Shown: positions 1 through 64,000 of the stretch, one piece after another
Layout: each line of letters begins with the position of its first letter
How positions within the stretch are numbered: the first letter of the stretch is position 1
Assembly: GCF_003590875.1 (NCBI RefSeq)
Contig: NZ_QYUN01000002.1
Coordinates: 62,001 to 126,000 of the forward strand
Direction: 5' to 3'
Length of the DNA: 64,000 nucleotides
Origin: Noviherbaspirillum cavernae
GTDB lineage: Bacteria; Pseudomonadota; Gammaproteobacteria; Burkholderiales; Burkholderiaceae_D
Notes under the pieces: model-generated
Databases searched by the model: none
What the model was told of the DNA's origin: nothing
Seen by the model: the letters and a program-made list of their open reading frames with translations, nothing else
Position numbers and translations under genes: made by a program

Positions 1-2
1 TC

Positions 3-572
3 AAGGCGCAAAAGGAGGGAGTGGTAGTTGTCGACGAGAGCAGGAATCCTGGTGCATTCAAGATTTTCAGAGATATGCAGACGGATACCCGCATCCGACA
101 GCATTCGCTAATGTACCCTCCAAAATTCTTCGAGATTCTCTATGAGACTTTCAAAGCCACGGGATGGGTCAAGCTATATCTTTCATACAAAGATGGCATT
201 CCACTGGCGGGCATCATTTTTTTTCATTTTGGGAATGTGGCTACCTATGCCTACGGAGCATCGCACAACATAAGGGAAATTTCATCCTTGGGTGCCAATC
301 AAGTCGCTATGTGGACCGCCATTGTCGAGGCACACAGAGCGGGTCTGCATTATGTTGATTTTGGAGTTTCTCCGAAGGGAAATGAGGATTTGCTTGCTTA
401 CAAGGCAAAATGGGGGGCGAATGAAACCGACATGTTTTATTCCCGGAAAGGTCAAGGCCTAAGAATTTCGCGAGAGGGACGACTCAAAAAACACATGTTG
501 ACTTTAGTGTGCTCTTTACCGAGACCCCTCTATGTTTGGGTTTCTTCAAAGATAATGAAAATGTTGTTATGA
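3..572 (+). CDS. FemAB-like GNAT-fold acyl/aminoacyltransferase, 5'-truncated by the window edge
   Basis: The reading frame is open to the first base, so this is the C-terminal part of a longer protein; the GTG at 21 is probably internal. The stretch with GASHNIREISSLGANQ, then an aromatic-rich VDFG segment and a LLAYKAKWGA segment, matches the C-terminal GNAT half of FemAB-like proteins (Acetyltransf_6). Such proteins often accompany polysaccharide loci, including those of exosortase/PEP-CTERM systems. Its likely role is transfer of an acyl or aminoacyl group to a cell-surface sugar or peptide; the substrate cannot be read. It overlaps the next gene by ATGA (569-572), which implies translational coupling in one operon. 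The base composition is clearly AT-richer than the bulk of the window. Confidence 0.7.
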   Translation, partial: KAQKEGVVVVDESRNPGAFKIFRDMQTDTRIRQHSLMYPPKFFEILYETFKATGWVKLYLSYKDGIPLAGIIFFHFGNVATYAYGASHNIREISSLGANQVAMWTAIVEAHRAGLHYVDFGVSPKGNEDLLAYKAKWGANETDMFYSRKGQGLRISREGRLKKHMLTLVCSLPRPLYVWVSSKIMKMLL

Positions 573-1024
573 GTATATATAGGAGAGTCTTGGTTGCGGC
601 CATTAGAGCGATGGCTGCTCGCTGCTTTATTCCGAAATTGCGCCATTTTCTCTATCGAAGGTCGGGGTTGCCCATCGGCGATAGGACGTTTGTCAATATG
701 GGTCTTACTGTGGTGGATGATTATAAAAATTTGGTGACAATTGGAAGTCGCGTCGCAGTGGCGCCAAACGTCACTCTTATAGCCTCTTCTGATCCGAACA
801 ATTCGTGGCTGGCGAGAATCGAGCGCCTGTCAAAATGTCAGGCCATAAAGTTAGAGGATGATTGCTGGATTGGTGCTGGCGCCATAATCATGCCGGGCGT
901 TGTCGTTGGTGAGAAGGCTATCGTAGCGGCTGGAGCGGTCGTTACAAAAAGTATCGGTCCCGGTGAGATTCATGCCGGCGTTCCGGCAAGGAGAATCGGC
1001 GATATCAAGGATTACATCGCATGA
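569..1024 (+). CDS. Hexapeptide-repeat (left-handed beta-helix) O-acetyltransferase
   Basis: A 151-residue protein starting at the ATG of an ATGA overlap with the upstream gene. The frame is open further upstream to 509, but that would overlap gene 1 heavily. The second half shows the imperfect hexapeptide pattern of the CysE/Maa/WcaB class: WIGAGAIIMPGVVVGEKAIV, then AGAVVTKSI, and the usual ending HAGVPARRIG. These enzymes transfer acetyl from acetyl-CoA to a sugar hydroxyl or amine on the cytoplasmic side. Given its neighbours, it probably acetylates a repeat-unit sugar of the polysaccharide built here. It overlaps the next gene by ATGA at 1021. Confidence 0.85.
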   Translation: MSIYRRVLVAAIRAMAARCFIPKLRHFLYRRSGLPIGDRTFVNMGLTVVDDYKNLVTIGSRVAVAPNVTLIASSDPNNSWLARIERLSKCQAIKLEDDCWIGAGAIIMPGVVVGEKAIVAAGAVVTKSIGPGEIHAGVPARRIGDIKDYIA

Positions 1025-3618
1025 TTATTGAGTCAGTAGCGCCGTTACTTCAATTTATTGCATTTGTACTTGCATCAACATTTACTGGAGCAGTCCTATC
1101 CCGTTGCATTCCTTGGTCAAATTCCTCCCTAAACGCAGGTGTTCATCGTGCAGTCGGATTCGCGCTTGGGCCATTTGTACTGGGATTGGGAGCCGTCGCT
1201 GTCCTTCAATTTCTTCCCGGTTTTTCCCATGCCTTTCATCTTTGCGCCTTGGTCGTTTGGACGCTTGGAATTGGCGTATTCGCATATTTTTTTCGTCTTC
1301 CCGCGGACCACTCAGCTGCAACGCGAGCCCCGATAACTTTCGGGGAAAGAATCCTAGGCACTTTACTGGCATGTTGGGTCTTGGCATTGTTGGTGAACAC
1401 TCTATTTTTGCCACTGAATCAGAACGATGCTTTGGAGTACGCGACCGTTGGTCGGTTGCTATTTGAAACGAAAAGTCTTGCCAGTTATCCGGCGATCCAT
1501 CCAGAGCAAATAGCATCTGGTTTCTATGCCCCTTGGACACATCCACCACTCTACGTGGCGTTGATCTATGTTGCTGAAGCTATCCAAGGGCATGCGAACG
1601 AGCCAGGCTTGATGCGCCTTATTGCACCATGGTTCGCGATAGCCTCTACATGGCTTATTTTCGCGTCAGGGAACGTCATTAATCGATTGTGCGGATTTTT
1701 GGCGGCATTGATTTTTATTTCTACCCCGCTATTTTTTTTAGGCGCTGACTCTGCTGCAATTGATGCTTTGCCCGTGCTCGGCTTTGCATTGTTGATGGTA
1801 GTTATTGTGGGCGTTGATGCCCCGCCGCGAATCAGTGGCGCGATTGCCGGGTTGGCACTCGGCTTGGCTCTATGGACGCACGCACAGGCAGTATTGTTTG
1901 TTCCGCTTGGCGTCGCCGCGATTAGCCTTCGTTACGGGTATACAAATTTGCGCTCCATTCTCGTCGCGTCCACGACGATGTTAATTGTCGGATTGATGAT
2001 CGGCGGCGCACCATATATCCACAATTTCTTGTTGTTCGGCTCCCCTATTAGCGACAACCCGGCCGTTTTCACCATGCCAAAACTGGAGTGGACAGAGTAC
2101 TTTGCCTTTTCTCGCGGTCTGGACAACTGGATGGCCGTCATTCAATACGGCATTTTCAAGGGGTGGTTCGCGCTCGAAGCCTATGGTTGGTCATTTTGGC
2201 TCATGTCGCTTGGATTGATTGCAGTCGCTCGCTGTGTTGATATTCGCATGGTTCGTCAGGCCATCCAAGGAGGGACAGATGGTCTTGAGAAGCCGTTGGC
2301 CCAACTGTGCCTTTGTGCTGGCGTGGTTCTTGTTTATCTATTCGGGCTCGTCATTTCGGTCGCTCTTGGCGTGGATCTCATGATCAAGAACGAGCGTTAT
2401 ATGCTCGTCATCTTGCCGCTGGTATCGATCTTGGGTGGCTTTGGCTGCTACCGTTTATTTAGGAAAGCGGCTCTCATAATTGTCAACACCGAGCAGCTAG
2501 CTTGGAAACGGGATTTGTTATTTGTTGGGGCCATTCTCATTAGTTGGGCGTGTGTTCTCCAACTTGGCTTGCTGGGTTGGCATTATCGCTGGCGCTATAT
2601 TCCTGATTCAAATGAAATAGTTCAAACCGGCTCCGTCACCACGATGACGCATGATCGCGAGACCGGCTCGACGAGATTTCAGCAGATTCTTGATAGTTTC
2701 TTAAATATTCGCGTGATGCACTGGGTCGCGTTGGAAGTCCCCCGCGAGGCCGTGATCTTGTCCTTGCGGCCTGCCGATATGTATTACTCGCATCGCCGGA
2801 TGGTGAGCTATCTTGATCCGCGCATGCTTGCCGTTTATCGGGAAGATGATCCCGTCAAAGCTGCATCCCTGCTTCGAGGTTTGGGAATTCAATATATCCA
2901 CGTGCCAGATTATGGCCTTCCAGTCCTGTATAACACAGTGCTTGATCAAATTGTCGCCGATCCCAAGCTGACAAGACTTGCTTATTCTGCCGGTGGCACA
3001 CAGCTTTACAAGTTGGAGGACAGTGGGCAGCGCTTTGTGGAGCTGCGAAATTTCACAACAGATGAAAATGTTTGGACACAGTGGCCGCAAACTCAGTGGG
3101 GAGGCTACCGAGTGTTTGGCGCTATAGGGGTTGTGCCGGTGGAGGTCGCCAGCCACGAAGTGTCTGTTACGAACTGGCGTATTCCATTTTTTCATCGAGA
3201 CTTTTCGACCATGATGGCCACCGGGTTCGGAACCCCGTTCGCCCATGCGAAGAATGGCACGCTGCTTCCTGTTGTTGGGGGGGGGGAGTACAGGATTGGG
3301 CTTGATTTGCAGGGTAGGGGTTATATCCGAATATGGGTGGCTCAGTTTGGATCCAGAGGAAACCTGCTGCGGGACTTTGACCGGCAAAGCGCGGATAGAT
3401 TAGGCGAAGTCGTGTTGGGGGCTGATAACCAGCTAAAGAAATTTCGTCGTCGACTGTTGGTGCTGCCGGAAGCCAAATATATAAGGATTGGGGTTGAGCG
3501 TCTTGGTCATTCAGAGCTAACGATCAAGAATTCAGAACTAAGCATACTCAAGCCTGCCGGGGCCGATCACTCGAATTACTCGTTATTTGAGAGAGGCGTG
3601 TCCGCCAGTGACCGCTAG
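1021..3618 (+). CDS. GT-C type membrane glycosyltransferase (ArnT/PMT-like) with C-terminal soluble domain
   Basis: An 865-residue protein. Roughly residues 1-520 are a series of about 12 hydrophobic segments typical of GT-C enzymes that use polyprenyl-phosphate sugars, with an acidic-residue loop after the first segments (LPLNQNDALEYATVGRLL) and a later extracytoplasmic loop (SDNPAVFTMPKLEWTEYF). The last ~330 residues are soluble and probably periplasmic. Likely role: transfer of a sugar from a lipid carrier to the surface glycan. The start overlaps the acetyltransferase stop by 4 bp. A run of ten G (3277-3286) lies in frame at about residues 753-756. Loss or gain of one G would truncate the C-terminal ~110 residues. 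Family assignment is by topology, not by a strict signature. Confidence 0.7.
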   Translation: MIIESVAPLLQFIAFVLASTFTGAVLSRCIPWSNSSLNAGVHRAVGFALGPFVLGLGAVAVLQFLPGFSHAFHLCALVVWTLGIGVFAYFFRLPADHSAATRAPITFGERILGTLLACWVLALLVNTLFLPLNQNDALEYATVGRLLFETKSLASYPAIHPEQIASGFYAPWTHPPLYVALIYVAEAIQGHANEPGLMRLIAPWFAIASTWLIFASGNVINRLCGFLAALIFISTPLFFLGADSAAIDALPVLGFALLMVVIVGVDAPPRISGAIAGLALGLALWTHAQAVLFVPLGVAAISLRYGYTNLRSILVASTTMLIVGLMIGGAPYIHNFLLFGSPISDNPAVFTMPKLEWTEYFAFSRGLDNWMAVIQYGIFKGWFALEAYGWSFWLMSLGLIAVARCVDIRMVRQAIQGGTDGLEKPLAQLCLCAGVVLVYLFGLVISVALGVDLMIKNERYMLVILPLVSILGGFGCYRLFRKAALIIVNTEQLAWKRDLLFVGAILISWACVLQLGLLGWHYRWRYIPDSNEIVQTGSVTTMTHDRETGSTRFQQILDSFLNIRVMHWVALEVPREAVILSLRPADMYYSHRRMVSYLDPRMLAVYREDDPVKAASLLRGLGIQYIHVPDYGLPVLYNTVLDQIVADPKLTRLAYSAGGTQLYKLEDSGQRFVELRNFTTDENVWTQWPQTQWGGYRVFGAIGVVPVEVASHEVSVTNWRIPFFHRDFSTMMATGFGTPFAHAKNGTLLPVVGGGEYRIGLDLQGRGYIRIWVAQFGSRGNLLRDFDRQSADRLGEVVLGADNQLKKFRRRLLVLPEAKYIRIGVERLGHSELTIKNSELSILKPAGADHSNYSLFERGVSASDR
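3277..3286 (+). repeat. Homopolymeric G10 tract inside the GT-C gene
   Basis: Ten consecutive G on the coding strand, after GTTGTT and before AGTACAGG. The tract encodes part of a VVGGGEYRIG segment, so ten is the in-frame number. Long poly-G runs inside surface-glycan genes are classic slipped-strand contingency tracts in host-associated bacteria. A sequencing length error at this site is also possible. Confidence 0.85.
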
Positions 3619-3659
3619 GGGCGAGCACGCGCTGTATATTCAGCAATTGATACAAAAAG

Positions 3660-4946
3660 ATGAATGCTGTAGCGGCGCGACAAAATATGCTACGTAGAAT
3701 GCAAACTGTCCTTCGCCGCCCATTTTTTGTCCTTATCGGGGGAGCTGGTCTAGCTCAATTAATAACCTTCTTGAGCGCGCCACTTCTGACGCGATTATAT
3801 GCTCCAGAAGCATTTGGCTTGCTATCGTTGTTCGGAACCTCGCTCGCCGTACTGGGCTCCATTGCCGGGTGGCGTTATGAACAGGCCGTGATCGGCGAGG
3901 CCGTCGACAAGTTTGCGGATGACCTTGTCGTACTGGCAGGCTTGCTTGCGCTGTCATTGGCGCTGCTGTTGCCATTCATCCGGCCGGTGATCCTGCCTTG
4001 GCTTCATGCGCCTTCCTACATATCCGAAGCGGTCACATGGCTCGCGCCCGCCTTGGTCGCCTATGTGATGGGCCAGGCCTTGACGAACTGGCTGGTCCGA
4101 AAAGGCGGATTTCGCATTACGTCCGCGAGCAAGATCATTCAGGCATCGACTGTTCTGGCGGTATCCCTCTGCGCGACAGGGTCGATTCAAGGATTGACTG
4201 TTGCCAGCATGGGCGGTTACGCGGCCGCATGCGTGGTGTTGTTGATCGGGGCGCACCGCATGGGATGGTTGCGCGACACGGTTCGGCCCAAAGACCTGCT
4301 TCATGTTATCCGACGTCATGTCAAATTTCCGCTTGCGGGAGCTTTGCCTGCATTGTTCGACAGCCTGTCCATGCTGCTGCCGGTGTACTGGGTCGCCATC
4401 TATTTCAGCGCAAACGACACGGGTCAGTTCGGCCTCAGCCGTCAGGTGCTGGCAGCGCCGTTGGGAATGATCTCTGTCGTGGTTTCCCAGTTGCTGATGA
4501 AGCGGTTCGCCGATGCAAAATTCGCCAATGCCAGCATGCTTCCCTACCTGAAAAAGACATGTCTGGTAATGTTCGGGCCCATATTGGTACTGGGACTGAT
4601 TGTTTCCTTTGCAGCATCGGATATATTTGCGTGGCTGTTCGGGAATGGGTGGCGCAACGCCGGCGCAATCTCGCAGTGGATGGTCTGGGCCTATATTGCA
4701 CCGATGCTGGTATCGCCATTGAGCGGCATTATGCTGGTGTTACGAAGGGTCGGCTCCAATGGCGCATGGCAGATTCTGCACTGCGCCGGGCTGTTATCCA
4801 TCATGTCGCTGATGACGTTCTCGAGCATTGAGCAATTTATCCGCATGCTTGTGTTTTTTGAAATATTCTCTTACGCCATTTATGCTGCATTGATTGCATA
4901 TGCTTTACACGATTACGAAAAAGCCAGGCGAGTCAACGTCAACTAG
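3660..4946 (+). CDS. Wzx-type polysaccharide flippase (MOP superfamily)
   Basis: A 428-residue polytopic membrane protein with about 12 hydrophobic segments. It opens with a basic N-terminus followed by GGAGLAQLITFLSAPLLTR and LYAPEAFGLLSLF, the characteristic start of RfbX/Wzx-like flippases, and has a central EQAVIGE segment. It should translocate undecaprenyl-PP-linked repeat units across the inner membrane. It lies 41 bp after the GT-C gene, and the next membrane protein gene overlaps its end. GC content rises here relative to the first 3.6 kb. An alternative start is the ATG at codon 10 (MLRRMQ). Confidence 0.85.
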   Translation: MNAVAARQNMLRRMQTVLRRPFFVLIGGAGLAQLITFLSAPLLTRLYAPEAFGLLSLFGTSLAVLGSIAGWRYEQAVIGEAVDKFADDLVVLAGLLALSLALLLPFIRPVILPWLHAPSYISEAVTWLAPALVAYVMGQALTNWLVRKGGFRITSASKIIQASTVLAVSLCATGSIQGLTVASMGGYAAACVVLLIGAHRMGWLRDTVRPKDLLHVIRRHVKFPLAGALPALFDSLSMLLPVYWVAIYFSANDTGQFGLSRQVLAAPLGMISVVVSQLLMKRFADAKFANASMLPYLKKTCLVMFGPILVLGLIVSFAASDIFAWLFGNGWRNAGAISQWMVWAYIAPMLVSPLSGIMLVLRRVGSNGAWQILHCAGLLSIMSLMTFSSIEQFIRMLVFFEIFSYAIYAALIAYALHDYEKARRVNVN

Positions 4947-6882
4947 GAGCGCATCTTCTCGCGCGGATGGAGTCTATTGCGCAATCTATGGCGGGGTAAT
5001 GCTATGGCTTCTGCTTGGCTTGTTGAGGGCGCCCACAATGAAGAGCATTGCCGGATATCTACTCTATGTGGCGGTCTTTTCCCTGTCGGCATACCTGTTG
5101 TGGCGGATGGCGCCGCTGGGTGGGCGGCGTGTGGCGCTGCGGTCCAGTCGATCATTGGACGCGATCAAGTATGTCCTTGTCGCCTGCGCGATCGCTTTTC
5201 CCTTCTTTCACTGGTTTCAGCTTGGCGGGATGCCGCTATGGCAGGCATTTCAAGCGCAGGACCATATAGAGGCGGTGCTGGTCCGTCAGCGCATCTTCTC
5301 GGGCGCTGAGGCAATCTGGCGATATGGTGCCAGTCTGAACATCCTTGCCATGCTGCCGCTGCTTGTCCTGCTAGGCCTGGTGAAGAAAAGCCGCTGGTTC
5401 TGGCCCATGGCTTTATATGCGCTTGTCTATGCGGCATCCCTCATGCAGAAGAGCCATGTGATCGTGGTGCTGCTTCCGGCGACGATCTATGCAATCGGTA
5501 TCAGGAATTTCCGACTAGCAGCCAAGCTATGCCTTGTCTCGGGCGCTGCGGTCGTCACGCTGATACTCGGAGCGAATCCGCACCTGCGCGCGACGCTGGA
5601 CGGAATCATGCCAGTGGCTGTTGCCGCTACGGTGCCCGCCGCTGCGGATACGCATCGTCCGGGTGAAAAATGGGTCGCCTATGGCAGCCGTTTGCAGTCC
5701 GGCGTTCCCGGGCGGTTTTCTTCAAACAGCGCGTTTTACCTGGATGGCACAAACACCATTTTCCTCCGCCCGTCAGACGACCGCTGGACGTTCGGGCGCG
5801 AAGATTTTCAACTGGAGTTCTGGGTTTTTCCCTTGAGTCATCCGGCTCCCGGCAACTCCGCCACACTCTTCTGGAACGGCCCGGTACACGATGACTACAG
5901 CGGCGCGACGCGCATTTTCCATGGCACGCATCCAACTGGCGTGCCGTATGTCGCCTTCGCCACCTACGACCGCTCGGGAACGTTTTCCACATCGTTCGGC
6001 GCGAAACCTGAAGTGCAATTGAAAGTAAACCAATGGAACCATGTCGCCTTTGCCAGAAAAGGCCGTACCTTGTACATCGGCGTCAATGGCGTGATGGACT
6101 GGAGCACGGACCGGATCGCGGACTTGACGTTGCAGCAGAAAGCGAGACGGATCGTGCAGTTCGGTGGCCAGTTCGGCAAGGAGTACCGGGTACTGTCGGA
6201 TCCGCTTTTCAAGGGCTATCTTGATGAGATCGTACTTGCCAAAGGAGTGGTCAAGTACACGGACAATTACGCTGTGCCCGACCATCCGGCTTCCGCCAAA
6301 TCTGTCGCGTTTGATGATGTTACCGGGTTCGAAGCTGTTTCCAGGATGTTGAATCGAGAGCCTGCCTTGTTGAAAAATCTGATCCCATCTTGGGCTAACA
6401 GTCTCTTGCATAGGGTATTGTTTGTTCCGGGCGAGGTGGTCGGACAATGGTTTGCGGTGATTCCCGATGAGATTCCCTTCGCGCAGGGATGCGGCTACCG
6501 CCCGCTGGCGGCGTTGCTCGGTTGTCCGCATGTCAATTTTTCGGAAGCGGTGTATACGCTCTATAACCCGTATCTTGTGGAGCAGGGAGTCGAGGGCACC
6601 ATGAATGCCGCGAGTTTCATGGAGGATTACGCAAATTTCGGCATGCCGGGCCTTGTACTTGGCGGGATGCTGCTTGCAGTCCTGCTCTACGGCCTGGGAG
6701 TGCTGTTTGCCGGACGTCGCCGCGTTGGCGTTGCGCTCAACATCGTGCCGCTTATGTACCTGTCCTCCGGCGCATTGCTAACTCTTTTGTTGTCCGGTGG
6801 CTGGTTGGCTACACTCTGTCTGTATGCGGTTTTTTACGACGACTTTGATAATCGGTTGGAAGGCGATGTATGTGTGGCGTAG
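4900..6882 (+). CDS. Wzy/O-antigen-polymerase-like membrane protein with an embedded LamG-like domain
   Basis: A 660-residue protein. The N-terminal ~225 residues contain about six hydrophobic segments, and the last ~60 residues contain two more. Between them, about residues 265-455, lies a soluble beta-rich region with the layout of LamG/concanavalin-like domains: FYLDGTNTIFLRP, LEFWVFPLS, a QWNHVAFARKGRTLYIGVNG segment and a GYLDEIVLAKGV ending. From position and topology it is probably the polymerase of this locus, with the LamG domain facing the periplasm. The start at 4900 overlaps wzx by 47 bp. I prefer it to the ATG at 4999 because the residues between them complete the first transmembrane helix. 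It overlaps asnB by 13 bp. Confidence 0.65.
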   Translation: MLYTITKKPGESTSTRSASSRADGVYCAIYGGVMLWLLLGLLRAPTMKSIAGYLLYVAVFSLSAYLLWRMAPLGGRRVALRSSRSLDAIKYVLVACAIAFPFFHWFQLGGMPLWQAFQAQDHIEAVLVRQRIFSGAEAIWRYGASLNILAMLPLLVLLGLVKKSRWFWPMALYALVYAASLMQKSHVIVVLLPATIYAIGIRNFRLAAKLCLVSGAAVVTLILGANPHLRATLDGIMPVAVAATVPAAADTHRPGEKWVAYGSRLQSGVPGRFSSNSAFYLDGTNTIFLRPSDDRWTFGREDFQLEFWVFPLSHPAPGNSATLFWNGPVHDDYSGATRIFHGTHPTGVPYVAFATYDRSGTFSTSFGAKPEVQLKVNQWNHVAFARKGRTLYIGVNGVMDWSTDRIADLTLQQKARRIVQFGGQFGKEYRVLSDPLFKGYLDEIVLAKGVVKYTDNYAVPDHPASAKSVAFDDVTGFEAVSRMLNREPALLKNLIPSWANSLLHRVLFVPGEVVGQWFAVIPDEIPFAQGCGYRPLAALLGCPHVNFSEAVYTLYNPYLVEQGVEGTMNAASFMEDYANFGMPGLVLGGMLLAVLLYGLGVLFAGRRRVGVALNIVPLMYLSSGALLTLLLSGGWLATLCLYAVFYDDFDNRLEGDVCVA

Positions 6883-8696
6883 CAGGATATATTGATAAAA
6901 AAGAGAATGTCGTCCAGCAGTCGTTGATCAGTGCGATGACGGAGGTGATCTCTCATCGAGGACCGGACGCCTTTGGACACTATCTGGGCCGGAACTTTGC
7001 GCTGGGGCATCGTCGTCTGGCGATCGTCGATTTGAGCGAAGACGGACGGCAGCCGATGCAATATCCGGCGACTGGCTGCGTCATTACTTACAACGGCGAA
7101 ATTTACAACTATCTGGAATTGCGCGCCGAACTGGAGTCGGCCGGATATCAATTTCATACGAAGACCGATACTGAGGTTATTCTCGCCGCCTATGCAGCAT
7201 GGGGCGAGGCATGCGTGCAGCGCTTCAACGGCATGTGGTCTTTTGCCATCTACGATCCGCATAAAGAGATTCTTTTCTGCTCGCGGGATCGCTTTGGCGT
7301 CAAGCCGTTCTACTATCTCGACGATGCCGGCCGGTTCGCCTTCGGCTCGGAGATCAGGCAGTTGCTGCCACTCGCCGGAGCGCAGGCAAACGAGCAGGTC
7401 GTACTCGATTTTTTGCTCACCAGCTTCGCGGACCATGCCGACGAAACCTTTTTCAAAGGGATACACAAGCTGCCTGCCGGGCACAATCTTATCTATGACC
7501 TGAACAGTCATGTGTTCCGCATTGAACGGTTCTATCGCATCACGCAGCAGCCGCAATGGACCTCGAAGGGCGTCGAGCAGGCTGCCGGCGACTATGTCGG
7601 CCTGCTCGATGATGCCGTCAAGGTGCGCCTGCGCGCGGACGTGCCGGTCGGCACTTGTCTGAGCGGAGGACTCGACAGTTCGAGCGTGGCGACGCTGGCC
7701 GCAAAGAGGTATGCACCGCTGGCCGGGAAGCCCTTTATCGGCATCACCGCGATCGGTGAATCGCCCCGGACGGACGAGTCAGCTTTTGCTCAGGAGGTGG
7801 CAAAGGAGGGGGGCATGAAGTGGGTCCCCTTGCGTCCCACATACGATGACTTCGTGCGCACCCTGCCGGATGTCGTGGCGGCACAGGAAGAGCCGTATGC
7901 GGGTCCTTCGGTCAATATGCAATGGTTCGTGATGCGCACCGCGCGGGAGCAAGGCATCACGGTGCTGCTTGATGGTCAGGGCGGCGACGAGACCTTGCTT
8001 GGGTACGAAAAATATTACGCGGCCCACATCGCCACTGTCTGGCGGGAAAAGGGCGTCTTCAGTGCCGTGCGAGCGGTCCTGGATGCACGACGCAACAACG
8101 CGAAGATGGGCTTTCTGAACACGGCAAAGTATCTGATCGCAGGCCTTTCCGCGCCCGCCCGTTATCGCTTCTATCGATACCAGCATCGCTACCTCAAAGC
8201 GCTGCCGCCGCTGCCAAGCCAATTGTCGGCCTATTCGCGCGCATGCCTTGATGAATTCGCATTGCAGGAGCTGGAGATCTCGAAAACCAATCTGCCGATC
8301 CTGCTGCGCTATGAAGACAAGAACTCCATGGCGCACAGCATCGAGACGCGTCTGCCGTTTCTCGACTATCGCGCGCTGGAAGCAGCGCTGTCGATTCCGG
8401 CAGGGTTCAAGATCAAGGACGGATGGACCAAGTGGGTGCTGCGAAAAGGCATGGCGGACAAGATGCCGGCGTCGATTGTATGGCGCAAGAACAAGCTGGG
8501 GTTCGAAGCGCCCGAAGATCTCTGGCTTGGAAAGCACCGTTCGCAAATGAAAAGCACGGTTCTCGCATCACCGCTTTTGAACAAGCTGTGTGACATCGCC
8601 ACCCTGGGGGCAATGTACGAGAAGCTCGATCTGCGCACGCAATGGAGGCTCTACAGCACGGCGTTGTGGGAAGAGAAATTCGGTGTCCGCTCATGA
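6870..8696 (+). CDS. asnB: Glutamine-hydrolysing asparagine synthetase-type amidotransferase
   Basis: A 608-residue class II amidotransferase. The start MCGVAGY exposes the catalytic Cys2 after Met removal. The N-terminal Ntn glutaminase half has SHRGPDAFG, GHRRLAIVDLS and YNGEIYN. The C-terminal synthetase half has the PP-loop SGGLDSSS at about residues 264-271 and a YEDKNSMAHSIETRLPFLD segment. The biochemical reaction is ATP-dependent amidation using glutamine. In polysaccharide loci these AsnB homologues usually amidate uronic acids or other sugar carboxylates rather than aspartate, and that is my inference here. It overlaps the genes on both sides, which supports a single operon. Confidence 0.88.
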   Translation: MCGVAGYIDKKENVVQQSLISAMTEVISHRGPDAFGHYLGRNFALGHRRLAIVDLSEDGRQPMQYPATGCVITYNGEIYNYLELRAELESAGYQFHTKTDTEVILAAYAAWGEACVQRFNGMWSFAIYDPHKEILFCSRDRFGVKPFYYLDDAGRFAFGSEIRQLLPLAGAQANEQVVLDFLLTSFADHADETFFKGIHKLPAGHNLIYDLNSHVFRIERFYRITQQPQWTSKGVEQAAGDYVGLLDDAVKVRLRADVPVGTCLSGGLDSSSVATLAAKRYAPLAGKPFIGITAIGESPRTDESAFAQEVAKEGGMKWVPLRPTYDDFVRTLPDVVAAQEEPYAGPSVNMQWFVMRTAREQGITVLLDGQGGDETLLGYEKYYAAHIATVWREKGVFSAVRAVLDARRNNAKMGFLNTAKYLIAGLSAPARYRFYRYQHRYLKALPPLPSQLSAYSRACLDEFALQELEISKTNLPILLRYEDKNSMAHSIETRLPFLDYRALEAALSIPAGFKIKDGWTKWVLRKGMADKMPASIVWRKNKLGFEAPEDLWLGKHRSQMKSTVLASPLLNKLCDIATLGAMYEKLDLRTQWRLYSTALWEEKFGVRS

Positions 8697-9802
8697 CACG
8701 GGTTTGTCACATGACATCCGTGCACCCGTGGGACGATGTGCGGATTTTTCACAAGGAGTGCCGTTCGCTGGCCAGGGCCGGCTTCGATGTGCATCTCGTG
8801 GCTTGCGCACCCAGGACGATTTGCGTAGACGGCGTGAACGTGCATGCCGTTCCCAAGGCGCAGGGCGGCAGGCTGCATCGCATGCTCGCGACCGCCTGGC
8901 GCGTCTATCAGACGGCCAGGGCGCTGAATGCGGATGTGTACCATTTCCACGATCCAGAATTGATCCCGTACGGCTTGCTGCTGAAATGGCAGGGCAGGAA
9001 AGTTGTGTACGACGTGCATGAGGATGTGCCGCGCGACATACTGTCCAAGCACTGGATCACTCCGCGCCTGCGGCGTCGCCTTTCGCAGGCGTTCGAATGG
9101 GTGGAAGACTTTGCGGCGAAGCGCTTCGCCTCGGTCGTTGCCGCCACTCCCTTCATTGCGCAGAGATTTGCGCGAGTCAATCCGTCCAGTGTCGACGTGA
9201 ACAATTATCCGGCCGAGTTTGCCGAGCTGGCCCGACAGGGGTGCGCCGACAAAGCCGGTAGCCGGAACCTTTGCTACATCGGCGGTATCGGCACCATTCG
9301 CGGCGCATTTGAAATGGTCAGGGCGCTTGAATTCGTCGATGCCAGGCTCATCATGGCGGGGCCTTTTCAGAGCACGGCGATCGAGGAAGAATTGCGGTCG
9401 CTGCCGGGCTGGAAGAAAGTCGACTATCGGGGAGTGGTTGATCGGGAAGGAGTGGCGCGCATCCTGGCAGAGTCGCGCATCGGCCTGGTGTTGCTGCACC
9501 CGGTCATCAACTATCTGGATTCGTTGCCGGTAAAGATGTTCGAGTACATGGCGGCCGGGCTGCCCGTCGTGGCGTCCGATTTTCCTTACTGGAGGAGCCT
9601 GCTTGCCGATGCCGGTGCCGGTGTATGCGTCGATCCGCTTGATCCGCGCGCCATTGCGCGCTGTATTGAGACTCTTCTGGAACGCCCGGACGAGGCGGTG
9701 CGCATGGGTGATGCGGGTCGCCGTGCCGTGTCGGATCGGTACAGATGGGACCATGAATCGGACAAGCTGATTGCCCTGTACGGACATCTCGCGGCGCGTT
9801 GA
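8693..9802 (+). CDS. GT4-family glycosyltransferase
   Basis: A 369-residue GT-B enzyme starting at the ATG overlapping the asnB stop (ATGA). The N-terminal half has CHMTSVHPWDDVRIFHKEC and a DVYHFHDPELIPYG segment, both typical of group-1 glycosyltransferases. The C-terminal nucleotide-sugar half has LCYIGGIGTIRG, and SLPVKMFEYMAAGLPVVASD, the EX7E-like region of GT4. The protein is soluble or peripheral at the cytoplasmic face and should add a hexose or derivative to the lipid-linked repeat unit. Donor and acceptor cannot be deduced. Confidence 0.88.
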   Translation: MTRVCHMTSVHPWDDVRIFHKECRSLARAGFDVHLVACAPRTICVDGVNVHAVPKAQGGRLHRMLATAWRVYQTARALNADVYHFHDPELIPYGLLLKWQGRKVVYDVHEDVPRDILSKHWITPRLRRRLSQAFEWVEDFAAKRFASVVAATPFIAQRFARVNPSSVDVNNYPAEFAELARQGCADKAGSRNLCYIGGIGTIRGAFEMVRALEFVDARLIMAGPFQSTAIEEELRSLPGWKKVDYRGVVDREGVARILAESRIGLVLLHPVINYLDSLPVKMFEYMAAGLPVVASDFPYWRSLLADAGAGVCVDPLDPRAIARCIETLLERPDEAVRMGDAGRRAVSDRYRWDHESDKLIALYGHLAAR

Positions 9803-9828
9803 GCGGCGTGATGCACTGACCTCCCTGA

Positions 9829-11163
<1,335 letters not shown>

Positions 11164-11217
11164 TGCTGTCCGGCGTATCCTGCCGTCTTCCGCCATCTCT
11201 TTGAGGATCTGAAAGCC

Positions 11218-12243
11218 GTGTTGCTTGCCTTGTTACTGTGTACCGGTTTCGTGCTGTCGGCCGGATTGACGGCGGCCTTGCGGCGCTACGCGCTGGCCCG
11301 GCATCTGATCGACGTGCCGAACGCGCGCAGCTCGCACACGCGACCTACGCCAAGAGGCGGCGGGGTGGCGATTGTGTTGACCTTCCTGCTGGCCCTTCCG
11401 CTACTCGCATGGATGGGGGCGCTGTCCGTGCCGGAAATGCTGGCGCTTGGCGGCGCGGGGTTGCTCGTCGCAGCGGTCGGGTTTCTTGACGATCACGGGC
11501 ACATCGATGCGCGTTGGCGCTTGCTGGCGCATTTCGCGGCGGCGGCGTGGGGGCTCGCATGGATCGGGGGCTTGCCGGTTCTGTCCGTGTTCGGCACGGC
11601 ATTGGATTGGGGCATGTTCTCTCAGTTGCTGGCAGCGGTGTACCTCGTGTGGCTGCTCAATTTGTACAATTTCATGGATGGCATCGACGGCCTTGCCGGA
11701 GTGGAGGCGGTGTCGGTTTGCCTGGGCGGCGCCTTGCTGTATTGGCTCGCCGCGCCGGCAGGAGCGACTTGCGCGTTGCCGTTGATGCTGCTCGCGGCGG
11801 TGGCGGGATTTCTGTGCTGGAACTTTCCGCCTGCAAAAATATTCATGGGCGATGCAGGCAGCGGTTTCCTCGGCATCACGCTGGGACTGTTGTCCATTCA
11901 AGCCGCCCGCACCGTGCCTGAATTCTTCTGGGCGTGGATCATCTTGCTGGGCGTCTTCGTCGTCGATGCCACGGTCACGTTATTGCGCCGTGTCGTGCGT
12001 GGCCAGAAATTCTATGAAGCTCACCGCAGCCATGCCTACCAGTACGTATCGCGACGCTTCGGGGCGCATCGCAGCGTGACGCTTGCCGTGGGCGCCATCA
12101 ATCTGTTCTGGCTGTTGCCCATCGCCCTCGCGGTCGGGCTCGGTTATCTCGATGGCATTGCAGGAGTGACGCTTGCTTATGCCCCTTTGGTGTGGCTGGC
12201 GATTCACTTCAAGGCTGGGGCGGCGGAGCTTCAGGAGGTCTGA
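11218..12243 (+). CDS. MraY/WecA-family undecaprenyl-phosphate sugar-1-phosphate transferase
   Basis: A 341-residue integral membrane protein with about 10 hydrophobic segments, starting at GTG (11218). It carries the family motifs: DVPNARSSHTRPTPRGGG near the N-terminus, FLDDHGHID, the LNLYNFMDGIDGLAG active-site loop, FMGDAGSGFLG, and a histidine-rich HRSHAYQ loop. Such enzymes (WecA, WbpL, TagO) start O-antigen or capsule repeat units by moving a HexNAc-1-phosphate from UDP-sugar to undecaprenyl phosphate. It is the probable initiating enzyme here. Its stop codon lies in the outer end of the repeat at about 12238-12360. Confidence 0.9.
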   Translation: MLLALLLCTGFVLSAGLTAALRRYALARHLIDVPNARSSHTRPTPRGGGVAIVLTFLLALPLLAWMGALSVPEMLALGGAGLLVAAVGFLDDHGHIDARWRLLAHFAAAAWGLAWIGGLPVLSVFGTALDWGMFSQLLAAVYLVWLLNLYNFMDGIDGLAGVEAVSVCLGGALLYWLAAPAGATCALPLMLLAAVAGFLCWNFPPAKIFMGDAGSGFLGITLGLLSIQAARTVPEFFWAWIILLGVFVVDATVTLLRRVVRGQKFYEAHRSHAYQYVSRRFGAHRSVTLAVGAINLFWLLPIALAVGLGYLDGIAGVTLAYAPLVWLAIHFKAGAAELQEV

Positions 12244-12360
12244 TCTCCGCGCCGGAACTGCATCAAAAATGCTCGCAAGACATCCGCCTTGCTGCGCTTT
12301 TTCCTTGTTTCGCCTCGATTTCGTCACTTTTCCTTCGCAACGAATTTGCGAATCAGAGCT
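12238..12360. repeat. Degenerate copy of the inverted-repeat element seen intact at 54378-54532
   Basis: The segment from 12257 to 12350 aligns with 54429-54518 almost base for base: CTGCRTCAAAAATGCTCGC, a run ending in TTTTTCCTTGT, a CGATTTCRTCACTTTT block and GCAACGAATTT. Read in reverse, the right end starts CTAG, then CTCTGATT, and resembles the left terminus of the 54-kb copy. The left end here is more eroded. The element fills the gap between two convergent genes and touches the stop codons of both. Confidence 0.75.
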
Positions 12361-13278
12361 CTAGCGCACCTGCTCGATCCGTTTTTTGATGTCTTCCGGT
12401 ATCTGCTTCAGCGACGCCGCAAAGTTCGATGCCAGATGCGCGGGTCTGGTCGTGCCGATGATGGCGCAACTGACGTGCGGATTGGCCAACACATATTGAA
12501 GCGCGAGGTCGTGACAGCTTGCGCCCTCGACGTCGGCGAGGAAGTTGTACTTGCGCCCCTCCAGGAATTTTCCGCGATGATTCTTCAGCGCCCGCAGGAA
12601 GTACCAGATATCGGCAAGCTTGCGGATCTTGAATATCTCGTTTGAGTACATCGTTTGCGCAAGAGGTGATTTCACCATGACGCCCATGCCCGCCCGCGCG
12701 CAACGATCAATCAGATCCTGCTCGGGATTGCGCTTGATGACGTTGTATTCGATCATCACAAAATCGAAGACCCCGCTCGCCAGAGCGACCTCCGCGCCGG
12801 GAATGTTGGTGGAAACACCCAGCAGCCGCGTGTCGCCTTTTTGTTTCGCATCCAGCAGGAACCGGATGATCTCGTCGTCCAGCTTGCGGGGCATGTCGTG
12901 CAACTGCAGCATGTCGACGTGGTCGACGCGCAGTTTCTTCAGGCTCTCTTGCAAGCTTCTTGTCAGCGCCGGCGTGCTGTAATCCTTGATGTGGCGGCCA
13001 TTCACATAATGCGTGCCGCATTTCGTGCCGATGAAAACATTGGACGCTCTTCCTGCCAGCATCTTCCCCAGCCGCGTTTCGGCGTTTGCGCCGCTGTAGT
13101 TCGGGCCGGTGTCAAAGAAGTTGACGCCGCTGTCGAGCGCAATGTCCACCAGGTTCTTCGCGATGCGCTCGTCGAACATCTCCATGCCCCAGAATCCGCC
13201 TGCGCCAAACCCCAGCTCGGATATCTGGACATCGCTGGATCCGATTCGTCTTCTCTTCAACGTAACGTGCTCGTTCAC
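12361..13278 (-). CDS. Aldo/keto reductase family oxidoreductase
   Basis: A 305-residue (beta/alpha)8 NADPH-dependent aldo/keto reductase. Visible motifs are the N-terminal RRIGSSDVQISELGFGAGGF, the catalytic-Asp region GVNFFDTGPNYSGANAETRLG (Asp and Tyr of the tetrad), the LRVDHVDMLQLHD strand, and a C-terminal nucleotide-binding segment (AIIGTTRPAHL). The substrate is unknown. Its position, convergent with the sugar transferase gene and in line with capD, suggests a role in deoxysugar or cofactor metabolism, but this is weak. The stop codon directly abuts the repeat at 12238-12360. Confidence 0.88.
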   Translation of the reverse strand: MNEHVTLKRRRIGSSDVQISELGFGAGGFWGMEMFDERIAKNLVDIALDSGVNFFDTGPNYSGANAETRLGKMLAGRASNVFIGTKCGTHYVNGRHIKDYSTPALTRSLQESLKKLRVDHVDMLQLHDMPRKLDDEIIRFLLDAKQKGDTRLLGVSTNIPGAEVALASGVFDFVMIEYNVIKRNPEQDLIDRCARAGMGVMVKSPLAQTMYSNEIFKIRKLADIWYFLRALKNHRGKFLEGRKYNFLADVEGASCHDLALQYVLANPHVSCAIIGTTRPAHLASNFAASLKQIPEDIKKRIEQVR

Positions 13279-13353
13279 TAAAATTCGCCTCTCGGTGATT
13301 GTTCTATTGTTCGTATTCCGCCTGAAGGTCGTTGGCGGATGCCGTCTGCGGAC

Positions 13354-15363
13354 TCAATGCAGCATCGAGGAGCGGACGGGGAATGGTGTGTGCGCCGCTT
13401 CGGGAGAGGTTGCTGACTCTGCATCCATTTCCCTCGCCGCGATTGTCTGGGGCGAATATTCCCTGACAATTGCGCGCATGGCGGCCTTGATCGTATCGTT
13501 GTCGTTGGTGCGGCATGCGTCCATCAGGTTCTCTATCAAGCCCTCCAGCACTTCGGGACGGAGGGAGTACTCTGTCGTACACATGATGCGAGGGTGTTCG
13601 CTGCGCGCGGCTTCGCTTCCGATCAGCAATTCCTCATACAGTTTTTCACCGGGCCTCAATCCGACGTAGCGAAGTTCGATGTCGCCATTCGGCATTTCAT
13701 CGCTCTTCTCCTTCAGTCCCATCATGTCGATCATGGTGCGCGCCAGCTCGACGATCTTGATCGGCTCACCCATGTCAAGCACGAACACATCGCCGCCTTT
13801 TGCCATTGCGCCCGCCTGTATGACCAGTTGCGCCGCTTCCGGAATCAGCATGAAATACCGCACCACGTCAGGATGGGTAATCGTGATGGGGCCGCCGTCT
13901 TCGATCTGCTTTTGGAAAAGCGGTACAACCGAACCGGACGAACCGAGGACATTGCCGAAGCGAACCATGCAGAAACGGGTCTTTGATGCGGGCTTGGCGG
14001 CGGCCTGAAAGATCAATTCGGCAATGCGCTTGCTGGCGCCCATGATATTGGTCGGGCGCACTGCCTTGTCGGTGGAGATGAGAACGCAGGTGCTCACCTG
14101 GAATTTTTCCGCGGCCGCCACCACAACTTGGGCGCCGATCACATTGTTGCGGATTCCTTCGGCCATGTTGGCCTCGACCAGAGGCACATGCTTGTAGGCT
14201 GCGGCATGGTAGACGGTGTCGATTTTCCCTTCGCGCATGACGCGCTCCACCAGCTGTGCGTCGCACACCGATCCCAGATGCGAATGGATCGACATGGCCG
14301 GGAAGCGGGCCTGCAGTTCCTGCCTCACCGCGTACAGCGCATACTCCGAGTGATCAAACAGATGCAGATGCAAGGGGTGTTGCGCCATGATCTGGCGACA
14401 CAATTCGCTGCCGATCGAGCCGCCGGCTCCGGTCACCAATACATTCCGCTCCTGCACGCAGCGGGCGAACAAGTCGATCCGGGGTGGCACGGGCGCGCGA
14501 CCGAGCAAATCCTCGATCTTGATTTCACGGATCGAGCGAGTGGAAATCTTTTCATCGGCCAGTTCGATCACGCTATGCATCGTCTTGATCTCAAGCCCGG
14601 CTTCATGCACGGCATGCATGACCTCGCGGCGGCGCTCGGGTGTTGCGGCGGGGATCGCCAGCACGACCAGGTTGATGCCCAGCTGCTGGCCGATCTCGGC
14701 GAGGCGGCTGCTGTGGAATACCTTCAGGCCTGCGACATTCTGGTTTCGCAGCGAGAGCTTGTCGTCAAAAAAGCAGATCGCGCGATACTTGTCGCCCACC
14801 CGCATTGCCTGCGCAAGCTGGGCGCCCGCTTCACCGGCACCGTAAATCGCAACCAGGTTCTTTTGCTGCCGTCGTCCGCCTGCATTGTTCCGCAGGAAGC
14901 TGCGTATCGTCAGGCGGGACACCACCACGTACGAGAACGCGATGAACCAGTAGATCATGAGCGCGCTGCGCGGCAGTCTCTGGTCATTGAGAAAAAACGA
15001 GATGGTGTATGCGCCGACCACCGCCAGGCCAAGTCCGATGCCGGTGGTCCTCAACAGGCTTTGATCGATAAACCGGATGACCGCACGATATAGGCCGGAC
15101 ATGGCGAAGACCAGAATCGTGATTAACGCGACAAACACATATGCCGCATTTCCGTATCGCGTGGTGGAATCAAAGTCGCCAAGGCGAAGCATCATGGCGA
15201 TCAGGAAACACAGCGGGAGCGCAACAAGATCGGCGGTCAGCATTATTGCGATCTTGGACCAGCGATTCATTGAGACCAGCTTGTTGCTGATCCAGATTGC
15301 AAAGGATGGGTTTATTGAGGACATGCCAGGATTCTTGTTATGAGGGTTCCATGCTCGCCTCAT
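13354..15363 (-). CDS. CapD/FlaA1-type nucleotide-sugar 4,6-dehydratase/epimerase, membrane-anchored
   Basis: A 669-residue protein. An N-terminal part with four hydrophobic segments is followed by a CoA-binding-like Rossmann region (VAIYGAGEAGAQLAQAM). The C-terminal ~330 residues are the SDR catalytic domain: VTGAGGSIGSELCRQI nucleotide-binding motif, then YHAAAYKHVPLVE, and a STDKAVRPTNIMGASKR segment (the SDR active-site region, with Met where Tyr is common, as in this family). It converts UDP-HexNAc to a 4-keto-6-deoxy sugar for glycan synthesis. GGAAG lies 6 nt before the chosen ATG (15363); the ATG at 15324 is an alternative. Confidence 0.9.
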   Translation of the reverse strand: MRRAWNPHNKNPGMSSINPSFAIWISNKLVSMNRWSKIAIMLTADLVALPLCFLIAMMLRLGDFDSTTRYGNAAYVFVALITILVFAMSGLYRAVIRFIDQSLLRTTGIGLGLAVVGAYTISFFLNDQRLPRSALMIYWFIAFSYVVVSRLTIRSFLRNNAGGRRQQKNLVAIYGAGEAGAQLAQAMRVGDKYRAICFFDDKLSLRNQNVAGLKVFHSSRLAEIGQQLGINLVVLAIPAATPERRREVMHAVHEAGLEIKTMHSVIELADEKISTRSIREIKIEDLLGRAPVPPRIDLFARCVQERNVLVTGAGGSIGSELCRQIMAQHPLHLHLFDHSEYALYAVRQELQARFPAMSIHSHLGSVCDAQLVERVMREGKIDTVYHAAAYKHVPLVEANMAEGIRNNVIGAQVVVAAAEKFQVSTCVLISTDKAVRPTNIMGASKRIAELIFQAAAKPASKTRFCMVRFGNVLGSSGSVVPLFQKQIEDGGPITITHPDVVRYFMLIPEAAQLVIQAGAMAKGGDVFVLDMGEPIKIVELARTMIDMMGLKEKSDEMPNGDIELRYVGLRPGEKLYEELLIGSEAARSEHPRIMCTTEYSLRPEVLEGLIENLMDACRTNDNDTIKAAMRAIVREYSPQTIAAREMDAESATSPEAAHTPFPVRSSMLH

Positions 15364-15499
15364 GCAATTCTTCCAAGGGTGCCTGCATGGGCAACCGTCG
15401 AACAGAGGGAGGCGAGGCCTCCGAATTGACGAAGAAATATCCGGCGAGTATAGCGTAGATCATGAGGCAGGAAACAGCCATGAGCGCAAGGGCAGGCAT
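15338..15499 (-). CDS. Possible small membrane protein overlapping the capD start
   Basis: A 53-residue frame from ATG 15499 (63 residues if the in-frame TTG at 15529 is used). It contains one hydrophobic segment, MPALALMAVSCLMIYAILAG followed by YFF, and ends 26 bp inside the capD coding region. This arrangement is compatible with translational coupling of a small membrane peptide to capD. No homologue is recognised and no strong ribosome site is visible, so it may be a chance frame. Confidence 0.35.
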   Translation of the reverse strand: MPALALMAVSCLMIYAILAGYFFVNSEASPPSVRRLPMQAPLEELHEASMEPS

Positions 15500-15583
15500 G
15501 CCATTGCGGGCTGTGCTTCTCTGTTGCAATCATGATGAAATTTCCGAGCTTGCCATCAAGCATGGTGATTTGCTTTTGCTTGT

Positions 15584-15976
15584 TTATACGGTGTGCTTCT
15601 GGTGCTGTCTGGCGATCTTGAGCACCGCATTCCGAATGGCTCCCAGCACGGTGGCTGCATTGAACGGTTTGACAATGAATCCATGCGCCCCGAGTTGCAC
15701 GGCATTCTGCACAATGACCGGATCCATCTTGCCGGATACGAGAAATACCAGCGCTTTGGGCAATGCGTTGCGAATCGTCTCCAGCATGTTCAATCCGATC
15801 TGCCTTTCCTCGCCGATGTCGATGCAAACGAGCTGCGGCCGCAGCTTGATCATGCTGGCGACGCCGGCGGAGCTGGTATTGGCGTCACCGATGACGTCGT
15901 GGCCGCCGTTCGTCAGGACGCTCACCAACAGATTGCGCGAGATTGCGTTGGCGTCGATAACGACTATTTTTAACAT
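15584..15976 (-). CDS. Single-domain response regulator (CheY-like)
   Basis: A 130-residue receiver domain without an output domain. It has the fold signatures of the family: MLKIVVIDANAISRN (acidic residue near position 8), LVCIDIG with the likely phospho-acceptor Asp at about position 53, LVSGK with the conserved hydroxyl residue, and FIVKPFNA with the conserved Lys before Pro. The usual DD acidic pair at the N-terminus is D-A here, so only one acidic residue remains. No sensor kinase is adjacent. It may be a stand-alone phosphorelay or motility/biofilm signalling element. Confidence 0.85.
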   Translation of the reverse strand: MLKIVVIDANAISRNLLVSVLTNGGHDVIGDANTSSAGVASMIKLRPQLVCIDIGEERQIGLNMLETIRNALPKALVFLVSGKMDPVIVQNAVQLGAHGFIVKPFNAATVLGAIRNAVLKIARQHQKHTV

Positions 15977-16273
15977 CGAATGCGATCCTTGAATCGTGTT
16001 TCCAACCGTCAGGTTTCATGCCGGGTGGTTGCCTGTTGAGCAAGAGCAATCAGAAGAGCAAACAGGCTTGTTAATGCGAAAGAATCATGCCTTGCCCTCT
16101 TGCTTTTCGGCGGCAATCTTACCAAACTGAATATGGCAATTGCATGAGTCCCTGCTGCTGCACGGCCAACCGGGAATTGCGTCATCGCCGGCAATCAAAA
16201 GAGCGGGAGCAAGCGGTACGGCACGCAGGATATTTGCGAAAAGTTCTTGTCTTGATGTGGAGAGGAGGGGCAC
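15977..16273. other. Non-coding gap between divergent genes
   Basis: Divergent spacer between the response regulator and uspA. A ribosome site (GGAGAGGAGGGGC) precedes uspA. I see no convincing hairpin, repeat or coding frame. Short frames in both directions have no recognisable content. Confidence 0.5.
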
Positions 16274-16729
16274 ATGTACCGCAAAATTCTCGTGGCCTAC
16301 AACGGCACACCGGAGAGCCGTCTCGCGTTGAACGAATGCATCCGGCTTGCGCCCGGTTCTTCCGCCGACATTCATTTGCTGGCCGTGATCATTCCGCCGC
16401 CCATCATGCTGGCTGGGGACTTCGTTGCGGCGGCGATTCCGAGTCCGGAAGAGGAGCGCGCGGAGCGGCAGGCGATGGAGCAGGTGCTGGCATCGGGTCG
16501 CGCGCTGCTGGCCGAGGCCGGCTTGAGCGTTGTGACGCATCTGGAAATCGGCGAACCGGCCGACGTCATCGCCGATATCGTGAACAAGCTCGGGACCGAA
16601 TTGGTGATCGTCGGGCATTCGCGCCACAAGCCGTTCGCGCTGCGCTGGTGGCGCGGTTCGATGGATGCGATCCTGGTCGAGAAGATCCGTTGCAGCGTGC
16701 TGGTGGCGGCGGATCCCAATCGTTCCTGA
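16274..16729 (+). CDS. Universal stress protein, UspA family
   Basis: A 151-residue single Usp domain. It begins MYRKILVAYNGTPESRLALN and ends with the ATP-binding pattern IVGHSRHKPFALRWWRGS followed by CSVLVAADP (G-x2-G-x9-G-S/T style loop, here G-HSRH-x-GS). Usp proteins are cytoplasmic, nucleotide-binding and induced by stress or stationary phase. A strong GGAGAGGAGGGG ribosome site precedes the ATG. It is convergent with the cyanophycin-associated DUF1854 gene. Confidence 0.9.
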   Translation: MYRKILVAYNGTPESRLALNECIRLAPGSSADIHLLAVIIPPPIMLAGDFVAAAIPSPEEERAERQAMEQVLASGRALLAEAGLSVVTHLEIGEPADVIADIVNKLGTELVIVGHSRHKPFALRWWRGSMDAILVEKIRCSVLVAADPNRS

Positions 16730-16771
16730 GCTTGACTCGTGCATGGATGCCGCGAGAGGGCGCATCTGCGC

Positions 16772-17239
16772 TTATAGAAAGCGGTCAAGCAGCTTGCGGC
16801 TGCCTTTGTCCATCGCCTGCAGGTCGCGGATCAGGTATTGCACACCGTGGCTGTCGGCGATGATCAGCGTGGAATGCGCGACTCGCCGGATATCCTCCTC
16901 ACCCTTGAGCACGAACGTCGTCGGGCCGCGATCGGTTTCGATTTCCCACGTGCTTGGCACGGCGAAGGTCGAGACATGGCGCAGACGGCGGATTTCCGGC
17001 AGGAATTCGCGGCTGGCGAGTTCTTCTTCCAGCAGGGTGCGAATGTCGGCGGACAGGTCGCCCATCCGCTCGATCCACGCGAGTTCATGGCCATCCACAT
17101 CGACCAGCGAGATGCCCTGATCCGGCGAGGCGATCGGAAACGCCCGCACCGGGACCACGCCTTCATGCACCTGCGTATCGTCGGGCGAGGAAAACACCAG
17201 TCTGCCGAAGGCGTTGCGTGTCAACTGGAAGGGCTTCAT
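16772..17239 (-). CDS. DUF1854 protein, cyanophycin-metabolism associated
   Basis: A 155-residue soluble protein. Conserved-looking features are VPVRAFPIASPDQGISLVD, a GHELAWIERM motif, and an acidic LLEEELASREFLPEI helix followed by WEIETDRGPTTFVLKGEEDI. It matches the DUF1854 family, which occurs next to cyanophycin synthetases and a dedicated ABC transporter in betaproteobacteria. Biochemical function is unknown. Its ATG overlaps the ABC transporter stop (ATGA), so the two are co-translated. Confidence 0.85.
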   Translation of the reverse strand: MKPFQLTRNAFGRLVFSSPDDTQVHEGVVPVRAFPIASPDQGISLVDVDGHELAWIERMGDLSADIRTLLEEELASREFLPEIRRLRHVSTFAVPSTWEIETDRGPTTFVLKGEEDIRRVAHSTLIIADSHGVQYLIRDLQAMDKGSRKLLDRFL

Positions 17240-19521
17240 GCGATGCTTTCTCTCATGTCCATCTGTTCGGCGGCGTCCTTCTCCGCCTGCCGCTGCTGCG
17301 CCTGATACAGGCGGTAGTAGGCGCCTTCGCGCGCCAGCAATTCCTCATGCGGGCCGACTTCGACGATCTGCCCCTTGTCCAGCACGACCAGGCGGTCGGC
17401 CATGCGCAGCGTGGACAGGCGGTGCGCGATGGCGATCGTGGTGCGGCCGCGCACGAGGTTGTCGAGCGCCTTCTGGATTTCCTTCTCGGTGGTGGTGTCG
17501 ACCGACGACGTCGCCTCGTCGAGGATCAGGATGTGCGGATCGATCAGCAGCGCGCGCGCGATCGAGATGCGCTGGCGTTCGCCGCCGGAGAGCGTCTGGC
17601 CGCGTTCACCGACCAGCGAATCGTAGCCGTGCGGCAGGCGCAGGATGAATTCGTGCGCATGCGCGGCGCGGGCGGCGGCGATGATTTCCTCGCGCGTTGC
17701 GCCCGGCTTGCCGTAGGCGATGTTCTCGGCGATCGTGCCGAAGAACAGGAAGGGCTCCTGCAGCACGAGGCCGATATTGCGCCGGTATTCCGCCACCGGC
17801 AGCGAGCGGATATCGACGCCGTCGACCAGGATCGCGCCTTCGGACACGTCGTAGAAGCGGCAGATCAGGTTGACCAGCGTGCTCTTGCCGGAGCCGCTGT
17901 GACCGACCAGACCGATCATCTCGCCGGGGCGGATGTCGAGATCGACGCCGCGCAGCACGGCGCGATTGCCGTAGCGGAAGCCGATGTCCTTGATGTGGAT
18001 GCGTCCCTGCACCTTGGGCAGGTGCGTCGGGTTGGTCGATTCCGGCACGCTGGAGACGTGGTCGAGGATGTCGAAGATGCGCTTGGCGCCGGCCGCCGCT
18101 TTCTGCGTGACGGAGACGATGCGGCTCATCGAATCCAGCCGTGTGTAGAAGCGCCCGATGTAGGCGAGGAAGGCGGTCAGCACGCCGACCGTGATGAGTC
18201 CTTGCGAAACCTGCCAGATGCCGAGCGCCCACACGACCAGCAAGCCGAGCTCGGTGAGGAAGGTGACGGTCGGCGAGAACAGCGACCAGACCTTGTTGAC
18301 GCGGTCGTTGATCACCAGGTTGTGCCTGTTGGCTTCGCGGAAGCGCGCCGCTTCGCGCTTCTCCTGCGCGAAGGCCTTGACCACGCGGATGCCGGGGATG
18401 GTGTCGGCCAGCACGTTGGTCACTTCCGACCAGACGCGGTCGATCTTTTCGAAACCATGGCGCAGGCGGTCGCGCACCACGTGGATCATCCACGCGATGA
18501 AGGGCAGCGGCAGCAGCGTCACCAGCGCCAGCCACGGATTGATGGAGACCAGGATGATCGCGGTCATGGTGATCATCAAGACGTCGGTGGCGAAGTCGAG
18601 CAGGTGCAGCGACAGGAACACGCAGATGCGGTCGGTCTCGGAGCCGACACGCGTCATCAGGTCGCCGGTGCGCCGGCCGCCGAAGTATTCCAGCGACAGT
18701 CGCAGCAGGTGCTCGTAGGTGGTGGTGCGCAGATCCGCGCCGATGCGTTCGCTGACCAGCGCGAGGATATAGGTACGGGCCCAGCCGAGGATCCATGCCA
18801 CCAGCGCCGAACCGAACAGGCCGCCGAGATACAGCGTGACGAGGCTGACATCGATCTGCTTGCCGTTCTGGTACGGGATCAGCACATTGTCCATCAGCGG
18901 CATGGTCAGGTAGGGCGGCACCAGGGTCGCCGCCGTGGAGGCGAGCGTCAGGAGGAAGCCGGCCAGCAGCTGGCCCTTGTACGGTTTGGCGAAGCGCCAC
19001 AGACGGAACAGCGTCCAGGTGGAGGGCGGCGTGTGGATTTCGCGCGCGCAGATCGGGCATTCTTCCTGCCCCTCCGGCAGTGGTGCCTTGCAGCTCGGGC
19101 AGATCGCTTCATCGGGAATCTGCACCGCACGGCCCGACACCAGCGCGTCGCGCTGCTGCTCGAAATGGTCGATCAGGCGCAGGGCTTCCGGGTTGTGGCC
19201 GAGCGTGTAGCGCCATGCGGCCAGGCGGGCCTTGTCGTCATGCAATTCCAGCGTGCCCACGCCCGCATGGTCGTGATGCGTCAGCGCGAGATGCTGCGTG
19301 TACGGCCATTGCTGCCACTCGTCATCATTTGCCATTTTGGCAAGCATTCTGCGGTCGGTAACGATCACGATGCCGTGCGTGAAGCGCAGGCTCGCATCGA
19401 GATCCAGCTCGAGCGCCGCGACCACGCTTTCGCCGGCTTGCAGGCGCGCCTGCAAATCATGCTGCCAGGCCGAGGGGGCGGCAAGCCCGCCTGGCGGCAC
19501 TGGTGAAGGGACAGTTTTCAT
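17236..19521 (-). CDS. Cyanophycin-associated ABC exporter (fused TMD-NBD) with N-terminal extension and zinc ribbon
   Basis: A protein of about 761 residues from the ATG at 19521 (a TTG at 19569 is in frame upstream). In order: a ~110-residue soluble region with ESVVAALELDLDASLRFTHG and VIVTDRRMLAKM, like a bacterial PH-type domain; a zinc-ribbon with CPSCKAPLP and CPIC; a six-helix exporter domain; and an ABC ATPase with Walker A GHSGSGKST, Q-loop LVLQEPF, signature LSGGERQRISIARALL and Walker B ILILDEATSS. It forms a homodimer in the inner membrane by family rule. Transported substrate is unknown; gene context points to cyanophycin or its peptides. It is divergent from cphA-prime and upstream of the DUF1854 gene. 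Confidence 0.85.
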   Translation of the reverse strand: MKTVPSPVPPGGLAAPSAWQHDLQARLQAGESVVAALELDLDASLRFTHGIVIVTDRRMLAKMANDDEWQQWPYTQHLALTHHDHAGVGTLELHDDKARLAAWRYTLGHNPEALRLIDHFEQQRDALVSGRAVQIPDEAICPSCKAPLPEGQEECPICAREIHTPPSTWTLFRLWRFAKPYKGQLLAGFLLTLASTAATLVPPYLTMPLMDNVLIPYQNGKQIDVSLVTLYLGGLFGSALVAWILGWARTYILALVSERIGADLRTTTYEHLLRLSLEYFGGRRTGDLMTRVGSETDRICVFLSLHLLDFATDVLMITMTAIILVSINPWLALVTLLPLPFIAWMIHVVRDRLRHGFEKIDRVWSEVTNVLADTIPGIRVVKAFAQEKREAARFREANRHNLVINDRVNKVWSLFSPTVTFLTELGLLVVWALGIWQVSQGLITVGVLTAFLAYIGRFYTRLDSMSRIVSVTQKAAAGAKRIFDILDHVSSVPESTNPTHLPKVQGRIHIKDIGFRYGNRAVLRGVDLDIRPGEMIGLVGHSGSGKSTLVNLICRFYDVSEGAILVDGVDIRSLPVAEYRRNIGLVLQEPFLFFGTIAENIAYGKPGATREEIIAAARAAHAHEFILRLPHGYDSLVGERGQTLSGGERQRISIARALLIDPHILILDEATSSVDTTTEKEIQKALDNLVRGRTTIAIAHRLSTLRMADRLVVLDKGQIVEVGPHEELLAREGAYYRLYQAQQRQAEKDAAEQMDMRESIA

Positions 19522-19771
19522 TGGAGAGGGGAATCCGGGATGGCAAACCGTCAACGGACGTGTTTGCAAAATATAAACAATGCGTTGCTTTCGCGCGAAT
19601 CAATGGGCGCCAAGTATACAGAGGCGTGCGAACCTTGTTTCCAGGTGTTACATTTCTGCACGAAAATTTTCCTGAATCAGTAAACTAACGGACGTTCAGA
19701 ACCGTTATTCATTGGCCATATCAAAGAATTTATACAACAACCGGGCCTTCATCCTCTGTCTTGCAAATTAA

Positions 19772-21961
19772 ATGACGAACAAAACCATTGAGATCATCAA
19801 TGTGCTGACTCCGCGCGGCCCGAACATCTGGACTTATCGTCCGGTGATCGAGGCGTGGGTCGATATCGGCGATCTCGAAGATGCACCTTCGAACACCATA
19901 CCCGGATTTTACGAACGCCTGACAGCGATGCTGCCGGGCCTTGTCGAGCATCATTGCGGCGTCGGCGAGCGCGGCGGCTTCCTGCAGCGCCTGCGCGAAG
20001 GCACGTGGGCGGCGCACATCATGGAACACGTGATGATCGAATTGCAAAACCTTGCCGGCGTGCAGACCGGCTTCGGCAAGGCGCGTTCGACTTCCAGGCG
20101 CGGCGTGTACAAGCTGGTGGTGCGCGCCAGATACGAGGAACTCAGCCGTGCCGCGCTCACCACCTCGCGCGACCTCGTGATGGCCGCGATCGACAAGCGC
20201 GCATTCGACGTTGACGCCGCCGTGCGGCAATTGCGCGAAATCGCCGAATCGGTTGCGCTCGGTCCGAGCACCGCCTGCATCATCGACGCCGCGACCGAAC
20301 GGCGCATTCCATCGCTGCGGCTCAACGACGGCAACCTCGTGCAGCTCGGTTACGGCGCGCGCCAGCGCCGCATCTGGACGGCCGAGACCGACCAGACCAG
20401 CGCCATCGCGGAGAGCATTTCCAGCGACAAGGACCTGACCAAGAGCCTGTTGCAGTCGTGCGGCGTGCCGGTGCCGGAAGGCCGTCTGGTCGACAGCGCG
20501 GCGGACGCCTGGGACGCGGCCGAAGACATCGGCATCCCTGTCGTCGTCAAGCCGTCCGACGGCAACCACGGCCGCGGCGTCTCCACCGACCTCAAGACGC
20601 GCGCCGAGATCGAAGCCGCCTACGCGCTGGCGGACGCGGAGGGCAGCGAGGTCATCGTCGAGCGCTTCATTGCCGGCAACGAGCATCGACTGCTTGTTGT
20701 GGGCGGCAAGATGGTGGCCGCCGCACGCGGGGAATCTGCCTACATCACCGGCGATGGTAAATCGACCATCGCCGAACTCATCAATATCCAGCTCAACAGC
20801 GATCCGCGTCGCGGCGCAGGCGAGGAGTTTCCGCTGAATCTGCTGCTGATCGACGAAGCCGATGACCCTGGCGTGATCCTGCTCGAGCTCTCGCGCCAGG
20901 GTTACACGACCGAATCGGTGCCGCCGGAAGGCAAGCGCGTGCTGGTGCAGCGTCATGGCAACGTCGCCTTCGACGTCACCGATCTGGTTCATCCGAGCGT
21001 GGCCGCGGCGGCGTCGCTGGCGGCGCGCATCGTCGGCCTCGACATCGCCGGCGTCGATCTGGTCGCCGAGGACATCTCGAAACCGCTGGATGCGCAGGGC
21101 GGCGCGATCGTCGAAGTCAATGCCGGTCCGGGTCTGTTGATGCATCTGAAGCCGGCGGACGGTCCGGCGCGCCCGGTCGGACGCGCGATCGTCGATCATC
21201 TGTTCGCGGGGCAGGACAGCGGCCGCATCCCGATCGTCGGCGTCACCGGCAGCCACGGCATGACCATGGTGACGCGCCTGGTGGCGCAGTTGCTGCACCT
21301 GCACGGCGCCTACGTTGGTCTGGCCAACGGCGACGGCCTGTATTTGCGGCAGCGCCAGGTGGTTGCCGCCGACAGCGCGAACTGGGCATCGGCGCATCGC
21401 GTGCTGATGAACCGCGCGGTGCAGGCTGCCGTGTTCGAGAACGGCTATCGCGCGATCCTGACGGAAGGGCTCGCCTACGATCGCTGCCAGGTCGGCGTGG
21501 TGACCGGCATCGACCCGCAGGGCAGCCTGCCCGATCTGTACATCGATGATGCGGAACAGATGGAAAAGGTGGCGCGCACCCAGGTCGATATCGTGCTGCC
21601 CGAGGGCACGGCGGTATTGAATGCCGCCGATGCGCGCGTGGCATCGCTGGCGCCGCTGTGCGACGGCGAGGTCATTTTCTACAGCGTGTCGCCGGACGCG
21701 GCCGCGCTGGCGCAGCACCGGGTCGAAGGCGGGCGCGCGGTATTCGTGCGCGAGGGCCACATCGTGCTGGCGACCGGCGCGCAGGAAGTGCCGCTTGCCG
21801 CACTCGATGTGCCTGGCGCGATCGCGGATGCGGACAGGCGTGCCCGCATCACCGAGAACATCCTCGCGGCGGTAGGCGCCGGCTGGGCGCTGGGTATCGC
21901 CACCGACCTGATTCAGGCCGGCATCGAGACCTTCGAGCATGCCGACGTCAACGCCGCATGA
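19772..21961 (+). CDS. Cyanophycin synthetase-like protein CphA-prime with degenerate Mur-ligase P-loop
   Basis: A 729-residue homologue of CphA. The N-terminal domain (LTPRGPNIWTYRPVIEAWVD) and the ATP-grasp domain (VVVKPSDGNHGRGVS, VERFIAGNEHRLLVVGGK and IVEVNAGPGLLMHLKP) look intact. The following Mur-ligase-like domain reads GVTGSHGMTMVTRL where active CphA has GTNGKTTT: the P-loop lysine is replaced by Met. The protein also ends about 130 residues earlier than CphA and lacks most of the C-terminal Mur-ligase lobe. CphA adds Asp by the ATP-grasp site and Arg by the Mur-ligase site, so this protein should lack the Arg-adding step. It could act as a partner or, like cyanobacterial CphA2, on preformed units. 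Confidence 0.85.
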   Translation: MTNKTIEIINVLTPRGPNIWTYRPVIEAWVDIGDLEDAPSNTIPGFYERLTAMLPGLVEHHCGVGERGGFLQRLREGTWAAHIMEHVMIELQNLAGVQTGFGKARSTSRRGVYKLVVRARYEELSRAALTTSRDLVMAAIDKRAFDVDAAVRQLREIAESVALGPSTACIIDAATERRIPSLRLNDGNLVQLGYGARQRRIWTAETDQTSAIAESISSDKDLTKSLLQSCGVPVPEGRLVDSAADAWDAAEDIGIPVVVKPSDGNHGRGVSTDLKTRAEIEAAYALADAEGSEVIVERFIAGNEHRLLVVGGKMVAAARGESAYITGDGKSTIAELINIQLNSDPRRGAGEEFPLNLLLIDEADDPGVILLELSRQGYTTESVPPEGKRVLVQRHGNVAFDVTDLVHPSVAAAASLAARIVGLDIAGVDLVAEDISKPLDAQGGAIVEVNAGPGLLMHLKPADGPARPVGRAIVDHLFAGQDSGRIPIVGVTGSHGMTMVTRLVAQLLHLHGAYVGLANGDGLYLRQRQVVAADSANWASAHRVLMNRAVQAAVFENGYRAILTEGLAYDRCQVGVVTGIDPQGSLPDLYIDDAEQMEKVARTQVDIVLPEGTAVLNAADARVASLAPLCDGEVIFYSVSPDAAALAQHRVEGGRAVFVREGHIVLATGAQEVPLAALDVPGAIADADRRARITENILAAVGAGWALGIATDLIQAGIETFEHADVNAA

Positions 21962-21968
21962 GCCTGCA

Positions 21969-21997
21969 TTGATGGATGATTGATGGATGATTGATGA
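21969..21997 (+). repeat. 11-bp tandem repeat between the two cphA genes
   Basis: TTGATGGATGA occurs twice head to tail, followed by TTGATGA. It lies just after the first cphA stop. It could come from slippage; no hairpin or known site is obvious. Confidence 0.8.
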
Positions 21998-22088
21998 CGG
22001 CCTGCCGGACGCCGGCGGGCCAATGCAACAAGCGCTGCCGCACAAACGATCGTAGAACGACATGGCAGTGCAACCAAGGAACAGTTTG

Positions 22089-24665
22089 ATGGAAATCTCG
22101 CGTATCCGCGCCTTGCGCGGTCCCAATCTCTGGAGTCGGCATACGTCGATCGAAGCTGTGGTGTCGTGCTCGGAAGCGGCGCGCGACATGGCATTGATAC
22201 CCGATTTCGAGGTGCGGCTGCGTGCGCGTTTCCCGGAAATCGAATTCCTGGATACGGCCACGGACAACCACCCGTTTTCGCTGGCGCACGTGCTCGGCGC
22301 GGCCGCGCTGTGCCTGCAGGCGCGGGCCGGATGCCCGGTCACGTTCAACCGCGTGGTCGAGACGGTCGAACGCCGCACCTATCAGGTCGTGGTCGAATAC
22401 ACCGAGGAAGCGGTCGGCCGGCTGGCCTTCGAACTGGCCGAGCAGCTGTGCCGCAGCGCACTCGACGACACGCCGTTCGAGCTCGCGCAGGCGCTGGCAC
22501 GCCTGCAGGAACTCGACGAGGACATCCGGCTCGGCCCCAGCACCGGCGCGATCGTGCAGGCGGCGGTGGTGCGCGGCATTCCCTACCGCCGGCTGACCGA
22601 AGGCAGCATGGTGCAGTTCGGCTGGGGCAGCCGCCAGCGCCGCATCCAGGCCGCCGAGACCAGCCACACCAGCGCGATTGCCGAATCGATCGCGCAGGAC
22701 AAGGAACTGACCAAGACGCTGCTGCACGCGGCCGGCGTGCCGGTGCCGCAGGGCCGCTCGGTGTCCGACGCGGAAGACGCATGGAAGGCCGCCTGTGAAA
22801 TCGGCGGGCCGGTCGTGGTCAAGCCGCGCGACGGCAACCAGGGCAAGGGCGTCGCCGTCAACATCAGGAGCCGCGAGGAAGTGCTGGCTGCCTTTGCCGT
22901 CGCCTATGCGATCAGCGAGGATGTGATTGTCGAGCGCTACCTCAGCGGCCATGATTTCCGCCTGCTGGTGGTGGGCGACCAGCTCGTCGCTGCCGCGCGC
23001 CGCGCGCCGCCGCAAGTCATCGGCGACGGCGTGCACAGCATCGGCCAGCTGATCGAGCAGGTCAACCGCGATCCGCGCCGCGGCGACGGACACGCCACTT
23101 CGCTGACCAAGATCCGGCTGGACGACATCGCGCGCGCGGTGCTGGCGAAACAGGGCTATGCACTGGACAGCGTTCCGCCCAAGGGCGCGCTGGTCGTGCT
23201 GCGGAACAACGCCAACCTCAGCACCGGCGGCACCGCCACCGACGTCACCGAAGACGTGCACCCGGAGCTGGCGGCGCGCGCCGTGGAGGCGGCGCAGATG
23301 GTCGGGCTCGACATCTGCGGCGTCGATGTGGTCTGCGAAACCGTCATCAAGCCGCTGGAGGAGCAGGGCGGCGGCATCGTCGAGGTGAACGCCGCGCCGG
23401 GCCTGCGCATGCACTTGCAGCCCTCGTTCGGCAAGGGGCGTCCGGTGGGCGAGGCGATCGTCTCGACCATGTTCGCCGACGGCGACGACGGCCGCATCCC
23501 GGTGGTGGCCGTGGCCGGCACCAACGGCAAGACCACTACCGTGCGCCTCATCGCGCACCTCCTGTCGAAGGACGATCATTGCGTGGGCATGACCGGCACC
23601 GACGGCGTGTACATCGGCGGCCAGCGCATCGATACCGGCGACTGCAGCGGCCCGCGCAGCGCGCGCAACGTGCTGATGCATCCTGACGTCGATGCCGCGG
23701 TGTTCGAAACCGCGCGCGGCGGCGTGCTGCGCGAAGGTCTCGGATTCGACCGCTGCAATGTTGCCGTCGTCACCAACATCGGCATGGGCGACCATCTCGG
23801 CCTGAACTTCATCAGCACCGTCGAGGACCTTGCGGTGGTCAAGCGCGTGATCGTGCAGAACGTCGCGCCGGACGGCATGGCGGTGCTCAACGCCACCGAC
23901 CCGATGGTCGCGAACATGGCGGCCGCATGTCCGGGCGCGGTCACCTTCTTCGCGCGCGACAGCCATCACCCGGTGATCGCGACCCATCGCGCGCAGGGCC
24001 GCCGCGTCGTGTACGTGGAGGACGATGCGATCGTCGCGGCGCAGGGCCGGGACACCTACCGCATCGAGCTCGCGGACATTCCCCTCACGCGCAAGGGCGC
24101 GATCGGCTTCCAGGTCGACAACGCGATGGCTGCGATCGGGGCGGCGTGGGCGCTGGGCATCGACTGGCAGACCATCCGTGCCGGCGTGAACAGCTTCGTC
24201 AGCGATGCGCAGAGCGCGCCCGGCAGGTTCAACCTGTTCTCCTATCGCGGCGCGACGCTGATCGCCGATTACGGCCACAACCCCGACGCCATCGATGCGC
24301 TGGTGAAGGCGATCGACAGCATGCCGGCCAGACGCCGCTCGGTCGTGATCAGCGGCGCGGGTGACCGGCGCGACGTCGACATCCGCCGCCAGACCGAAAT
24401 CCTCGGCGATGCGTTCGACGAAGTGGTGCTGTACGAAGACCAGTGCCAGCGCGGGCGTGCCGACGGTGAGGTGGTCACGCTGCTGCGCCAGGGGCTGGCG
24501 AACGCCAGGCGCGCCTCCTCGATCAAGGAAATCCGGGGCGAGTTCAAGGCGATCGACACCGCGCTTGCAGGGCTGAAGGAAGGCGACCTGTGCCTGATCC
24601 TGATCGACCAGGTGGAAGAGGCGCTGGCGTATATCGGCAAGCTGGCGGTGCCGCAGGCAGCCTGA
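22089..24665 (+). CDS. cphA: Cyanophycin synthetase
   Basis: An 858-residue enzyme that polymerises Asp and Arg into multi-L-arginyl-poly-L-aspartate, a cytoplasmic nitrogen and carbon store. The start at 22089 has AAGGAA 7-9 nt upstream and gives the family N-terminus MEISRIRALRGPNLWSRH; the ATG at 22062 has no such site. Domains: N-terminal domain; ATP-grasp (VVVKPRDGNQGKGVAVNI, VERYLSGHDFRLLVVGD and IVEVNAAPGLRMHLQP) for Asp addition; and a complete Mur-ligase module with P-loop AGTNGKTTT at about residues 475-484 and the C-terminal lobe (LIADYGHNPDAIDAL, then SGAGDRRD) for Arg addition. It follows cphA-prime. No cyanophycinase gene is visible nearby. Confidence 0.95.
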   Translation: MEISRIRALRGPNLWSRHTSIEAVVSCSEAARDMALIPDFEVRLRARFPEIEFLDTATDNHPFSLAHVLGAAALCLQARAGCPVTFNRVVETVERRTYQVVVEYTEEAVGRLAFELAEQLCRSALDDTPFELAQALARLQELDEDIRLGPSTGAIVQAAVVRGIPYRRLTEGSMVQFGWGSRQRRIQAAETSHTSAIAESIAQDKELTKTLLHAAGVPVPQGRSVSDAEDAWKAACEIGGPVVVKPRDGNQGKGVAVNIRSREEVLAAFAVAYAISEDVIVERYLSGHDFRLLVVGDQLVAAARRAPPQVIGDGVHSIGQLIEQVNRDPRRGDGHATSLTKIRLDDIARAVLAKQGYALDSVPPKGALVVLRNNANLSTGGTATDVTEDVHPELAARAVEAAQMVGLDICGVDVVCETVIKPLEEQGGGIVEVNAAPGLRMHLQPSFGKGRPVGEAIVSTMFADGDDGRIPVVAVAGTNGKTTTVRLIAHLLSKDDHCVGMTGTDGVYIGGQRIDTGDCSGPRSARNVLMHPDVDAAVFETARGGVLREGLGFDRCNVAVVTNIGMGDHLGLNFISTVEDLAVVKRVIVQNVAPDGMAVLNATDPMVANMAAACPGAVTFFARDSHHPVIATHRAQGRRVVYVEDDAIVAAQGRDTYRIELADIPLTRKGAIGFQVDNAMAAIGAAWALGIDWQTIRAGVNSFVSDAQSAPGRFNLFSYRGATLIADYGHNPDAIDALVKAIDSMPARRRSVVISGAGDRRDVDIRRQTEILGDAFDEVVLYEDQCQRGRADGEVVTLLRQGLANARRASSIKEIRGEFKAIDTALAGLKEGDLCLILIDQVEEALAYIGKLAVPQAA

Positions 24666-24704
24666 GCCGCGTGACCGCCTGATTTTCCTGCCGTTTCCTG
24701 TTTT

Positions 24705-24739
24705 CCGAGGGGCAGCGTCGCATCGGCGCTGCCCCTCGG
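24705..24739. terminator. Strong GC hairpin after cphA
   Basis: A perfect 13-bp stem, CCGAGGGGCAGCG (24705-24717) with CGCTGCCCCTCGG (24727-24739), and a 9-nt loop. It lies between convergent genes and is followed by CGTTTCATT on the + strand, so there is no long U-run. Probably a shared terminator or 3'-end stabiliser. Confidence 0.65.
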
Positions 24740-24743
24740 CGTT

Positions 24744-25043
24744 TCATTGCAGCAGCCGGAACCCGCGCACCGGCAGCATCTGCAATTGCGAGTCGAGGGC
24801 CCTCCCGGTATCGAGATCGATCCACGCCTGCGGCGCGACACCATCGATCCGCACCTTCTTGATGACGTGGCCCTCGCCGCCGTCGACCAGCAGCTTGCCG
24901 TAAGCCAGCTCATACGATTCGCCTTCAATCGGCTCGAACGGCCGGTCGACGATCCACGCGGCGGCGTGGTGCATCTCCCGTTCCGGATGCATGTCCGGAT
25001 TCTCGATCCCCAGTTCGGCGAGGATGCCGTGCAGCGTTGCCAT
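24744..25043 (-). CDS. Conserved-looking hypothetical protein, 99 residues
   Basis: Starts MATLHGILAELGIENPD at the ATG at 25043, with AGGCAG a few bases upstream; the frame is open further upstream but those residues look non-coding (Arg/Pro/Gly rich). It is a small acidic soluble protein with HHAAAWIVDRPFEPIEGESY and IKKVRIDGVAPQAWIDLDTG. The latter pattern suggests a small beta-barrel or OB-like fold, but this is a guess. No family is recognised. It is convergent with cphA across the hairpin. Confidence 0.6.
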   Translation of the reverse strand: MATLHGILAELGIENPDMHPEREMHHAAAWIVDRPFEPIEGESYELAYGKLLVDGGEGHVIKKVRIDGVAPQAWIDLDTGRALDSQLQMLPVRGFRLLQ

Positions 25044-25165
25044 GATCTGCCTGCCCTTTCCGTCATTCCGCGCGCCTTGCTCCAAGGCCGCGTTGCCTCT
25101 CAAGCTTGGAGCGCCGCCCGGCACCGCCGGTTCACCCGCATGCTGCAAAGGCACATGGCGCCGCG

Positions 25166-25223
25166 TTGACAAGGCCATGGGCGCTCACTATATTGGTATG
25201 GTTTGGATTTAACTTAAACCAAT
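25166..25223 (+). promoter_or_regulatory. Sigma-70-type promoter with ATTGGT/ACCAAT operator before the tctC-like gene
   Basis: TTGACA (25166-25171), a 17-bp spacer and TATATT (25189-25194). The -10 box overlaps the half-site ATTGGT (25192-25197), and its inverted partner ACCAAT lies at 25218-25223. The same half-sites occur in front of the gntR and FAH genes. Occupation here would block RNA polymerase. The regulator is inferred to be the adjacent GntR protein. Confidence 0.65.
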
Positions 25224-25292
25224 TAAACCCAATTGTGGCAGGCGGCGATGAGCCGGTGCCCGCGCCGATTTCCTCACGCTGAAAAGATGACC

Positions 25293-26276
25293 ATGAAAAC
25301 ATTGACGCTTCAACGCTGCATCGTTCTGGCCGGCATCATGCTCGGCGGGCTGCCCGTCGCCGTACACGCCGACGACGCATGGCCGTCGCGCACCATCGCC
25401 ATGGTTGTGCCCTTTCCGCCCGGTGGCGTGGCCGACACGGTGGCGCGTCCGGTGGCGCAGGCGATGTCGCGCGAGCTGAGGCAGACCGTGATCGTGGAGA
25501 ACAAGGCGGGCGCGGGCGGCGCAATCGGCATGGCGCAAGTCGCCAAGGCCGCGCCGGACGGCTATACCGTGCTGATGTCGCTTTCGTCGCTGACGACCAT
25601 TCCGGAAGCGGACAAGATACTGGGCCGCCAGTCGATGTTCCAGCTGTCGCAGCTGAAGCCGATCGCGCGCTTCACCGCCGACCCCACCGTGCTCGTCGTG
25701 CGCGCCGACAGTCCGTGGCAAACGGTGAAGGACTTCGTCGCTGCCGCGCGCAGCAAGCCCGGCGCATACAGTTACAGTTCGTCCGGCAACTACGGCACCA
25801 TGCACGTGCCGATGGAGATGCTCAAGGCCAGCGCCAACATCCGCGTGCTGCACGTCCCCTACACCGGCGCGGGCCCGGCCGTGATGGGGCTGTTGAGCGG
25901 ACAGGTCGATGCGATCTCGACCGGCCCGGCCAGCGTGGTGCAGCACATCAAGGCCGGCAAGCTGCGCGCGCTGGCGCATTGGGGCAATGCGCCGCTGGCA
26001 TCGCTGCCGAACGTGCCGAGCCTGAAGGAGGCCGGCTATCCGGTCGAGTACGCGCAATGGTCCGGCCTGTTCGTGCCGGCCGCCACGCCCGAGCCGATCG
26101 TCGCCAGGCTGCGCGAAGTCGCGCGCAAGGTGGCGGACGACCCTGCGGTGCGCAACACGATCGGCACCGCCGGCAGCCCGATCCTGTATATGGATACGCC
26201 GGAATTCCAGGCCTACGTTGCCGACGACGCGAAGAAGATGAAGGACGTGGTGCAGAAGATCGGGAAGGTGGAATAG
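25293..26276 (+). CDS. Bug/TctC-family periplasmic solute-binding protein
   Basis: About 327 residues from ATG 25293, with a signal peptide (MKTLTLQRCIVLAGIMLGG followed by AVHADDAWPSR, cleavage probable after HA). Family signatures: WPSRTIAMVVPFPPGGVADT near the N-terminus, then VENKAGAGGAIG, a HVPYTGAGPAVMGLLSGQVD segment and LPNVPSLKEAGYP. These proteins bind carboxylates or aromatic acids in the periplasm for tripartite tricarboxylate transporters. No TctA/TctB membrane genes are adjacent, which is common for the expanded Bug family in Burkholderiales. Regulation is probably by the GntR protein encoded downstream on the other strand. Confidence 0.9.
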   Translation: MKTLTLQRCIVLAGIMLGGLPVAVHADDAWPSRTIAMVVPFPPGGVADTVARPVAQAMSRELRQTVIVENKAGAGGAIGMAQVAKAAPDGYTVLMSLSSLTTIPEADKILGRQSMFQLSQLKPIARFTADPTVLVVRADSPWQTVKDFVAAARSKPGAYSYSSSGNYGTMHVPMEMLKASANIRVLHVPYTGAGPAVMGLLSGQVDAISTGPASVVQHIKAGKLRALAHWGNAPLASLPNVPSLKEAGYPVEYAQWSGLFVPAATPEPIVARLREVARKVADDPAVRNTIGTAGSPILYMDTPEFQAYVADDAKKMKDVVQKIGKVE

Positions 26277-26356
26277 GCGGCCGCCAGTCGATGCGGGGTG
26301 CCGGCCGGGAGCGGCGGTTTGCGCCGCTCGCCGAACCATCTGGATGTCAACAGGCC

Positions 26357-27037
26357 CTAATACCCGAACAGATTGCGCCGCACATTCAGCAAGTGCGCCT
26401 GCATCGCCTGCCTCGCCGTCTCCGCATCGCGGCTCTTCAGCGCAGCGAGCAGCGCGCGGTGCTCGACCTGATAGGCGCTCCTGCGCTCGGGCGTGACGCT
26501 CTTTTTCTTCAGCACGCCCCACTCGCCGCATTCGCGCACCTTGTTGATCAGGTCGAACACGCTGATCACGAAGTTGTTGTGCGTCGCATTCGCAAGGCGC
26601 TGGTGAAACGCGCCATCCCAGTATTCGAACTGTTCCAGCGTCGCGGCCTGCTCCCCCTGCCGGCAGCATTCCTCCATGTCGGCGAAGTCGGCCGCGGTGC
26701 CGTTGCGCACGACCAGATCGATCAGCACGGGTTCGAACATCAGCCGCGCCTCCATCAGTTCTGCCGGGCTGACGTTGAGCGTCGCGCCGGGGTGCTGCGC
26801 CGGCAGCCTGTCCATGAAGTCGTGCGTGACGAAGGTGCCGCTGCCGACCGCCTGCTCGATCACGCCCATCTCCTTCAACTGGCTCAACGCGCGCCGCACG
26901 GTCGACCTGCCGATGCCGTGGGATTCGCTCAACTGGCGCTCCGCCGGCAGCCGCTCGCCCGCGCCCCACTGGCCGCTGCGCAGGTTGGCAAGCAGCGTTT
27001 CCTTCAGCATGAAAACCGGGTCGGATGAGGTGGGCAT
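26357..27037 (-). CDS. GntR-family regulator, FadR subfamily with FCD domain
   Basis: About 226 residues from the ATG at 27037; the frame is also open from ATG 27109. I prefer 27037 because the ATTGGT sites at 27081-27096 then lie upstream of the gene. The N-terminal winged helix is clear: LRSGQWGAGERLPAERQLSE, then GIGRSTVRRALSQLKEMGVI and GSGTFV. The C-terminal ~150 residues are an all-helical FCD effector domain (MEARLMFEPVLIDLVVRNGT, FHQRLANATHN and the closing ALLAALKSRDAETARQAMQA). FCD proteins bind small carboxylic acids and usually repress neighbouring genes. The two candidate targets flank it. Confidence 0.9.
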   Translation of the reverse strand: MPTSSDPVFMLKETLLANLRSGQWGAGERLPAERQLSESHGIGRSTVRRALSQLKEMGVIEQAVGSGTFVTHDFMDRLPAQHPGATLNVSPAELMEARLMFEPVLIDLVVRNGTAADFADMEECCRQGEQAATLEQFEYWDGAFHQRLANATHNNFVISVFDLINKVRECGEWGVLKKKSVTPERRSAYQVEHRALLAALKSRDAETARQAMQAHLLNVRRNLFGY

Positions 27038-27080
27038 GGGGACGTGGCGCGCGCGGAAAAAGACAGGCGTAGTGTAATTG

Positions 27081-27096
27081 ATTGGTGGGAATTGGT
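27081..27096. promoter_or_regulatory. Direct ATTGGT half-sites upstream of gntR (autoregulation candidate)
   Basis: ATTGGT at 27081-27086 and again at 27091-27096, one helical turn apart, just upstream of the preferred gntR start. Matching half-sites stand at the tctC-like and FAH promoters. Confidence 0.5.
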
Positions 27097-27143
27097 TCAA
27101 TGATTGCATGAGCGCGGCCCAATTCGAGGCAGGCCGTGCGGCG

Positions 27144-27212
27144 TTGACAGGCGAAAATGCACATGCTATTTTCGGTCCGTATTGGTATATTTATTGACCA
27201 ATTTGAACCAAT
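27144..27212 (+). promoter_or_regulatory. Promoter and operator of the FAH-family gene
   Basis: TTGACA (27144-27149), a 17-bp spacer and TATTTT (27167-27172). Immediately downstream come ATTGGT (27181-27186), ACCAAT (27197-27202) and a second ACCAAT (27207-27212). The first two form a perfect inverted repeat with a 10-bp spacer. The layout fits repression by the divergently encoded GntR protein. Confidence 0.65.
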
Positions 27213-27232
27213 TGCCTTGTCAGGAGAAACGG

Positions 27233-28111
27233 ATGCGCTTTGGCACCTTGAACATCGATGGTCACGCGACAGTCGTCGCGATTTCCGAAGATGGATTGCA
27301 ATACCGTGAAGCACAGGAATTGCTGCCCGGCTTCGCCGGTGACATGAGCGACTTCATCGCCCGCATGCCCGTCCCGCCGACGGAGGCGGCGCAAGCCGGC
27401 GCATGGCAAGCCATCGCCGGCAAGCAGTTGCTGGCCCCCATTCCTGTCCCGCGCCGAAACATCTTCTGCGTCGGCAAGAACTATCACGAACACGCGAAGG
27501 AATTCAGCCAGTCGGGCTTCGATACTTCCGCGACAAAGGGCGAAGTCGCGCCGTCCGCCCCGGTCGTTTTCACCAAGGCACCGTCCACCGTCATCGCTGA
27601 CAGGCAGCCGGTGCAATCCTTTCCCGATATCACGACGCAACTCGACTACGAAGCTGAACTGGCGGTGGTGATCGGCAAGCCGGGGCGCGGCATCAGCAAG
27701 GCCGACGCGCTCAGGCACGTGTGGGGCTACACCATCGTCAACGATGTCACCGCCCGCGACCTGCAGCAAAGGCATCGGCAATGGTTTCTCGGCAAGTCGA
27801 TGGATACCTTCTGCCCGATGGGGCCGTGGATCGTCACCGCCGACGGCATCGATTCCGCCACGCTCGGCGTGCGCTGCTGGATCAACGACGAATTGCGGCA
27901 GGATGCCAACACGCGCGACCTGATTTTCGACATTCCGACCATCATCGAAACCATTTCCGCCGGCATCAGCTTGCAGCCGGGTGACGTCATCGCCACCGGC
28001 ACCCCGGCCGGGGTCGGCCTCGGTTTCAATCCGCCGAAATTCCTCAAGTCCGGTGACGTGATGACAATCAGCATCGACCGGATCGGCACGCTCACCAACC
28101 GCGTGGAATAA
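27233..28111 (+). CDS. Fumarylacetoacetate hydrolase-family enzyme
   Basis: A 292-residue protein starting at ATG 27233 after CAGGAGAAACGG; upstream codons are operator DNA, not protein. The catalytic FAH fold is clear: NIFCVGKNYHEHAKEF, DYEAELAVVIGKPGRGI with the metal-binding E-x-E pair, TIVNDVTARDLQ, and GDVIATGTPAGVG. Members cleave or decarboxylate oxo-acids (fumarylpyruvate, acylpyruvates, 5-carboxymethyl-2-oxo-hex-3-enedioate), using Mg or Mn, usually at the end of aromatic degradation routes. The exact substrate cannot be read. The shared operator with the Bug-type binding protein suggests uptake and catabolism of one carboxylate. Confidence 0.9.
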   Translation: MRFGTLNIDGHATVVAISEDGLQYREAQELLPGFAGDMSDFIARMPVPPTEAAQAGAWQAIAGKQLLAPIPVPRRNIFCVGKNYHEHAKEFSQSGFDTSATKGEVAPSAPVVFTKAPSTVIADRQPVQSFPDITTQLDYEAELAVVIGKPGRGISKADALRHVWGYTIVNDVTARDLQQRHRQWFLGKSMDTFCPMGPWIVTADGIDSATLGVRCWINDELRQDANTRDLIFDIPTIIETISAGISLQPGDVIATGTPAGVGLGFNPPKFLKSGDVMTISIDRIGTLTNRVE

Positions 28112-28372
28112 GACGGCACTTCATCTTGCCGGTGAGTGCGCGGCTCACCGGTGTTTCCTTTCGACCGGCAACGCTCCCGACCCGATGCCAGGCGTAACGG
28201 ACGACACCACGTGCGTTCCATCTTGTGCGTCCCCTCTTTAACTTCTATTTTTACGAAGTATTTATTCCAGTTTCTTCGCTTTTTCAATTTACGGCGATGG
28301 CGTATGCTGTCGCAACCGTGAGAGGGCTGTTGCATAACCCCTTTCGCACGGATAACGAATCCAGGAGAAAAC

Positions 28373-29347
28373 ATGAAGAAATTTTTGGTTGCGATGATGA
28401 TGACCGTGAGCGCGCTGTCGCTCGTGGTGACCGAGGCCCAGGCCAAGCGCGTGGGCGGCGGCGGGTCGTTCGGCAAGCAATCGCAAAACGTCAGCCGTCA
28501 GGGCGCTGCCCCGATGCAGCAGAATCGCGCCGCGCCGGCGCAGCAATCGGCCGCGCCCGCAGCGGCACCGGCCGCCGCGAAACCGGCCAGCCCGTGGAAG
28601 AGCATGCTGGGCGGCGTGCTCGGCGGCGCGTTGCTGGGCCTCGGCCTCGGCGCATTGCTGTCCCACTTCGGTCTGGGCGGCGCAATGGCCAGCATGATCA
28701 GCACGATCCTGATGGTTGCGCTGTTCGCGATCGCGGCGATGTTCATCTACCGCATGGTGATGCGCCGCAAGGCGGGCAATGGCGCAGTCGGTGCAGGCCA
28801 GGGTGGCTTCCAGCCGGCCTATGCCGGTGCCGCCGCATCGCCGATGGCGCGTTCGACGCCGGAAATCGGTTCGCGCATCGAGCCGCTGCAACCTGCACAA
28901 CCCGCCGCCCTGCAGGCAGCATCGTCCGGCAGCAGCGCGCTGGGCTATGAAGCCGCGAATGCACCGTGGGGTATCCCGGCCGACTTCGACACCGCAGGTT
29001 TCCTGCGCCATGCGAAGACCTACTTCATCCGCCTGCAGGCAGCGTGGGACAAGGCCGACATCAACGATTTGCGCGAGTTCACCTCGCCGGAAATGTATGC
29101 CGAGCTGAAGCTGCAGTTGCAGGAACGCGGTGCCTCCGCCAACCACACCGACGTCGTCTCGCTCGAGGCGGAACTGATGGGCGTGGAAACCGTCGGCGGC
29201 GACTACCTCGCCAGCGTCAGGTTCAACGGCATGATCCGCGAATCGGAGAATGCGCCGGCAGAACCGTTCGCCGAGGCGTGGAACCTGACCAAGCCGGTGG
29301 CCGGCCAGGGTGGCTGGGTACTGGCAGGTATTCAGCAACTGTCCTGA
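28373..29347 (+). CDS. Tim44-like domain protein, exported/membrane-anchored
   Basis: A 324-residue protein preceded by CCAGGAGAAAAC. The signal peptide is MKKFLVAMMMTVSALSLVV followed by TEAQAKR. A Gly-rich segment with GGGGSFGKQSQNVSRQ, typical of bacterial Tim44 proteins, comes next, then an Ala/Pro linker, two hydrophobic helices (GGVLGGALLGLGLGALLSHF; ILMVALFAIAAMFIYR) and a C-terminal Tim44/NTF2-like domain (about 200-324: FLRHAKTYFIRLQAAWDKAD, with FTSPEMYAEL). The bacterial role is unsettled; mitochondrial Tim44 tethers the import motor. A hairpin with a T8 run follows. Confidence 0.88.
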   Translation: MKKFLVAMMMTVSALSLVVTEAQAKRVGGGGSFGKQSQNVSRQGAAPMQQNRAAPAQQSAAPAAAPAAAKPASPWKSMLGGVLGGALLGLGLGALLSHFGLGGAMASMISTILMVALFAIAAMFIYRMVMRRKAGNGAVGAGQGGFQPAYAGAAASPMARSTPEIGSRIEPLQPAQPAALQAASSGSSALGYEAANAPWGIPADFDTAGFLRHAKTYFIRLQAAWDKADINDLREFTSPEMYAELKLQLQERGASANHTDVVSLEAELMGVETVGGDYLASVRFNGMIRESENAPAEPFAEAWNLTKPVAGQGGWVLAGIQQLS

Positions 29348-29454
29348 ACTGATGCGGCCGGCATGGCCGCATCGCCCTCGCGCGCATGACGCGAGGTGCG
29401 ATTGAAGAATCCAGAGTAGCAACCAGGCGATCTCCCAATCGATCGTCTTTCCAA

Positions 29455-29484
29455 CCGCTCGCGGCGACGCGAGCGGTTTTTTTT
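29455..29484 (+). terminator. Rho-independent terminator after the Tim44-like gene
   Basis: Stem CCGCTCGC (29455-29462) pairing with GCGAGCGG (29469-29476), loop GGCGAC, followed directly by eight T. Confidence 0.9.
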
Positions 29485-29653
29485 ATTGGCGTGGCGGCGA
29501 TGCGAGGTATCGCATTCGGCATCGCATTTTCCGGCATCCATGCAGCCGTGCATTTTCGTCAAGTGTCCGTGCTACGATCCGAGGCCCGGTCGGCGGTTTG
29601 CGGCCGCCGACTCACTCGATCACGAACACCCATATCCACGCACGGGGACATCG

Positions 29654-31423
29654 ATGCCAACCGCCATCGCATCCGTACTACGAAAGTCGAGCAGCTTTGC
29701 GGTCCTGCTCATGTTCTGCGCCTCGGCGTCATGTCAGGACGCTGCCGATCCGTCGCAGACGCTCGACCGGATTTTCAAGTCGTACGCACGGGATACCGCT
29801 CCCTACTTTCCATTTTCTGCGAGCGACAACGGCGACCACCGATACGATGGCGTGTTTGCCAACGATCTCGGCGATGAATATCGGACCGGTCTCAAGCGCC
29901 TGTGCAGCGATTACCTCAGGGAGCTTGGCACCATCGACAAGGCGGCACTGCCGCGCCAGGCGCAGTTAAGCCACACGATGTTCGAACGGCGGCTCGTCAA
30001 TTGCATCGACAGCTTCGCCGGCAACTGGCATTGGATGCCGATCAACCAGGCATCCGGCTGGCACGCGAACTTTCCGGTGATGGGCGCGGGCAATGGCAGT
30101 CACCCGTTCAAGACGGTTCGCAACTACGAGGATTTTCTCAAGCGCATCGATGGCTTCGTCGTGTGGATCGACACCGCGATCGCGAACATGCGGATCGGCA
30201 TGGCGCAGGAGGTGATCCAGCCGCGCGACCTGATGCTGAAGGTGTTGCCGCAGCTTGAGGCGCACATCGTGGATATGCCGGCGAAAAGCATGTTTTACAC
30301 GCCGCTGACGAAATTTCCCTCCGATTTCGATGAAGAGACGAGGAGGGCGCTGACCGCCAGGTACATCGCTGCGATCGAAACGAAAATCGTGCCGGCCTAC
30401 CGCAGGCTGCACGCCTTCATGCGCGACGAATACATTCCGGCTTGCCGCACGACTTCCGGCCTCGTTGATCTGCCGGGCGGCAGCGACATGTATCGTCGCG
30501 CCGTCAGGATCGCCACCACGACAGACATGACGCCGGAGCAGATCCATGCGCTGGGGCTGGCTGAAGTCGATCGCGTCCACGCGGAAATCGTGAAACTGAA
30601 GGCGGAGATCGATGCCGCGCATGATGTGCCGCTGACGCGGCATGGCGATGCGGACAGCCTGCTCGACGCGTACCGCGAATTCAGGTCAACGGTGGAAAAG
30701 GAATTGCCGAAGTTGTTCGGCCGTCTTCCGAAAACGGATTTCGAGATTCGCGCGATCGAGGCATTTCGCGAAAAATCGATGTCCTCGAGTTACCTCTTCC
30801 CGCCGATCAACGGTTCGCGACCGGGTGTGTTTTACCTCAACACGGCATCGATGAAAGCGGCAGGCGCGCATGGCACGGTGCAGCGCAGCCTGTTTCTGCA
30901 CGAAGCGGTTCCCGGCCATCACCTGCAGGTGGCTTTGCAGCGAGAGAGCACGGAGTTGCCGCTGTTCCGGCGTACCGCCTGGTACGCTGCGTTCGGCGAG
31001 GGATGGGCCTTGTATGCGGAGAGCCTGGGCGATGACATGGGTCTGTATCGGAACCGGCGCGACAGGCTCGCCATGCGACGCGATGAACTGTATCGCGCCG
31101 CGCGGCTGGTGGTCGATGTCGGCCTGCACGAAAAAGGCTGGACCCGGCAGCAGGCGATCGACTACATGCGCGAGCGAGGCGGGATGGCTGCGGCAGCGGC
31201 CGAGCGCGAGGTCGAACGCTACATGGCGTGGCCGGGCCAGGCATTGAGCTACAAGATCGGGCAGTTGAAGATACTGGCGATCCGGCAGAAGGTCGAAGCC
31301 GCGCTCGGCGGCAGTTTCGACTTGCGCGCCTTCCATGATGAACTGCTGCGCGACGGCGCGATGCCGCTTGATATTCTCGACGCGAAAATGGAGCGCTGGC
31401 TGGCCGCGCAACAGGCCAGATAG
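29654..31423 (+). CDS. DUF885 family protein, exported, metallopeptidase-like
   Basis: About 589 residues from the ATG at 29654; the longer frame from 29486 runs through the terminator region and is unlikely. The N-terminus has a hydrophobic stretch ending FAVLLMFCASASCQD, either a signal peptide or a loose lipobox at Cys. The C-terminal half carries the DUF885 signatures SLFLHEAVPGHHLQVALQRE (a His-Glu-His-His cluster suggestive of a zinc site) and AFGEGWALYAESLGDDMG, then DVGLHEKGWTRQQAIDYM. Activity is not established for most members. It stands alone between unrelated genes. Confidence 0.85.
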   Translation: MPTAIASVLRKSSSFAVLLMFCASASCQDAADPSQTLDRIFKSYARDTAPYFPFSASDNGDHRYDGVFANDLGDEYRTGLKRLCSDYLRELGTIDKAALPRQAQLSHTMFERRLVNCIDSFAGNWHWMPINQASGWHANFPVMGAGNGSHPFKTVRNYEDFLKRIDGFVVWIDTAIANMRIGMAQEVIQPRDLMLKVLPQLEAHIVDMPAKSMFYTPLTKFPSDFDEETRRALTARYIAAIETKIVPAYRRLHAFMRDEYIPACRTTSGLVDLPGGSDMYRRAVRIATTTDMTPEQIHALGLAEVDRVHAEIVKLKAEIDAAHDVPLTRHGDADSLLDAYREFRSTVEKELPKLFGRLPKTDFEIRAIEAFREKSMSSSYLFPPINGSRPGVFYLNTASMKAAGAHGTVQRSLFLHEAVPGHHLQVALQRESTELPLFRRTAWYAAFGEGWALYAESLGDDMGLYRNRRDRLAMRRDELYRAARLVVDVGLHEKGWTRQQAIDYMRERGGMAAAAAEREVERYMAWPGQALSYKIGQLKILAIRQKVEAALGGSFDLRAFHDELLRDGAMPLDILDAKMERWLAAQQAR

Positions 31424-31468
31424 GCTCCGTGCATTACACGCGTATCGCGCTGCGCGGTTGCGATGTGC

Positions 31469-32179
31469 CTACCGCGCCAGTCCGAACATCATCGCCGCAA
31501 ACGATTCCAGCACGAACAGCGGCGTGATGCGCCACAGGCGTCGCGGCTGCGACAGGGGGATGATGCCGCGCAGGATGACGCCGTAATCGAGCGACTCCTC
31601 GTGCGGGAAGTAATTCTTCTGGATCGAGACGATCTGCCGGAAGCCTTTCCTGAAGTAGTAACGCAATTGCGGATCGAGCGGTTCCTTGCCGTGGAATTTT
31701 CGTTTCGCATGGGCGTACTGCCACACCGAGAGCTCGGGGCTCAGCGTGCGTGCCTTTCTGAAACCGGGAATGGGCGAACCGAGATAAATGTCTTTCCAGC
31801 CCGCCTTCAGTGCGCGCGGGTAGAAGAAGCGGAATATTTCCGCCACGGCATTCGCGTCGTTGCTGCTCAGGCTGATGCCGAACAGCGAGCGATGGCGCGT
31901 CGCATCGGAGAACGGCGCTGCCATGTTCGCGCTGTCTTGCCACTGCGTCGGCGCGGTGAACACGGCGGGATCGATCGGGCGCAGAAACAGCGACGCCAGC
32001 GCCGCTCCGCTGTGTGGACAGAACGCGCCGATGCACAGCGTCGGGTACGTGCGTATGCGCTGCAGAAGGGATCCGCGGTCGGCTGCCTGATGCGGCTCCC
32101 ATTTCGACTGTTCCAGCGCCAGCAGGGCGGGCACGTCTTCCGGTGTCAGATGGCGTGTCAGCAGCTTGCGCATCGTCAT
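31469..32179 (-). CDS. GNAT-like acyltransferase-type protein next to a desaturase
   Basis: A 236-residue protein. The N-terminal MRKLLTRHLTPEDVPALLAL plus the EPHQAADRGSLLQRIRTYP stretch resembles the first strand and helix of the GNAT fold, and FGISLSSNDANAVAEIFRFF sits where the acyl-CoA loop would be. Later a hydrophobic patch (LFVLESFAAMMFGL) closes the protein. Assignment to GNAT is by pattern only. Its ATG overlaps the desaturase stop (ATGA at 32176-32179), so the two genes are coupled, which suggests a lipid-related job such as handling an acyl group. Confidence 0.55.
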   Translation of the reverse strand: MTMRKLLTRHLTPEDVPALLALEQSKWEPHQAADRGSLLQRIRTYPTLCIGAFCPHSGAALASLFLRPIDPAVFTAPTQWQDSANMAAPFSDATRHRSLFGISLSSNDANAVAEIFRFFYPRALKAGWKDIYLGSPIPGFRKARTLSPELSVWQYAHAKRKFHGKEPLDPQLRYYFRKGFRQIVSIQKNYFPHEESLDYGVILRGIIPLSQPRRLWRITPLFVLESFAAMMFGLAR

Positions 32180-33144
32180 GCCCTCCGCAGCTTGCCGGCG
32201 GTGTCGGGCGCACCGGTGACTTCATCGATCAGGCCGGTCAGATAACCTTGCGTGACGACCGCGTTGCGGCGGTACTCGTCGTTCTCTATCAGCGCCTCAT
32301 GCAATTGCGCGAGACGGAAGAACGGCACGGATGGAAAGAGGTGATGTTCCGCATGAAAGTTCACACCGTTCTGGCAGATCAGGATGCGTTCCAGCCATCC
32401 GGCGCGCACGGTCCGCGAGCCCGCGAAGCCGGCGGCTGGCATGCCGAAATGCTCGCCGACATCGCGGATGTAGAGAATCGCCATCAGAAAGGTGGCCAGC
32501 GGCACGATCCAGTACAGCAGCAGTGTCCACCACAGGCCGAACCAGCTCGCCAGGCCTGCAAGCGCGAGCGCGAACACCAACCGCGCGATGCGCGTGGCGC
32601 GCGGCAGATCGAGCGCCATGCCGGCATCGAGCGTGTATCCCTTCAGATCGTCCAGCGTATGGACGCCGACGCAATGCTTGAGCATCTCGAGGAAGAACCG
32701 GGTTCTCGATTTCGGGAATCGGTAGCGCTCCTTGCGCAGCGACGACATCCAGTTCGGGTCCTGTTCGGTCGACACATGGCGATGATGCGGCATGTGGTTG
32801 CGGCGAAAGCCGTGGATCGTGATGAAGAAGGGGAAGGCGGTCAACACATCGCCGATCAAGTCGTTCAGCCATGCCAGCCTGCGGCTGAACTGGTAGTGCG
32901 AGAACTCGTGCATCAGGGCCAGCAAGGCATGCTGGCGCGTGGCGATCAGCAGCATGCAGGCGAGCGTGATTGCGATATTCGAAAAATGGCAGGCTGCGGC
33001 GATCAGCAGCACGATGCATGTCCATTCGAAGAGCGTCTGCAGCAGCAGGCGCGCGGGCACGGGTTCGGCCAATTGCTTCAACAGATCGCGTTCCAGGGAG
33101 ATGCGCGCATGCGCATGCCGCGTCGGTGATGGGTTGGGATGCAT
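32176..33144 (-). CDS. Membrane fatty acid desaturase
   Basis: A 322-residue membrane protein starting at ATG 33144, with AAGGAA 7 nt upstream; the TTG at 33168 is less likely. It carries the three histidine clusters of the di-iron desaturase/hydroxylase family: HEFSH (after LLALM), HMPHHRHV, and HAEHHLFP near the C-terminus. There are four or more hydrophobic segments. It should introduce a double bond or hydroxyl into an acyl chain or a related lipid at the inner membrane. It forms a two-gene operon with the acyltransferase-like protein. Confidence 0.9.
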   Translation of the reverse strand: MHPNPSPTRHAHARISLERDLLKQLAEPVPARLLLQTLFEWTCIVLLIAAACHFSNIAITLACMLLIATRQHALLALMHEFSHYQFSRRLAWLNDLIGDVLTAFPFFITIHGFRRNHMPHHRHVSTEQDPNWMSSLRKERYRFPKSRTRFFLEMLKHCVGVHTLDDLKGYTLDAGMALDLPRATRIARLVFALALAGLASWFGLWWTLLLYWIVPLATFLMAILYIRDVGEHFGMPAAGFAGSRTVRAGWLERILICQNGVNFHAEHHLFPSVPFFRLAQLHEALIENDEYRRNAVVTQGYLTGLIDEVTGAPDTAGKLRRA

Positions 33145-33439
33145 ACGGAAATTCCTTCGTCCGGACAAGAAAGCGGTTTTGAAAATTATTGTTTTTGCAA
33201 TGGACGCGGATGCTACACAGCATTTGTTTCATTACGATGAAATGTGCGGCCTGGCGCGCGAGCCCGCCCGGGCCGATGTCATCAAGCTGAAACAATTCAT
33301 TGGTAGCCTTGCGCCACGAGTTGCGGCAGCAATCATCATCAACAGGGAGCATGGCAATGGAGCGCTTGCATCATTGCGGCTTTTGACGTGCATGCCGTTA
33401 TGGGGATGAACGGAATCCAATCATTCGAAGGCGGCAGCA

Positions 33440-36412
33440 ATGGCAATCAAGAGCGTCGTTGGTTCGGCAGTCGGTAGCATCAATTCGACGACAGAAGACG
33501 CGGCAACGCAGAAAAAAGCCGGAGAAGAACAAGCCGGAGAAGAACAAGCCGGCGAAGTACAAACCGGCGAAGTACAAACCGGATATACCACCGCATCGGA
33601 CGGAAGCCGGATTCCACCTCCTCCGAACAACTCGCTGCGCGATAAACTGGTGCAGCTGATCAAGCCCTCGAAGGTGATCAATCCGCCCGCCATTCGGTTC
33701 GAGGGCGACTGGCGAACTGCGGCACAGGAGATTTGCACGCACTGGATTGACAGCCAGGCGGCACATGCGCCGGACAAGGTTTCCATCCTCGCTCTGTCCC
33801 GGATGAAGGCGCTGGAATACGAGCGCAAGCATCTCGCGGAGATTCGGCCGGAGGACCGGCTCTTGCCGGGCGTCGAGAAAAAGGATTACCACAGGGAGGT
33901 CGTCCGCGCCTTTCTCGATGCGGTGGGCGAGCAGAAACCCGATGACGTGCTGAACAGCTTCAAGCTGGCCGGCACCGGCGGGCTGCACAGGCATCAGGCG
34001 ACCGTCCTGACCACCGTCGGCAATGCGGTGGGCGCGGCGACGATATTGACTCCCGACCCCATTGCCAAATCCATCCTTGCGGGTATCCGGGCGGCATTGG
34101 GTCTCGCGACTTCGCATCAGATAATCGCGTCCGGCGAACGCCGCATGCGCAACGCGCAAACCGAGGAACTGATGCCGCTCGGCCGGGCCGATGCCGCGCC
34201 CAGCGCGAAGACCGCGCCCGATTTGCTGCAGGCATCCGGCGCTGTGCTGACCGAGTTATGGGACGCGAAGAAGACCCTGACGAAAATCGAAACCGCCCGC
34301 AACGCCTTGCAGGCCGCTACTGCCGCGCGTGCCGCCCATCCCGCCGATCCGGCCCTCGCGGCGGCTGTCGGGGAAGCCAGAGGCAGGCTCGATATCGCGT
34401 TTGCCAGGGCCTGTTATCAAATCGATGTGAAATCAGCCTACAAGGCGGCTTCCGAGAGCGCTAAGGTCGAATACATCGGCAACAAGCGCTATTTCATCAG
34501 CAGCTTCGCGTCCACCGGCCTGACCACGGGAGCCGGATTGTTTGCGATCCTGACACCGATTGTGGGCGCTGCGGCGACCGGCGGCGTCAGTGCGGCTGCG
34601 GCTGCGATTGCGGCCGCAATCTACGTGGGCTACCACCTCAGCAGCGGCGCGAGCAAGGACGGCGAAGAAAAGGCGAAGCGTGCGATCGTGGCGCTGGCAA
34701 AGTCCGCCGATGTGTTCAGCGAGGACAGCGTGAAATATCACAAGGACCGTGCTGACGCGTACAGGACGTATCTGCAGGAAAAGAAGGCAATCCCTCTCGG
34801 ACTTCTGCCGCAGCAAAGAGCGCATCGCAAGGCGGAGGCAAAGGAGAGGCTGCAGGCGCGTCTGCGGGCCATCGCGGAAGCCGATGCCGGTGGCGGTGGC
34901 GCCGTACCGACCGCTCGGCAGAACTGGGAAGACTACCGCAACCATCATCGGGAAGCGGAATTGAGCGAAACCGATGCCGATCGACATGCACTTGCTGCAC
35001 GGTTCGAGAATGCACACAAGGCGGATTTTGCGTCCAAAACCATTGCGGATGCCTGGAAGGATCCGATGCGCATGCGGATGGAGACGGGGCGTCGTCTGCT
35101 GGCGGGAAAGGTCGCGCAGGCGCACAAGCGCCTCATCCGGCTGCACCGGAAGTCCCTGAAATCGTTCGGCGGCTTGTCCGTGAACCTCGCGAAAACAGAA
35201 GAGGCGAAAGCGACCATCACGGCGGAGCTGCGGCAAGGCCTGCTGGACCTGTTGAATCTGGAGCTGGCGGCACGCCGCACGAAGCAGCTTGCGGACGGAG
35301 GCGATGCCGGTGGGGCGGATCTGCGCACGCGTGCACAGGACGCCATCGCCGCGATCCAGGACGAGGATTTTCAACAGTTGTTTTGCGGCGATGCCAAGGC
35401 CCAGGTCGAGGCCGGCAAGAAGGCCAAAAAACTGACTGCGGGAGAGCTGGAACGCTACTACTGGCCCAATCTCGGCAATGCGGTGTTCCCCATCGCATTG
35501 AATACTGCGCTGATGGGGGCCGACACGGGAATCCATGCGCAAAAGGCTCAGGGCACTTATCACGGCCCGCAGTTTGCCGACTACAAGTTTGCGATGGTAC
35601 AAAACACCGGTGCGCCGGTGGGTGCGCACCAGAATGCCGGCTCTCGCGCCAAGTACCAAGGGGTCGACATGAAGGCGCTGCTCGACATCACGACGAGTGA
35701 AGGCCCGGCCGTCGCGTTGCGTGTCCGGCTGGCCGAGCATGACCCGAACCATTTCACGATGGATGCCGTTGACATGGATGCCGTGATGGCCCGTCTGCTG
35801 CAAATGGATGCCGTGCCGGATTCGATCGTGCTGACCGCTCCCGCCCCGGCAGTCGGCACGTCGGCCAGCGCAAACAAGGTCGATCTCAAGATCGATCTCG
35901 ACAAGACGGCGGCATTTCATCGCGTGCGTTACAAGAATGCTCCGGTGCAAACAAGGGTCCGGTTCAATGCGGAGCGGCTGGCAACAGGTGCGAGGCAAAT
36001 GCTGATGACGCTTGGCGGATTGCCGATGCAGCAGGTCGCGCGGAGTCGCTTGAAGACGACGCGTGACACGCTCAACCGGATGCAGACGCTGCATCCCGAA
36101 TTGCGCGGTGAACTGCGCGATGAACCACGTCCTCACGGCGAACCGGAGATTGCACATCCGCCGGCGACGACAGCAGCCACTCTCGCGGCAACCATCACTG
36201 TCGATTCAAACCTCGCATCGGCTCCCGAGCCCCGCCCGGAGATTGTGTTCCATGAAGAATCGTGGACATTGAGCGATGCAAGCGAAGAACCGCTCTTTGC
36301 CGGCATGTTTACGCAGGCCGAACTGACGGACATGTGGGCCGCCATTCTGGGCGATGATCTTGTGCTTGCTCCATTTTCGGTGACGCATCGAACGGCGGCG
36401 TCTGAAACATGA
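33440..36412 (+). CDS. Large protein of unknown family, 990 residues; effector-like layout
   Basis: No family is recognised. Visible features: a Ser/Thr-rich N-terminus without a signal peptide; pentapeptide repeats (AGEEQ, AGEVQ, TGEVQ) at residues 26-48; a Pro-rich PPPPNN break; a region with many His and Arg residues; one long hydrophobic Gly/Ala hairpin at about residues 356-400 (STGLTTGAGLFAILTPIVGA, then GGVSAAAAAIAAAIYVGYH); then Arg/Lys-rich helical segments and an acidic C-terminus. A two-helix hydrophobic hairpin in a big soluble protein with a disordered N-terminus is a layout seen in secreted effectors (type III, or type VI pore-formers). No secretion genes or immunity gene are adjacent. 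The start has a GGCGGC-type upstream site only. GC is ordinary for the window. Confidence 0.6.
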   Translation: MAIKSVVGSAVGSINSTTEDAATQKKAGEEQAGEEQAGEVQTGEVQTGYTTASDGSRIPPPPNNSLRDKLVQLIKPSKVINPPAIRFEGDWRTAAQEICTHWIDSQAAHAPDKVSILALSRMKALEYERKHLAEIRPEDRLLPGVEKKDYHREVVRAFLDAVGEQKPDDVLNSFKLAGTGGLHRHQATVLTTVGNAVGAATILTPDPIAKSILAGIRAALGLATSHQIIASGERRMRNAQTEELMPLGRADAAPSAKTAPDLLQASGAVLTELWDAKKTLTKIETARNALQAATAARAAHPADPALAAAVGEARGRLDIAFARACYQIDVKSAYKAASESAKVEYIGNKRYFISSFASTGLTTGAGLFAILTPIVGAAATGGVSAAAAAIAAAIYVGYHLSSGASKDGEEKAKRAIVALAKSADVFSEDSVKYHKDRADAYRTYLQEKKAIPLGLLPQQRAHRKAEAKERLQARLRAIAEADAGGGGAVPTARQNWEDYRNHHREAELSETDADRHALAARFENAHKADFASKTIADAWKDPMRMRMETGRRLLAGKVAQAHKRLIRLHRKSLKSFGGLSVNLAKTEEAKATITAELRQGLLDLLNLELAARRTKQLADGGDAGGADLRTRAQDAIAAIQDEDFQQLFCGDAKAQVEAGKKAKKLTAGELERYYWPNLGNAVFPIALNTALMGADTGIHAQKAQGTYHGPQFADYKFAMVQNTGAPVGAHQNAGSRAKYQGVDMKALLDITTSEGPAVALRVRLAEHDPNHFTMDAVDMDAVMARLLQMDAVPDSIVLTAPAPAVGTSASANKVDLKIDLDKTAAFHRVRYKNAPVQTRVRFNAERLATGARQMLMTLGGLPMQQVARSRLKTTRDTLNRMQTLHPELRGELRDEPRPHGEPEIAHPPATTAATLAATITVDSNLASAPEPRPEIVFHEESWTLSDASEEPLFAGMFTQAELTDMWAAILGDDLVLAPFSVTHRTAASET
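33516..33582 (+). repeat. 15-bp tandem repeat, about 4.5 copies, inside the 990-residue gene
   Basis: Units AAGCCGGAGAAGAAC (twice), AAGCCGGCGAAGTAC, AAACCGGCGAAGTAC and a partial AAACCGG. The length is a multiple of three, so copy changes would keep frame and alter only the number of AGEEQ-type pentapeptides. Confidence 0.92.
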
Positions 36413-36560
36413 TCAGGAGCCGTACATCGGCATTCTTTGCCGAACGGCAATTCGAAAGATGGATGCGCAAGGGCAATCCTTGCCATGCCGAGGATTGATT
36501 TTCGGCACCTGCGCCCCCATCATGATGAGGTCTCAGGTCAACCATCATCAAACCTCCGCC

Positions 36561-37574
36561 ATGCCCGATCAAAAACAATTCAACGTCCCCGGCATCGCGT
36601 CCTATCTCCTCGCCGCCGCGGCACTGATCATCGTCCTGCATTTCGGACTGCTGGCGGCGCTGTTCTCGGGCTTGCTGGTGTATGCGCTGGTGCACATGCT
36701 CACTCCTGTAATGGGCGGCAACATCAGCGATCATCGCGCCCGGATGATCGCGGTCGCGATCATCGGCTCGCTGGTCATCGCGCTGCTGTCAGTCTCGGTA
36801 TGGGGCGCGGTGGTTTTCTTTCAGAGCGATGCCGGCAGTCTGCAGGGGTTGATGCGCAAGCTGGCCGATATCATCGAGGAGTCGCGCGACCAGATGCCGC
36901 CATGGATGATGGAGCATGTGCCGGAGCGGGCCGATGCGATCGGGGAAATGATTACCGCGTGGCTACGCGCGCATGCGGTGCATGCGCAGGCCATCGGCCA
37001 GATGGCGGGGCGCACGATCGCCCACCTGCTGGTGGGGATGGTGATCGGCGCGATGGCGGCGCTGCACGATGCGGCCAATGCGCCCAACTACCGGCCGCTG
37101 GCGGCGGCCCTGCATGCGCGTCTGGTCAATCTGCACGATGCGTTCCGCCGCATCGTGTTCGCGCAGGTGCGCATCGCCGGCATCAATGCGATTTTCACCG
37201 GCATCTACCTGGTGGTCGTGCTGCCCCTTGCGGGCGTGCATCTGCCGCTGACCAAGAGCATGATCGCGGTCACCTTCTTCGCCGGCCTGCTGCCGGTCAT
37301 CGGCAACCTGATCTCGAACAGCGTGATCGTGATCGTCGGCCTGTCCCACTCGCTCGGGATCGCGATGGCGTCGCTCGTGTTCCTGATCGTGATCCACAAG
37401 CTCGAGTATTTCCTGAACGCGAAAATCATCGGCACCCGCATCAACGCGCATGCGTGGGAATTGCTGGCGGCGATGCTGGCGATGGAAGCGGTCTTCGGCC
37501 TGCCGGGCATCATTGCCGCGCCGGTGTTCTATGCGTATGCGAAACAGGAGTTGAGCGACCGCGGGCTGGTGTAG
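36561..37574 (+). CDS. AI-2E/PerM-family transporter
   Basis: About 337 residues from ATG 36561 (MPDQKQFNVPGIASY); the frame is open to 36459 but the added residues do not look coding. It is polytopic, with the PerM pattern of N-terminal helix pairs (LLAAAALIIVLHFGLLAALF), a central helix-rich cytosolic-type segment (RKLADIIEESRDQMPPWM), then GVHLPLTKSMIAVTFFAGLL and PVIGNLISNSVIV, and a C-terminal LVFLIVIHKLEYFLNAKIIG segment. Members export or exchange diverse small molecules (AI-2, Na+/H+); the substrate is not predictable. No clear ribosome site supports the chosen start. Confidence 0.82.
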   Translation: MPDQKQFNVPGIASYLLAAAALIIVLHFGLLAALFSGLLVYALVHMLTPVMGGNISDHRARMIAVAIIGSLVIALLSVSVWGAVVFFQSDAGSLQGLMRKLADIIEESRDQMPPWMMEHVPERADAIGEMITAWLRAHAVHAQAIGQMAGRTIAHLLVGMVIGAMAALHDAANAPNYRPLAAALHARLVNLHDAFRRIVFAQVRIAGINAIFTGIYLVVVLPLAGVHLPLTKSMIAVTFFAGLLPVIGNLISNSVIVIVGLSHSLGIAMASLVFLIVIHKLEYFLNAKIIGTRINAHAWELLAAMLAMEAVFGLPGIIAAPVFYAYAKQELSDRGLV

Positions 37575-37726
37575 CGGGTCGGGCGGCATCCCGGGGTGAT
37601 GGTCATTCCATTGCCGGGAGGCGTGATGGTGATTCCGGGAGTGGCGGAGATTCCTCGCAGGCGTTCGGAATGACAGGGTAAACCGAATCGATGACAGGAC
37701 AGGGTGCCGGCGCATGCGCCGGTTTC

Positions 37727-38653
37727 TCACCCGCCGGCCAGCGACTGCACCGCCACCCGCGCTGCCGCCAGATCCCATGCCGCATGGCCCACCGTTTTCA
37801 GCACCGGCGCGACGCCGCTCTGAGGCATGCCGTGCGCGACGACGCTCGACAGGTCGCGCACCTTGTCCCACGCGATCTTCGCCTGAATCAGGTCGCCCGC
37901 TTCATGCTGCGCGCCGGCGATGTGATCGACCACGATCTGCCGCGCATGCAGCAGTTCGGGCGGAAACTCCACCATGTCGGGCTTGAACGCGCCGACGCCG
38001 ACGGCGAGCGTGGTCGCCGGCAGCTGCGCCGGAATCACCGGCGACTTCGCGGTCGTCAGCGCGACCACCACATCGGCGCTCGCGCATTCGCGCGCCAGGT
38101 CGGCGCTTGCAACCGGCCGCACCTTCAGTGCCGGATGGCGCTTCGACAACGCATCGCAAAACGGCTGTGCCTTCGCGGCGTCGCGGCTGGCAATGCGGAG
38201 GTCGGTGATGCCGAAGAATTCCGCCAGCGCATCCGCGTGCGCGGCGGCCTGCACGCCGGTGCCGATCAGGATCGCCGATGCGGGCGCGGCCGGCGCGAGT
38301 TGTTGAATGCCGAGCAGCGTCACTGCCGCCGTGCGTCTGGCGGTGACGGTGGGGCCGTCGAGCAGCGCGCGCCGCCGTCCGGTCGCGGTGTCGAACACGA
38401 CCACTTCGCCCTGGATGACGGGCAGGCTGTGTTGCGCATTGTTGTTGTGCACCGTGATGAGCTTGGTCACGCCGATATCCGCGCCGAGCGCGGGCATGCA
38501 CAGCAGCACGCTGGCGGCGTCGATCGTGACCACCATGCGATCCGGCGCATGGATCTCGCCGCTGGCCAATTGCCGCGCCGCTTCGGCGACCGCCGGCACG
38601 AGTTTGGCGTAGGGCAGGGCTTGCGCGGTCTGGGTCGGATTCAGGATTTGCAT
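37727..38653 (-). CDS. Ornithine cyclodeaminase / mu-crystallin family protein
   Basis: A 308-residue NAD(P)-dependent enzyme. N-terminal VTIDAASVLLCMPALGADIG and KLITVHNNNAQHSLPVIQGE build the substrate region. The Rossmann domain shows ILIGTGVQAAAHADAL, and DVVVALTTAKSPVI lies at the nucleotide edge. Family members act as ornithine cyclodeaminase, ketimine reductase or delta-1-pyrroline-2-carboxylate reductase. The missing ornithine cyclodeaminase hallmark residues cannot be judged by eye. The gene stands alone. Confidence 0.85.
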   Translation of the reverse strand: MQILNPTQTAQALPYAKLVPAVAEAARQLASGEIHAPDRMVVTIDAASVLLCMPALGADIGVTKLITVHNNNAQHSLPVIQGEVVVFDTATGRRRALLDGPTVTARRTAAVTLLGIQQLAPAAPASAILIGTGVQAAAHADALAEFFGITDLRIASRDAAKAQPFCDALSKRHPALKVRPVASADLARECASADVVVALTTAKSPVIPAQLPATTLAVGVGAFKPDMVEFPPELLHARQIVVDHIAGAQHEAGDLIQAKIAWDKVRDLSSVVAHGMPQSGVAPVLKTVGHAAWDLAAARVAVQSLAGG

Positions 38654-38945
38654 GGGGTGCTCGCAGAGTGGTCAGTTGCCTGGGTGAGGGGGAGAATCGT
38701 GCACGCGCTCTTTCAAGAAACGGGATGGCAGCGGGGCTGGTGTCCTGGCGTCAAACCCATCCCCATCCCGCCCTTCCCCTTGAAGGAGAGTGCGTTGCGC
38801 GCTTGGCGTGTCCATTTTATGTGCAATCGGAAAATTGCGGTTCTCCATCATGGAGCCTGCGATGTGCCCGCAAGATGACATCGCCTTGAATGCTCGCGCA
38901 CCAAGGCGAACTCGCGACAGAATCGAGGCCGACCTGCGATCCACT

Positions 38946-39266
38946 CTACCCGGCCTTCTTGACCCAGGCGCTGCACCAGCCCTTGGCTGCCACGCCCTTG
39001 CCGCCGAAGATCGTGCATGGCGCGATCGTGCCGGCTTCCTGCGCGGTCTGGTAGAACTGGCAGTTGCTGCAGGTCTGGGTGTTGTCGTGCTTCGGGAATT
39101 TCTTCTTGTCGACCGTGGTGGTCTCGTCCGTGTAGGCGAGGCTGACGGCCTGGGCGTCTTTCGGATCGATCTTCTGCAATGCGCCGAAGGCATGCAATGG
39201 AATGCCCGCGGCGGAGGCGGCGGTAACGGCCGAGATGGTCAGCAATATGACGCGACGCTTGTGCAT
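38946..39266 (-). CDS. High-potential iron-sulfur protein (HiPIP)
   Basis: A 106-residue exported protein. The N-terminus MHKRRVILLTISAVTAASAA has a twin-Arg and hydrophobic run and is probably Tat-exported like other HiPIPs. The mature part has four cysteines in the HiPIP spacing: CSNCQFYQ, then APCTIFGGKGVAAKGWCSAW. It binds one 4Fe-4S cluster and carries electrons in the periplasm between respiratory enzymes. It follows a dihaem cytochrome c and a GMC oxidoreductase in one direction, so it may be an electron carrier of that system. Confidence 0.92.
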   Translation of the reverse strand: MHKRRVILLTISAVTAASAAGIPLHAFGALQKIDPKDAQAVSLAYTDETTTVDKKKFPKHDNTQTCSNCQFYQTAQEAGTIAPCTIFGGKGVAAKGWCSAWVKKAG

Positions 39267-39308
39267 GTGGTGCTCCTTTGTGCGAATGCGCGCCCTGTCA
39301 GGCGATTG

Positions 39309-40130
39309 TTATTGCGTGCCTCCCTTTTTGGAACCGGCGGCGCCGCCTTTCTGCGTGCCTGACGCCGACCCCGGGGCGGGCTGCGCGGCGTAATACGCCG
39401 CCAGCGCCGCGATGTCGCTGTCGGACAGGCGCTTGGCGATGATGTTCATCTGCTGGCTGGGGTCGGTGCTGCGCGTGCCGTTTTTCCAGGCGGTCAGCGA
39501 GGCGACGAGGTAGCCATGGTGCTGGCCCGCGAGATACGGATAGCCGGGCGGCTCGCCCGTGCCGCCGGGGCCGTGGCAGTTGACGCAGCCTTGCACGCCG
39601 ATCTTGTCGTCGCCCACCGTGGCCAGCTGCTGCCCGCGCTTCGGCACTGGCGCCGGCGCGGGCGTGGATGGCGGCTGCAAGCCCGCGTAATACGCCGCGA
39701 CCGCGTTGATCTGCTGCTCGTCGAGCGCCTTGGCGATCGGCGCCATCACGGCATTGTCGCGGCGGCCGTCGGCATAGCTCTTGATCTGTCGCGCGAGATA
39801 GGTCTGCGACTGCCCCGCGATGCGCGGGAAGTTGGCGGCCGCGTTGCCTTCGCCCTGCGCGCCGTGGCAGCTTGCGCAGGCCGCCACGCCGTTCGGCGCG
39901 CCGCTGTTGGCGATCTGCATGCCGGCATTGCCACCGGCGGGTGCGGCCGGGGGCGGCGTCTGCGCCCAGAGCGCCGGTGCGCACAGAACGGCGATGGCGG
40001 GAATAAGAGCGTCTAACAAAATGAAGCGAAGCGATTCTGAGTAGACGCGTCGCCGCAGACAGTACGACTGTACGGCAAGGCGGCGCAACGCCCTCAGAAT
40101 CATTTTGTTAGACGCTCTAAGGGTTCTCAT
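39309..40130 (-). CDS. Dihaem c4-type cytochrome with an in-frame element insertion in its signal peptide
   Basis: A 273-residue protein if started at ATG 40130 (GAGG 7 nt upstream, 8 bp after the GMC stop). Haem motifs are CASCH (residues 85-89) and CVNCH, each followed by a GxG-rich stretch, with distal Met candidates: a two-domain cytochrome c4 layout. Residues 5-42 are encoded by the 111-bp inverted-repeat element plus its 3-bp target duplication. Removing them joins MRTL to IPAIAVLCAPALWAQ, a normal signal peptide. The insertion keeps frame and has no stop, so a protein with a 38-residue extended N-region could still be made. Another start is the Met at position 10 inside the element. 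It is the probable electron acceptor of the GMC oxidoreductase. Confidence 0.88.
   Translation of the reverse strand: MRTLRASNKMILRALRRLAVQSYCLRRRVYSESLRFILLDALIPAIAVLCAPALWAQTPPPAAPAGGNAGMQIANSGAPNGVAACASCHGAQGEGNAAANFPRIAGQSQTYLARQIKSYADGRRDNAVMAPIAKALDEQQINAVAAYYAGLQPPSTPAPAPVPKRGQQLATVGDDKIGVQGCVNCHGPGGTGEPPGYPYLAGQHHGYLVASLTAWKNGTRSTDPSQQMNIIAKRLSDSDIAALAAYYAAQPAPGSASGTQKGGAAGSKKGGTQ
40007..40117. mobile_element. 111-bp MITE-like element with perfect terminal inverted repeats
   Basis: Left end GAGCGTCTAACAAAATGA (40007-40024) and right end TCATTTTGTTAGACGCTC (40100-40117) are exact reverse complements. It is flanked by TAA on both sides (40004-40006 and 40118-40120), a 3-bp target duplication. 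The interior is GC-rich with no gene and a near-palindrome around AGTACGACTGTACGG. It is non-autonomous; a transposase source is not in the window. Confidence 0.92.
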
Positions 40131-40138
40131 ACGCTGCC

Positions 40139-41908
40139 TCATGTGCGCACCAGCGGGCCGGGGGATTTCAGATACTGCTTCACGATCGCGTCCGTCGCCC
40201 AGTACGCGAGCGCACCGAGGGTGCCGGTCGGGTTGTAGGAAGCATTCTGCGGAAAGTTCGAAGCGCCGATCACGAACACGTTGTGCACGTCCCAGCATTG
40301 CAGGTAGCGGTTCACGACGCTGGTGTTCGGGTCGGTACCCATCACGGTGCCGCCGGTGTTGTGCGTGGTCTGGTATTGCGTGACGGTATAGGGGCCCTTG
40401 CGGCCCGCGCCCGCGACCTGCTGGCCGCCCATGGCCTTGCCGATTTCCAGCGCCTTTTGCGTGATGAAGGCCGACATCTTCAGATCGTTTTCCGGGAAGT
40501 CGAAGGTCATGCGCAAGAGCGGCTTGCCCCATGCATCCTTGTAGGTCGGATCGAGATCGAGATAGTTGCTCTTCGTCGCCACCGAGCTGCCGTGGACGTT
40601 CAGCACCGAGGTATGGTTGTAGTGCCGCACCACGGCCTTCTTCCATTCGGCACCCCATGCGGGCGTGCCGGGCGGGGTCGGATGGAATTCGATCGGCCTG
40701 CCGTGCGACATCACCTCGCCGACATACGCGCCGCCGACGAAACCGTGCGGTCCGTGATCGAAGTTGTCGCTGACGAAGTCGGCGATCACCGTGCCGTTCG
40801 CGCCGGAGCGCATGAAGGGATTGATGTTGATCTTGCTGTCGAAGAAGATCTGCACTGAACTCATGGTCTGGTAGGCGTAATTGCGGCCGACCACGCCTTG
40901 CCCGGTCTGCGGATCGTAGGGCTTGCCGATGCCGGACAGCAGCAGCAGGCGCACATTGTTGAGCGCGAATGCGCCGACGATGACCAGCCGCGCCGGCTGC
41001 ACGAATTCGTGCCCGCTCCCGTCTGCGTAGGTCACGCCGGTGGCCTGCTTGCGGCTGCTGTCGAGATTGATGCGCAATACCTGCGCCTGCGAGCGCAGCG
41101 TGAAGTTCTTGTCGCGCAACAGGACCGGCAGCAGCACGGTCTGCGGCGACGACTTGGCGTAATGCTCGCAGCCATAGCGTTCGCAGAAGCCGCAGAACAT
41201 GCAGGTGTTCAGCGTCAGACCTTCCGGATTCGTGTACGGCTGGCTCAGGTTGGCCGAGGGCTGCGGGTAAGGGTGATAGCCGAGGCCGGCCGCCGCCTTG
41301 CGGAACAGTGCCGAGCCGTAAGGCTCCTTCATCGGCGGCGTCGGATACTCGCGCGCGCGCGGATCCTCGAAGGGATTGCCGCCGTCGATCTTCTGACCTT
41401 TCAGGTTGCCGGCCTTGCCGCTGATGCCGAGCAGGTACTCGAAGCGGTCGAAATACGGTTCCAGTTCCGCCGCCGTCACGCCCCAATCCTGGATTGTCAC
41501 TTCGTCGGCAAGGAAGTTCTTGCCGTAGCGTTCGACCGTGTGCGAACGCATCTTGAAATCCGATTCCTGGAAGCGGTAGGTTTGACCGTTCCAGTGCACT
41601 GCTGCGCCGCCCAGTCCCGTACCTGGAAGAAAGCTTTCCCAGCGCCGGATCGGCAATGCGACCTGCCGACTGTTGTTGCGAAAGGTGACGGCTTCGCGCG
41701 TATTGTCCTGCATCATCGCCTTGCGCACCGAGTAGCGCAGTTCGTCATGAATCTGCGGTCCCTGAAAATCCGGCACCGTGAAGCGCGGCTCGCCGCGTTC
41801 CAGTCCCACCACCCGCAAGCCCGCACGCGTCAGTTCGCGACCCAGCATGGCACCGACCAGGCCCACGCCCACCAGCACCGCATCCACTTCCGGCAGTCGG
41901 GTTGCCAT
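40139..41908 (-). CDS. GMC-family FAD-dependent oxidoreductase, large subunit
   Basis: A 589-residue enzyme. The N-terminal FAD-binding motif is AVLVGVGLVGAMLGRELTRA, followed by the flavin contact LPGTGLGGAAVHWNGQ and a Cys-rich segment CMFCGFCERYGCEHYAKSSP, typical of gluconate/sorbitol/glucose dehydrogenase large subunits. The C-terminal GMC active site includes the TTHNTGGTVMG and NPTGTLGALAYW segments. It oxidises a polyol, sugar or sugar acid in the periplasm and passes electrons to the cytochrome c encoded next. Export probably rides on the Tat signal of its small subunit. The start ATG is 2 nt after the small-subunit stop. Confidence 0.9.
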   Translation of the reverse strand: MATRLPEVDAVLVGVGLVGAMLGRELTRAGLRVVGLERGEPRFTVPDFQGPQIHDELRYSVRKAMMQDNTREAVTFRNNSRQVALPIRRWESFLPGTGLGGAAVHWNGQTYRFQESDFKMRSHTVERYGKNFLADEVTIQDWGVTAAELEPYFDRFEYLLGISGKAGNLKGQKIDGGNPFEDPRAREYPTPPMKEPYGSALFRKAAAGLGYHPYPQPSANLSQPYTNPEGLTLNTCMFCGFCERYGCEHYAKSSPQTVLLPVLLRDKNFTLRSQAQVLRINLDSSRKQATGVTYADGSGHEFVQPARLVIVGAFALNNVRLLLLSGIGKPYDPQTGQGVVGRNYAYQTMSSVQIFFDSKININPFMRSGANGTVIADFVSDNFDHGPHGFVGGAYVGEVMSHGRPIEFHPTPPGTPAWGAEWKKAVVRHYNHTSVLNVHGSSVATKSNYLDLDPTYKDAWGKPLLRMTFDFPENDLKMSAFITQKALEIGKAMGGQQVAGAGRKGPYTVTQYQTTHNTGGTVMGTDPNTSVVNRYLQCWDVHNVFVIGASNFPQNASYNPTGTLGALAYWATDAIVKQYLKSPGPLVRT

Positions 41909-41910
41909 GG

Positions 41911-42666
41911 CTACTTCCCTCCTTTCGGCGCGCCCGGCTTTTGCGCGGGCGGCATGCTGCGATGCATATGGATCACGCCGCGATTGTCCTGCCCCATGCT
42001 CATCGGCGCGCGCGTGAACGCGATGCCGTGCTGATCCACCAGCTCATAGTAGGACGCATAGGCGCCGGGGAAGCCGATCATTTTCCACGCCGCCATATCC
42101 TTGTTGCCGCCATAGACGGGATCGCTGAAAAACCCTTCGACCGTCAGCGCCAGCAAGGATTCAAAGAAAACCCGGGACGGCACGCCGTTCAAATCCAGCG
42201 TTCCTGTCTGCAAGGATTTCAGATAGGCGTCCTGTTCTTCGGCGGCAAGCCTGGCAAGCGCCGGGACGCCGCGCTTGCCGAGGTCGGTGCGGATGCCGCG
42301 CAATGCATTGCGGAACAGTTCTGCTGGCGTGAAAGGCAATTGATAGCCCTGCGTCACTTCGCCCTCGCGCCACGGACCGTTGCGGTACAGGCGCTCGCCC
42401 GCGCCCCATGCGCCGCCGAGTTGCTTGTCGATATAGTTCGGCACACCCGCCGCCAGCGCGCCGGGACCGTTCTCGTCGGCAGGGATCAGACGCTCGACGG
42501 CCGTCTCGATGAAATTCGCTTCATCCGGTTTGAAAAAAATATACGGTGGCGGGCGCGTTGCCTGTGCCTGCGCTGCGCCGGTCTTGAGGGCATGCGCTTC
42601 CGCCGCAGTCGCGGCCAGGGCCGCGCCGGCGGCCTTGAAAAACGAACGTCGTGAAATCTTGTCCAT
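41911..42666 (-). CDS. Gluconate 2-dehydrogenase subunit 3-type protein (Tat-exported small subunit)
   Basis: A 251-residue protein from ATG 42666 with GGAG 6 nt upstream; the longer frame to 42750 is unlikely. The N-terminal MDKISRRSFFKAAGAALAAT is a Tat signal (SRRSFFK). The rest is helical with FKPDEANFIETAVERLIPAD, NYIDKQLGGAWG, and GFFSDPVYGGNKDMAAWKMI followed by GFPGAYASY, all characteristic of this small subunit family. It forms a complex with the GMC large subunit and carries it across the membrane. Start of an operon: subunit 3, GMC, cytochrome c, HiPIP. Confidence 0.92.
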   Translation of the reverse strand: MDKISRRSFFKAAGAALAATAAEAHALKTGAAQAQATRPPPYIFFKPDEANFIETAVERLIPADENGPGALAAGVPNYIDKQLGGAWGAGERLYRNGPWREGEVTQGYQLPFTPAELFRNALRGIRTDLGKRGVPALARLAAEEQDAYLKSLQTGTLDLNGVPSRVFFESLLALTVEGFFSDPVYGGNKDMAAWKMIGFPGAYASYYELVDQHGIAFTRAPMSMGQDNRGVIHMHRSMPPAQKPGAPKGGK

Positions 42667-43150
42667 GCTGAACTCCGGTGAAGGCCGGCATCGGTGAATG
42701 ACAAGAGAAGCAAGTTGCATTCCGCGTTGGCCGTACTGTGCATCCGGCATGTTCCAGGCGGCGGAAAGGGAGGCGTTTCTGCTTACATCATGCTCCAGCG
42801 CAAGGGATTGCCGTCGCGGTCGGTGATCCTGGTCAGCTCGGTATAGATGCGCGCGATGTCCTTGCCGGCATGGTGCGTCGGCGCATTGCGGGCCATGCGC
42901 GGGTTGCGGCCATCAAGCTGGTCTGTGTGGCATGGAGTTGCGTTTTTGCACGATACGTCGGGAATGTGACAGCCGTATTTCTTTGCAACAGGTGTTGCAT
43001 GCCCACTGCCGAGCGGATTAGCCGCGGGGCGGCAAATATTTTTGCATCGCCACAGAGACAGCCTGAAACTTTTTGCATGCCGGCACATCGCAGGTTTACC
43101 GGAACACGAATGATGCAAACATCTTCCCTCGACCTCACCGGAGAAACCGA
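42667..43150. other. 484-bp gap without a confident gene
   Basis: Divergent spacer between the small subunit of the GMC complex and a small acidic protein. A 111-residue reverse frame (42783-43118) has no ribosome site. Only its last ~40 residues (NPRMARNAPTHHAGKDIARI and on) look protein-like, so it may be a gene remnant. I see no clear promoter motif or repeat. Confidence 0.45.
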
Positions 43151-43444
43151 ATGGCGAATCTCAGCAGAAGCATAGGCAAAAAGCCGAAGAAACACGCCGC
43201 ACCACTTCCTTCATCGCCCGGGCGTGACTCACGTTCAGTGACGCCGAAGGATGTGACTGCGGATGAGGCGACCGCGCAAGATGTGATGGAACGTAATCTG
43301 AGTTCGGCAGATGCCGATCAGCGCATGGAAGACTTGCTGGACGATTCGGTCGAGGCAACTTTCCCCGCCAGCGATCCGATCGCGATCACCTTGCCGCACC
43401 GGAAACGGCCGGCGAAGGGACCGCTGAAGCCGCAGAAGTATTAG
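43151..43444 (+). CDS. Small acidic protein with a DDSVEATFPASDP tail motif
   Basis: A 97-residue protein starting after GGAGAAACCG. The N-terminal part is basic and low-complexity, the middle is acidic (VTADEATAQDVMERNL), and the C-terminal DLLDDSVEATFPASDPIAIT is a motif that recurs at the ends of many small uncharacterised proteobacterial proteins. No signal peptide or membrane segment. Function is unknown. It is convergent with aroG. Confidence 0.65.
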   Translation: MANLSRSIGKKPKKHAAPLPSSPGRDSRSVTPKDVTADEATAQDVMERNLSSADADQRMEDLLDDSVEATFPASDPIAITLPHRKRPAKGPLKPQKY

Positions 43445-43537
43445 TTGATCATGCAGATGATCATGCGCGCTGCCTGAGAACCTGCGCCGGCCGTCGCGCC
43501 GGCTGCGCGAGTGCGAACCGGGCGCAGGGAGAAAGGA

Positions 43538-44611
43538 TCATGCCTGACGTTCGCGGATAACGCCGCGCAACAAGGCATCCGCGTCGCGGATCATCTTTTC
43601 GGTGGTGTCCCAGCCGACGCAACCGTCGGTCACCGAGCAGCCGTACTTCAGCTGCGACAGGTCGTCGGGAATGGCCTGCTTGCCGGCCACGAGGTTCGAC
43701 TCGATCATCACGCCCACCAGCGACTTGTTGCCGAGCCGGACCTGGTTCACCACATCGGCCATCACCAGCGGCTGCAATTCCGGATTCTTGAAACTGTTTG
43801 CGTGCGAGCAATCGACCACGATATTGGCCGGCAGCTTCGCCTTCGCCAGCGCCTGTTCCGCCATCGCCACCGACACCGTGTCGTAGTTCGGGCGGCCGTC
43901 GCCACCGCGCAGCACCACATGGCCATAGGGATTGCCGCTGGTGCGCACGATCGCGACGCGGCCCTGGCCGTTGATGCCGAGGAAGGAATGTGGATGCGAG
44001 GCCGACAGGATCGCATTGACCGCGATGCCGATATCGCCGTCGGTGCCGTTCTTGAAGCCCACCGGTGTCGATAGGCCCGACGACATTTCGCGATGCGTCT
44101 GCGACTCGGTGGTGCGCGCGCCGATCGCGGTCCACGCGATCAGGTCGCCGAGGTATTGCGGCGAAATCGGATCGAGCGCCTCGGTCGCCGTCGGCAAGCC
44201 GAGTTCGCTCACGTCGAGCAGGAACTTGCGCGCATTCTCCATGCCGCGATCGACGTGGAAGGAGTCATCCATGTCGGGGTCGTTGATGTAGCCCTTCCAG
44301 CCGGTCGTGGTGCGCGGCTTCTCGAAATAGACGCGCATCACCAACAGCAGCGTGTCCTGCACTTCATCCTGCAGCGCCTTCAGCCGGCGCGCATAGTCGA
44401 GCCCCGCGACCGGATCGTGGATCGAGCAGGGCCCGACCACTGCGAACAGGCGCGGATCCTTGCGATCCAGAATGTTGCGCAGCGCCTCGCGCCCGCGCAT
44501 GACAGCAGCGCCCGCCTGGTCCGACAAGGGCAGGCGCGCATGCAGCTCCTCCGGCGTCGGCATGGAGTCGAAGGAGGTTACGTTGACGTTTTCGATGTTG
44601 AAGGTGGTCAT
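43538..44611 (-). CDS. aroG: Class I 3-deoxy-7-phosphoheptulonate (DAHP) synthase
   Basis: A 357-residue enzyme joining phosphoenolpyruvate and erythrose-4-phosphate in the first step of aromatic amino acid synthesis. Motifs: FAVVGPCSIHDPVAGLDYAR, MRVYFEKPRTTTGWKGYIND, the ARTTESQTHREMSSGLS segment, FKNGTDGD, and VDCSHANSFKNPE with metal-binding Cys and His residues. Length and motifs match the E. coli AroF/G/H type, which is feedback-controlled by one aromatic amino acid. Which isoform cannot be read; the symbol aroG is generic. It stands alone beside the RNA repair operon. Confidence 0.93.
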   Translation of the reverse strand: MTTFNIENVNVTSFDSMPTPEELHARLPLSDQAGAAVMRGREALRNILDRKDPRLFAVVGPCSIHDPVAGLDYARRLKALQDEVQDTLLLVMRVYFEKPRTTTGWKGYINDPDMDDSFHVDRGMENARKFLLDVSELGLPTATEALDPISPQYLGDLIAWTAIGARTTESQTHREMSSGLSTPVGFKNGTDGDIGIAVNAILSASHPHSFLGINGQGRVAIVRTSGNPYGHVVLRGGDGRPNYDTVSVAMAEQALAKAKLPANIVVDCSHANSFKNPELQPLVMADVVNQVRLGNKSLVGVMIESNLVAGKQAIPDDLSQLKYGCSVTDGCVGWDTTEKMIRDADALLRGVIRERQA

Positions 44612-44798
44612 GGTCGGTTGTGTCGGAAGAATCGGAAGAGTCGGGGAGGAAAGCTGCCTGCGCGAAGGCGGACAAAGCCGACAGTGTAGCGTTTACGCCG
44701 TTACGGCCATGCCCCGCCCCTGCAAAACGCAGCGCAGGAGCGGTTCGACGACGCATTCATCGGCATGCGATCAGATTGTTTTTTGATCGCACATGCCC

Positions 44799-45821
44799 TC
44801 ATCGCTTTGCCATGACGCAAGTGCTGATGCCCCCGTTCTCACCGAAGCTCACGGATACCGGCAGGAAGTATTCGATCACTTGCGCATTCGTCTTTGCATG
44901 CATCGAGATGCGCGCGGTCGTGAAACACCCGCCGCCCGCCAGCGCCATCGGCAGCATGAGCTGATCCGCAAGATATTCGCCGACGGCCGCATGCGAGGCG
45001 ATGTAGTGCCGTGCCTGCTGCAGCGCATGGCGCGCGACCGCTTCCGCGCGCACCGACTTTTCGCCGAATCCGCTGAACACCTCGATCACATGCTCGTAGT
45101 CGAGCGTGATCAGCAAGGCATTGCCCGGCCCCTGCTCTCCAGGAAGCGTGCGTACCAGCAACTGCGACGCATCCCAGCCCATGCCGGTGCCGACGCATTC
45201 GAGTTCGCGCCTGGCGACGCCGGGCGGCACGCCGGCGATGAAGCACTCGGCATATGCCGCCTTGCGCTCGCCGCGCGACATCAGTTCGAGCGGACGCAAT
45301 TGCGCGCATGGCTGCACGTGCGCCACGACCTCGCCGCCGCCGGCCGGATAGAAGCCGAAGCGCTCCAGCCGGATGTCGAGCGTCGCGCCCATCTTCGTCA
45401 GTGCGCGGCAATAGGCGCGTTGCAGAAACTGGGCGGGCGGGGCCAGCGGATTGTGCGTGCCGCCGCTGACATGCACCGTCGCCGGCGTATCCGCGAACAG
45501 CAGGGCCGGCAACAGCGTTTGCAGCACCAGCGTGCAGCTCCCCGCGGTGCCGATCGCGAATCGGTACGCGCCGCCCCTGATGGCCTTCGGCGCGAAGCTC
45601 AATGCCCGCGAGCCGACCGCTGCACCGGCAACTTCGGCATCGCAGACCTGCGCCGCAGCCTGCACGGCAACCAGATGCTGCCGCATCAAGCCGGGTTTGG
45701 CGCGGTTGGCGCGAATGTTGCGGATGCAAAACGGCTGGCCGGTGATCATCGACAGCGTCAAGGCCGTGCGCAGGATCTGGCCGCCGCCTTCTCCCATCGA
45801 TCCATCCAGTTCAATCATCAT
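44799..45821 (-). CDS. rtcA: RNA 3'-terminal phosphate cyclase
   Basis: About 340 residues from ATG 45821 (AGGAAAG 12 nt upstream); the frame opens with a TTG at 45851. It starts MMIELDGSMGEGGGQILRTA, the family N-terminus with the ELDG..GEGGGQ nucleotide-site loop. Further features are HVSGGTHNPLAPPAQFLQRA and the C-terminal LPMALAGGGCFTTARISMHA, followed by TNAQVIEYFLP. RtcA turns 3'-phosphate or 2'-phosphate RNA ends into 2',3'-cyclic phosphates through an adenylylated His, making substrates for RtcB. It is last in the ro60 - Y RNA - rtcB - rtcA operon. Confidence 0.95.
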   Translation of the reverse strand: MMIELDGSMGEGGGQILRTALTLSMITGQPFCIRNIRANRAKPGLMRQHLVAVQAAAQVCDAEVAGAAVGSRALSFAPKAIRGGAYRFAIGTAGSCTLVLQTLLPALLFADTPATVHVSGGTHNPLAPPAQFLQRAYCRALTKMGATLDIRLERFGFYPAGGGEVVAHVQPCAQLRPLELMSRGERKAAYAECFIAGVPPGVARRELECVGTGMGWDASQLLVRTLPGEQGPGNALLITLDYEHVIEVFSGFGEKSVRAEAVARHALQQARHYIASHAAVGEYLADQLMLPMALAGGGCFTTARISMHAKTNAQVIEYFLPVSVSFGENGGISTCVMAKR

Positions 45822-45920
45822 CTTCTTCTTGTTCTTTCCTGTTGCAATCAAATCGCCGGCCGCGCATGGCAGGCTAGCCCATGCATGGCCGGTGGCAGGT
45901 ATTTCACGGGTGGCGGATGC

Positions 45921-45947
45921 GCAGCATCAGCCTCGCAGCATCAGCCT
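45921..45947. repeat. Tandem 14-bp duplication at the 3' end of rtcB
   Basis: GCAGCATCAGCCT occurs at 45921-45933 and again at 45935-45947, the second copy containing the rtcB stop. Probably a recent slippage event in the 119-bp rtcB-rtcA spacer. Confidence 0.8.
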
Positions 45948-47176
45948 TTCACGCACACCACCTGCTTCAGGGTATGCACGACTTCTACCAGATCGCGTTG
46001 CGCCTCCATCACTGCATCGATGTCCTTGTATGCCATCGGGATCTCGTCGATCACATCGGCATCCTTGCGGCATTCCACGCCTGCGGTCGCCCTGACCTGG
46101 TCATCGACCGTGAAGCGGCGTTTCGCCTCGGTGCGGCTCATCGCGCGCCCGGCGCCGTGGCTGCAGCTGTGGAAGCTTTCCGGGTTGCCCTTGCCGCGCA
46201 CGATGTAGCTGCTGGTCCCCATCGAACCCGGAATGATGCCGAGCTCGCCGGCGCGCGCCGACACCGCGCCCTTGCGCGTCACCAGCACATCCTTGCCGAA
46301 GTGGCGTTCCTTCTGCACGTAGTTGTGATGGCAATTCACCGCTTCCACATGCGTCTCGAACGGTTTCGTGATCACCGTGCGCACCGAGGCGATCAGGTTC
46401 TGCATCATCACTTCACGGTTCATGCGCGCAAACCTTTGCGCCCAGCCCACCGCCTCGACGTAGTCGTCGTAATGCCTTGTGCCTTCCGGCAGGTAGGCGA
46501 GGTCCTGGTCCGGCAGGTTGATGAAGTGCGTGCGCATGTCCTGCTTCGCCAGCTCGATGAAATGCGTGCCGATCGCATTGCCGACGCCGCGCGAACCCGA
46601 GTGCAGCATGAACCACACGAAGCCCTGTTCATCCAGGCAGATTTCGATGAAGTGGTTGCCGGACCCGAGCGTTCCCAGATGCTTGTAGTTGTTGGTGTTC
46701 CTCAGCTTCGGCGTCTTGTTGCAAATGGCATCGAATTCATCCTTCAATTGCGTCCAGGCAGCATTGACCGGCTGCGGCGGCCTATCCCAGGAACCCTTGT
46801 CGCGCCCCTTGAAGCCGCGCGTCTTGGGCGACATGCCATGCGGCACCGCTTTTTCGATCGCGCTGCGCAGCGGTCCCAGGTTGTCCGGCAGGTCCTTGGC
46901 CGTCAAGGTGGTTTTCGCTGCCATCATGCCGCAACCGATGTCCACGCCGACCGCCGCCGGAATGATCGCGCCGAGCGTCGGGATCACGCTGCCAATCGTC
47001 GAACCCTTGCCCAGATGCACATCCGGCATGGCCGCAACATGCTTGTAGATGAACGGCATCCGCGCGATATTGGCCAGCTGGCGCTTCGCTTCCTCTTCCA
47101 CCGGCACACCCCTGGTCCACATCTTGACCGGACGGCCGCCTTCGATAGTCAGCACATCGTATGTTTCGTGTTTCAT
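45941..47176 (-). CDS. rtcB: RNA 3'-phosphate/2',3'-cyclic-phosphate to 5'-OH ligase
   Basis: A 411-residue protein from ATG 47176 (MKHETYDVL); the frame continues upstream into the Y RNA array but that is not protein. Motifs of RtcB: AAVGVDIGCGMMA with the Mn-binding Asp and Cys, GTLGSGNHFIEICLDEQGFV, HSGSRGVGN, HHNYVQKE, and FHSCSHGAGRAMSR with the guanylylated His. It joins broken RNA ends, notably tRNA halves, using GTP and Mn. It lies 28 bp after the last Y RNA unit and upstream of rtcA. Expression should need sigma-54 and RtcR. Confidence 0.96.
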   Translation of the reverse strand: MKHETYDVLTIEGGRPVKMWTRGVPVEEEAKRQLANIARMPFIYKHVAAMPDVHLGKGSTIGSVIPTLGAIIPAAVGVDIGCGMMAAKTTLTAKDLPDNLGPLRSAIEKAVPHGMSPKTRGFKGRDKGSWDRPPQPVNAAWTQLKDEFDAICNKTPKLRNTNNYKHLGTLGSGNHFIEICLDEQGFVWFMLHSGSRGVGNAIGTHFIELAKQDMRTHFINLPDQDLAYLPEGTRHYDDYVEAVGWAQRFARMNREVMMQNLIASVRTVITKPFETHVEAVNCHHNYVQKERHFGKDVLVTRKGAVSARAGELGIIPGSMGTSSYIVRGKGNPESFHSCSHGAGRAMSRTEAKRRFTVDDQVRATAGVECRKDADVIDEIPMAYKDIDAVMEAQRDLVEVVHTLKQVVCVKG

Positions 47177-47204
47177 GATCTTCTCTTCTTCAATGTACCG
47201 GGGC

Positions 47205-47322
47205 GATGACAAGTGGCGATGAAATCCTTGCTGAGCTATTGGCTTGCGCCAACCCGGATTCGAACCGGGGACGGCCGAAGCGGACTTCGGTGCTCTACCA
47301 TGTAATTCCATCTGCATTCATC
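47205..47322 (-). ncRNA. Y RNA-like unit 5: tRNA-like body permuted within the D-loop
   Basis: Read on the - strand. Ro60-type stem: GATG (5') pairs with CATC (3'); AATGC faces TTGT; a second helix GATGGAA pairs with TTTCATC; bulged TTA; CAT follows. The cargo starts with GGTAGAGC, the 3' half of a D-arm. Next come a 6-bp hairpin CCGAAG-TCCG-CTTCGG in the anticodon-arm position (UNCG-type loop), then the T-arm CCCGG-TTCGAAT-CCGGG, then a short acceptor stem TTGGC-GCAA-GCCAA closed by a GNRA loop. It ends with TAGCTCAGC, the 5' half of a D-arm. The RNA is therefore opened in the D-loop instead of the anticodon arm. It lies 28 bp upstream of rtcB. Confidence 0.8.
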
Positions 47323-47331
47323 AAAAAAATC

Positions 47332-47472
47332 GGCGACAAGAGTGGTGAAACGGTGTGCGGTTTCCCGCACGGCGCTCTTCCGCTTGAGCTACGGCGACGT
47401 TGATTTGCCACCGGCGGGATTCGAACCCGCAACCTCCTCATTACAAGTGATGTAGTTCCACCGGCATTCGCC
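47332..47472 (-). ncRNA. Y RNA-like unit 4: permuted tRNA-like body with a tRNA-Thr-like loop
   Basis: Outer stem GGCG/CGCC, AATGC facing TTGT, inner helix GGTGG/CCACT, bulged CTA. The cargo includes TCA-CTTGTAA-TGA, which reads like the anticodon arm of tRNA-Thr(UGU), then the T-arm GCGGG-TTCGAAT-CCCGC. A 7-bp acceptor stem CGGTGGC/GTCGCCG (two G-U pairs) follows, closed by AAATCAAC. After it come TA and a full D-arm GCTC-AAGCGGAA-GAGC. A 6-bp hairpin GTGCGG-GAAA-CCGCAC then follows before the 3' Ro-stem strand. It is circularly permuted relative to tRNA, opened between the D-arm and the anticodon arm. Confidence 0.82.
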
Positions 47473-47487
47473 AAAACTGTTCAAGCG

Positions 47488-47594
47488 GCGCGACAACATT
47501 GAAAGAAACACTGCTCTACCCGCTGAGCTACGGATGCCTTTGCACCCGCCCGGATTCGAACCGGGGACACATGTAGTTCTTTCCGCATTCGCGC
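47488..47594 (-). ncRNA. Y RNA-like unit 3: canonical permuted tRNA-like (YrlA-type)
   Basis: Outer stem GCGCG/CGCGC, AATGC facing TTGT, inner helix GAAAGAA/TTCTTTC, bulged CTA, then CAT/GTG. The cargo is the T-arm CCCGG-TTCGAAT-CCGGG, then a 7-bp acceptor stem CGGGTGC/GCATCCG closed by AAAG, then TA and the D-arm GCTC-AGCGGGTA-GAGC with a GG pair able to meet the T-loop. There is no anticodon arm; the Ro60 stem takes its place. This is the architecture described for enterobacterial YrlA RNAs. Confidence 0.88.
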
Positions 47595-47610
47595 GCACAA
47601 CTCAATCCAT

Positions 47611-47707
47611 CCCGACAAGGGTGGACAGGACATTCTGCCAGACCTGTTCGGCATGGCAGGCCGGCATCGAACCGGCTTTTTCCGATGTAGTCCTGCCCGC
47701 ATTCGGG
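47611..47707 (-). ncRNA. Y RNA-like unit 2: T-arm plus hairpin, D-arm lost
   Basis: The clearest Ro-stem of the set: CCCG/CGGG, AATGC facing TTGT, GGG/CCC, CAGGA/TCCTG, bulged CTA, CAT/ATG. The cargo is a T-arm GCCGG-TTCGATG-CCGGC and then one extended hairpin (CTGCCA/TGGCAG continuing into GCC/GGT) in place of the acceptor stem. No D-arm is visible. Confidence 0.82.
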
Positions 47708-47727
47708 GTAACCATTACTTGAGCGAC

Positions 47728-47790
47728 GGCGTGACAAGAACTTGATGTGACGAAACATTGGAAAGATGTAATCACACCAGCATTCGCACC
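47728..47790 (-). ncRNA. Y RNA-like unit 1: minimal Ro60-stem without tRNA-like body
   Basis: About 63 nt. Outer stem GGTG/CGCC, AATGC facing TTGT, inner helix TGTGA/TCACA, TTA bulge region, ACAT/ATGT, closed by a short loop (CTTTCCA). It has the binding module common to the other four units and nothing else. It lies about 50 nt after the ro60 stop. Confidence 0.72.
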
Positions 47791-47841
47791 GCGCTCAAAA
47801 CCTGTTCTTCCTATCCGGATCACCCAACCCATGACCTCCTC

Positions 47842-49395
47842 CTATATTCCAATCGCCCCGATCTCGCCGACCCAGTGTGCAGGGCTCAATTGCCCAGCCG
47901 CGAAGGCCGCAACGATGTTGAATACGTCGTCCGAGAAACCGCCGATGTTCAACACATCCATGCGTTCAGCCGCCTGCGTCGTTCCGTAAGGCGCGATGTC
48001 GATGCACACCAGCTTTGCATCGGGATTGCGCTGCTTGAACGTCTCCCATTCGCGCATCGTTGCCGTCGCGCCATGGCGGGTCGCGTCCACCCATGACGCG
48101 TTGTCGGAGACGAACACGATCAGGTCGGCTTGCACCTTGTTCTTGTTCAACAGTGCCAGCGGTGCGCTGCAATTCGTGCCTCCGCCGCCGATCGCCGCCA
48201 GCTTCTGCGCATTGGTCATCACCGTATCGCGCGGATTCAGGTCAATGTTCACCACATCGTTCTCGAACGGCAGAACCGAGGTTCCCGCGTTCTTGCGCAG
48301 CATGGCGGCGGCCACTAGTGCGGCGACATCGATGCAACGCACGGCCGTCGATGCCGAAGCGCGGTAGCCGGTCACCGGCGAACTCATCGATCCCGACACG
48401 TCCGGACACACGACGACCTTGCCCGCGATCTGCGGCACGTTGGCCAGCGCGATTTCCAGCGCATCCTGCAATGCCTCGCGAATCGCCGGAGGCACTTCCT
48501 GCGTCGCCGAGCAGTACGCCGCCATCAGCTGGTACGGGAATACCCTGGCCTTCGCGATCGCCTCGGCATCGCGCAGCTTTGCGGCAATCGCTTCGGTCAT
48601 GCCGGGCAGCTGGAATACGCCGCGCCGCGCAAACGTGTTCAGGTTCATGCGCACCATCTGCCATCCGCCTTGCAAGGCGATCTGCGCCCATGCGGCGTCG
48701 GACAATTCCAGTGCGGTCAGCATCTGGAACGGCACGTCCGGCAGCGGCTGCGCGCGATCCCGCTTGTACGCTTCAAACGCTTTCACATTCGGCGGCAGGG
48801 CATCGGCGTTGTGCGGCTTGCCGATCAGCCAGGCGAAGAAGGCTTCACGCCAGGCCTCGGTCGGCTTGGGGTGCACCATCTTCACGACATCCGCCAGCGA
48901 TGGCGTGTTACCGACCGCGGCCGACAGCAATGCCTTTTCCGAGGCAGTGTTCAGCCATGCCTGCACCAGTTTCTTCGGACGCGTGCCGAGTGATTTGCGA
49001 CCGACCGCGCCGGAGCGGATGATCTGCACGAAGTTGCGCAGCATCTTGCCGTTGTCGATCACGCGATCGAACACGGGCGTCAATTCGGCGGCACCTTTTG
49101 CGGCCAGCACGGCAGTCAGCAGCGCCGGCATGTCCTTCATGTAGCCGCGTTCGCGGCAGTAGATCGCGGTCTGCGCGATGAAGCGCGTATCGACCTCCTT
49201 GCTCAATTCCAGCACGGTGTCCAGTTGCGCTTCGGCGCTCGCGTAGAAGGTCGCGTTCAGGCAGCCGGTCGCTGCGTATTGCGCCAGCAGCTGTTGCGGC
49301 GGCAGTCGGTATGCCGGCGCCTGCTCGAAGTTGATCGCGTTCGCGTTCGGCAACAGTTTGCCCTTCTGGCTCCGGAACAAGTTGGCGTTTGCCAT
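47842..49395 (-). CDS. rsr: Ro60 orthologue (Rsr), TROVE plus von Willebrand A domains
   Basis: About 517 residues from the second ATG (49395, MANANLF), which stands 8 nt after AGAGGG; the ATG at 49401 is only 2 nt from it. The N-terminal TROVE HEAT-repeat ring includes YRLPPQQLLAQYAATGCLNA, TAIYCRERGYMKDMPALLTA, and LRNFVQIIRSGAVGRKSLG followed by TRPKK. The C-terminal vWA domain has the MIDAS motif VCPDVSGSMSSP and IVFVSDNASWVD. Ro60 binds Y RNAs on its outer surface and damaged or misfolded RNA ends in its ring, and guides nucleases or repair. It is first in the operon under a sigma-54 promoter. Confidence 0.95.
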   Translation of the reverse strand: MANANLFRSQKGKLLPNANAINFEQAPAYRLPPQQLLAQYAATGCLNATFYASAEAQLDTVLELSKEVDTRFIAQTAIYCRERGYMKDMPALLTAVLAAKGAAELTPVFDRVIDNGKMLRNFVQIIRSGAVGRKSLGTRPKKLVQAWLNTASEKALLSAAVGNTPSLADVVKMVHPKPTEAWREAFFAWLIGKPHNADALPPNVKAFEAYKRDRAQPLPDVPFQMLTALELSDAAWAQIALQGGWQMVRMNLNTFARRGVFQLPGMTEAIAAKLRDAEAIAKARVFPYQLMAAYCSATQEVPPAIREALQDALEIALANVPQIAGKVVVCPDVSGSMSSPVTGYRASASTAVRCIDVAALVAAAMLRKNAGTSVLPFENDVVNIDLNPRDTVMTNAQKLAAIGGGGTNCSAPLALLNKNKVQADLIVFVSDNASWVDATRHGATATMREWETFKQRNPDAKLVCIDIAPYGTTQAAERMDVLNIGGFSDDVFNIVAAFAAGQLSPAHWVGEIGAIGI

Positions 49396-49433
49396 TTTCA
49401 TTTCCCTCTTCTCGTTGGTTGTACCCTTCCTAT

Positions 49434-49449
49434 TGCAACGGGTGTGCCA
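49434..49449 (-). promoter_or_regulatory. Consensus sigma-54 promoter for the ro60-rtcBA operon
   Basis: Reading the - strand: TGGCACACCCGTTGCA, with GG and GC separated by ten bases as in the -24/-12 consensus (TGGCAC-N5-TTGCA). It lies 38 bp upstream of the ro60 ATG. RtcR, encoded divergently, is the matching sigma-54 activator. Confidence 0.92.
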
Positions 49450-49470
49450 GATGATGTACAGAGGCGAAAA

Positions 49471-49515
49471 TTGAATGACAAGTATTTGATTTACAAGGGA
49501 ATATTTTTCATTCGA
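49471..49515. promoter_or_regulatory. Candidate RtcR upstream activating site
   Basis: Near-perfect inverted repeat TTGAATGA (49471-49478) and TCATTCGA (49508-49515), 22-66 bp upstream of the -24 element. The distance and symmetry fit an enhancer for a sigma-54 activator. Assignment to RtcR is inferred from position. Confidence 0.45.
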
Positions 49516-49560
49516 GATGTGAGGCGCGAAAAGACGAGCGTCCCCTGATTTCGTGATAAA

Positions 49561-49576
49561 TTATCTAAAAAGATAA
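49561..49576. promoter_or_regulatory. AT-rich palindrome before rtcR
   Basis: TTATCT-AAAA-AGATAA, a perfect 6-bp inverted repeat 13 bp before the rtcR ATG. It could be an operator of rtcR or part of its leader. No other motif assigns it. Confidence 0.4.
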
Positions 49577-49589
49577 ATATTTATACGAA

Positions 49590-51203
49590 ATGAAAAGCAA
49601 ACGCATCGTGGTCATCGGTTTCGTCGGCACGCAACTCGACGGCGGCAAGGGCGGCGGGCGCTGGGAGAAGTGGCGGCCGACGGTCGCGCTGACCCAGCAT
49701 GAAGACCTCGTGATCGACCGTCTCGAGCTGCTCTACAGCGGCCGTCACGGCGATTTGGCGGAACTCGTCGGACGCGATATCGCCTCGGTGTCGCCGGAAA
49801 CGCAGGTCACGCCGCATCAATTGCAGATTGCCGATCCGTGGGATTTCGAGGACGTGTACGGCAACCTGTTCGACTTCGCCAGGCACTATCCCTTCGATCC
49901 GGATAACGAGGAATACTGGATCCACATCACGACCGGAACGCACGTGGTCCAGATCTGCATGTTCCTGATGACGGAGGCGCGCTACTTTCCCGGCCGCCTG
50001 CTGCAAACCTCGCCGCCGCGCCGGCAGACGATCGGCGATGCCGGCAGCTACGCGCTGATCGATCTCGACCTGTCGAAGTACGACCAGATCGCGCAGCGCT
50101 TTTCGCGCGAGCAGCAGGAAGGCGTCGCCTTTCTCAAGTCGGGCATCGCGACACGCAATGCGCGCTTCAACGAGATGATCGACGAGATCGAGCGCGTGGC
50201 GATCAAGTCGAAGGCGCCGATGCTGTTGATGGGGCCGACCGGCGCGGGCAAGTCCTTCCTTGCCCGCCGGACATACGAGCTCAAGAAGGCGCGGCATCAG
50301 CTCGACGGCAGATTCGTGGAAATCAATTGCGCCACCCTGCATGGCGACGGTGCCGCCTCGACCTTGTTCGGCCATATCAAGGGTGCATTCACCGGCGCGG
50401 CATCCGACCGTCCCGGCCTGCTGCGTACCGCGCACAAGGGCGTGCTGTTCCTGGATGAGATCGGCGAACTCGGCCTCGACGAACAGGCAATGCTGCTCAA
50501 AGCCATCGAGGAAAAGCGCTTCCTGCCGGTCGGCGGCGACCATGAAGTACAGAGCGACTTCCAGCTCATTGCTGGCACCAACCGCGACCTGTCGCGGGAA
50601 GTCGTGGCGGGCCGCTTCCGCGAAGACCTGTACGCGCGGATCAACCTGTGGACCTACGAACTGCCCGGCCTGATCGACCGCCCCGAGGACATCGAGCCGA
50701 ACATCGATTATCTGCTTGCGCAGTTCGGAGCCGAGCATGGCCAGATGGTGCGCTTCAACAAGGAAGCCCGCGCGCGCTACATGCAATTCGCCATGTCGCC
50801 GGCGGCGCGCTGGGTCGGCAACTTCCGTGATCTGTCCGCCTCGATGCTGAGGATGGCAACGCTGGCAGAAGCGGGCCGGATTACCGACGCGATCGTGCAG
50901 GATGAAACGACGCGCCTGCAGCGGCTGTGGCGGCCCTACGCGGGCGGAAACATCGACCAGGGCGATGTGGATCTGGATGCCGTGCTGGGGCGGGAACGGG
51001 TGGCGCAGCTCGACCTGTTCGATGCCATGCAATTGAAGGCGGTGATCGGCGTGTGCCGCCAATCGAAGTCGCTGTCGGACGCCGGCCGCAAGCTGTTTTC
51101 CGTATCGCGCAGCGTCAAGGAAAAGCCGAACGATGCGGACCGCCTCAAGAAGTTTCTGGCGCGCTTCGAACTGACATGGGATGGCTTGCAGCAAACCGGC
51201 TGA
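49590..51203 (+). CDS. rtcR: Sigma-54-dependent activator of RNA repair genes
   Basis: A 537-residue protein divergent from ro60. The N-terminal ~180 residues are the RtcR sensor, a CARF-type Rossmann domain (KRIVVIGFVGTQLDGGKGGG, with WIHITTGTHVVQICMFLMTE). The AAA+ domain has Walker A MGPTGAGKS, the sigma-54 contact loop GAFTGA, Walker B VLFLDEIGEL, and an R-finger region (GRFREDLYARINLWTYELPG). The C-terminal part is a helical DNA-binding region. In Salmonella, RtcR responds to broken tRNA fragments carrying cyclic phosphate ends. It should open the sigma-54 promoter at 49434-49449. Confidence 0.95.
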   Translation: MKSKRIVVIGFVGTQLDGGKGGGRWEKWRPTVALTQHEDLVIDRLELLYSGRHGDLAELVGRDIASVSPETQVTPHQLQIADPWDFEDVYGNLFDFARHYPFDPDNEEYWIHITTGTHVVQICMFLMTEARYFPGRLLQTSPPRRQTIGDAGSYALIDLDLSKYDQIAQRFSREQQEGVAFLKSGIATRNARFNEMIDEIERVAIKSKAPMLLMGPTGAGKSFLARRTYELKKARHQLDGRFVEINCATLHGDGAASTLFGHIKGAFTGAASDRPGLLRTAHKGVLFLDEIGELGLDEQAMLLKAIEEKRFLPVGGDHEVQSDFQLIAGTNRDLSREVVAGRFREDLYARINLWTYELPGLIDRPEDIEPNIDYLLAQFGAEHGQMVRFNKEARARYMQFAMSPAARWVGNFRDLSASMLRMATLAEAGRITDAIVQDETTRLQRLWRPYAGGNIDQGDVDLDAVLGRERVAQLDLFDAMQLKAVIGVCRQSKSLSDAGRKLFSVSRSVKEKPNDADRLKKFLARFELTWDGLQQTG

Positions 51204-51311
51204 TTCAATAGCGAGGCTTGCCAATTACACTTCAACAATTTCTTGAATCCTCACGATGATTCCATCAAACGTACGCGAAGACATCCTGCGCAGTGCCCAG
51301 GATAGCGATCC

Positions 51312-51635
51312 ATGAAGCGCGCATTGTTTCTTTGTACGCATAACCGGCTGCGGAGTCCGACCGCCGAACACGTTTTCGCAACGTGGCCTGAGGTCGAAAC
51401 CGATTCGGCGGGATTGGGCGCGGACGCAGCGGTTCCGCTGTCGCCGGAACAGATTGCATGGGCCAACATCATTTTCGTCATGGAAAAGACGCATCGGACA
51501 AGACTGTCGACGAAGTTCAGGCGCTACCTGAATGGGAAGCGCGTAATCTGTCTCGATATCCCGGATGAGTATGACTACATGCAGCTAGATCTCATGGCGC
51601 TGCTGGAGTCCAGGGCCGGCCGCTTCCTGAAATGA
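51312..51635 (+). CDS. Low-molecular-weight protein tyrosine phosphatase-like protein
   Basis: A 107-residue single domain. The N-terminal loop LFLCTHNRLRSPTAEHVF contains the C-x5-R-S/T catalytic motif (Cys in CTHNRLRSP). ANIIFVMEKTHRTRLSTKF is the second conserved segment, and DIPDEYDYM carries a D-x-Y pair like the general acid region. Length is shorter than the usual ~150 residues; small versions like this occur next to unrelated genes. The substrate is unknown. The gene follows rtcR by 108 bp, but no functional link is evident. Confidence 0.8.
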   Translation: MKRALFLCTHNRLRSPTAEHVFATWPEVETDSAGLGADAAVPLSPEQIAWANIIFVMEKTHRTRLSTKFRRYLNGKRVICLDIPDEYDYMQLDLMALLESRAGRFLK

Positions 51636-51745
51636 CGTCAGGCCCGTTGGTTCAGGATTTGCGGACGACGACGCGGCAGTCTTGATCGGCTTGCCTTGCC
51701 GGATTGAAAAAAGGAAATCGAACAAGCGGCCAAGGGCGCGGTCCA

Positions 51746-52192
51746 ATGGTCATGATGATGCAAGGCATCGACATGATTGCGCGCTTCATGCCACTCATCC
51801 GGATGTTCGCCGGCATGGTTTTCATGCTTCAGGCAGTTGCATGCGCGCATGCGCACTCCGAGAAAAAGAATGCGCCGGAAAGCAGGGGCGAGCAGGTGCA
51901 GAAGGAAAAGCCGGCAACGGACAAGCCTGTCGCTCCGAGACGCGCGGTTCCACAGAATATCGAACGCTCTGCAATGCCGCCTGCGCCGCCGATCAGGATT
52001 CCCTCTCCACCCCCGCCGCCGTCCGTGCAGCAGCCGGTCACTCCCGCGCCGCCATCGCCGGTGACGACCTGTGATGCCGGCGGCTGCTGGAGTCCCGGCG
52101 GCACGCGTTATCAGGGCGGTGCCGGTGGCACCTATCTGGACAACAGCGGCAGGCTTTGCCAGCGCAATGGCGTGTGGATGCAGTGCTTCTGA
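51746..52192 (+). CDS. Secreted Pro-rich protein with C-terminal Cys-Gly module
   Basis: About 148 residues from ATG 51746; several Met codons follow closely, so the start is uncertain. The N-terminal hydrophobic segment (MIARFMPLIRMFAGMVFMLQ followed by AVACAHAHS) is a signal peptide or loose lipobox. A long Pro/Ala/Lys-rich linker leads to a conserved-looking tail: CDAGGCWSPGGTRYQGGAGG, then TYLDNSGRLCQRNGVWMQC. The four Cys residues suggest a disulfide-tied module. No named family; similar tails occur in small exported proteins of Burkholderiales by my recollection. Confidence 0.6.
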   Translation: MVMMMQGIDMIARFMPLIRMFAGMVFMLQAVACAHAHSEKKNAPESRGEQVQKEKPATDKPVAPRRAVPQNIERSAMPPAPPIRIPSPPPPPSVQQPVTPAPPSPVTTCDAGGCWSPGGTRYQGGAGGTYLDNSGRLCQRNGVWMQCF

Positions 52193-52449
52193 TTGTTGCG
52201 GATACATCCCGTGCGTGCGCCCGTACAGGCGCACGAGGCCGAGCAGGCCGTTGAGGTTCGGCGTCGGCACACCCGTCAGGATGCCGCTGCGCGTCATGCC
52301 GCGCGGCGGTGCGGCAAGGCAGGGGTGTTTGTCCTGATCGTCGAACGAATGGAACGCGATGCCGCTGTATGGTTTCAAAGGGGAGCGGCATGCATGATGC
52401 TCATGCGTCGCAGCGGCGCAGGTCCACGCGTATTCCTCAGGAGAAAAAC

Positions 52450-52680
52450 ATGCATTCGACATTTCACGCATCCGACAGCGGGCAAGCCATCGTGCAGAAT
52501 GCCACCACGGTCGGGGTGGAACAACTGGTCGTCACGCTGCATCCCGGCAACGACTCTTGTGTCGAAGTGCAGATCAAGGAAGAGGTCTCCGGCGACATCG
52601 TTGCCAGCGCCATCTCGATCAATCAGTCCGGCCTGCAGCAGCTTGTGCGCTGGCTGCGCGAGCAGGGCGCGGTCGATTGA
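52450..52680 (+). CDS. Hypothetical small protein, 76 residues
   Basis: Starts MHSTFHASDSGQAIVQNATT after CAGGAGAAAAAC, a strong ribosome site. It has short alternating hydrophobic strands (LVVTLHPGNDSCVEVQIKEE, then IVASAISINQSGLQQLVRWL). Soluble, slightly acidic, no recognised family. Confidence 0.65.
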   Translation: MHSTFHASDSGQAIVQNATTVGVEQLVVTLHPGNDSCVEVQIKEEVSGDIVASAISINQSGLQQLVRWLREQGAVD

Positions 52681-52782
52681 CGCGGCTGGCGCCAGGATGC
52701 ACCGATGTGCCGCGGATAATGCCGCTACAATCCCGTGCGGCGCGCCTGCATCGGGCGCGGCGACATTCACGGGAGTCCTTTC

Positions 52783-53112
52783 ATGCAGTGGCTTTTTCTC
52801 TCCATCGCGATCGTGTCCGAAGTCATCGCCACCTCGGCCTTGAAGGCATCCGAAGGCTTCAGCCGGCTCCTGCCCTCGCTGGTGGTCGTTACCGGTTATG
52901 CGATCGCATTCTATTTCCTCTCGCTGACGCTGCGCACCGTGCCGGTCGGCGTGGCGTACGCAATCTGGTCCGGCGCGGGCGTGGCGCTGATCACGCTGAT
53001 CGCCTGGATCTTTCTCGGACAGTCGCTCGATGCGCCGGCGCTGATCGGATTGGCGCTGATCGTCGCGGGTGTCGTCGTGCTCAACGTGTTTTCCAAATCG
53101 GTCGCGCACTGA
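52783..53112 (+). CDS. Small multidrug resistance (SMR/EmrE) family transporter
   Basis: A 109-residue protein from ATG 52783 with GGGAG upstream. Four transmembrane helices with the SMR pattern: [20 protein letters not shown] (the essential membrane Glu at position 13), [46 protein letters not shown] and a closing hydrophobic helix. It exports cationic drugs or guanidinium-type compounds as a dual-topology dimer. The gene stands alone, as SMR genes often do. Confidence 0.9.
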
Positions 53113-53131
53113 ACGCGAAGCCGGCGCGAAA

Positions 53132-53176
53132 TTACCCACATTTGCTGTGGTCAATTCTGTGGATAAGGGTGGATAA
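53132..53176. promoter_or_regulatory. Cluster of DnaA-box-like 9-mers
   Basis: TTACCCACA (53132-53140, one mismatch to TTATCCACA), TGTGGATAA (53158-53166, a perfect box on the other strand) and GGTGGATAA (53168-53176, one mismatch). They lie in the spacer between the SMR gene and the DUF3135 gene. Confidence 0.5.
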
Positions 53177-53389
53177 CATTGCCTATCTCCATGATCCGCA
53201 AGGATATTTTCTGCTTGATGAAAATCAAGGCAAATCCCGCATTGCGTTCTCCGCTTCGTGAAATGCAGGCGTGCGCAGGAAGGCGTTTGCGCTGTGACAG
53301 GGGCGGCGGCTTGTTGAATTGATCAGCCGCAACAAACGCCATCGCCGGCGGCGCTATACCTGTCATGACCACATGGACAGGAGTGCGCG

Positions 53390-53713
53390 ATGAGCATGGA
53401 AATACGGCTTCCCGACTTCAATGCACTGATGGCATTGCATCAGCAGGATCCCGCCGCGTTCGAGGAGTTCCGCCGGCATTTGCTGCGCGATGCGCTCGAC
53501 GGCGCGCCGCCGGTGCATCACGCCGCGCTCGAGCAATTGCTGGCCCGCATCGAAGCCGCGCGCGACAATGCGGCGACGCCGATGGAGGCGGTGCTGGCCG
53601 CCTCGCGCATGATGCAGGACTCGATGGGCGAGCTGCTCACGACATGGGAGCAGGCGCGTCATGCGGTGGCGGGCCTGCAGGCCGCGACGATTCTGCAGCG
53701 TCTGCGGCAATAG
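53390..53713 (+). CDS. DUF3135 family protein
   Basis: A 107-residue soluble helical protein with an AGGAG site 6 nt before the ATG. MEIRLPDFNALMALHQQDPA, then FEEFRRHLLRDALDGAPPVH, is the DUF3135 hallmark; the C-terminal part (PMEAVLAASRMMQDSMGELL) is helical. Function unknown. Confidence 0.85.
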   Translation: MSMEIRLPDFNALMALHQQDPAAFEEFRRHLLRDALDGAPPVHHAALEQLLARIEAARDNAATPMEAVLAASRMMQDSMGELLTTWEQARHAVAGLQAATILQRLRQ

Positions 53714-53831
53714 CAATACCGATACCGTTAATCCGGCCGTCGCGCGTAATCCCACGCTATCCCGCGCGGCGCATCCGCCAGCCGGGACTCTCCCTGCAGC
53801 CAGCGCCGCGTGACGGATCATCGGATGTCCC

Positions 53832-54170
53832 ATGCCAGAGCAAATCACCAGGTACCCCGACGTCACGCTGCAGGTGCTGAAGGGCGCGGGCGCGCAATGC
53901 GGCGTCGGCGCGCCGCAGAAAATCCTCACGCAATGTCCGAAGGAGCGCTTCTGCTCGCTGCCGTCGGGCGAGCTGTGCATTTACGGCATCGAGCAGATTC
54001 CGCAAATGACGCAGATACGATCGCATGAACTCGCGCAAGTGCTTGCGCCTGCGCCGTCCGGCGCGATGAGCGACGGCCTCGCGCTCGCTGCCGCCTTTCT
54101 CGCGGGAGGCGCAACCGGCTGGCTGTGGCACAAGTTGCGCAGCGCCCGCCACCAACATCCCAGGAGATGA
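53832..54170 (+). CDS. Hypothetical protein with C-terminal hydrophobic segment
   Basis: A 112-residue protein. N-terminal EQITRYPDVTLQVLKGAGAQ, then CGVGAPQKILTQCPKERFCS and LPSGELCIYGIEQIP, with four Cys in the first half (a possible metal or disulfide cluster). C-terminal ALAAAFLAGGATGWLWHKLR is one membrane helix followed by positive residues. Function unknown. It overlaps the next start region by ATGA (54167-54170). Confidence 0.6.
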   Translation: MPEQITRYPDVTLQVLKGAGAQCGVGAPQKILTQCPKERFCSLPSGELCIYGIEQIPQMTQIRSHELAQVLAPAPSGAMSDGLALAAAFLAGGATGWLWHKLRSARHQHPRR

Positions 54171-54172
54171 GA

Positions 54173-54730
54173 ATGACGCCGGAATCGATTCAGGCCATGC
54201 TCGCGCCGCTGTTCCCCGGTCTGATGGGCGTGCAATTGACTGAAGTCGCGCCGGAACGCGTGGCCGCCACGCTGACGGTGCGCCCCGATCTGTGTACCGT
54301 CGGCGCGATCCTCCATGGCGGCGCGATCATGGCGTTCGCCGACACGCTCGGCGCGGTCGGCACCTTCCTCAACCTAGTGTCCTGAGTTGGAAATTCGCTG
54401 CATAAAAGATGACGAGAATCACACCGATACTGCGTCAAAAATGCTCGCAAGGCCTCGGCCTTGCTGTGCTTTTTTCCTTGTCTCGTCGCGATTTCATCAC
54501 TTTTATTTGCAACGAATTTCCAACTCAGGACACTCGCGCCCGGCAAGCGCACCACGACCGTCGAATCGAGCACGAAGTTCATCGCCGCCGCGCCGTCCGG
54601 GGCCACCGTCACCGGCGTCTGCACGGCCTTCCATCGCGGCAGGACCACCATGGTGTGGCAGACCGAAATCAGGACCGCGGACGACAGGCTGTGCGCGGTG
54701 GTGACGCAGACGCAGCTGGTACTGGGGTGA
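54173..54730 (+). pseudogene. PaaI-type hotdog thioesterase split by a 155-bp element
   Basis: The 5' part (54173 to about 54377) encodes MTPESIQAMLAPLFPGLMGV, then RPDLCTVGAILHGGAIMAFA and TLGAVGTFLNL: the first half of a hotdog acyl-CoA thioesterase with its HGG motif. After the element, in the same frame, come APGKRTTTVESSTKFIAAAP and VCTAFHRGRTTMVWQTEIRT, the second half, ending at TGA 54730. Removing the element and one target copy restores a continuous 132-residue PaaI/YdiI-like protein. As it stands, a stop at 54383-54385 truncates the product at residue 70. An ATG at 54167 is an alternative start; AGGAG favours 54173. Confidence 0.88.
54378..54532. mobile_element. 155-bp MITE-like element with ~22-bp terminal inverted repeats
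   Basis: The left end TGTCCTGAGTTGGAAATTCG matches the reverse complement of the right end exactly over about 20 bases. Flanks are CTAG (54374-54377) and CTCG (54533-54536), an imperfect 4-bp duplication. An internal hairpin GCAAGGCC-TC-GGCCTTGC is present. It has no coding capacity. The interior aligns with the degenerate copy at 12238-12360. Confidence 0.9.
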
Positions 54731-54733
54731 TCC

Positions 54734-55885
54734 TCACGGCTGCCCGGGGCTGCCGGGTTGCGCCGCCGATCCGCGCTCGGCAATGTCCTGCATCGCCGTC
54801 ACGTCGGTGCGCAGCCGCGGCAGGCAATCGGGATATGCGCGCTGAATGAAATCGACCAGGCTTTCCCGCATCCGGCAGCGCAGGTCCCACGCCTTGCTGG
54901 AATCCGGCGCGCTGACCAGCACGCGCAACTGCATGGCGCGCTCGCTGGTATCGACCACCTGCACCTGGCACAGGCGGCCATCCCATTCGGGTGCCGTGCG
55001 GCACACGCGCAGGGCTTCGTCGCGCAGCGGGTCGAGCGGCAGGCGGTAGTCGACCCAGATGAAGGCCGAGCCCAGCAGGCTGGACGAGCTCCGGGTCCAG
55101 TTCTGGAACGGATTCTCGATGAACCACTGCAAGGGCACGATCAGCCGCCGCTGATCCCAGATGCGGATCACGACGTAGGTGCCGGTGATTTCCTCGATCC
55201 AGCCCCATTCGTTTTGCACGATCACCACGTCTTCGAGCCGGATCGGTTGCGTCAGCGCGAGTTGCATGCCGGCCAGCAAGTTGCCGAGGATGGGCTTGGC
55301 CGCGAAGCCGACCACCAGCCCCGCGAACCCCGCCGATGCCAGCAGGCTGGTGCCGAACTGGCGCAGGAAGGGCAGCGTCATCATGGCCGAACCGACGCCG
55401 ATCACCACGATCAGCACCATCAACGAGCGGCCCAGTACCCTGGTCTGCGTCTGCACGCGGCGCGCCTGCAGGTTGTCCGGCGAATCGGCCGGATACATTT
55501 CGATGATGGTGTGCTCGATCGCCTGTACGCATTGCAGCGCGAGCCAGGTCAGCGCGGCGATCAGGCAGAGGCTGTTGATGTGGCGCACGAGATCGATCAG
55601 CGGCAATTCACTCGACGCGCTGCGCAAAATGACCTGTGTTGCCATGAAGAACACCATCGCCGCGCCGGCGCGGTTGCCGTACCGAACCAGCCGGCGCGAC
55701 AGCTTGAATGGTGCGGCCAGCCGTTCGAGGATGCGGGTGCCGATCGCATGGATGACGATGGTCGCCAGCAGCGCCAGCAGGATCAGCGCGATGGTGGCGA
55801 CCCACGGCACGCGGCCGATGATCACGATCCACGGCATGGCCGCGTAGAGCAGCGTCTGCGACCAGTCGATCGTGAAATCGTTCAT
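54734..55885 (-). CDS. MscS-family mechanosensitive channel
   Basis: A 383-residue membrane protein. Four or five N-terminal hydrophobic segments lead to the pore helix region ASAGFAGLVVGFAAKPILGN, then LLAGMQLALTQPIRLEDVVI, the MscS signature, followed by the beta domain (EWGWIEEITGTYVVIRIWDQ, RRLIVPLQWF) and a cytoplasmic alpha/beta domain. It releases solutes on membrane tension. Convergent with the disrupted thioesterase. Confidence 0.9.
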   Translation of the reverse strand: MNDFTIDWSQTLLYAAMPWIVIIGRVPWVATIALILLALLATIVIHAIGTRILERLAAPFKLSRRLVRYGNRAGAAMVFFMATQVILRSASSELPLIDLVRHINSLCLIAALTWLALQCVQAIEHTIIEMYPADSPDNLQARRVQTQTRVLGRSLMVLIVVIGVGSAMMTLPFLRQFGTSLLASAGFAGLVVGFAAKPILGNLLAGMQLALTQPIRLEDVVIVQNEWGWIEEITGTYVVIRIWDQRRLIVPLQWFIENPFQNWTRSSSSLLGSAFIWVDYRLPLDPLRDEALRVCRTAPEWDGRLCQVQVVDTSERAMQLRVLVSAPDSSKAWDLRCRMRESLVDFIQRAYPDCLPRLRTDVTAMQDIAERGSAAQPGSPGQP

Positions 55886-56369
55886 CCCTTGTCAGCCCCG
55901 GTGAGCGCGGCGTGCGGCAGGAGGTTTGCACAGACGCGTGCCGATCACCTTATCGGTTTTGCGGGCGCGGCATATTGATGCGTTTCCGAAAAGATGCGAG
56001 TTTTTCCGGGGAGGACGCGGTGGCGTGCGGCAAGAATGTTTTCGGCGCGCCAACGGCGCGCGCCTGCCGCATCTTGCTCATGCGTCGGACATCAAGGCAG
56101 TCACCGCCGTGCGGATTTCCGTGCAGTGAAGAGGGCGGGCTGCGTTGCGTTTCCCGCAAGCCTGCACAAGGCCTCGGCCATCGCCGCCCGCCGTTGCGAC
56201 TTTGTCCACCATGGTAGAAATGCGGTAGTCCCTCCTTCACCGCCAAAGCCGCGGCCCGCCTTTATATAATGCGAATCTCTTCCGGAGCGCGAACGCGATG
56301 CCGCGCGCTGCCGCTTCCGGCACATCAATCGCAGCGCCTGCGCGCCTGCATCGACGGAGACACCGCATC
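55886..56369. other. 484-bp divergent spacer with a weak promoter
   Basis: Between mscS and the decarboxylase-family gene. A TATAAT at 56264-56269 is a good -10 box, but no matching -35 sits 16-18 bp upstream. No gene, repeat or hairpin stands out. Reverse and forward short frames look like GC-biased noise. Confidence 0.4.
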
Positions 56370-56750
56370 ATGGATCAGCAATACAAGGACGGACTGGCCG
56401 TGCGCAAGCAGGTCATGGGCGAGGAGTTTGTCGACAAGGCATTTGCCAACGCGAACGAATTCACCCTGCCGCTGCAGGATTTCATCACGCGCAACGCGTG
56501 GGGCACGGTGTGGTGCCGCGACGGACTGGAGCTGAAGACGCGCAGCCTGATCACGCTGGCCATGCTGACCGCGCTCGGCCGCTCGCAGGAATTGAAGGGC
56601 CATCTGCGCGGCGCGGTGAACAACGGCGCGAGCCGGGAGGAAATCCGCGAAGTGCTGCTGCACGCCGCCGTTTATTGCGGCGCGCCGCTGGCGGTCGATG
56701 CGTTTCGCGTCGCGCAGGAAGTATTTGCGGAACCGGCAGCAGATAAATAG
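56370..56750 (+). CDS. Carboxymuconolactone decarboxylase family protein (PcaC-like)
   Basis: A 126-residue helical protein from ATG 56370, with GGAG upstream. It begins MDQQYKDGLAVRKQVMGEEF and has LPLQDFITRNAWGTVWCRDG, LITLAMLTALGRSQELKGHL and EIREVLLHAAVYCGAPLAVD, which match 4-carboxymuconolactone decarboxylases (His near HLRGAVNNG). PcaC decarboxylates 4-carboxymuconolactone in the protocatechuate branch of the beta-ketoadipate pathway. No other pca genes are adjacent, so a paralogous role is possible. Confidence 0.85.
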   Translation: MDQQYKDGLAVRKQVMGEEFVDKAFANANEFTLPLQDFITRNAWGTVWCRDGLELKTRSLITLAMLTALGRSQELKGHLRGAVNNGASREEIREVLLHAAVYCGAPLAVDAFRVAQEVFAEPAADK

Positions 56751-56792
56751 TTCCAACCCTGCTGCACCAATCGCATCAACAGGAATTCGCAC

Positions 56793-57416
56793 ATGTTTGA
56801 ACAACCGATCGTCATGATCGACTTCGAGACCACGGGTCTAAGCCCTGCCAGCGGCGACCGCATCACCGAGGTGGCGGCGCTGCGCATCGCGGACGGCAGG
56901 ATCGTCGAGCGCTTCGTGTCGCTGGTCAATTGCGGCGTCAGGATTCCGTCCTTCATCACGCAGCTGACCGGCATCACGCAGGACATGGTCGACCGCGCGC
57001 CGCCGGCTTCCGCCGTGGTGCCGGAACTGCTGCAGTTCATCGGCACCGATGCGCTGTCCGCCCACAATGCCAGCTTCGACGAGAAGTTCCTGTGGGCCGA
57101 GAGTCTGCACATGGGGCTGTATCCGCGCCACGCGCGCACGATCTGTTCGCTGAAGCTGGCGCGCCGGCTGTTTCCGGGATTGCCCGGCTACAAGCTCGCG
57201 ATGCTGGCGTCCGCTCTCGGCATCCGCTTCCAGGGTTCGGCGCACCGCGCCGAGGCGGACGCGGAAGTCAGCGCGCATCTGTTGCTGCATGTCGGCGCGC
57301 ATTTGCAAAAGACCTGCGGCGTGGCGCGCATTGCGCCGGAGTTGCTGGAGAAGATCAACCGCATCAGCGCCGCCAGGGTGCCGGACTTTCTGGCCCGGGA
57401 ATTCGCCGGCGCATGA
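56793..57416 (+). CDS. DnaQ-like DEDDh 3'-5' exonuclease
   Basis: A 207-residue protein with the exonuclease motifs: MIDFETTGLSPASGDRITEV (D-x-E, motif I), LSAHNASFDEKFL (motif II), and SAHRAEADAEVSAHLLL (motif III with the H-x4-D). It is a stand-alone proofreading-type domain, close to DNA polymerase III epsilon or an RNase T-like trimming nuclease. Which nucleic acid it trims is not clear from sequence. Confidence 0.88.
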   Translation: MFEQPIVMIDFETTGLSPASGDRITEVAALRIADGRIVERFVSLVNCGVRIPSFITQLTGITQDMVDRAPPASAVVPELLQFIGTDALSAHNASFDEKFLWAESLHMGLYPRHARTICSLKLARRLFPGLPGYKLAMLASALGIRFQGSAHRAEADAEVSAHLLLHVGAHLQKTCGVARIAPELLEKINRISAARVPDFLAREFAGA

Positions 57417-57444
57417 AGCCTGCGGGCCGCAGTGCGCGCAAGGC

Positions 57445-58854
57445 TTACTGCGGCAGCGGATACAGCTGATAGATCGCGCCGGCGAAATCGTCGGAAATAA
57501 GGATGCGGCCCCTGGCGTCGGCGATCACGTCCACCGGGCGGCCCCAGAAGCGGCGCTCCTGCGGGTCGGTCACGAAGCCGCTGACCAGGTCCATTTCCGC
57601 GCCGGCGCTGCCTGCGCTGTCGAACGGGAAATACGTCACCTTGTAGCCGGCGACGAGGCTGGTGCAGTTCCAGCAGCCGTGCTGTGCGACCGCAGCGCCG
57701 TTGCGGTACGCCGCCGGCACGCTGCTGTTCTGCAGGAAACTGAAGCCGAGCGGCGCGGCATGCGCGCGAATGCCCCTGGACGGCCTGTCCGCCGTTGCGC
57801 AGTTCATGTGCATGCCGTTGTAGTTGAACTGCACGTCGCTGATCATGTCGAGGTTGGCCATCGCGGCGTTCGGCGCGGGATTGCAGAAGGGCCAGCCGTA
57901 GTTGCCGCCGTCGCGCACCAGCGTGAACTTGTCCGGCGGATTGTCGTCGACATACTTCGGCATCACGCGGCCCAGGTCGCTCTCGCCGTCGCCGTCGAAA
58001 TCGCTCTCGAAAGGGTAGGCGATGTCATCGCGGCTGTTGACCGTCACCCACAGCGTGTTGGTGCCCGGAATGAAATCGAGGCCTTCCGCATTGCGCAGGC
58101 CGCGCGCGAACAGGCGCGGGGCCGTGCCGTCCGCGTTGTATTGATAGATCGCGCCGCGCACCGGATCGCTGGTCGTGTCTTCGGGGCAGGCGTTGCAGCT
58201 TGAGGCGATGGAGACATAGAGCTTGTTGTCCGCGCCGAGCGCAAGGTTCTTCAGCTCATGGCCGTAATTGCCGCCCAGTTCGGGCGTGGAGGAATCGGGC
58301 AGATTGTCGACCACCGTTTCGCGCACGCTGCTGCGGGTGTCGCCCGCGATGTAGACGGAACGCGTGACACGGTTCGACTCGGCAATGTAGAGATAGGTCG
58401 TGTCGCCGATCTGGCGCAGCGCCATGTCATGCGGCCGGCGCAGGTCGGTGGCGAAATCGAATTTTTCCGGCACGTCGTTTGCGCGTTCGCGCAGCAGCAC
58501 GACCTTGCCTTCATCGGGCACCGACACCAGCACATCGCCGTTCGGCGCGAGCGCCATGAAGCGCGCATTGGCAACGCGCGCCCACAGCCGGATGCCGAAG
58601 CCGGGCGGCACCAGCAAGGATCGCTCGCTGTCGAAGGGCGCCTCGGCCAGCGCCGACGGCACTTCCAGCGTGCGCTTCACCGATGCGGCCGCAGCCGCCG
58701 CCGCTGGTGCGACCGGTGCCGCCGGTGCGGAAGCGGTCGTGCCGGACGAAGCCGGCGCGGGGTCTCCGCCGCCGCCCCCGCCGCTGCATGCCGCCAGCAG
58801 CAGCGACACGCTCAATGTCAAGGTGCCATTCCGATTCTGTCGATTCTGTTTCAT
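57445..58854 (-). CDS. PQQ-dependent sugar dehydrogenase-type lipoprotein
   Basis: About 469 residues from ATG 58854. The lipobox LLAACSGGG follows a short signal, then an Ala/Pro linker. The rest is a beta-propeller of the sorbosone/glucose dehydrogenase (GSDH) type: EVPSALAEAPFDSERSLLVP, a FDFATDLRRPHDMALRQIGD segment, LYVSIASSCNAC, RGLRNAEGLDFIPGTNTLWV, GNYGWPFCNP and the closing GRPVDVIADARGRILISDDF. It oxidises an aldose outside the cytoplasm, probably with PQQ; the cofactor is a family inference. No PQQ synthesis genes are in view. Four or more Cys residues may form disulfides. Confidence 0.82.
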   Translation of the reverse strand: MKQNRQNRNGTLTLSVSLLLAACSGGGGGGDPAPASSGTTASAPAAPVAPAAAAAAASVKRTLEVPSALAEAPFDSERSLLVPPGFGIRLWARVANARFMALAPNGDVLVSVPDEGKVVLLRERANDVPEKFDFATDLRRPHDMALRQIGDTTYLYIAESNRVTRSVYIAGDTRSSVRETVVDNLPDSSTPELGGNYGHELKNLALGADNKLYVSIASSCNACPEDTTSDPVRGAIYQYNADGTAPRLFARGLRNAEGLDFIPGTNTLWVTVNSRDDIAYPFESDFDGDGESDLGRVMPKYVDDNPPDKFTLVRDGGNYGWPFCNPAPNAAMANLDMISDVQFNYNGMHMNCATADRPSRGIRAHAAPLGFSFLQNSSVPAAYRNGAAVAQHGCWNCTSLVAGYKVTYFPFDSAGSAGAEMDLVSGFVTDPQERRFWGRPVDVIADARGRILISDDFAGAIYQLYPLPQ

Positions 58855-58997
58855 GATGCCGCCAGACACACGGGAATGGATGCTTGTCGGCAGCAAGCCG
58901 CGCTGCACCTTCGTCCCGGACTGAAATCAGATGCGGCTGGCGATGATCAGTTCCGTGTTTTCCTAGATGTCCGGTCGGCAACGCGGGCGGAAGTGGA

Positions 58998-59834
58998 TTA
59001 CAGCTTGGCGCAGGGATCGGGCCGGGCATGCGGTGTGATGGCGATCATGTCGTCGTACATGCCCGCCGGTTCCGCCTTGAGCTCTTCCACATAACCGATG
59101 CTGCGCACGCCGCCGCGCTGTTGCGGCGGCAGCCATTGCGGCACGCCGACGTCGCGCCGCACGTGACCGTTTCCGGCCAGCAGGATGACGCCGCGTGCGG
59201 CATGCTGCTCGACCGCCTTCGCCATCCAGACGTCGCGCGCGGCCTGCGCACGCACCAGGCCGTCGGCCATCGAGGCCGGCAGCTTGTTGCAATGGCCATC
59301 CATCACGGCTTGCTTCTGTTTCTGGAACATGTCGGCGGGCAACTGGCGATCGAGGGCGAAGCGGGAAATGGTGTCGCGGTCCAGCGCAGCGGCAAAGCCC
59401 TCGCGCATCACCTTGCCGGCGTCGGCGCGCGACAGGTTGGCCGCGACCAGCGGCAGGCGATATTGGAGCGCCAGTTCGATCACCGGCGTGTAGAGCGGCC
59501 AGTCCCAGCGCGCATTGGCCGGCGCGGCGGCGGCGATGACGCATGCCGCATCGGTGCAGCGCGCCATGGCGCGATCGAGATCGGCCTGCCGTTCGCGGTC
59601 GAACTGTTCCATCGCGATCGCCGGACGCCAGCCGGCTTCGACTTTCGCCCGCATGAATTCAAGGCGGCGGCGATGGCCGTCGGGGTTGTCGTGCACTTCG
59701 CCCAGCAAAAAGATCGCCGGGCTCGATGATTCGGACAGCGCCGGCGACAAGGGAGAGGATGTGGTGCAGGCGCTCGTCAGCGCGAGCGAGGCGAGGAGCG
59801 AGGCAAAAAGCGGACCGCGTGGGAAATGTTTCAT
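58998..59834 (-). CDS. ChaN-family lipoprotein
   Basis: A 278-residue protein. Lipobox LALTSACTT after MKHFPRGPLFASLLAS. The ChaN/DUF399 domain shows AIFLLGEVHDNPDGHRRRLE at its start, AIAMEQFDRERQADLDRAM, LVAANLSRADAGKVMREGFA, VEQHAARGVILLAGNGHVRR and a C-terminal GVRSIGYVEEL. ChaN proteins bind haem on an iron-linked face and are often placed in iron or haem uptake loci. Here it lies next to tonB and hmu genes, consistent with that. Confidence 0.9.
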   Translation of the reverse strand: MKHFPRGPLFASLLASLALTSACTTSSPLSPALSESSSPAIFLLGEVHDNPDGHRRRLEFMRAKVEAGWRPAIAMEQFDRERQADLDRAMARCTDAACVIAAAAPANARWDWPLYTPVIELALQYRLPLVAANLSRADAGKVMREGFAAALDRDTISRFALDRQLPADMFQKQKQAVMDGHCNKLPASMADGLVRAQAARDVWMAKAVEQHAARGVILLAGNGHVRRDVGVPQWLPPQQRGGVRSIGYVEELKAEPAGMYDDMIAITPHARPDPCAKL

Positions 59835-59881
59835 GAATCAGGCTTTCAATCGTTCGGAAGAAGGGAATCGGGGCAGGGGAA

Positions 59882-60649
59882 TCAGGACAGCGTGAATCGC
59901 ACCGGGAATTCGACCCAGTCCGCCAGCTGCCGTTCACCCTGGCGCGCAGGGATGAAGCGCCATTGCCGCACGGCGCTCATGGCCGCTTCGTCGAACAGGC
60001 GCAGGCCGCTGCTTTTTGCCAGCTTGATTTCGCCGGGACGGCCATCGACCTCGACCCACACCCGTATCCATACGGTGCCGGTCCGGCCCTGCTCGCGCAG
60101 CAATGGCGGATACTGCGGCGGCGGATTGTAGGCGTAATCGGGACGACCGCTTTGCACCGGCGCGGGCGGCGCTTCGGCGCGCGGCGCGGCCGCTTCGCTC
60201 GTGCCTGCCACAGCAGCGCTCCGCTCGTTCGACGGTGCAGCGGCCGGTGCGGTTGCCGCGGGTGCGGCTGCGGCTGCGACTGCGGCCGTTGCCGGTTCGG
60301 CGATGGCGGCAGGCGCTTCCGGTGACGGCATCGGTTTCGCCGCTGGTTTCGTTGCCGCTTTCGCTGTCGCCACCGTCGCTGGTGCATGCGGCTTGCGGGC
60401 GGCGGCGCGGCGCGGCGGCGCGACAGGAGCCGGAGGAGCCGGCGCGACCTCCGGCGCGGCAGGAGCCTGTGCCGGTTCGTTCGTGCGCGACGACACAGGC
60501 GCGGGCGGCACGATGAGCATCACCTGCATCACCTGCGAGGTCGGCTGCTGATCGGGTTCGGATGGATTCGACAGCCATGCCAGCAGTGGCGCATGCAGCA
60601 TGGAGCACAGCATCGCTGCGCTTATCCAGTCGGACGCCTTCGCCTTCAT
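59882..60649 (-). CDS. tonB: TonB-type energy transducer
   Basis: A 255-residue protein. One N-terminal membrane helix (SDWISAAMLCSMLHAPLLAW), a long Pro/Ala/Lys linker spanning the periplasm, and a C-terminal TonB domain (YPPLLREQGRTGTVWIRVWV, EIKLAKSSGLRLFDEAAMSA, VRQWRFIPARQ). It passes ExbBD proton-motive energy to outer-membrane receptors. It overlaps hmuV by 4 bp and is co-transcribed with the haem ABC genes; ExbB/ExbD are not in view. Confidence 0.92.
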   Translation of the reverse strand: MKAKASDWISAAMLCSMLHAPLLAWLSNPSEPDQQPTSQVMQVMLIVPPAPVSSRTNEPAQAPAAPEVAPAPPAPVAPPRRAAARKPHAPATVATAKAATKPAAKPMPSPEAPAAIAEPATAAVAAAAAPAATAPAAAPSNERSAAVAGTSEAAAPRAEAPPAPVQSGRPDYAYNPPPQYPPLLREQGRTGTVWIRVWVEVDGRPGEIKLAKSSGLRLFDEAAMSAVRQWRFIPARQGERQLADWVEFPVRFTLS

Positions 60650-61473
60650 GCATGCAACGCGCTGCGGGCAGACGCGCGCGGGGTGCGGCGGCCGGGCGTC
60701 ACGATCAGCTCGCCGTGTTCATTGGTCGCGCTGTTTAGGCATATGCCATACAGCGCCTCGAGTGCCGGCAGCGCGAGCGCGTTGGCGCGCAGATCGCCGG
60801 TCAGCGCGCCGTCCTTGATCAGCAGCAGTCGGTCGAATCCGAGCAGGGCGTGGTTGATGTCATGCAGGATCGCGATCACGGCATGACCGCGCTGCGTCGC
60901 GTAGTCATCCATGCTCTCCAGCAGCTCGAACTGCAGGCCGGGATCGAGCGCGGCCAGCGGTTCGTCCACCAGCACCAGCCCGCCTTCGGCATCCCACAGC
61001 TGGGCGAACACGCGCGCCAGCTGCACGCGCGCCTGCTCGCCGCCGGACAGCGTGTCGAAGCGCCGCGCCAGCAGATGGCCGGCGTGCGCCATCTGCGCCG
61101 CCTGCGCGACGATCTCGGCGCCATGGCGGTCATGCGTGCGCGCCACGCGCCCGAGTCCGATCACCAGTTCGGACAGCAGGCCGAAGGCCACGTTGTTCGA
61201 CTGCGGCAGCACGGCGCGGCGGCGGCTCAGTTGCGCCAGCGGCCACTGCTGCAGCGGCTTGCCGTCGAGCACCATGCGGCCCCGGGCGCAATCGAGTTCG
61301 CGCGTCATCAGCTTCAGCAGCGTCGATTTGCCGGCGCCGCTCGGCCCCAGGATCGCGATCCGTTCGCCGGGCGCGACGCGGATGTCGAAGGGGCCGAAGG
61401 ATTTGTCGCCCAGCCTTGCGGTCGCGGCTTCGAGCTGCAGCAGATCGCCGGCATCGTGGAGTGTCATGGACAT
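60646..61473 (-). CDS. hmuV: Haem ABC transporter ATP-binding protein
   Basis: About 275 residues from ATG 61473, 4 bp after the hmuU stop; a longer frame starts at 61500. ABC ATPase motifs: Walker A ILGPSGAGKST, Q-loop AVLPQSNNVAFGL, signature LSGGEQARVQLARVF, Walker B GLVLVDEPLAALDPG, and switch His in AILHDINHA. The order HmuT-HmuU-HmuV and the LLELMDDYATQRG-type spacing match haem importers (HmuV/BhuV). It powers inner-membrane haem import with HmuU. Confidence 0.92.
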   Translation of the reverse strand: MSMTLHDAGDLLQLEAATARLGDKSFGPFDIRVAPGERIAILGPSGAGKSTLLKLMTRELDCARGRMVLDGKPLQQWPLAQLSRRRAVLPQSNNVAFGLLSELVIGLGRVARTHDRHGAEIVAQAAQMAHAGHLLARRFDTLSGGEQARVQLARVFAQLWDAEGGLVLVDEPLAALDPGLQFELLESMDDYATQRGHAVIAILHDINHALLGFDRLLLIKDGALTGDLRANALALPALEALYGICLNSATNEHGELIVTPGRRTPRASARSALHA

Positions 61474-61477
61474 GGGA

Positions 61478-62530
61478 TCACCCGATACGGCTGCGCGCAC
61501 TGCGCAGCAAAAACAGGAAGAAGGGCGCGCCGAGCAGGGCGGTGAAAATCCCGACCGGGATCTCCGCCGGGATCGCGATGGTGCGCGCCACCGTGTCGGC
61601 GACCAGCAGCAGCAGGCCGCCGACCAGACCGGCCAGCGGCAATACCTGCCGCTGATCCGCGCCCAGCCACGTGCGCACCATGTGCGGCGCGATCAGGCCG
61701 ACGAATCCGATCAGTCCGCTCCACGCCACCGCAAAGCCGGTCAGGAGCGCGACCAGCAGGACCACCTGTCCGCGCAGGCGCCCGACGTTGATGCCGACGT
61801 GCTGCGCCGCCGCCTCGCCGAGCGCGAGCGCATTCATCGCCATCAGCATGCGCCGCACCTGCCACAGCGCGGCGGCGAGAATGGAGCCCAGCACCGCCAC
61901 CTGCAGCCAGCCCGCGCCGGCCAGCGAGCCGAGCGTCCAGAACGACAGGCTGCGCAATTGCTCGTCGCTCGCCAGATAGGTGCACAGACCGACCACCGCC
62001 ATGGAGAGCGAATTGAGCGCGACGCCGGTCAGCAGCAGGCCCGCGATCGAACCCGGCGTGATCCAGCGCGCCACGCGGTCGAGCGCCATGCAGACCAGGA
62101 ATGCGCCGCCCAGCGCCGCGATCGGCAGCAGCCACATGCGCAGCGCCGGCGGCAGGGGCAGGGCCATCCCGGAAAACACCACGATGGTGAGCGCCGCGGC
62201 GCAGGTCGCGCCGCTGGAGACGCCGAGCAGGCCGGGGTCGGCCAGCGGGTTGCGGAACAGACCCTGCGTCAGCGCGCCCGATATGCCCAGCGCCGCGCCC
62301 ACCAGGATCGCGAACAGCGCGCGCGGCAGGCGGATGTTCCACAATACGTAGCCGCCGCCCGAGAGCTCGCCGGAATGGAACCCGGCCAGCCAGTCCTGCG
62401 CCGACACCGGCACCGCGCCGCACAGCACCGACACCACAGCGGCAATGAGCAGCAGCGCCAGCAGCAGCGGCGCGGGGCGCAGTCCGGGGATGCCGTGCCG
62501 GCGCGCGAGGGAGGCGGACATCGGGTTCAT
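61478..62530 (-). CDS. hmuU: Haem ABC transporter permease (FecCD family)
   Basis: A 350-residue protein with about ten transmembrane segments. FecCD signatures: LWNIRLPRALFAILVGAALG, then GISGALTQGLFRNPLADPGL near the N-terminus, AWSGLIGFVGLIAPHMVRTW, and the C-terminal EIPVGIFTALLGAPFFLFLL. The permease forms the haem channel with HmuV. Its ATG overlaps the hmuT stop (ATGA at 62527-62530). Confidence 0.93.
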   Translation of the reverse strand: MNPMSASLARRHGIPGLRPAPLLLALLLIAAVVSVLCGAVPVSAQDWLAGFHSGELSGGGYVLWNIRLPRALFAILVGAALGISGALTQGLFRNPLADPGLLGVSSGATCAAALTIVVFSGMALPLPPALRMWLLPIAALGGAFLVCMALDRVARWITPGSIAGLLLTGVALNSLSMAVVGLCTYLASDEQLRSLSFWTLGSLAGAGWLQVAVLGSILAAALWQVRRMLMAMNALALGEAAAQHVGINVGRLRGQVVLLVALLTGFAVAWSGLIGFVGLIAPHMVRTWLGADQRQVLPLAGLVGGLLLLVADTVARTIAIPAEIPVGIFTALLGAPFFLFLLRSARSRIG

Positions 62531-63429
62531 GCCGTCATCGCCCTGGTCAATGCGGCATCGAGTGCCGTGACGGCGGCAGGCAGGCGCGGCCCGAAGCCGA
62601 GCAGGTACATCGCATCGAGTCCGATCACGCGCTTGTTGCGTCCGGCAGGCGTCTGCGCAATGCCGGGCAGCGCCAGCACGCTGGCCGTTCCACCCTGCGC
62701 CTTCAATCCCTGGTCCGTCAGCAGCACCACGTCAGGCTGGGCGCCGATCACCGCCTCCGGCGTCAGCGGCTTGTAGCCGGTGATGCCGCCGATGGCGTTC
62801 ACCGCGCCGGCATAGCGCAGCACCGCGTCCGCGCTCGTGTCCTGTCCGGCCACCATGATCTGGCCGGGCGCATGCGCCAGCACGAACAGGACCTTCACCG
62901 GCTTGCCGCGCCGCGCGTCGATCTGCTTGCGCACGCGCGCCCATTCCTGCCGCAGGTCCGCCGCGTACTGCTCGGCCTGCGCCTTGCGGCCGGTCAGTTC
63001 GCCGACGCGCAGCACGCGCTCGATCAGACCTTCGAAACGGTGATTGGCGGGCAGCACCGTGACCGGCACGCCGGCGGCGGTGATCTGCCGGAGCACGGCT
63101 GGCGGGCCGGCATCCTCGGTGGCGATCACCTGGGTCGGCGCAAGGGCGAGCACGCCCTCGGCCGACAGCGCGCGCGAATAACCGACGTTGGGCAGTTTCG
63201 AGGCGGACTCGGGATAGATCGAGGTCGTATCGACCCCGACCAGGTCGCCCTGGGCCTGCAAGGCATAGATGATCTCGGTCAGCGCGCCGCCGACCGACAC
63301 GATGCGGTTCTGCCCGTTGCGGCCGGCGGCGATGCCGCTCGACCAGCCGCCGAGCGAGCCGGCCAGCGCCAGCATCGACAGCTGGCACAGACGCGTGCGG
63401 CGCTGCGCATTGAAACTCAGGCGGCGCAT
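62527..63429 (-). CDS. hmuT: Haem ABC transporter periplasmic binding protein
   Basis: About 300 residues from ATG 63429, with GGAGGAG upstream and 13 bp of overlap with the hmuS end. Signal: RRTRLCQLSMLALAGSLGGW. Type III binding-protein motifs: RIVSVGGALTEIIYALQAQG, DTTSIYPESASKLPNVGYSR, then LALAPTQVIATEDAGPP and the C-terminal YKPLTPEAVIGAQPDVVLLT. The Tyr near PNVGYSR is a haem-iron ligand candidate known in HmuT/PhuT. It delivers haem to HmuUV. Confidence 0.92.
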   Translation of the reverse strand: MRRLSFNAQRRTRLCQLSMLALAGSLGGWSSGIAAGRNGQNRIVSVGGALTEIIYALQAQGDLVGVDTTSIYPESASKLPNVGYSRALSAEGVLALAPTQVIATEDAGPPAVLRQITAAGVPVTVLPANHRFEGLIERVLRVGELTGRKAQAEQYAADLRQEWARVRKQIDARRGKPVKVLFVLAHAPGQIMVAGQDTSADAVLRYAGAVNAIGGITGYKPLTPEAVIGAQPDVVLLTDQGLKAQGGTASVLALPGIAQTPAGRNKRVIGLDAMYLLGFGPRLPAAVTALDAALTRAMTA

Positions 63430-64000
63430 GATTCCGACTCCTCCTGCAGGCGGTCGATCAGGGCGCGCCATTCGCACAGCTCCGGCTTGCCCGGCTTGCG
63501 CTCGCCGAAGAACATGGCGATCGTTTCGCCATGCGCATCGAACAGTTCCAGCGAGGTGACGACGCCGTCAACGGTCGGCTTCTTGACCACCCATGCGCCG
63601 GCGATGTGGTCTTCGCGCAGATGCAGGTTGAAGCCCGGGTCCAGCACGTTCAGCCACGGACCCATGGTCGCGATCTTCTTCACCGGACCGGAGTGGATCT
63701 GGATCATGCCGGGATTGCCGACGAAGACCATGATCGATACCCCCTCGCGCGAGGCGGCGTCGAGCAGGCGCGTGGCGCTGCCGGCGTCGATCTTCTGCAC
63801 GAACTCGGGCGCGGCCAGCCGCAATGCCTGGGTGCGCGTGAGGGCGAAGCGGCGCAGCAGGCCGAAGAATTCATGCGTGTCGCGCAGCGAGGCCCAGCCT
63901 TCGCGGAACGCGGCGACGTCGATTTCGCTGTCCGGCTTTTCCGCTGCCGCGGCAGGCGCGGTGCCGACGGTGATGCCGGCCTGCTGATCATCGCTGCGAA
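63417..64000 (-). CDS. hmuS: Haem-degrading/haem-handling protein HmuS, 5'-truncated
   Basis: The frame is open to the last base, so the N-terminal part lies beyond the window. The visible part is the C-terminal half: EKPDSEIDVAAFREGWASLR, RDTHEFFGLLRRFALTRTQA, then GNPGMIQIHSGPVKKIATMG, WLNVLDPGFNLHLREDHIAG, and VVKKPTVDGVVTSLELFDAH followed by ETIAMFFGERKPGKPE. These match HmuS/HemS. The short frame from 63824 uses an internal TTG. HmuS proteins carry or degrade haem in the cytoplasm. It is upstream of hmuT in the same operon. Confidence 0.9.
   Translation of the reverse strand, partial: RSDDQQAGITVGTAPAAAAEKPDSEIDVAAFREGWASLRDTHEFFGLLRRFALTRTQALRLAAPEFVQKIDAGSATRLLDAASREGVSIMVFVGNPGMIQIHSGPVKKIATMGPWLNVLDPGFNLHLREDHIAGAWVVKKPTVDGVVTSLELFDAHGETIAMFFGERKPGKPELCEWRALIDRLQEESESCAA

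Follow-up and report, generated by a model that had tools for sequence, protein, structure and literature searches.

Between ro60 and rtcB, the minus strand of the window (the whole stretch of DNA that was analyzed, 64,000 nucleotides from Noviherbaspirillum cavernae) carries five units that are very probably Ro60 Y RNAs. They share a common stem, and the distal module on it would be absent in the first unit, a minihelix in the second, a three-arm domain in the third, and a whole tRNA in each of the last two. Judged from the sequence, what looks new is that units 3, 4, and 5 differ in the point at which the tRNA ring is opened. Whole cloverleaves opened at two new points, alongside the opening found in YrlA, would make up a natural series of permuted tRNAs.

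The array lies in an RtcR-type RNA repair operon, as the sequence-only reading that preceded this analysis had proposed. Pfam models found RtcR with its sigma-54 activator domain, the Ro60 vWA domain, RtcB, and RTC, and thereby assigned ro60, rtcB, rtcA, and a divergent rtcR:

44799..45851, minus strand: rtcA, RNA 3′-phosphate cyclase (Pfam RTC, 270 bits)
45941..47176, minus strand: rtcB, RNA ligase (Pfam RtcB, 453 bits)
47842..49401, minus strand: ro60/rsr, Y RNA binding protein (Pfam vWA_Ro60, 70 bits)
49434..49449, minus strand: sigma-54 −24/−12 type site TGGCACACCCGTTGCA, 5′ of ro60 (pattern match)
49590..51203, plus strand: rtcR, divergent sigma-54-dependent activator (Pfam RtcR, 287 bits; Sigma54_activat, 167 bits)

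The TROVE match in Ro60 reaches 20.9 bits, slightly below the Pfam cut-off of 23. The longest rtcB frame begins at 47317, within Y RNA unit 5, and the likely start is 47176, with 47177-47317 lying between the two. A small frame adjoining rtcR (51312-51635) matches a low-molecular-weight phosphatase at 22.4 bits, under the cut-off of 23.2.

The −24/−12 pattern has a single perfect match in the window, upstream of ro60. This pattern was composed after the site had been noticed, and with one mismatch permitted it has two matches in the window, compared with 2.9 expected; the weight of the site is its location ahead of ro60 and adjoining rtcR. Neither a terminator-like nor a sigma-70-like site was found in 47100-49620, which says little because shuffled sequences average just 2.7 and 1.0 such sites, respectively. 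The five Y RNAs, ro60, rtcB, and rtcA apparently form one transcription unit and would be co-transcribed.

All five units lie on the minus strand at the places given by the sequence-only reading, and each contains GAATGC, then [CT]TACAT, and then TTGTC. The outer arms pair in every unit, as had been claimed, at 5, 5, 6, 6, and 6 of 6 positions, with one mismatch each in units 1 and 2. From stem to stem, the units measure 61, 99, 107, 143, and 120 nt. A covariance-model search, which the same reading had proposed as a check, returned Rfam matches at each of the five places and bears out their identity as Y RNAs with a common Ro60 stem. Unit 1 matches positions 1-78 of YrlB (RF02565) at 41.6 bits (E 4e-7), below the cut-off of 97, and units 2-5 match YrlA (RF02553) at 32.8, 77.9, 43.9, and 32.5 bits. 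Unit 3 alone exceeds the gathering cut-off of 69 bits; units 2, 4, and 5 match model positions 1-114 with E-values of 2e-8 to 5e-5, all E-values referring to the search of an 801-base stretch. The present YrlA and YrlB models of Rfam leave four of the five units under their cut-offs. In the whole genome of the organism, YrlA gave four matches at E ≤0.001, all of them in this array, and none elsewhere.

The array also has other marks of bacterial Y RNAs. It adjoins the Ro60 gene, as ro60 ends at 47842 and the first unit begins at 47789, and the two-helix Ro60 stem with GAATGC and a TTG internal loop is present in five of five units. Bacterial Y RNAs reportedly include one or more members that carry a tRNA-like domain; by Rfam matches and predicted folds, units 3-5 have one. 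The units and their parts are the following:

47729..47789, minus strand: unit 1 (class C1), Ro60 stem and short hairpin, no tRNA module, YrlB-like (YrlB match at 47795-47722; fold)
47610..47708, minus strand: unit 2 (class C2), Ro60 stem with T arm (47676-47660) and acceptor-like hairpin (47659-47635) (YrlA, 32.8 bits)
47488..47594, minus strand: unit 3 (class C3), canonical YrlA with T arm (47565-47549), acceptor hairpin (47548-47531), and D arm (47528-47513) (Rfam; fold)
47331..47473, minus strand: unit 4 (class C4), predicted complete permuted cloverleaf with T arm (47430-47414), acceptor hairpin (47413-47392), and D arm (47389-47374) (YrlA, 43.9 bits; covariation)
47438..47450, minus strand: predicted anticodon hairpin of unit 4, tRNA positions 29-41, loop CTTGTAA (anticodon UGU) (class covariation)
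47371..47373, minus strand: nucleotides 26-28 of unit 4, after the D arm; 27-28 (CC) pair with 42-43 (GG, 47437-47436)
47355..47370, minus strand: extra hairpin of unit 4, GTGCGG-GAAA-CCGCAC, between position 28 and the Y stem (fold)
47204..47323, minus strand: unit 5 (class C5), predicted complete permuted cloverleaf opened in the D loop (YrlA, 32.5 bits; fold; 32 similar units)

The cargo had been described as graded from none to tRNA-like bodies in units 3-5. The gradation in completeness holds, and the T arm, the loop-closed acceptor, and the D arm of units 3-5 are present in the predicted folds. The three bodies of units 3-5 are unlike one another, because each opens the tRNA ring at another point. 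Unit 2, which lacks both the D arm and the anticodon arm, is a T-arm/acceptor minihelix, and in unit 3 the Y stem occupies the place of the anticodon arm. The ring of unit 4 is opened in the anticodon stem between tRNA positions 28 and 29, and the 7-nt anticodon loop is retained; its extra hairpin is found in just some relatives. In unit 5, the D stem consists of two distant strands, of which GGTAGAGC (47299-47292) pairs with GCTC (47236-47233). The anticodon-arm position of this unit (47290-47275) is capped by a tetraloop and is followed by the T arm (47269-47253) and the acceptor hairpin (47252-47239).

The Rfam tRNA model reaches 31.4 bits, above its cut-off, at 47406-47465 inside unit 4, and annotation may therefore show a false tRNA there.

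The anticodon arm predicted for unit 4 rests on comparison. Free-energy folding of the unit in the window does not yield this arm: the named structure has −53.5 kcal/mol compared with a minimum of −58.4 kcal/mol, and the pair probabilities of the anticodon arm are about 0.01. For the C4 class, we read the segment of 18-22 nt from the Y stem to the T arm as tRNA positions 29-48, and the bases past the D arm as positions 26-28. The right spacing was found in 49 units, of which 42 passed the parse score, giving 35 distinct arms; three misfits (L099, L109, and L111) were retained in the pair counts. Of the 35 distinct arms, 32, 34, 34, 35, and 34 retain pairs 27-43, 28-42, 29-41, 30-40, and 31-39, respectively. 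Positions 27-28 and 42-43 had no part in selecting or framing the units, and these split pairs are formed in 66 of 70 cases, compared with a permutation mean of 36.3; none of 10,000 permutations reaches 66. Pairs 29-31/39-41 are formed in 103 of 105 cases (54.5 when permuted), a count that is slightly flattered because these pairs decided between two frames. The loop has C or U at position 32 in 35/35 arms, U at position 33 in 32/35, and A or G at position 37 in 32/35.

An alignment of 30 of the 42 C4 units (A1), picked by eye, has 98.7% of its cells paired compared with 82.0% after shuffling, and its split helix is paired in 60 of 60 cells, using GC, CG, AU, and GU. Run unaided on the class, RNAalifold recovers pairs 30-40 and 31-39 and does not recover the two split pairs, which had been named from tRNA beforehand and were then tested. 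Of 17 further C4 arms, 15, 16, 13, 16, and 15 retain the five pairs, respectively, and 13 have U33; the split pairs are formed in 31 of 34 cases (18.9 when permuted). These arms are partly independent, since 10 of the 17 lie in loci found with a model built from A1, which contains the split pairs; in the seven arms found through Rfam YrlA or Ro60 alone, the split pairs are formed in 12 of 14 cases. At least one misfit among the further arms (L144 at 4412) is due to the fixed frame of the parser. On a Ro60 tree of 35 loci, from which the misread rows L099 and L111 were left out, the state of the split pairs changed at least five times (four if a one-sided variant is merged), and that of pairs 29-31/39-41 at least 11 times. 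The covariation of the split pairs is therefore not one inherited event.

The 32 units of class C5, unit 5 included, share a layout in which GG and a D-stem strand lie shortly past TAC and are followed by a helix at the place of the anticodon arm. This helix has 5-8 bp and is closed by 4 bases in 28 of the 32 units. Downstream follow the variable loop (AGGTC in 21/32), the T arm, the acceptor hairpin, and the second D-stem strand. Because the C5 parser accepts only units with helices for the D arm, the T arm, the acceptor, and the anticodon position, pairing in this class is partly by construction, and the test is covariation. An alignment of 21 C5 units and one other (L061), 22 chosen sequences in all, has 97.8% of its cells paired compared with 77.4% after shuffling, and 19 pairs with double changes compared with 13.0; further pair types are no more frequent in it than in shuffles (194/500). 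RNAalifold finds, unaided, the C5 D stem built of distant strands. For class C2, 12 units picked by eye have 97.9% of their cells paired compared with 90.6% after shuffling, and again further pair types are no higher than in shuffles (190/500).

Two variants were observed among the D-loop-opened units. A unit at L083:6072-6196 and its Mesorhizobium relatives are C5 units with the D-arm halves GGCGCAG/GGTAGCGC, which we take to look like those of tRNA-Pro. At L079, L083, L084, L086, L101, L103, and L106, the last unit found in each array is opened in the D loop and has a long variable arm, presumably resembling that of tRNA-Leu. When these seven units were re-ordered, four were called by ARAGORN, one of them as Leu(UAA).

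The comparison loci were the best 80 of 131 Ro60 loci from one scan. Our Y RNA scanner, which demands GAATGC, TAC, a TTGTC-type end, and both helices, found 254 units in these loci, none on the opposite strand, and one in one dinucleotide-shuffled copy; on the plus strand of the window, it gave one match. Unit counts per locus are lower bounds, because the scanner applies strict criteria and some of the loci lie close to a contig end. The sequence-only reading had regarded a five-unit array as the unusual feature and enterobacterial Y RNAs as single, and neither statement survives comparison. Among the best 80 of 131 loci, 43 hold at least three units (three to seven) and 19 at least five, and two others, L144 (4218-5763, reverse-strand coordinates) and L191, have 13 and 11 units adjoining the Ro60 gene. 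The Salmonella operon rsr-yrlBA-rtcBA has two Y RNAs, according to the accessible part of PMC7790460. We therefore rejected the five-unit array as a novelty, such arrays being common among Ro60 loci.

Including the five units of the window, 259 units were parsed, comprising 41 C4, 32 C5, and 28 C3 units, 65 with a T arm only or unparsed, 91 without a tRNA parse, and 2 others. C4 is present in 37, C5 in 24, and both in 12 of the best 80 of 131 loci. The window holds one unit of each class, and C3, C4, and C5 also occur together in L093, L100, and L103. Across genomes, C4 is rare: with the C4 model (R1), a score of 68 bits is reached in 11 of 300 genomes from the order and in 9 of 398 from the phylum, the organism's own genome being in both tallies. 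Genomes were counted solely if they had a row of at least 68 bits, and the plain tallies of this model (276/300 and 301/398 genomes) were set aside because many rows of ∼40-55 bits appear to be ordinary tRNA genes.

Y RNA units were also seen on contigs of a viral collection. L240 (2667-6883) has a Ro60 gene with eight Y RNA units amid 35 ARAGORN tRNA calls, one of which (3206-3274) falls within a Y unit; one of the units is a C4 unit with the loop CTTGTAA. On L243 (6723-6789), the sole cargo of a short Y unit is an anticodon-arm-like hairpin, ATCA-CTTGTAA-TGAT.

The members of such arrays might be redundant paralogues or a dosage series, in which copies diverge without separate roles. An array size that ranges from 1 to 13 among relatives would be in keeping with this, but different genera have the same classes with covarying stems, and C4 apparently occurs in several phyla, so that we regard redundancy as distinctly unlikely. 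The proposal that the set samples different partners appears to fit better than a dosage series, since each class is found again, distinct from the others, in other genera.

To compare conservation within C4, we counted for each position the smallest number of changes that the Ro60 tree requires. T stands at position 8 in 35/35 and G at position 46 in 31/31, both without change, and U33 changes twice. Positions 14, 54, 55, 56, and 58 likewise show no change and are not counted as evidence, because the parser demands or favors those bases. Anticodon positions 34, 35, and 36 change 12, 9, and 11 times, and the first four bases of the acceptor loop 13, 11, 10, and 13 times. The triplet thus changes like the linkers and U33 and G46 hardly at all, indicating that the frame of the anticodon arm is kept while the triplet drifts. 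With at least 21 changes of the anticodon on the tree of 35 loci, the class has no conserved usable anticodon. The rhizobial triplet is mostly GTT, and drift is therefore slow within rhizobia. Bacteria seldom use A as the first anticodon base, and 14 of the 35 C4 anticodons begin with A, 5 of these being ACG. Selection seems to act on tRNA shape and not on decoding; the anticodon triplet itself would not be read. Unit 4 was rejected as a recent copy of one of the organism's own tRNAs, its best identity (70%, to tRNA-Thr(UGU)) being at the background level of the own isotypes (46 own tRNA sequences; best identity to another isotype, mean 70%, range 59-80%).

An arm kept in this way might act as a decoy for anticodon nucleases. 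Unit 4 would then present an anticodon loop that can be cleaved, and unit 5 a tRNA that lacks such a loop, so that tRNA-cutting toxins would be occupied or inhibited; after a cut, the Y stem would keep unit 4 in one piece, and RtcB could reseal it. C4 does keep an anticodon arm with U33, the C5 helix at that place has a tetraloop in 28/32 units, and a C4 unit is present in two of six viral-collection Ro60 loci, one of them amid a run of tRNA genes. According to the accessible part of PMC7790460, broken tRNAs induce the Salmonella operon, and competitive inhibition of a nuclease by the tRNA-like domain of YrlA is suggested as a possibility; the same part states that fragments of Salmonella YrlA were not detected, although that YrlA has no anticodon arm. 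However, anticodon triplets and linkers evolve at similar rates, and therefore no sequence-specific nuclease is matched. An anticodon fitted to particular nucleases was thus discarded as unsupported, and we consider the decoy explanation for anticodon nucleases unlikely.

With the Y stem moved out in silico, ARAGORN calls a tRNA in 40 of 40 C4 and 18 of 32 C5 units, compared with 0/259 in the encoded order, 0/72 shuffles, and 156/300 mixtures of segments from different units. The calls are an illustration and not a proof, because more than half of the mixtures are also called, and we did not retain them as proof of tRNA nature. Unit 4 of the window becomes a 76-nt tRNA-Thr(UGU), of which 4 nt are ACCA added in silico, and unit 5 is called as a tRNA with an undefined anticodon. 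Re-ordering yields the complete cloverleaf by which a circularly permuted tRNA gene is recognized. In 17 of 80 well-parsed units (L064, L075, L078, and rhizobial L083-L113), the acceptor loop starts with NCCA right after the acceptor strand.

The units could accordingly be read as circularly permuted tRNA genes, from which the Y stem would be excised and whose ends RtcB would join to give working tRNAs. RtcB is encoded in the operon, every re-ordered C4 unit is called, and the NCCA in 17/80 units would suit this reading. Yet the acceptor loop of unit 4 in the window lacks CCA, 14/35 anticodons begin with A, the genome already has a tRNA-Thr(UGU), and ARAGORN also accepts the segment mixtures; moreover, the anticodon arm is absent from C3, and in most C5 units a tetraloop takes the place of the anticodon loop. 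Together, these points make working tRNAs a very unlikely product. A more elaborate version, in which the arrays store permuted whole tRNAs and, once tRNAs are damaged, RtcB joins position 28 to 29 after removal of the Ro60 stem, strikes us as extremely unlikely; if true, replacement or trap tRNAs would come from the very operon that senses and repairs tRNA damage.

In bacterial Y RNAs, the choice of what Ro60 is joined to is generally ascribed to the distal end. We favor an explanation in which the set provides tRNA-shaped adaptors or decoys on Ro60 during tRNA damage. RtcR would sense broken tRNAs, and sigma-54 transcription would yield Ro60 along with the Y RNA set. Ro60 would grip each RNA via the constant stem, and the distal module would offer a generic tRNA-shaped docking surface or decoy for shape-recognizing proteins, candidate partners being an exonuclease such as PNPase, tRNA-modifying enzymes, and tRNA-cutting nucleases. 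The predicted modules span none, acceptor/T, three arms, whole with loop, and whole without loop; as they show different tRNA parts, they would engage different proteins. This suggests that the cell may display tRNA look-alikes while its own tRNAs are broken. The functional steps, namely display on Ro60 and docking or decoy, are tentative and somewhat more apt to fail than to hold, and for the whole explanation, anatomy and role together, we judge the chances to be evenly divided. A module set that shows different tRNA parts leads to direct tests, namely which proteins bind which module and whether the anticodon arm of unit 4 is cut.

In the partly accessible literature that we searched, we found no account of Y RNAs that have an anticodon arm or are opened at other points, a statement about what was found and not about what has been published. 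The units resemble YrlA (RF02553; Salmonella structure, PDB code 6CU1) in the Ro60 stem with GAATGC and internal loop, the T arm, the loop-closed acceptor, and the D arm. As described in the accessible parts of the respective papers, the tRNA-like domain of YrlA resembles the D, T, and acceptor arms (PMC8394870), and bacterial Y RNA is circularly permuted relative to tRNA (PMC11472068), a likeness that extends to the present units. Whereas the Y stem replaces the anticodon arm in YrlA, units 4 and 5 appear to keep this arm and to open elsewhere, and unit 2 differs in having no D arm. Unit 1 is like YrlB (RF02565) in combining the Ro60 stem with no tRNA module, at the score of 41.6 bits against a cut-off of 97. 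The operon shares its gene set and RtcR-type regulator with Salmonella rsr-yrlBA-rtcBA, as far as the accessible part of PMC7790460 describes it, but holds five Y RNAs instead of two, and two of the five are predicted to be complete tRNA mimics. In algal and archaeal permuted tRNA genes, the 3′ part is likewise encoded ahead of the 5′ part, and one type is opened in the D loop at 20/21, according to the accessible part of PMC3978253. In contrast to those genes, the units described here have an anticodon that is not conserved and a Ro60-type stem that fills the opening.
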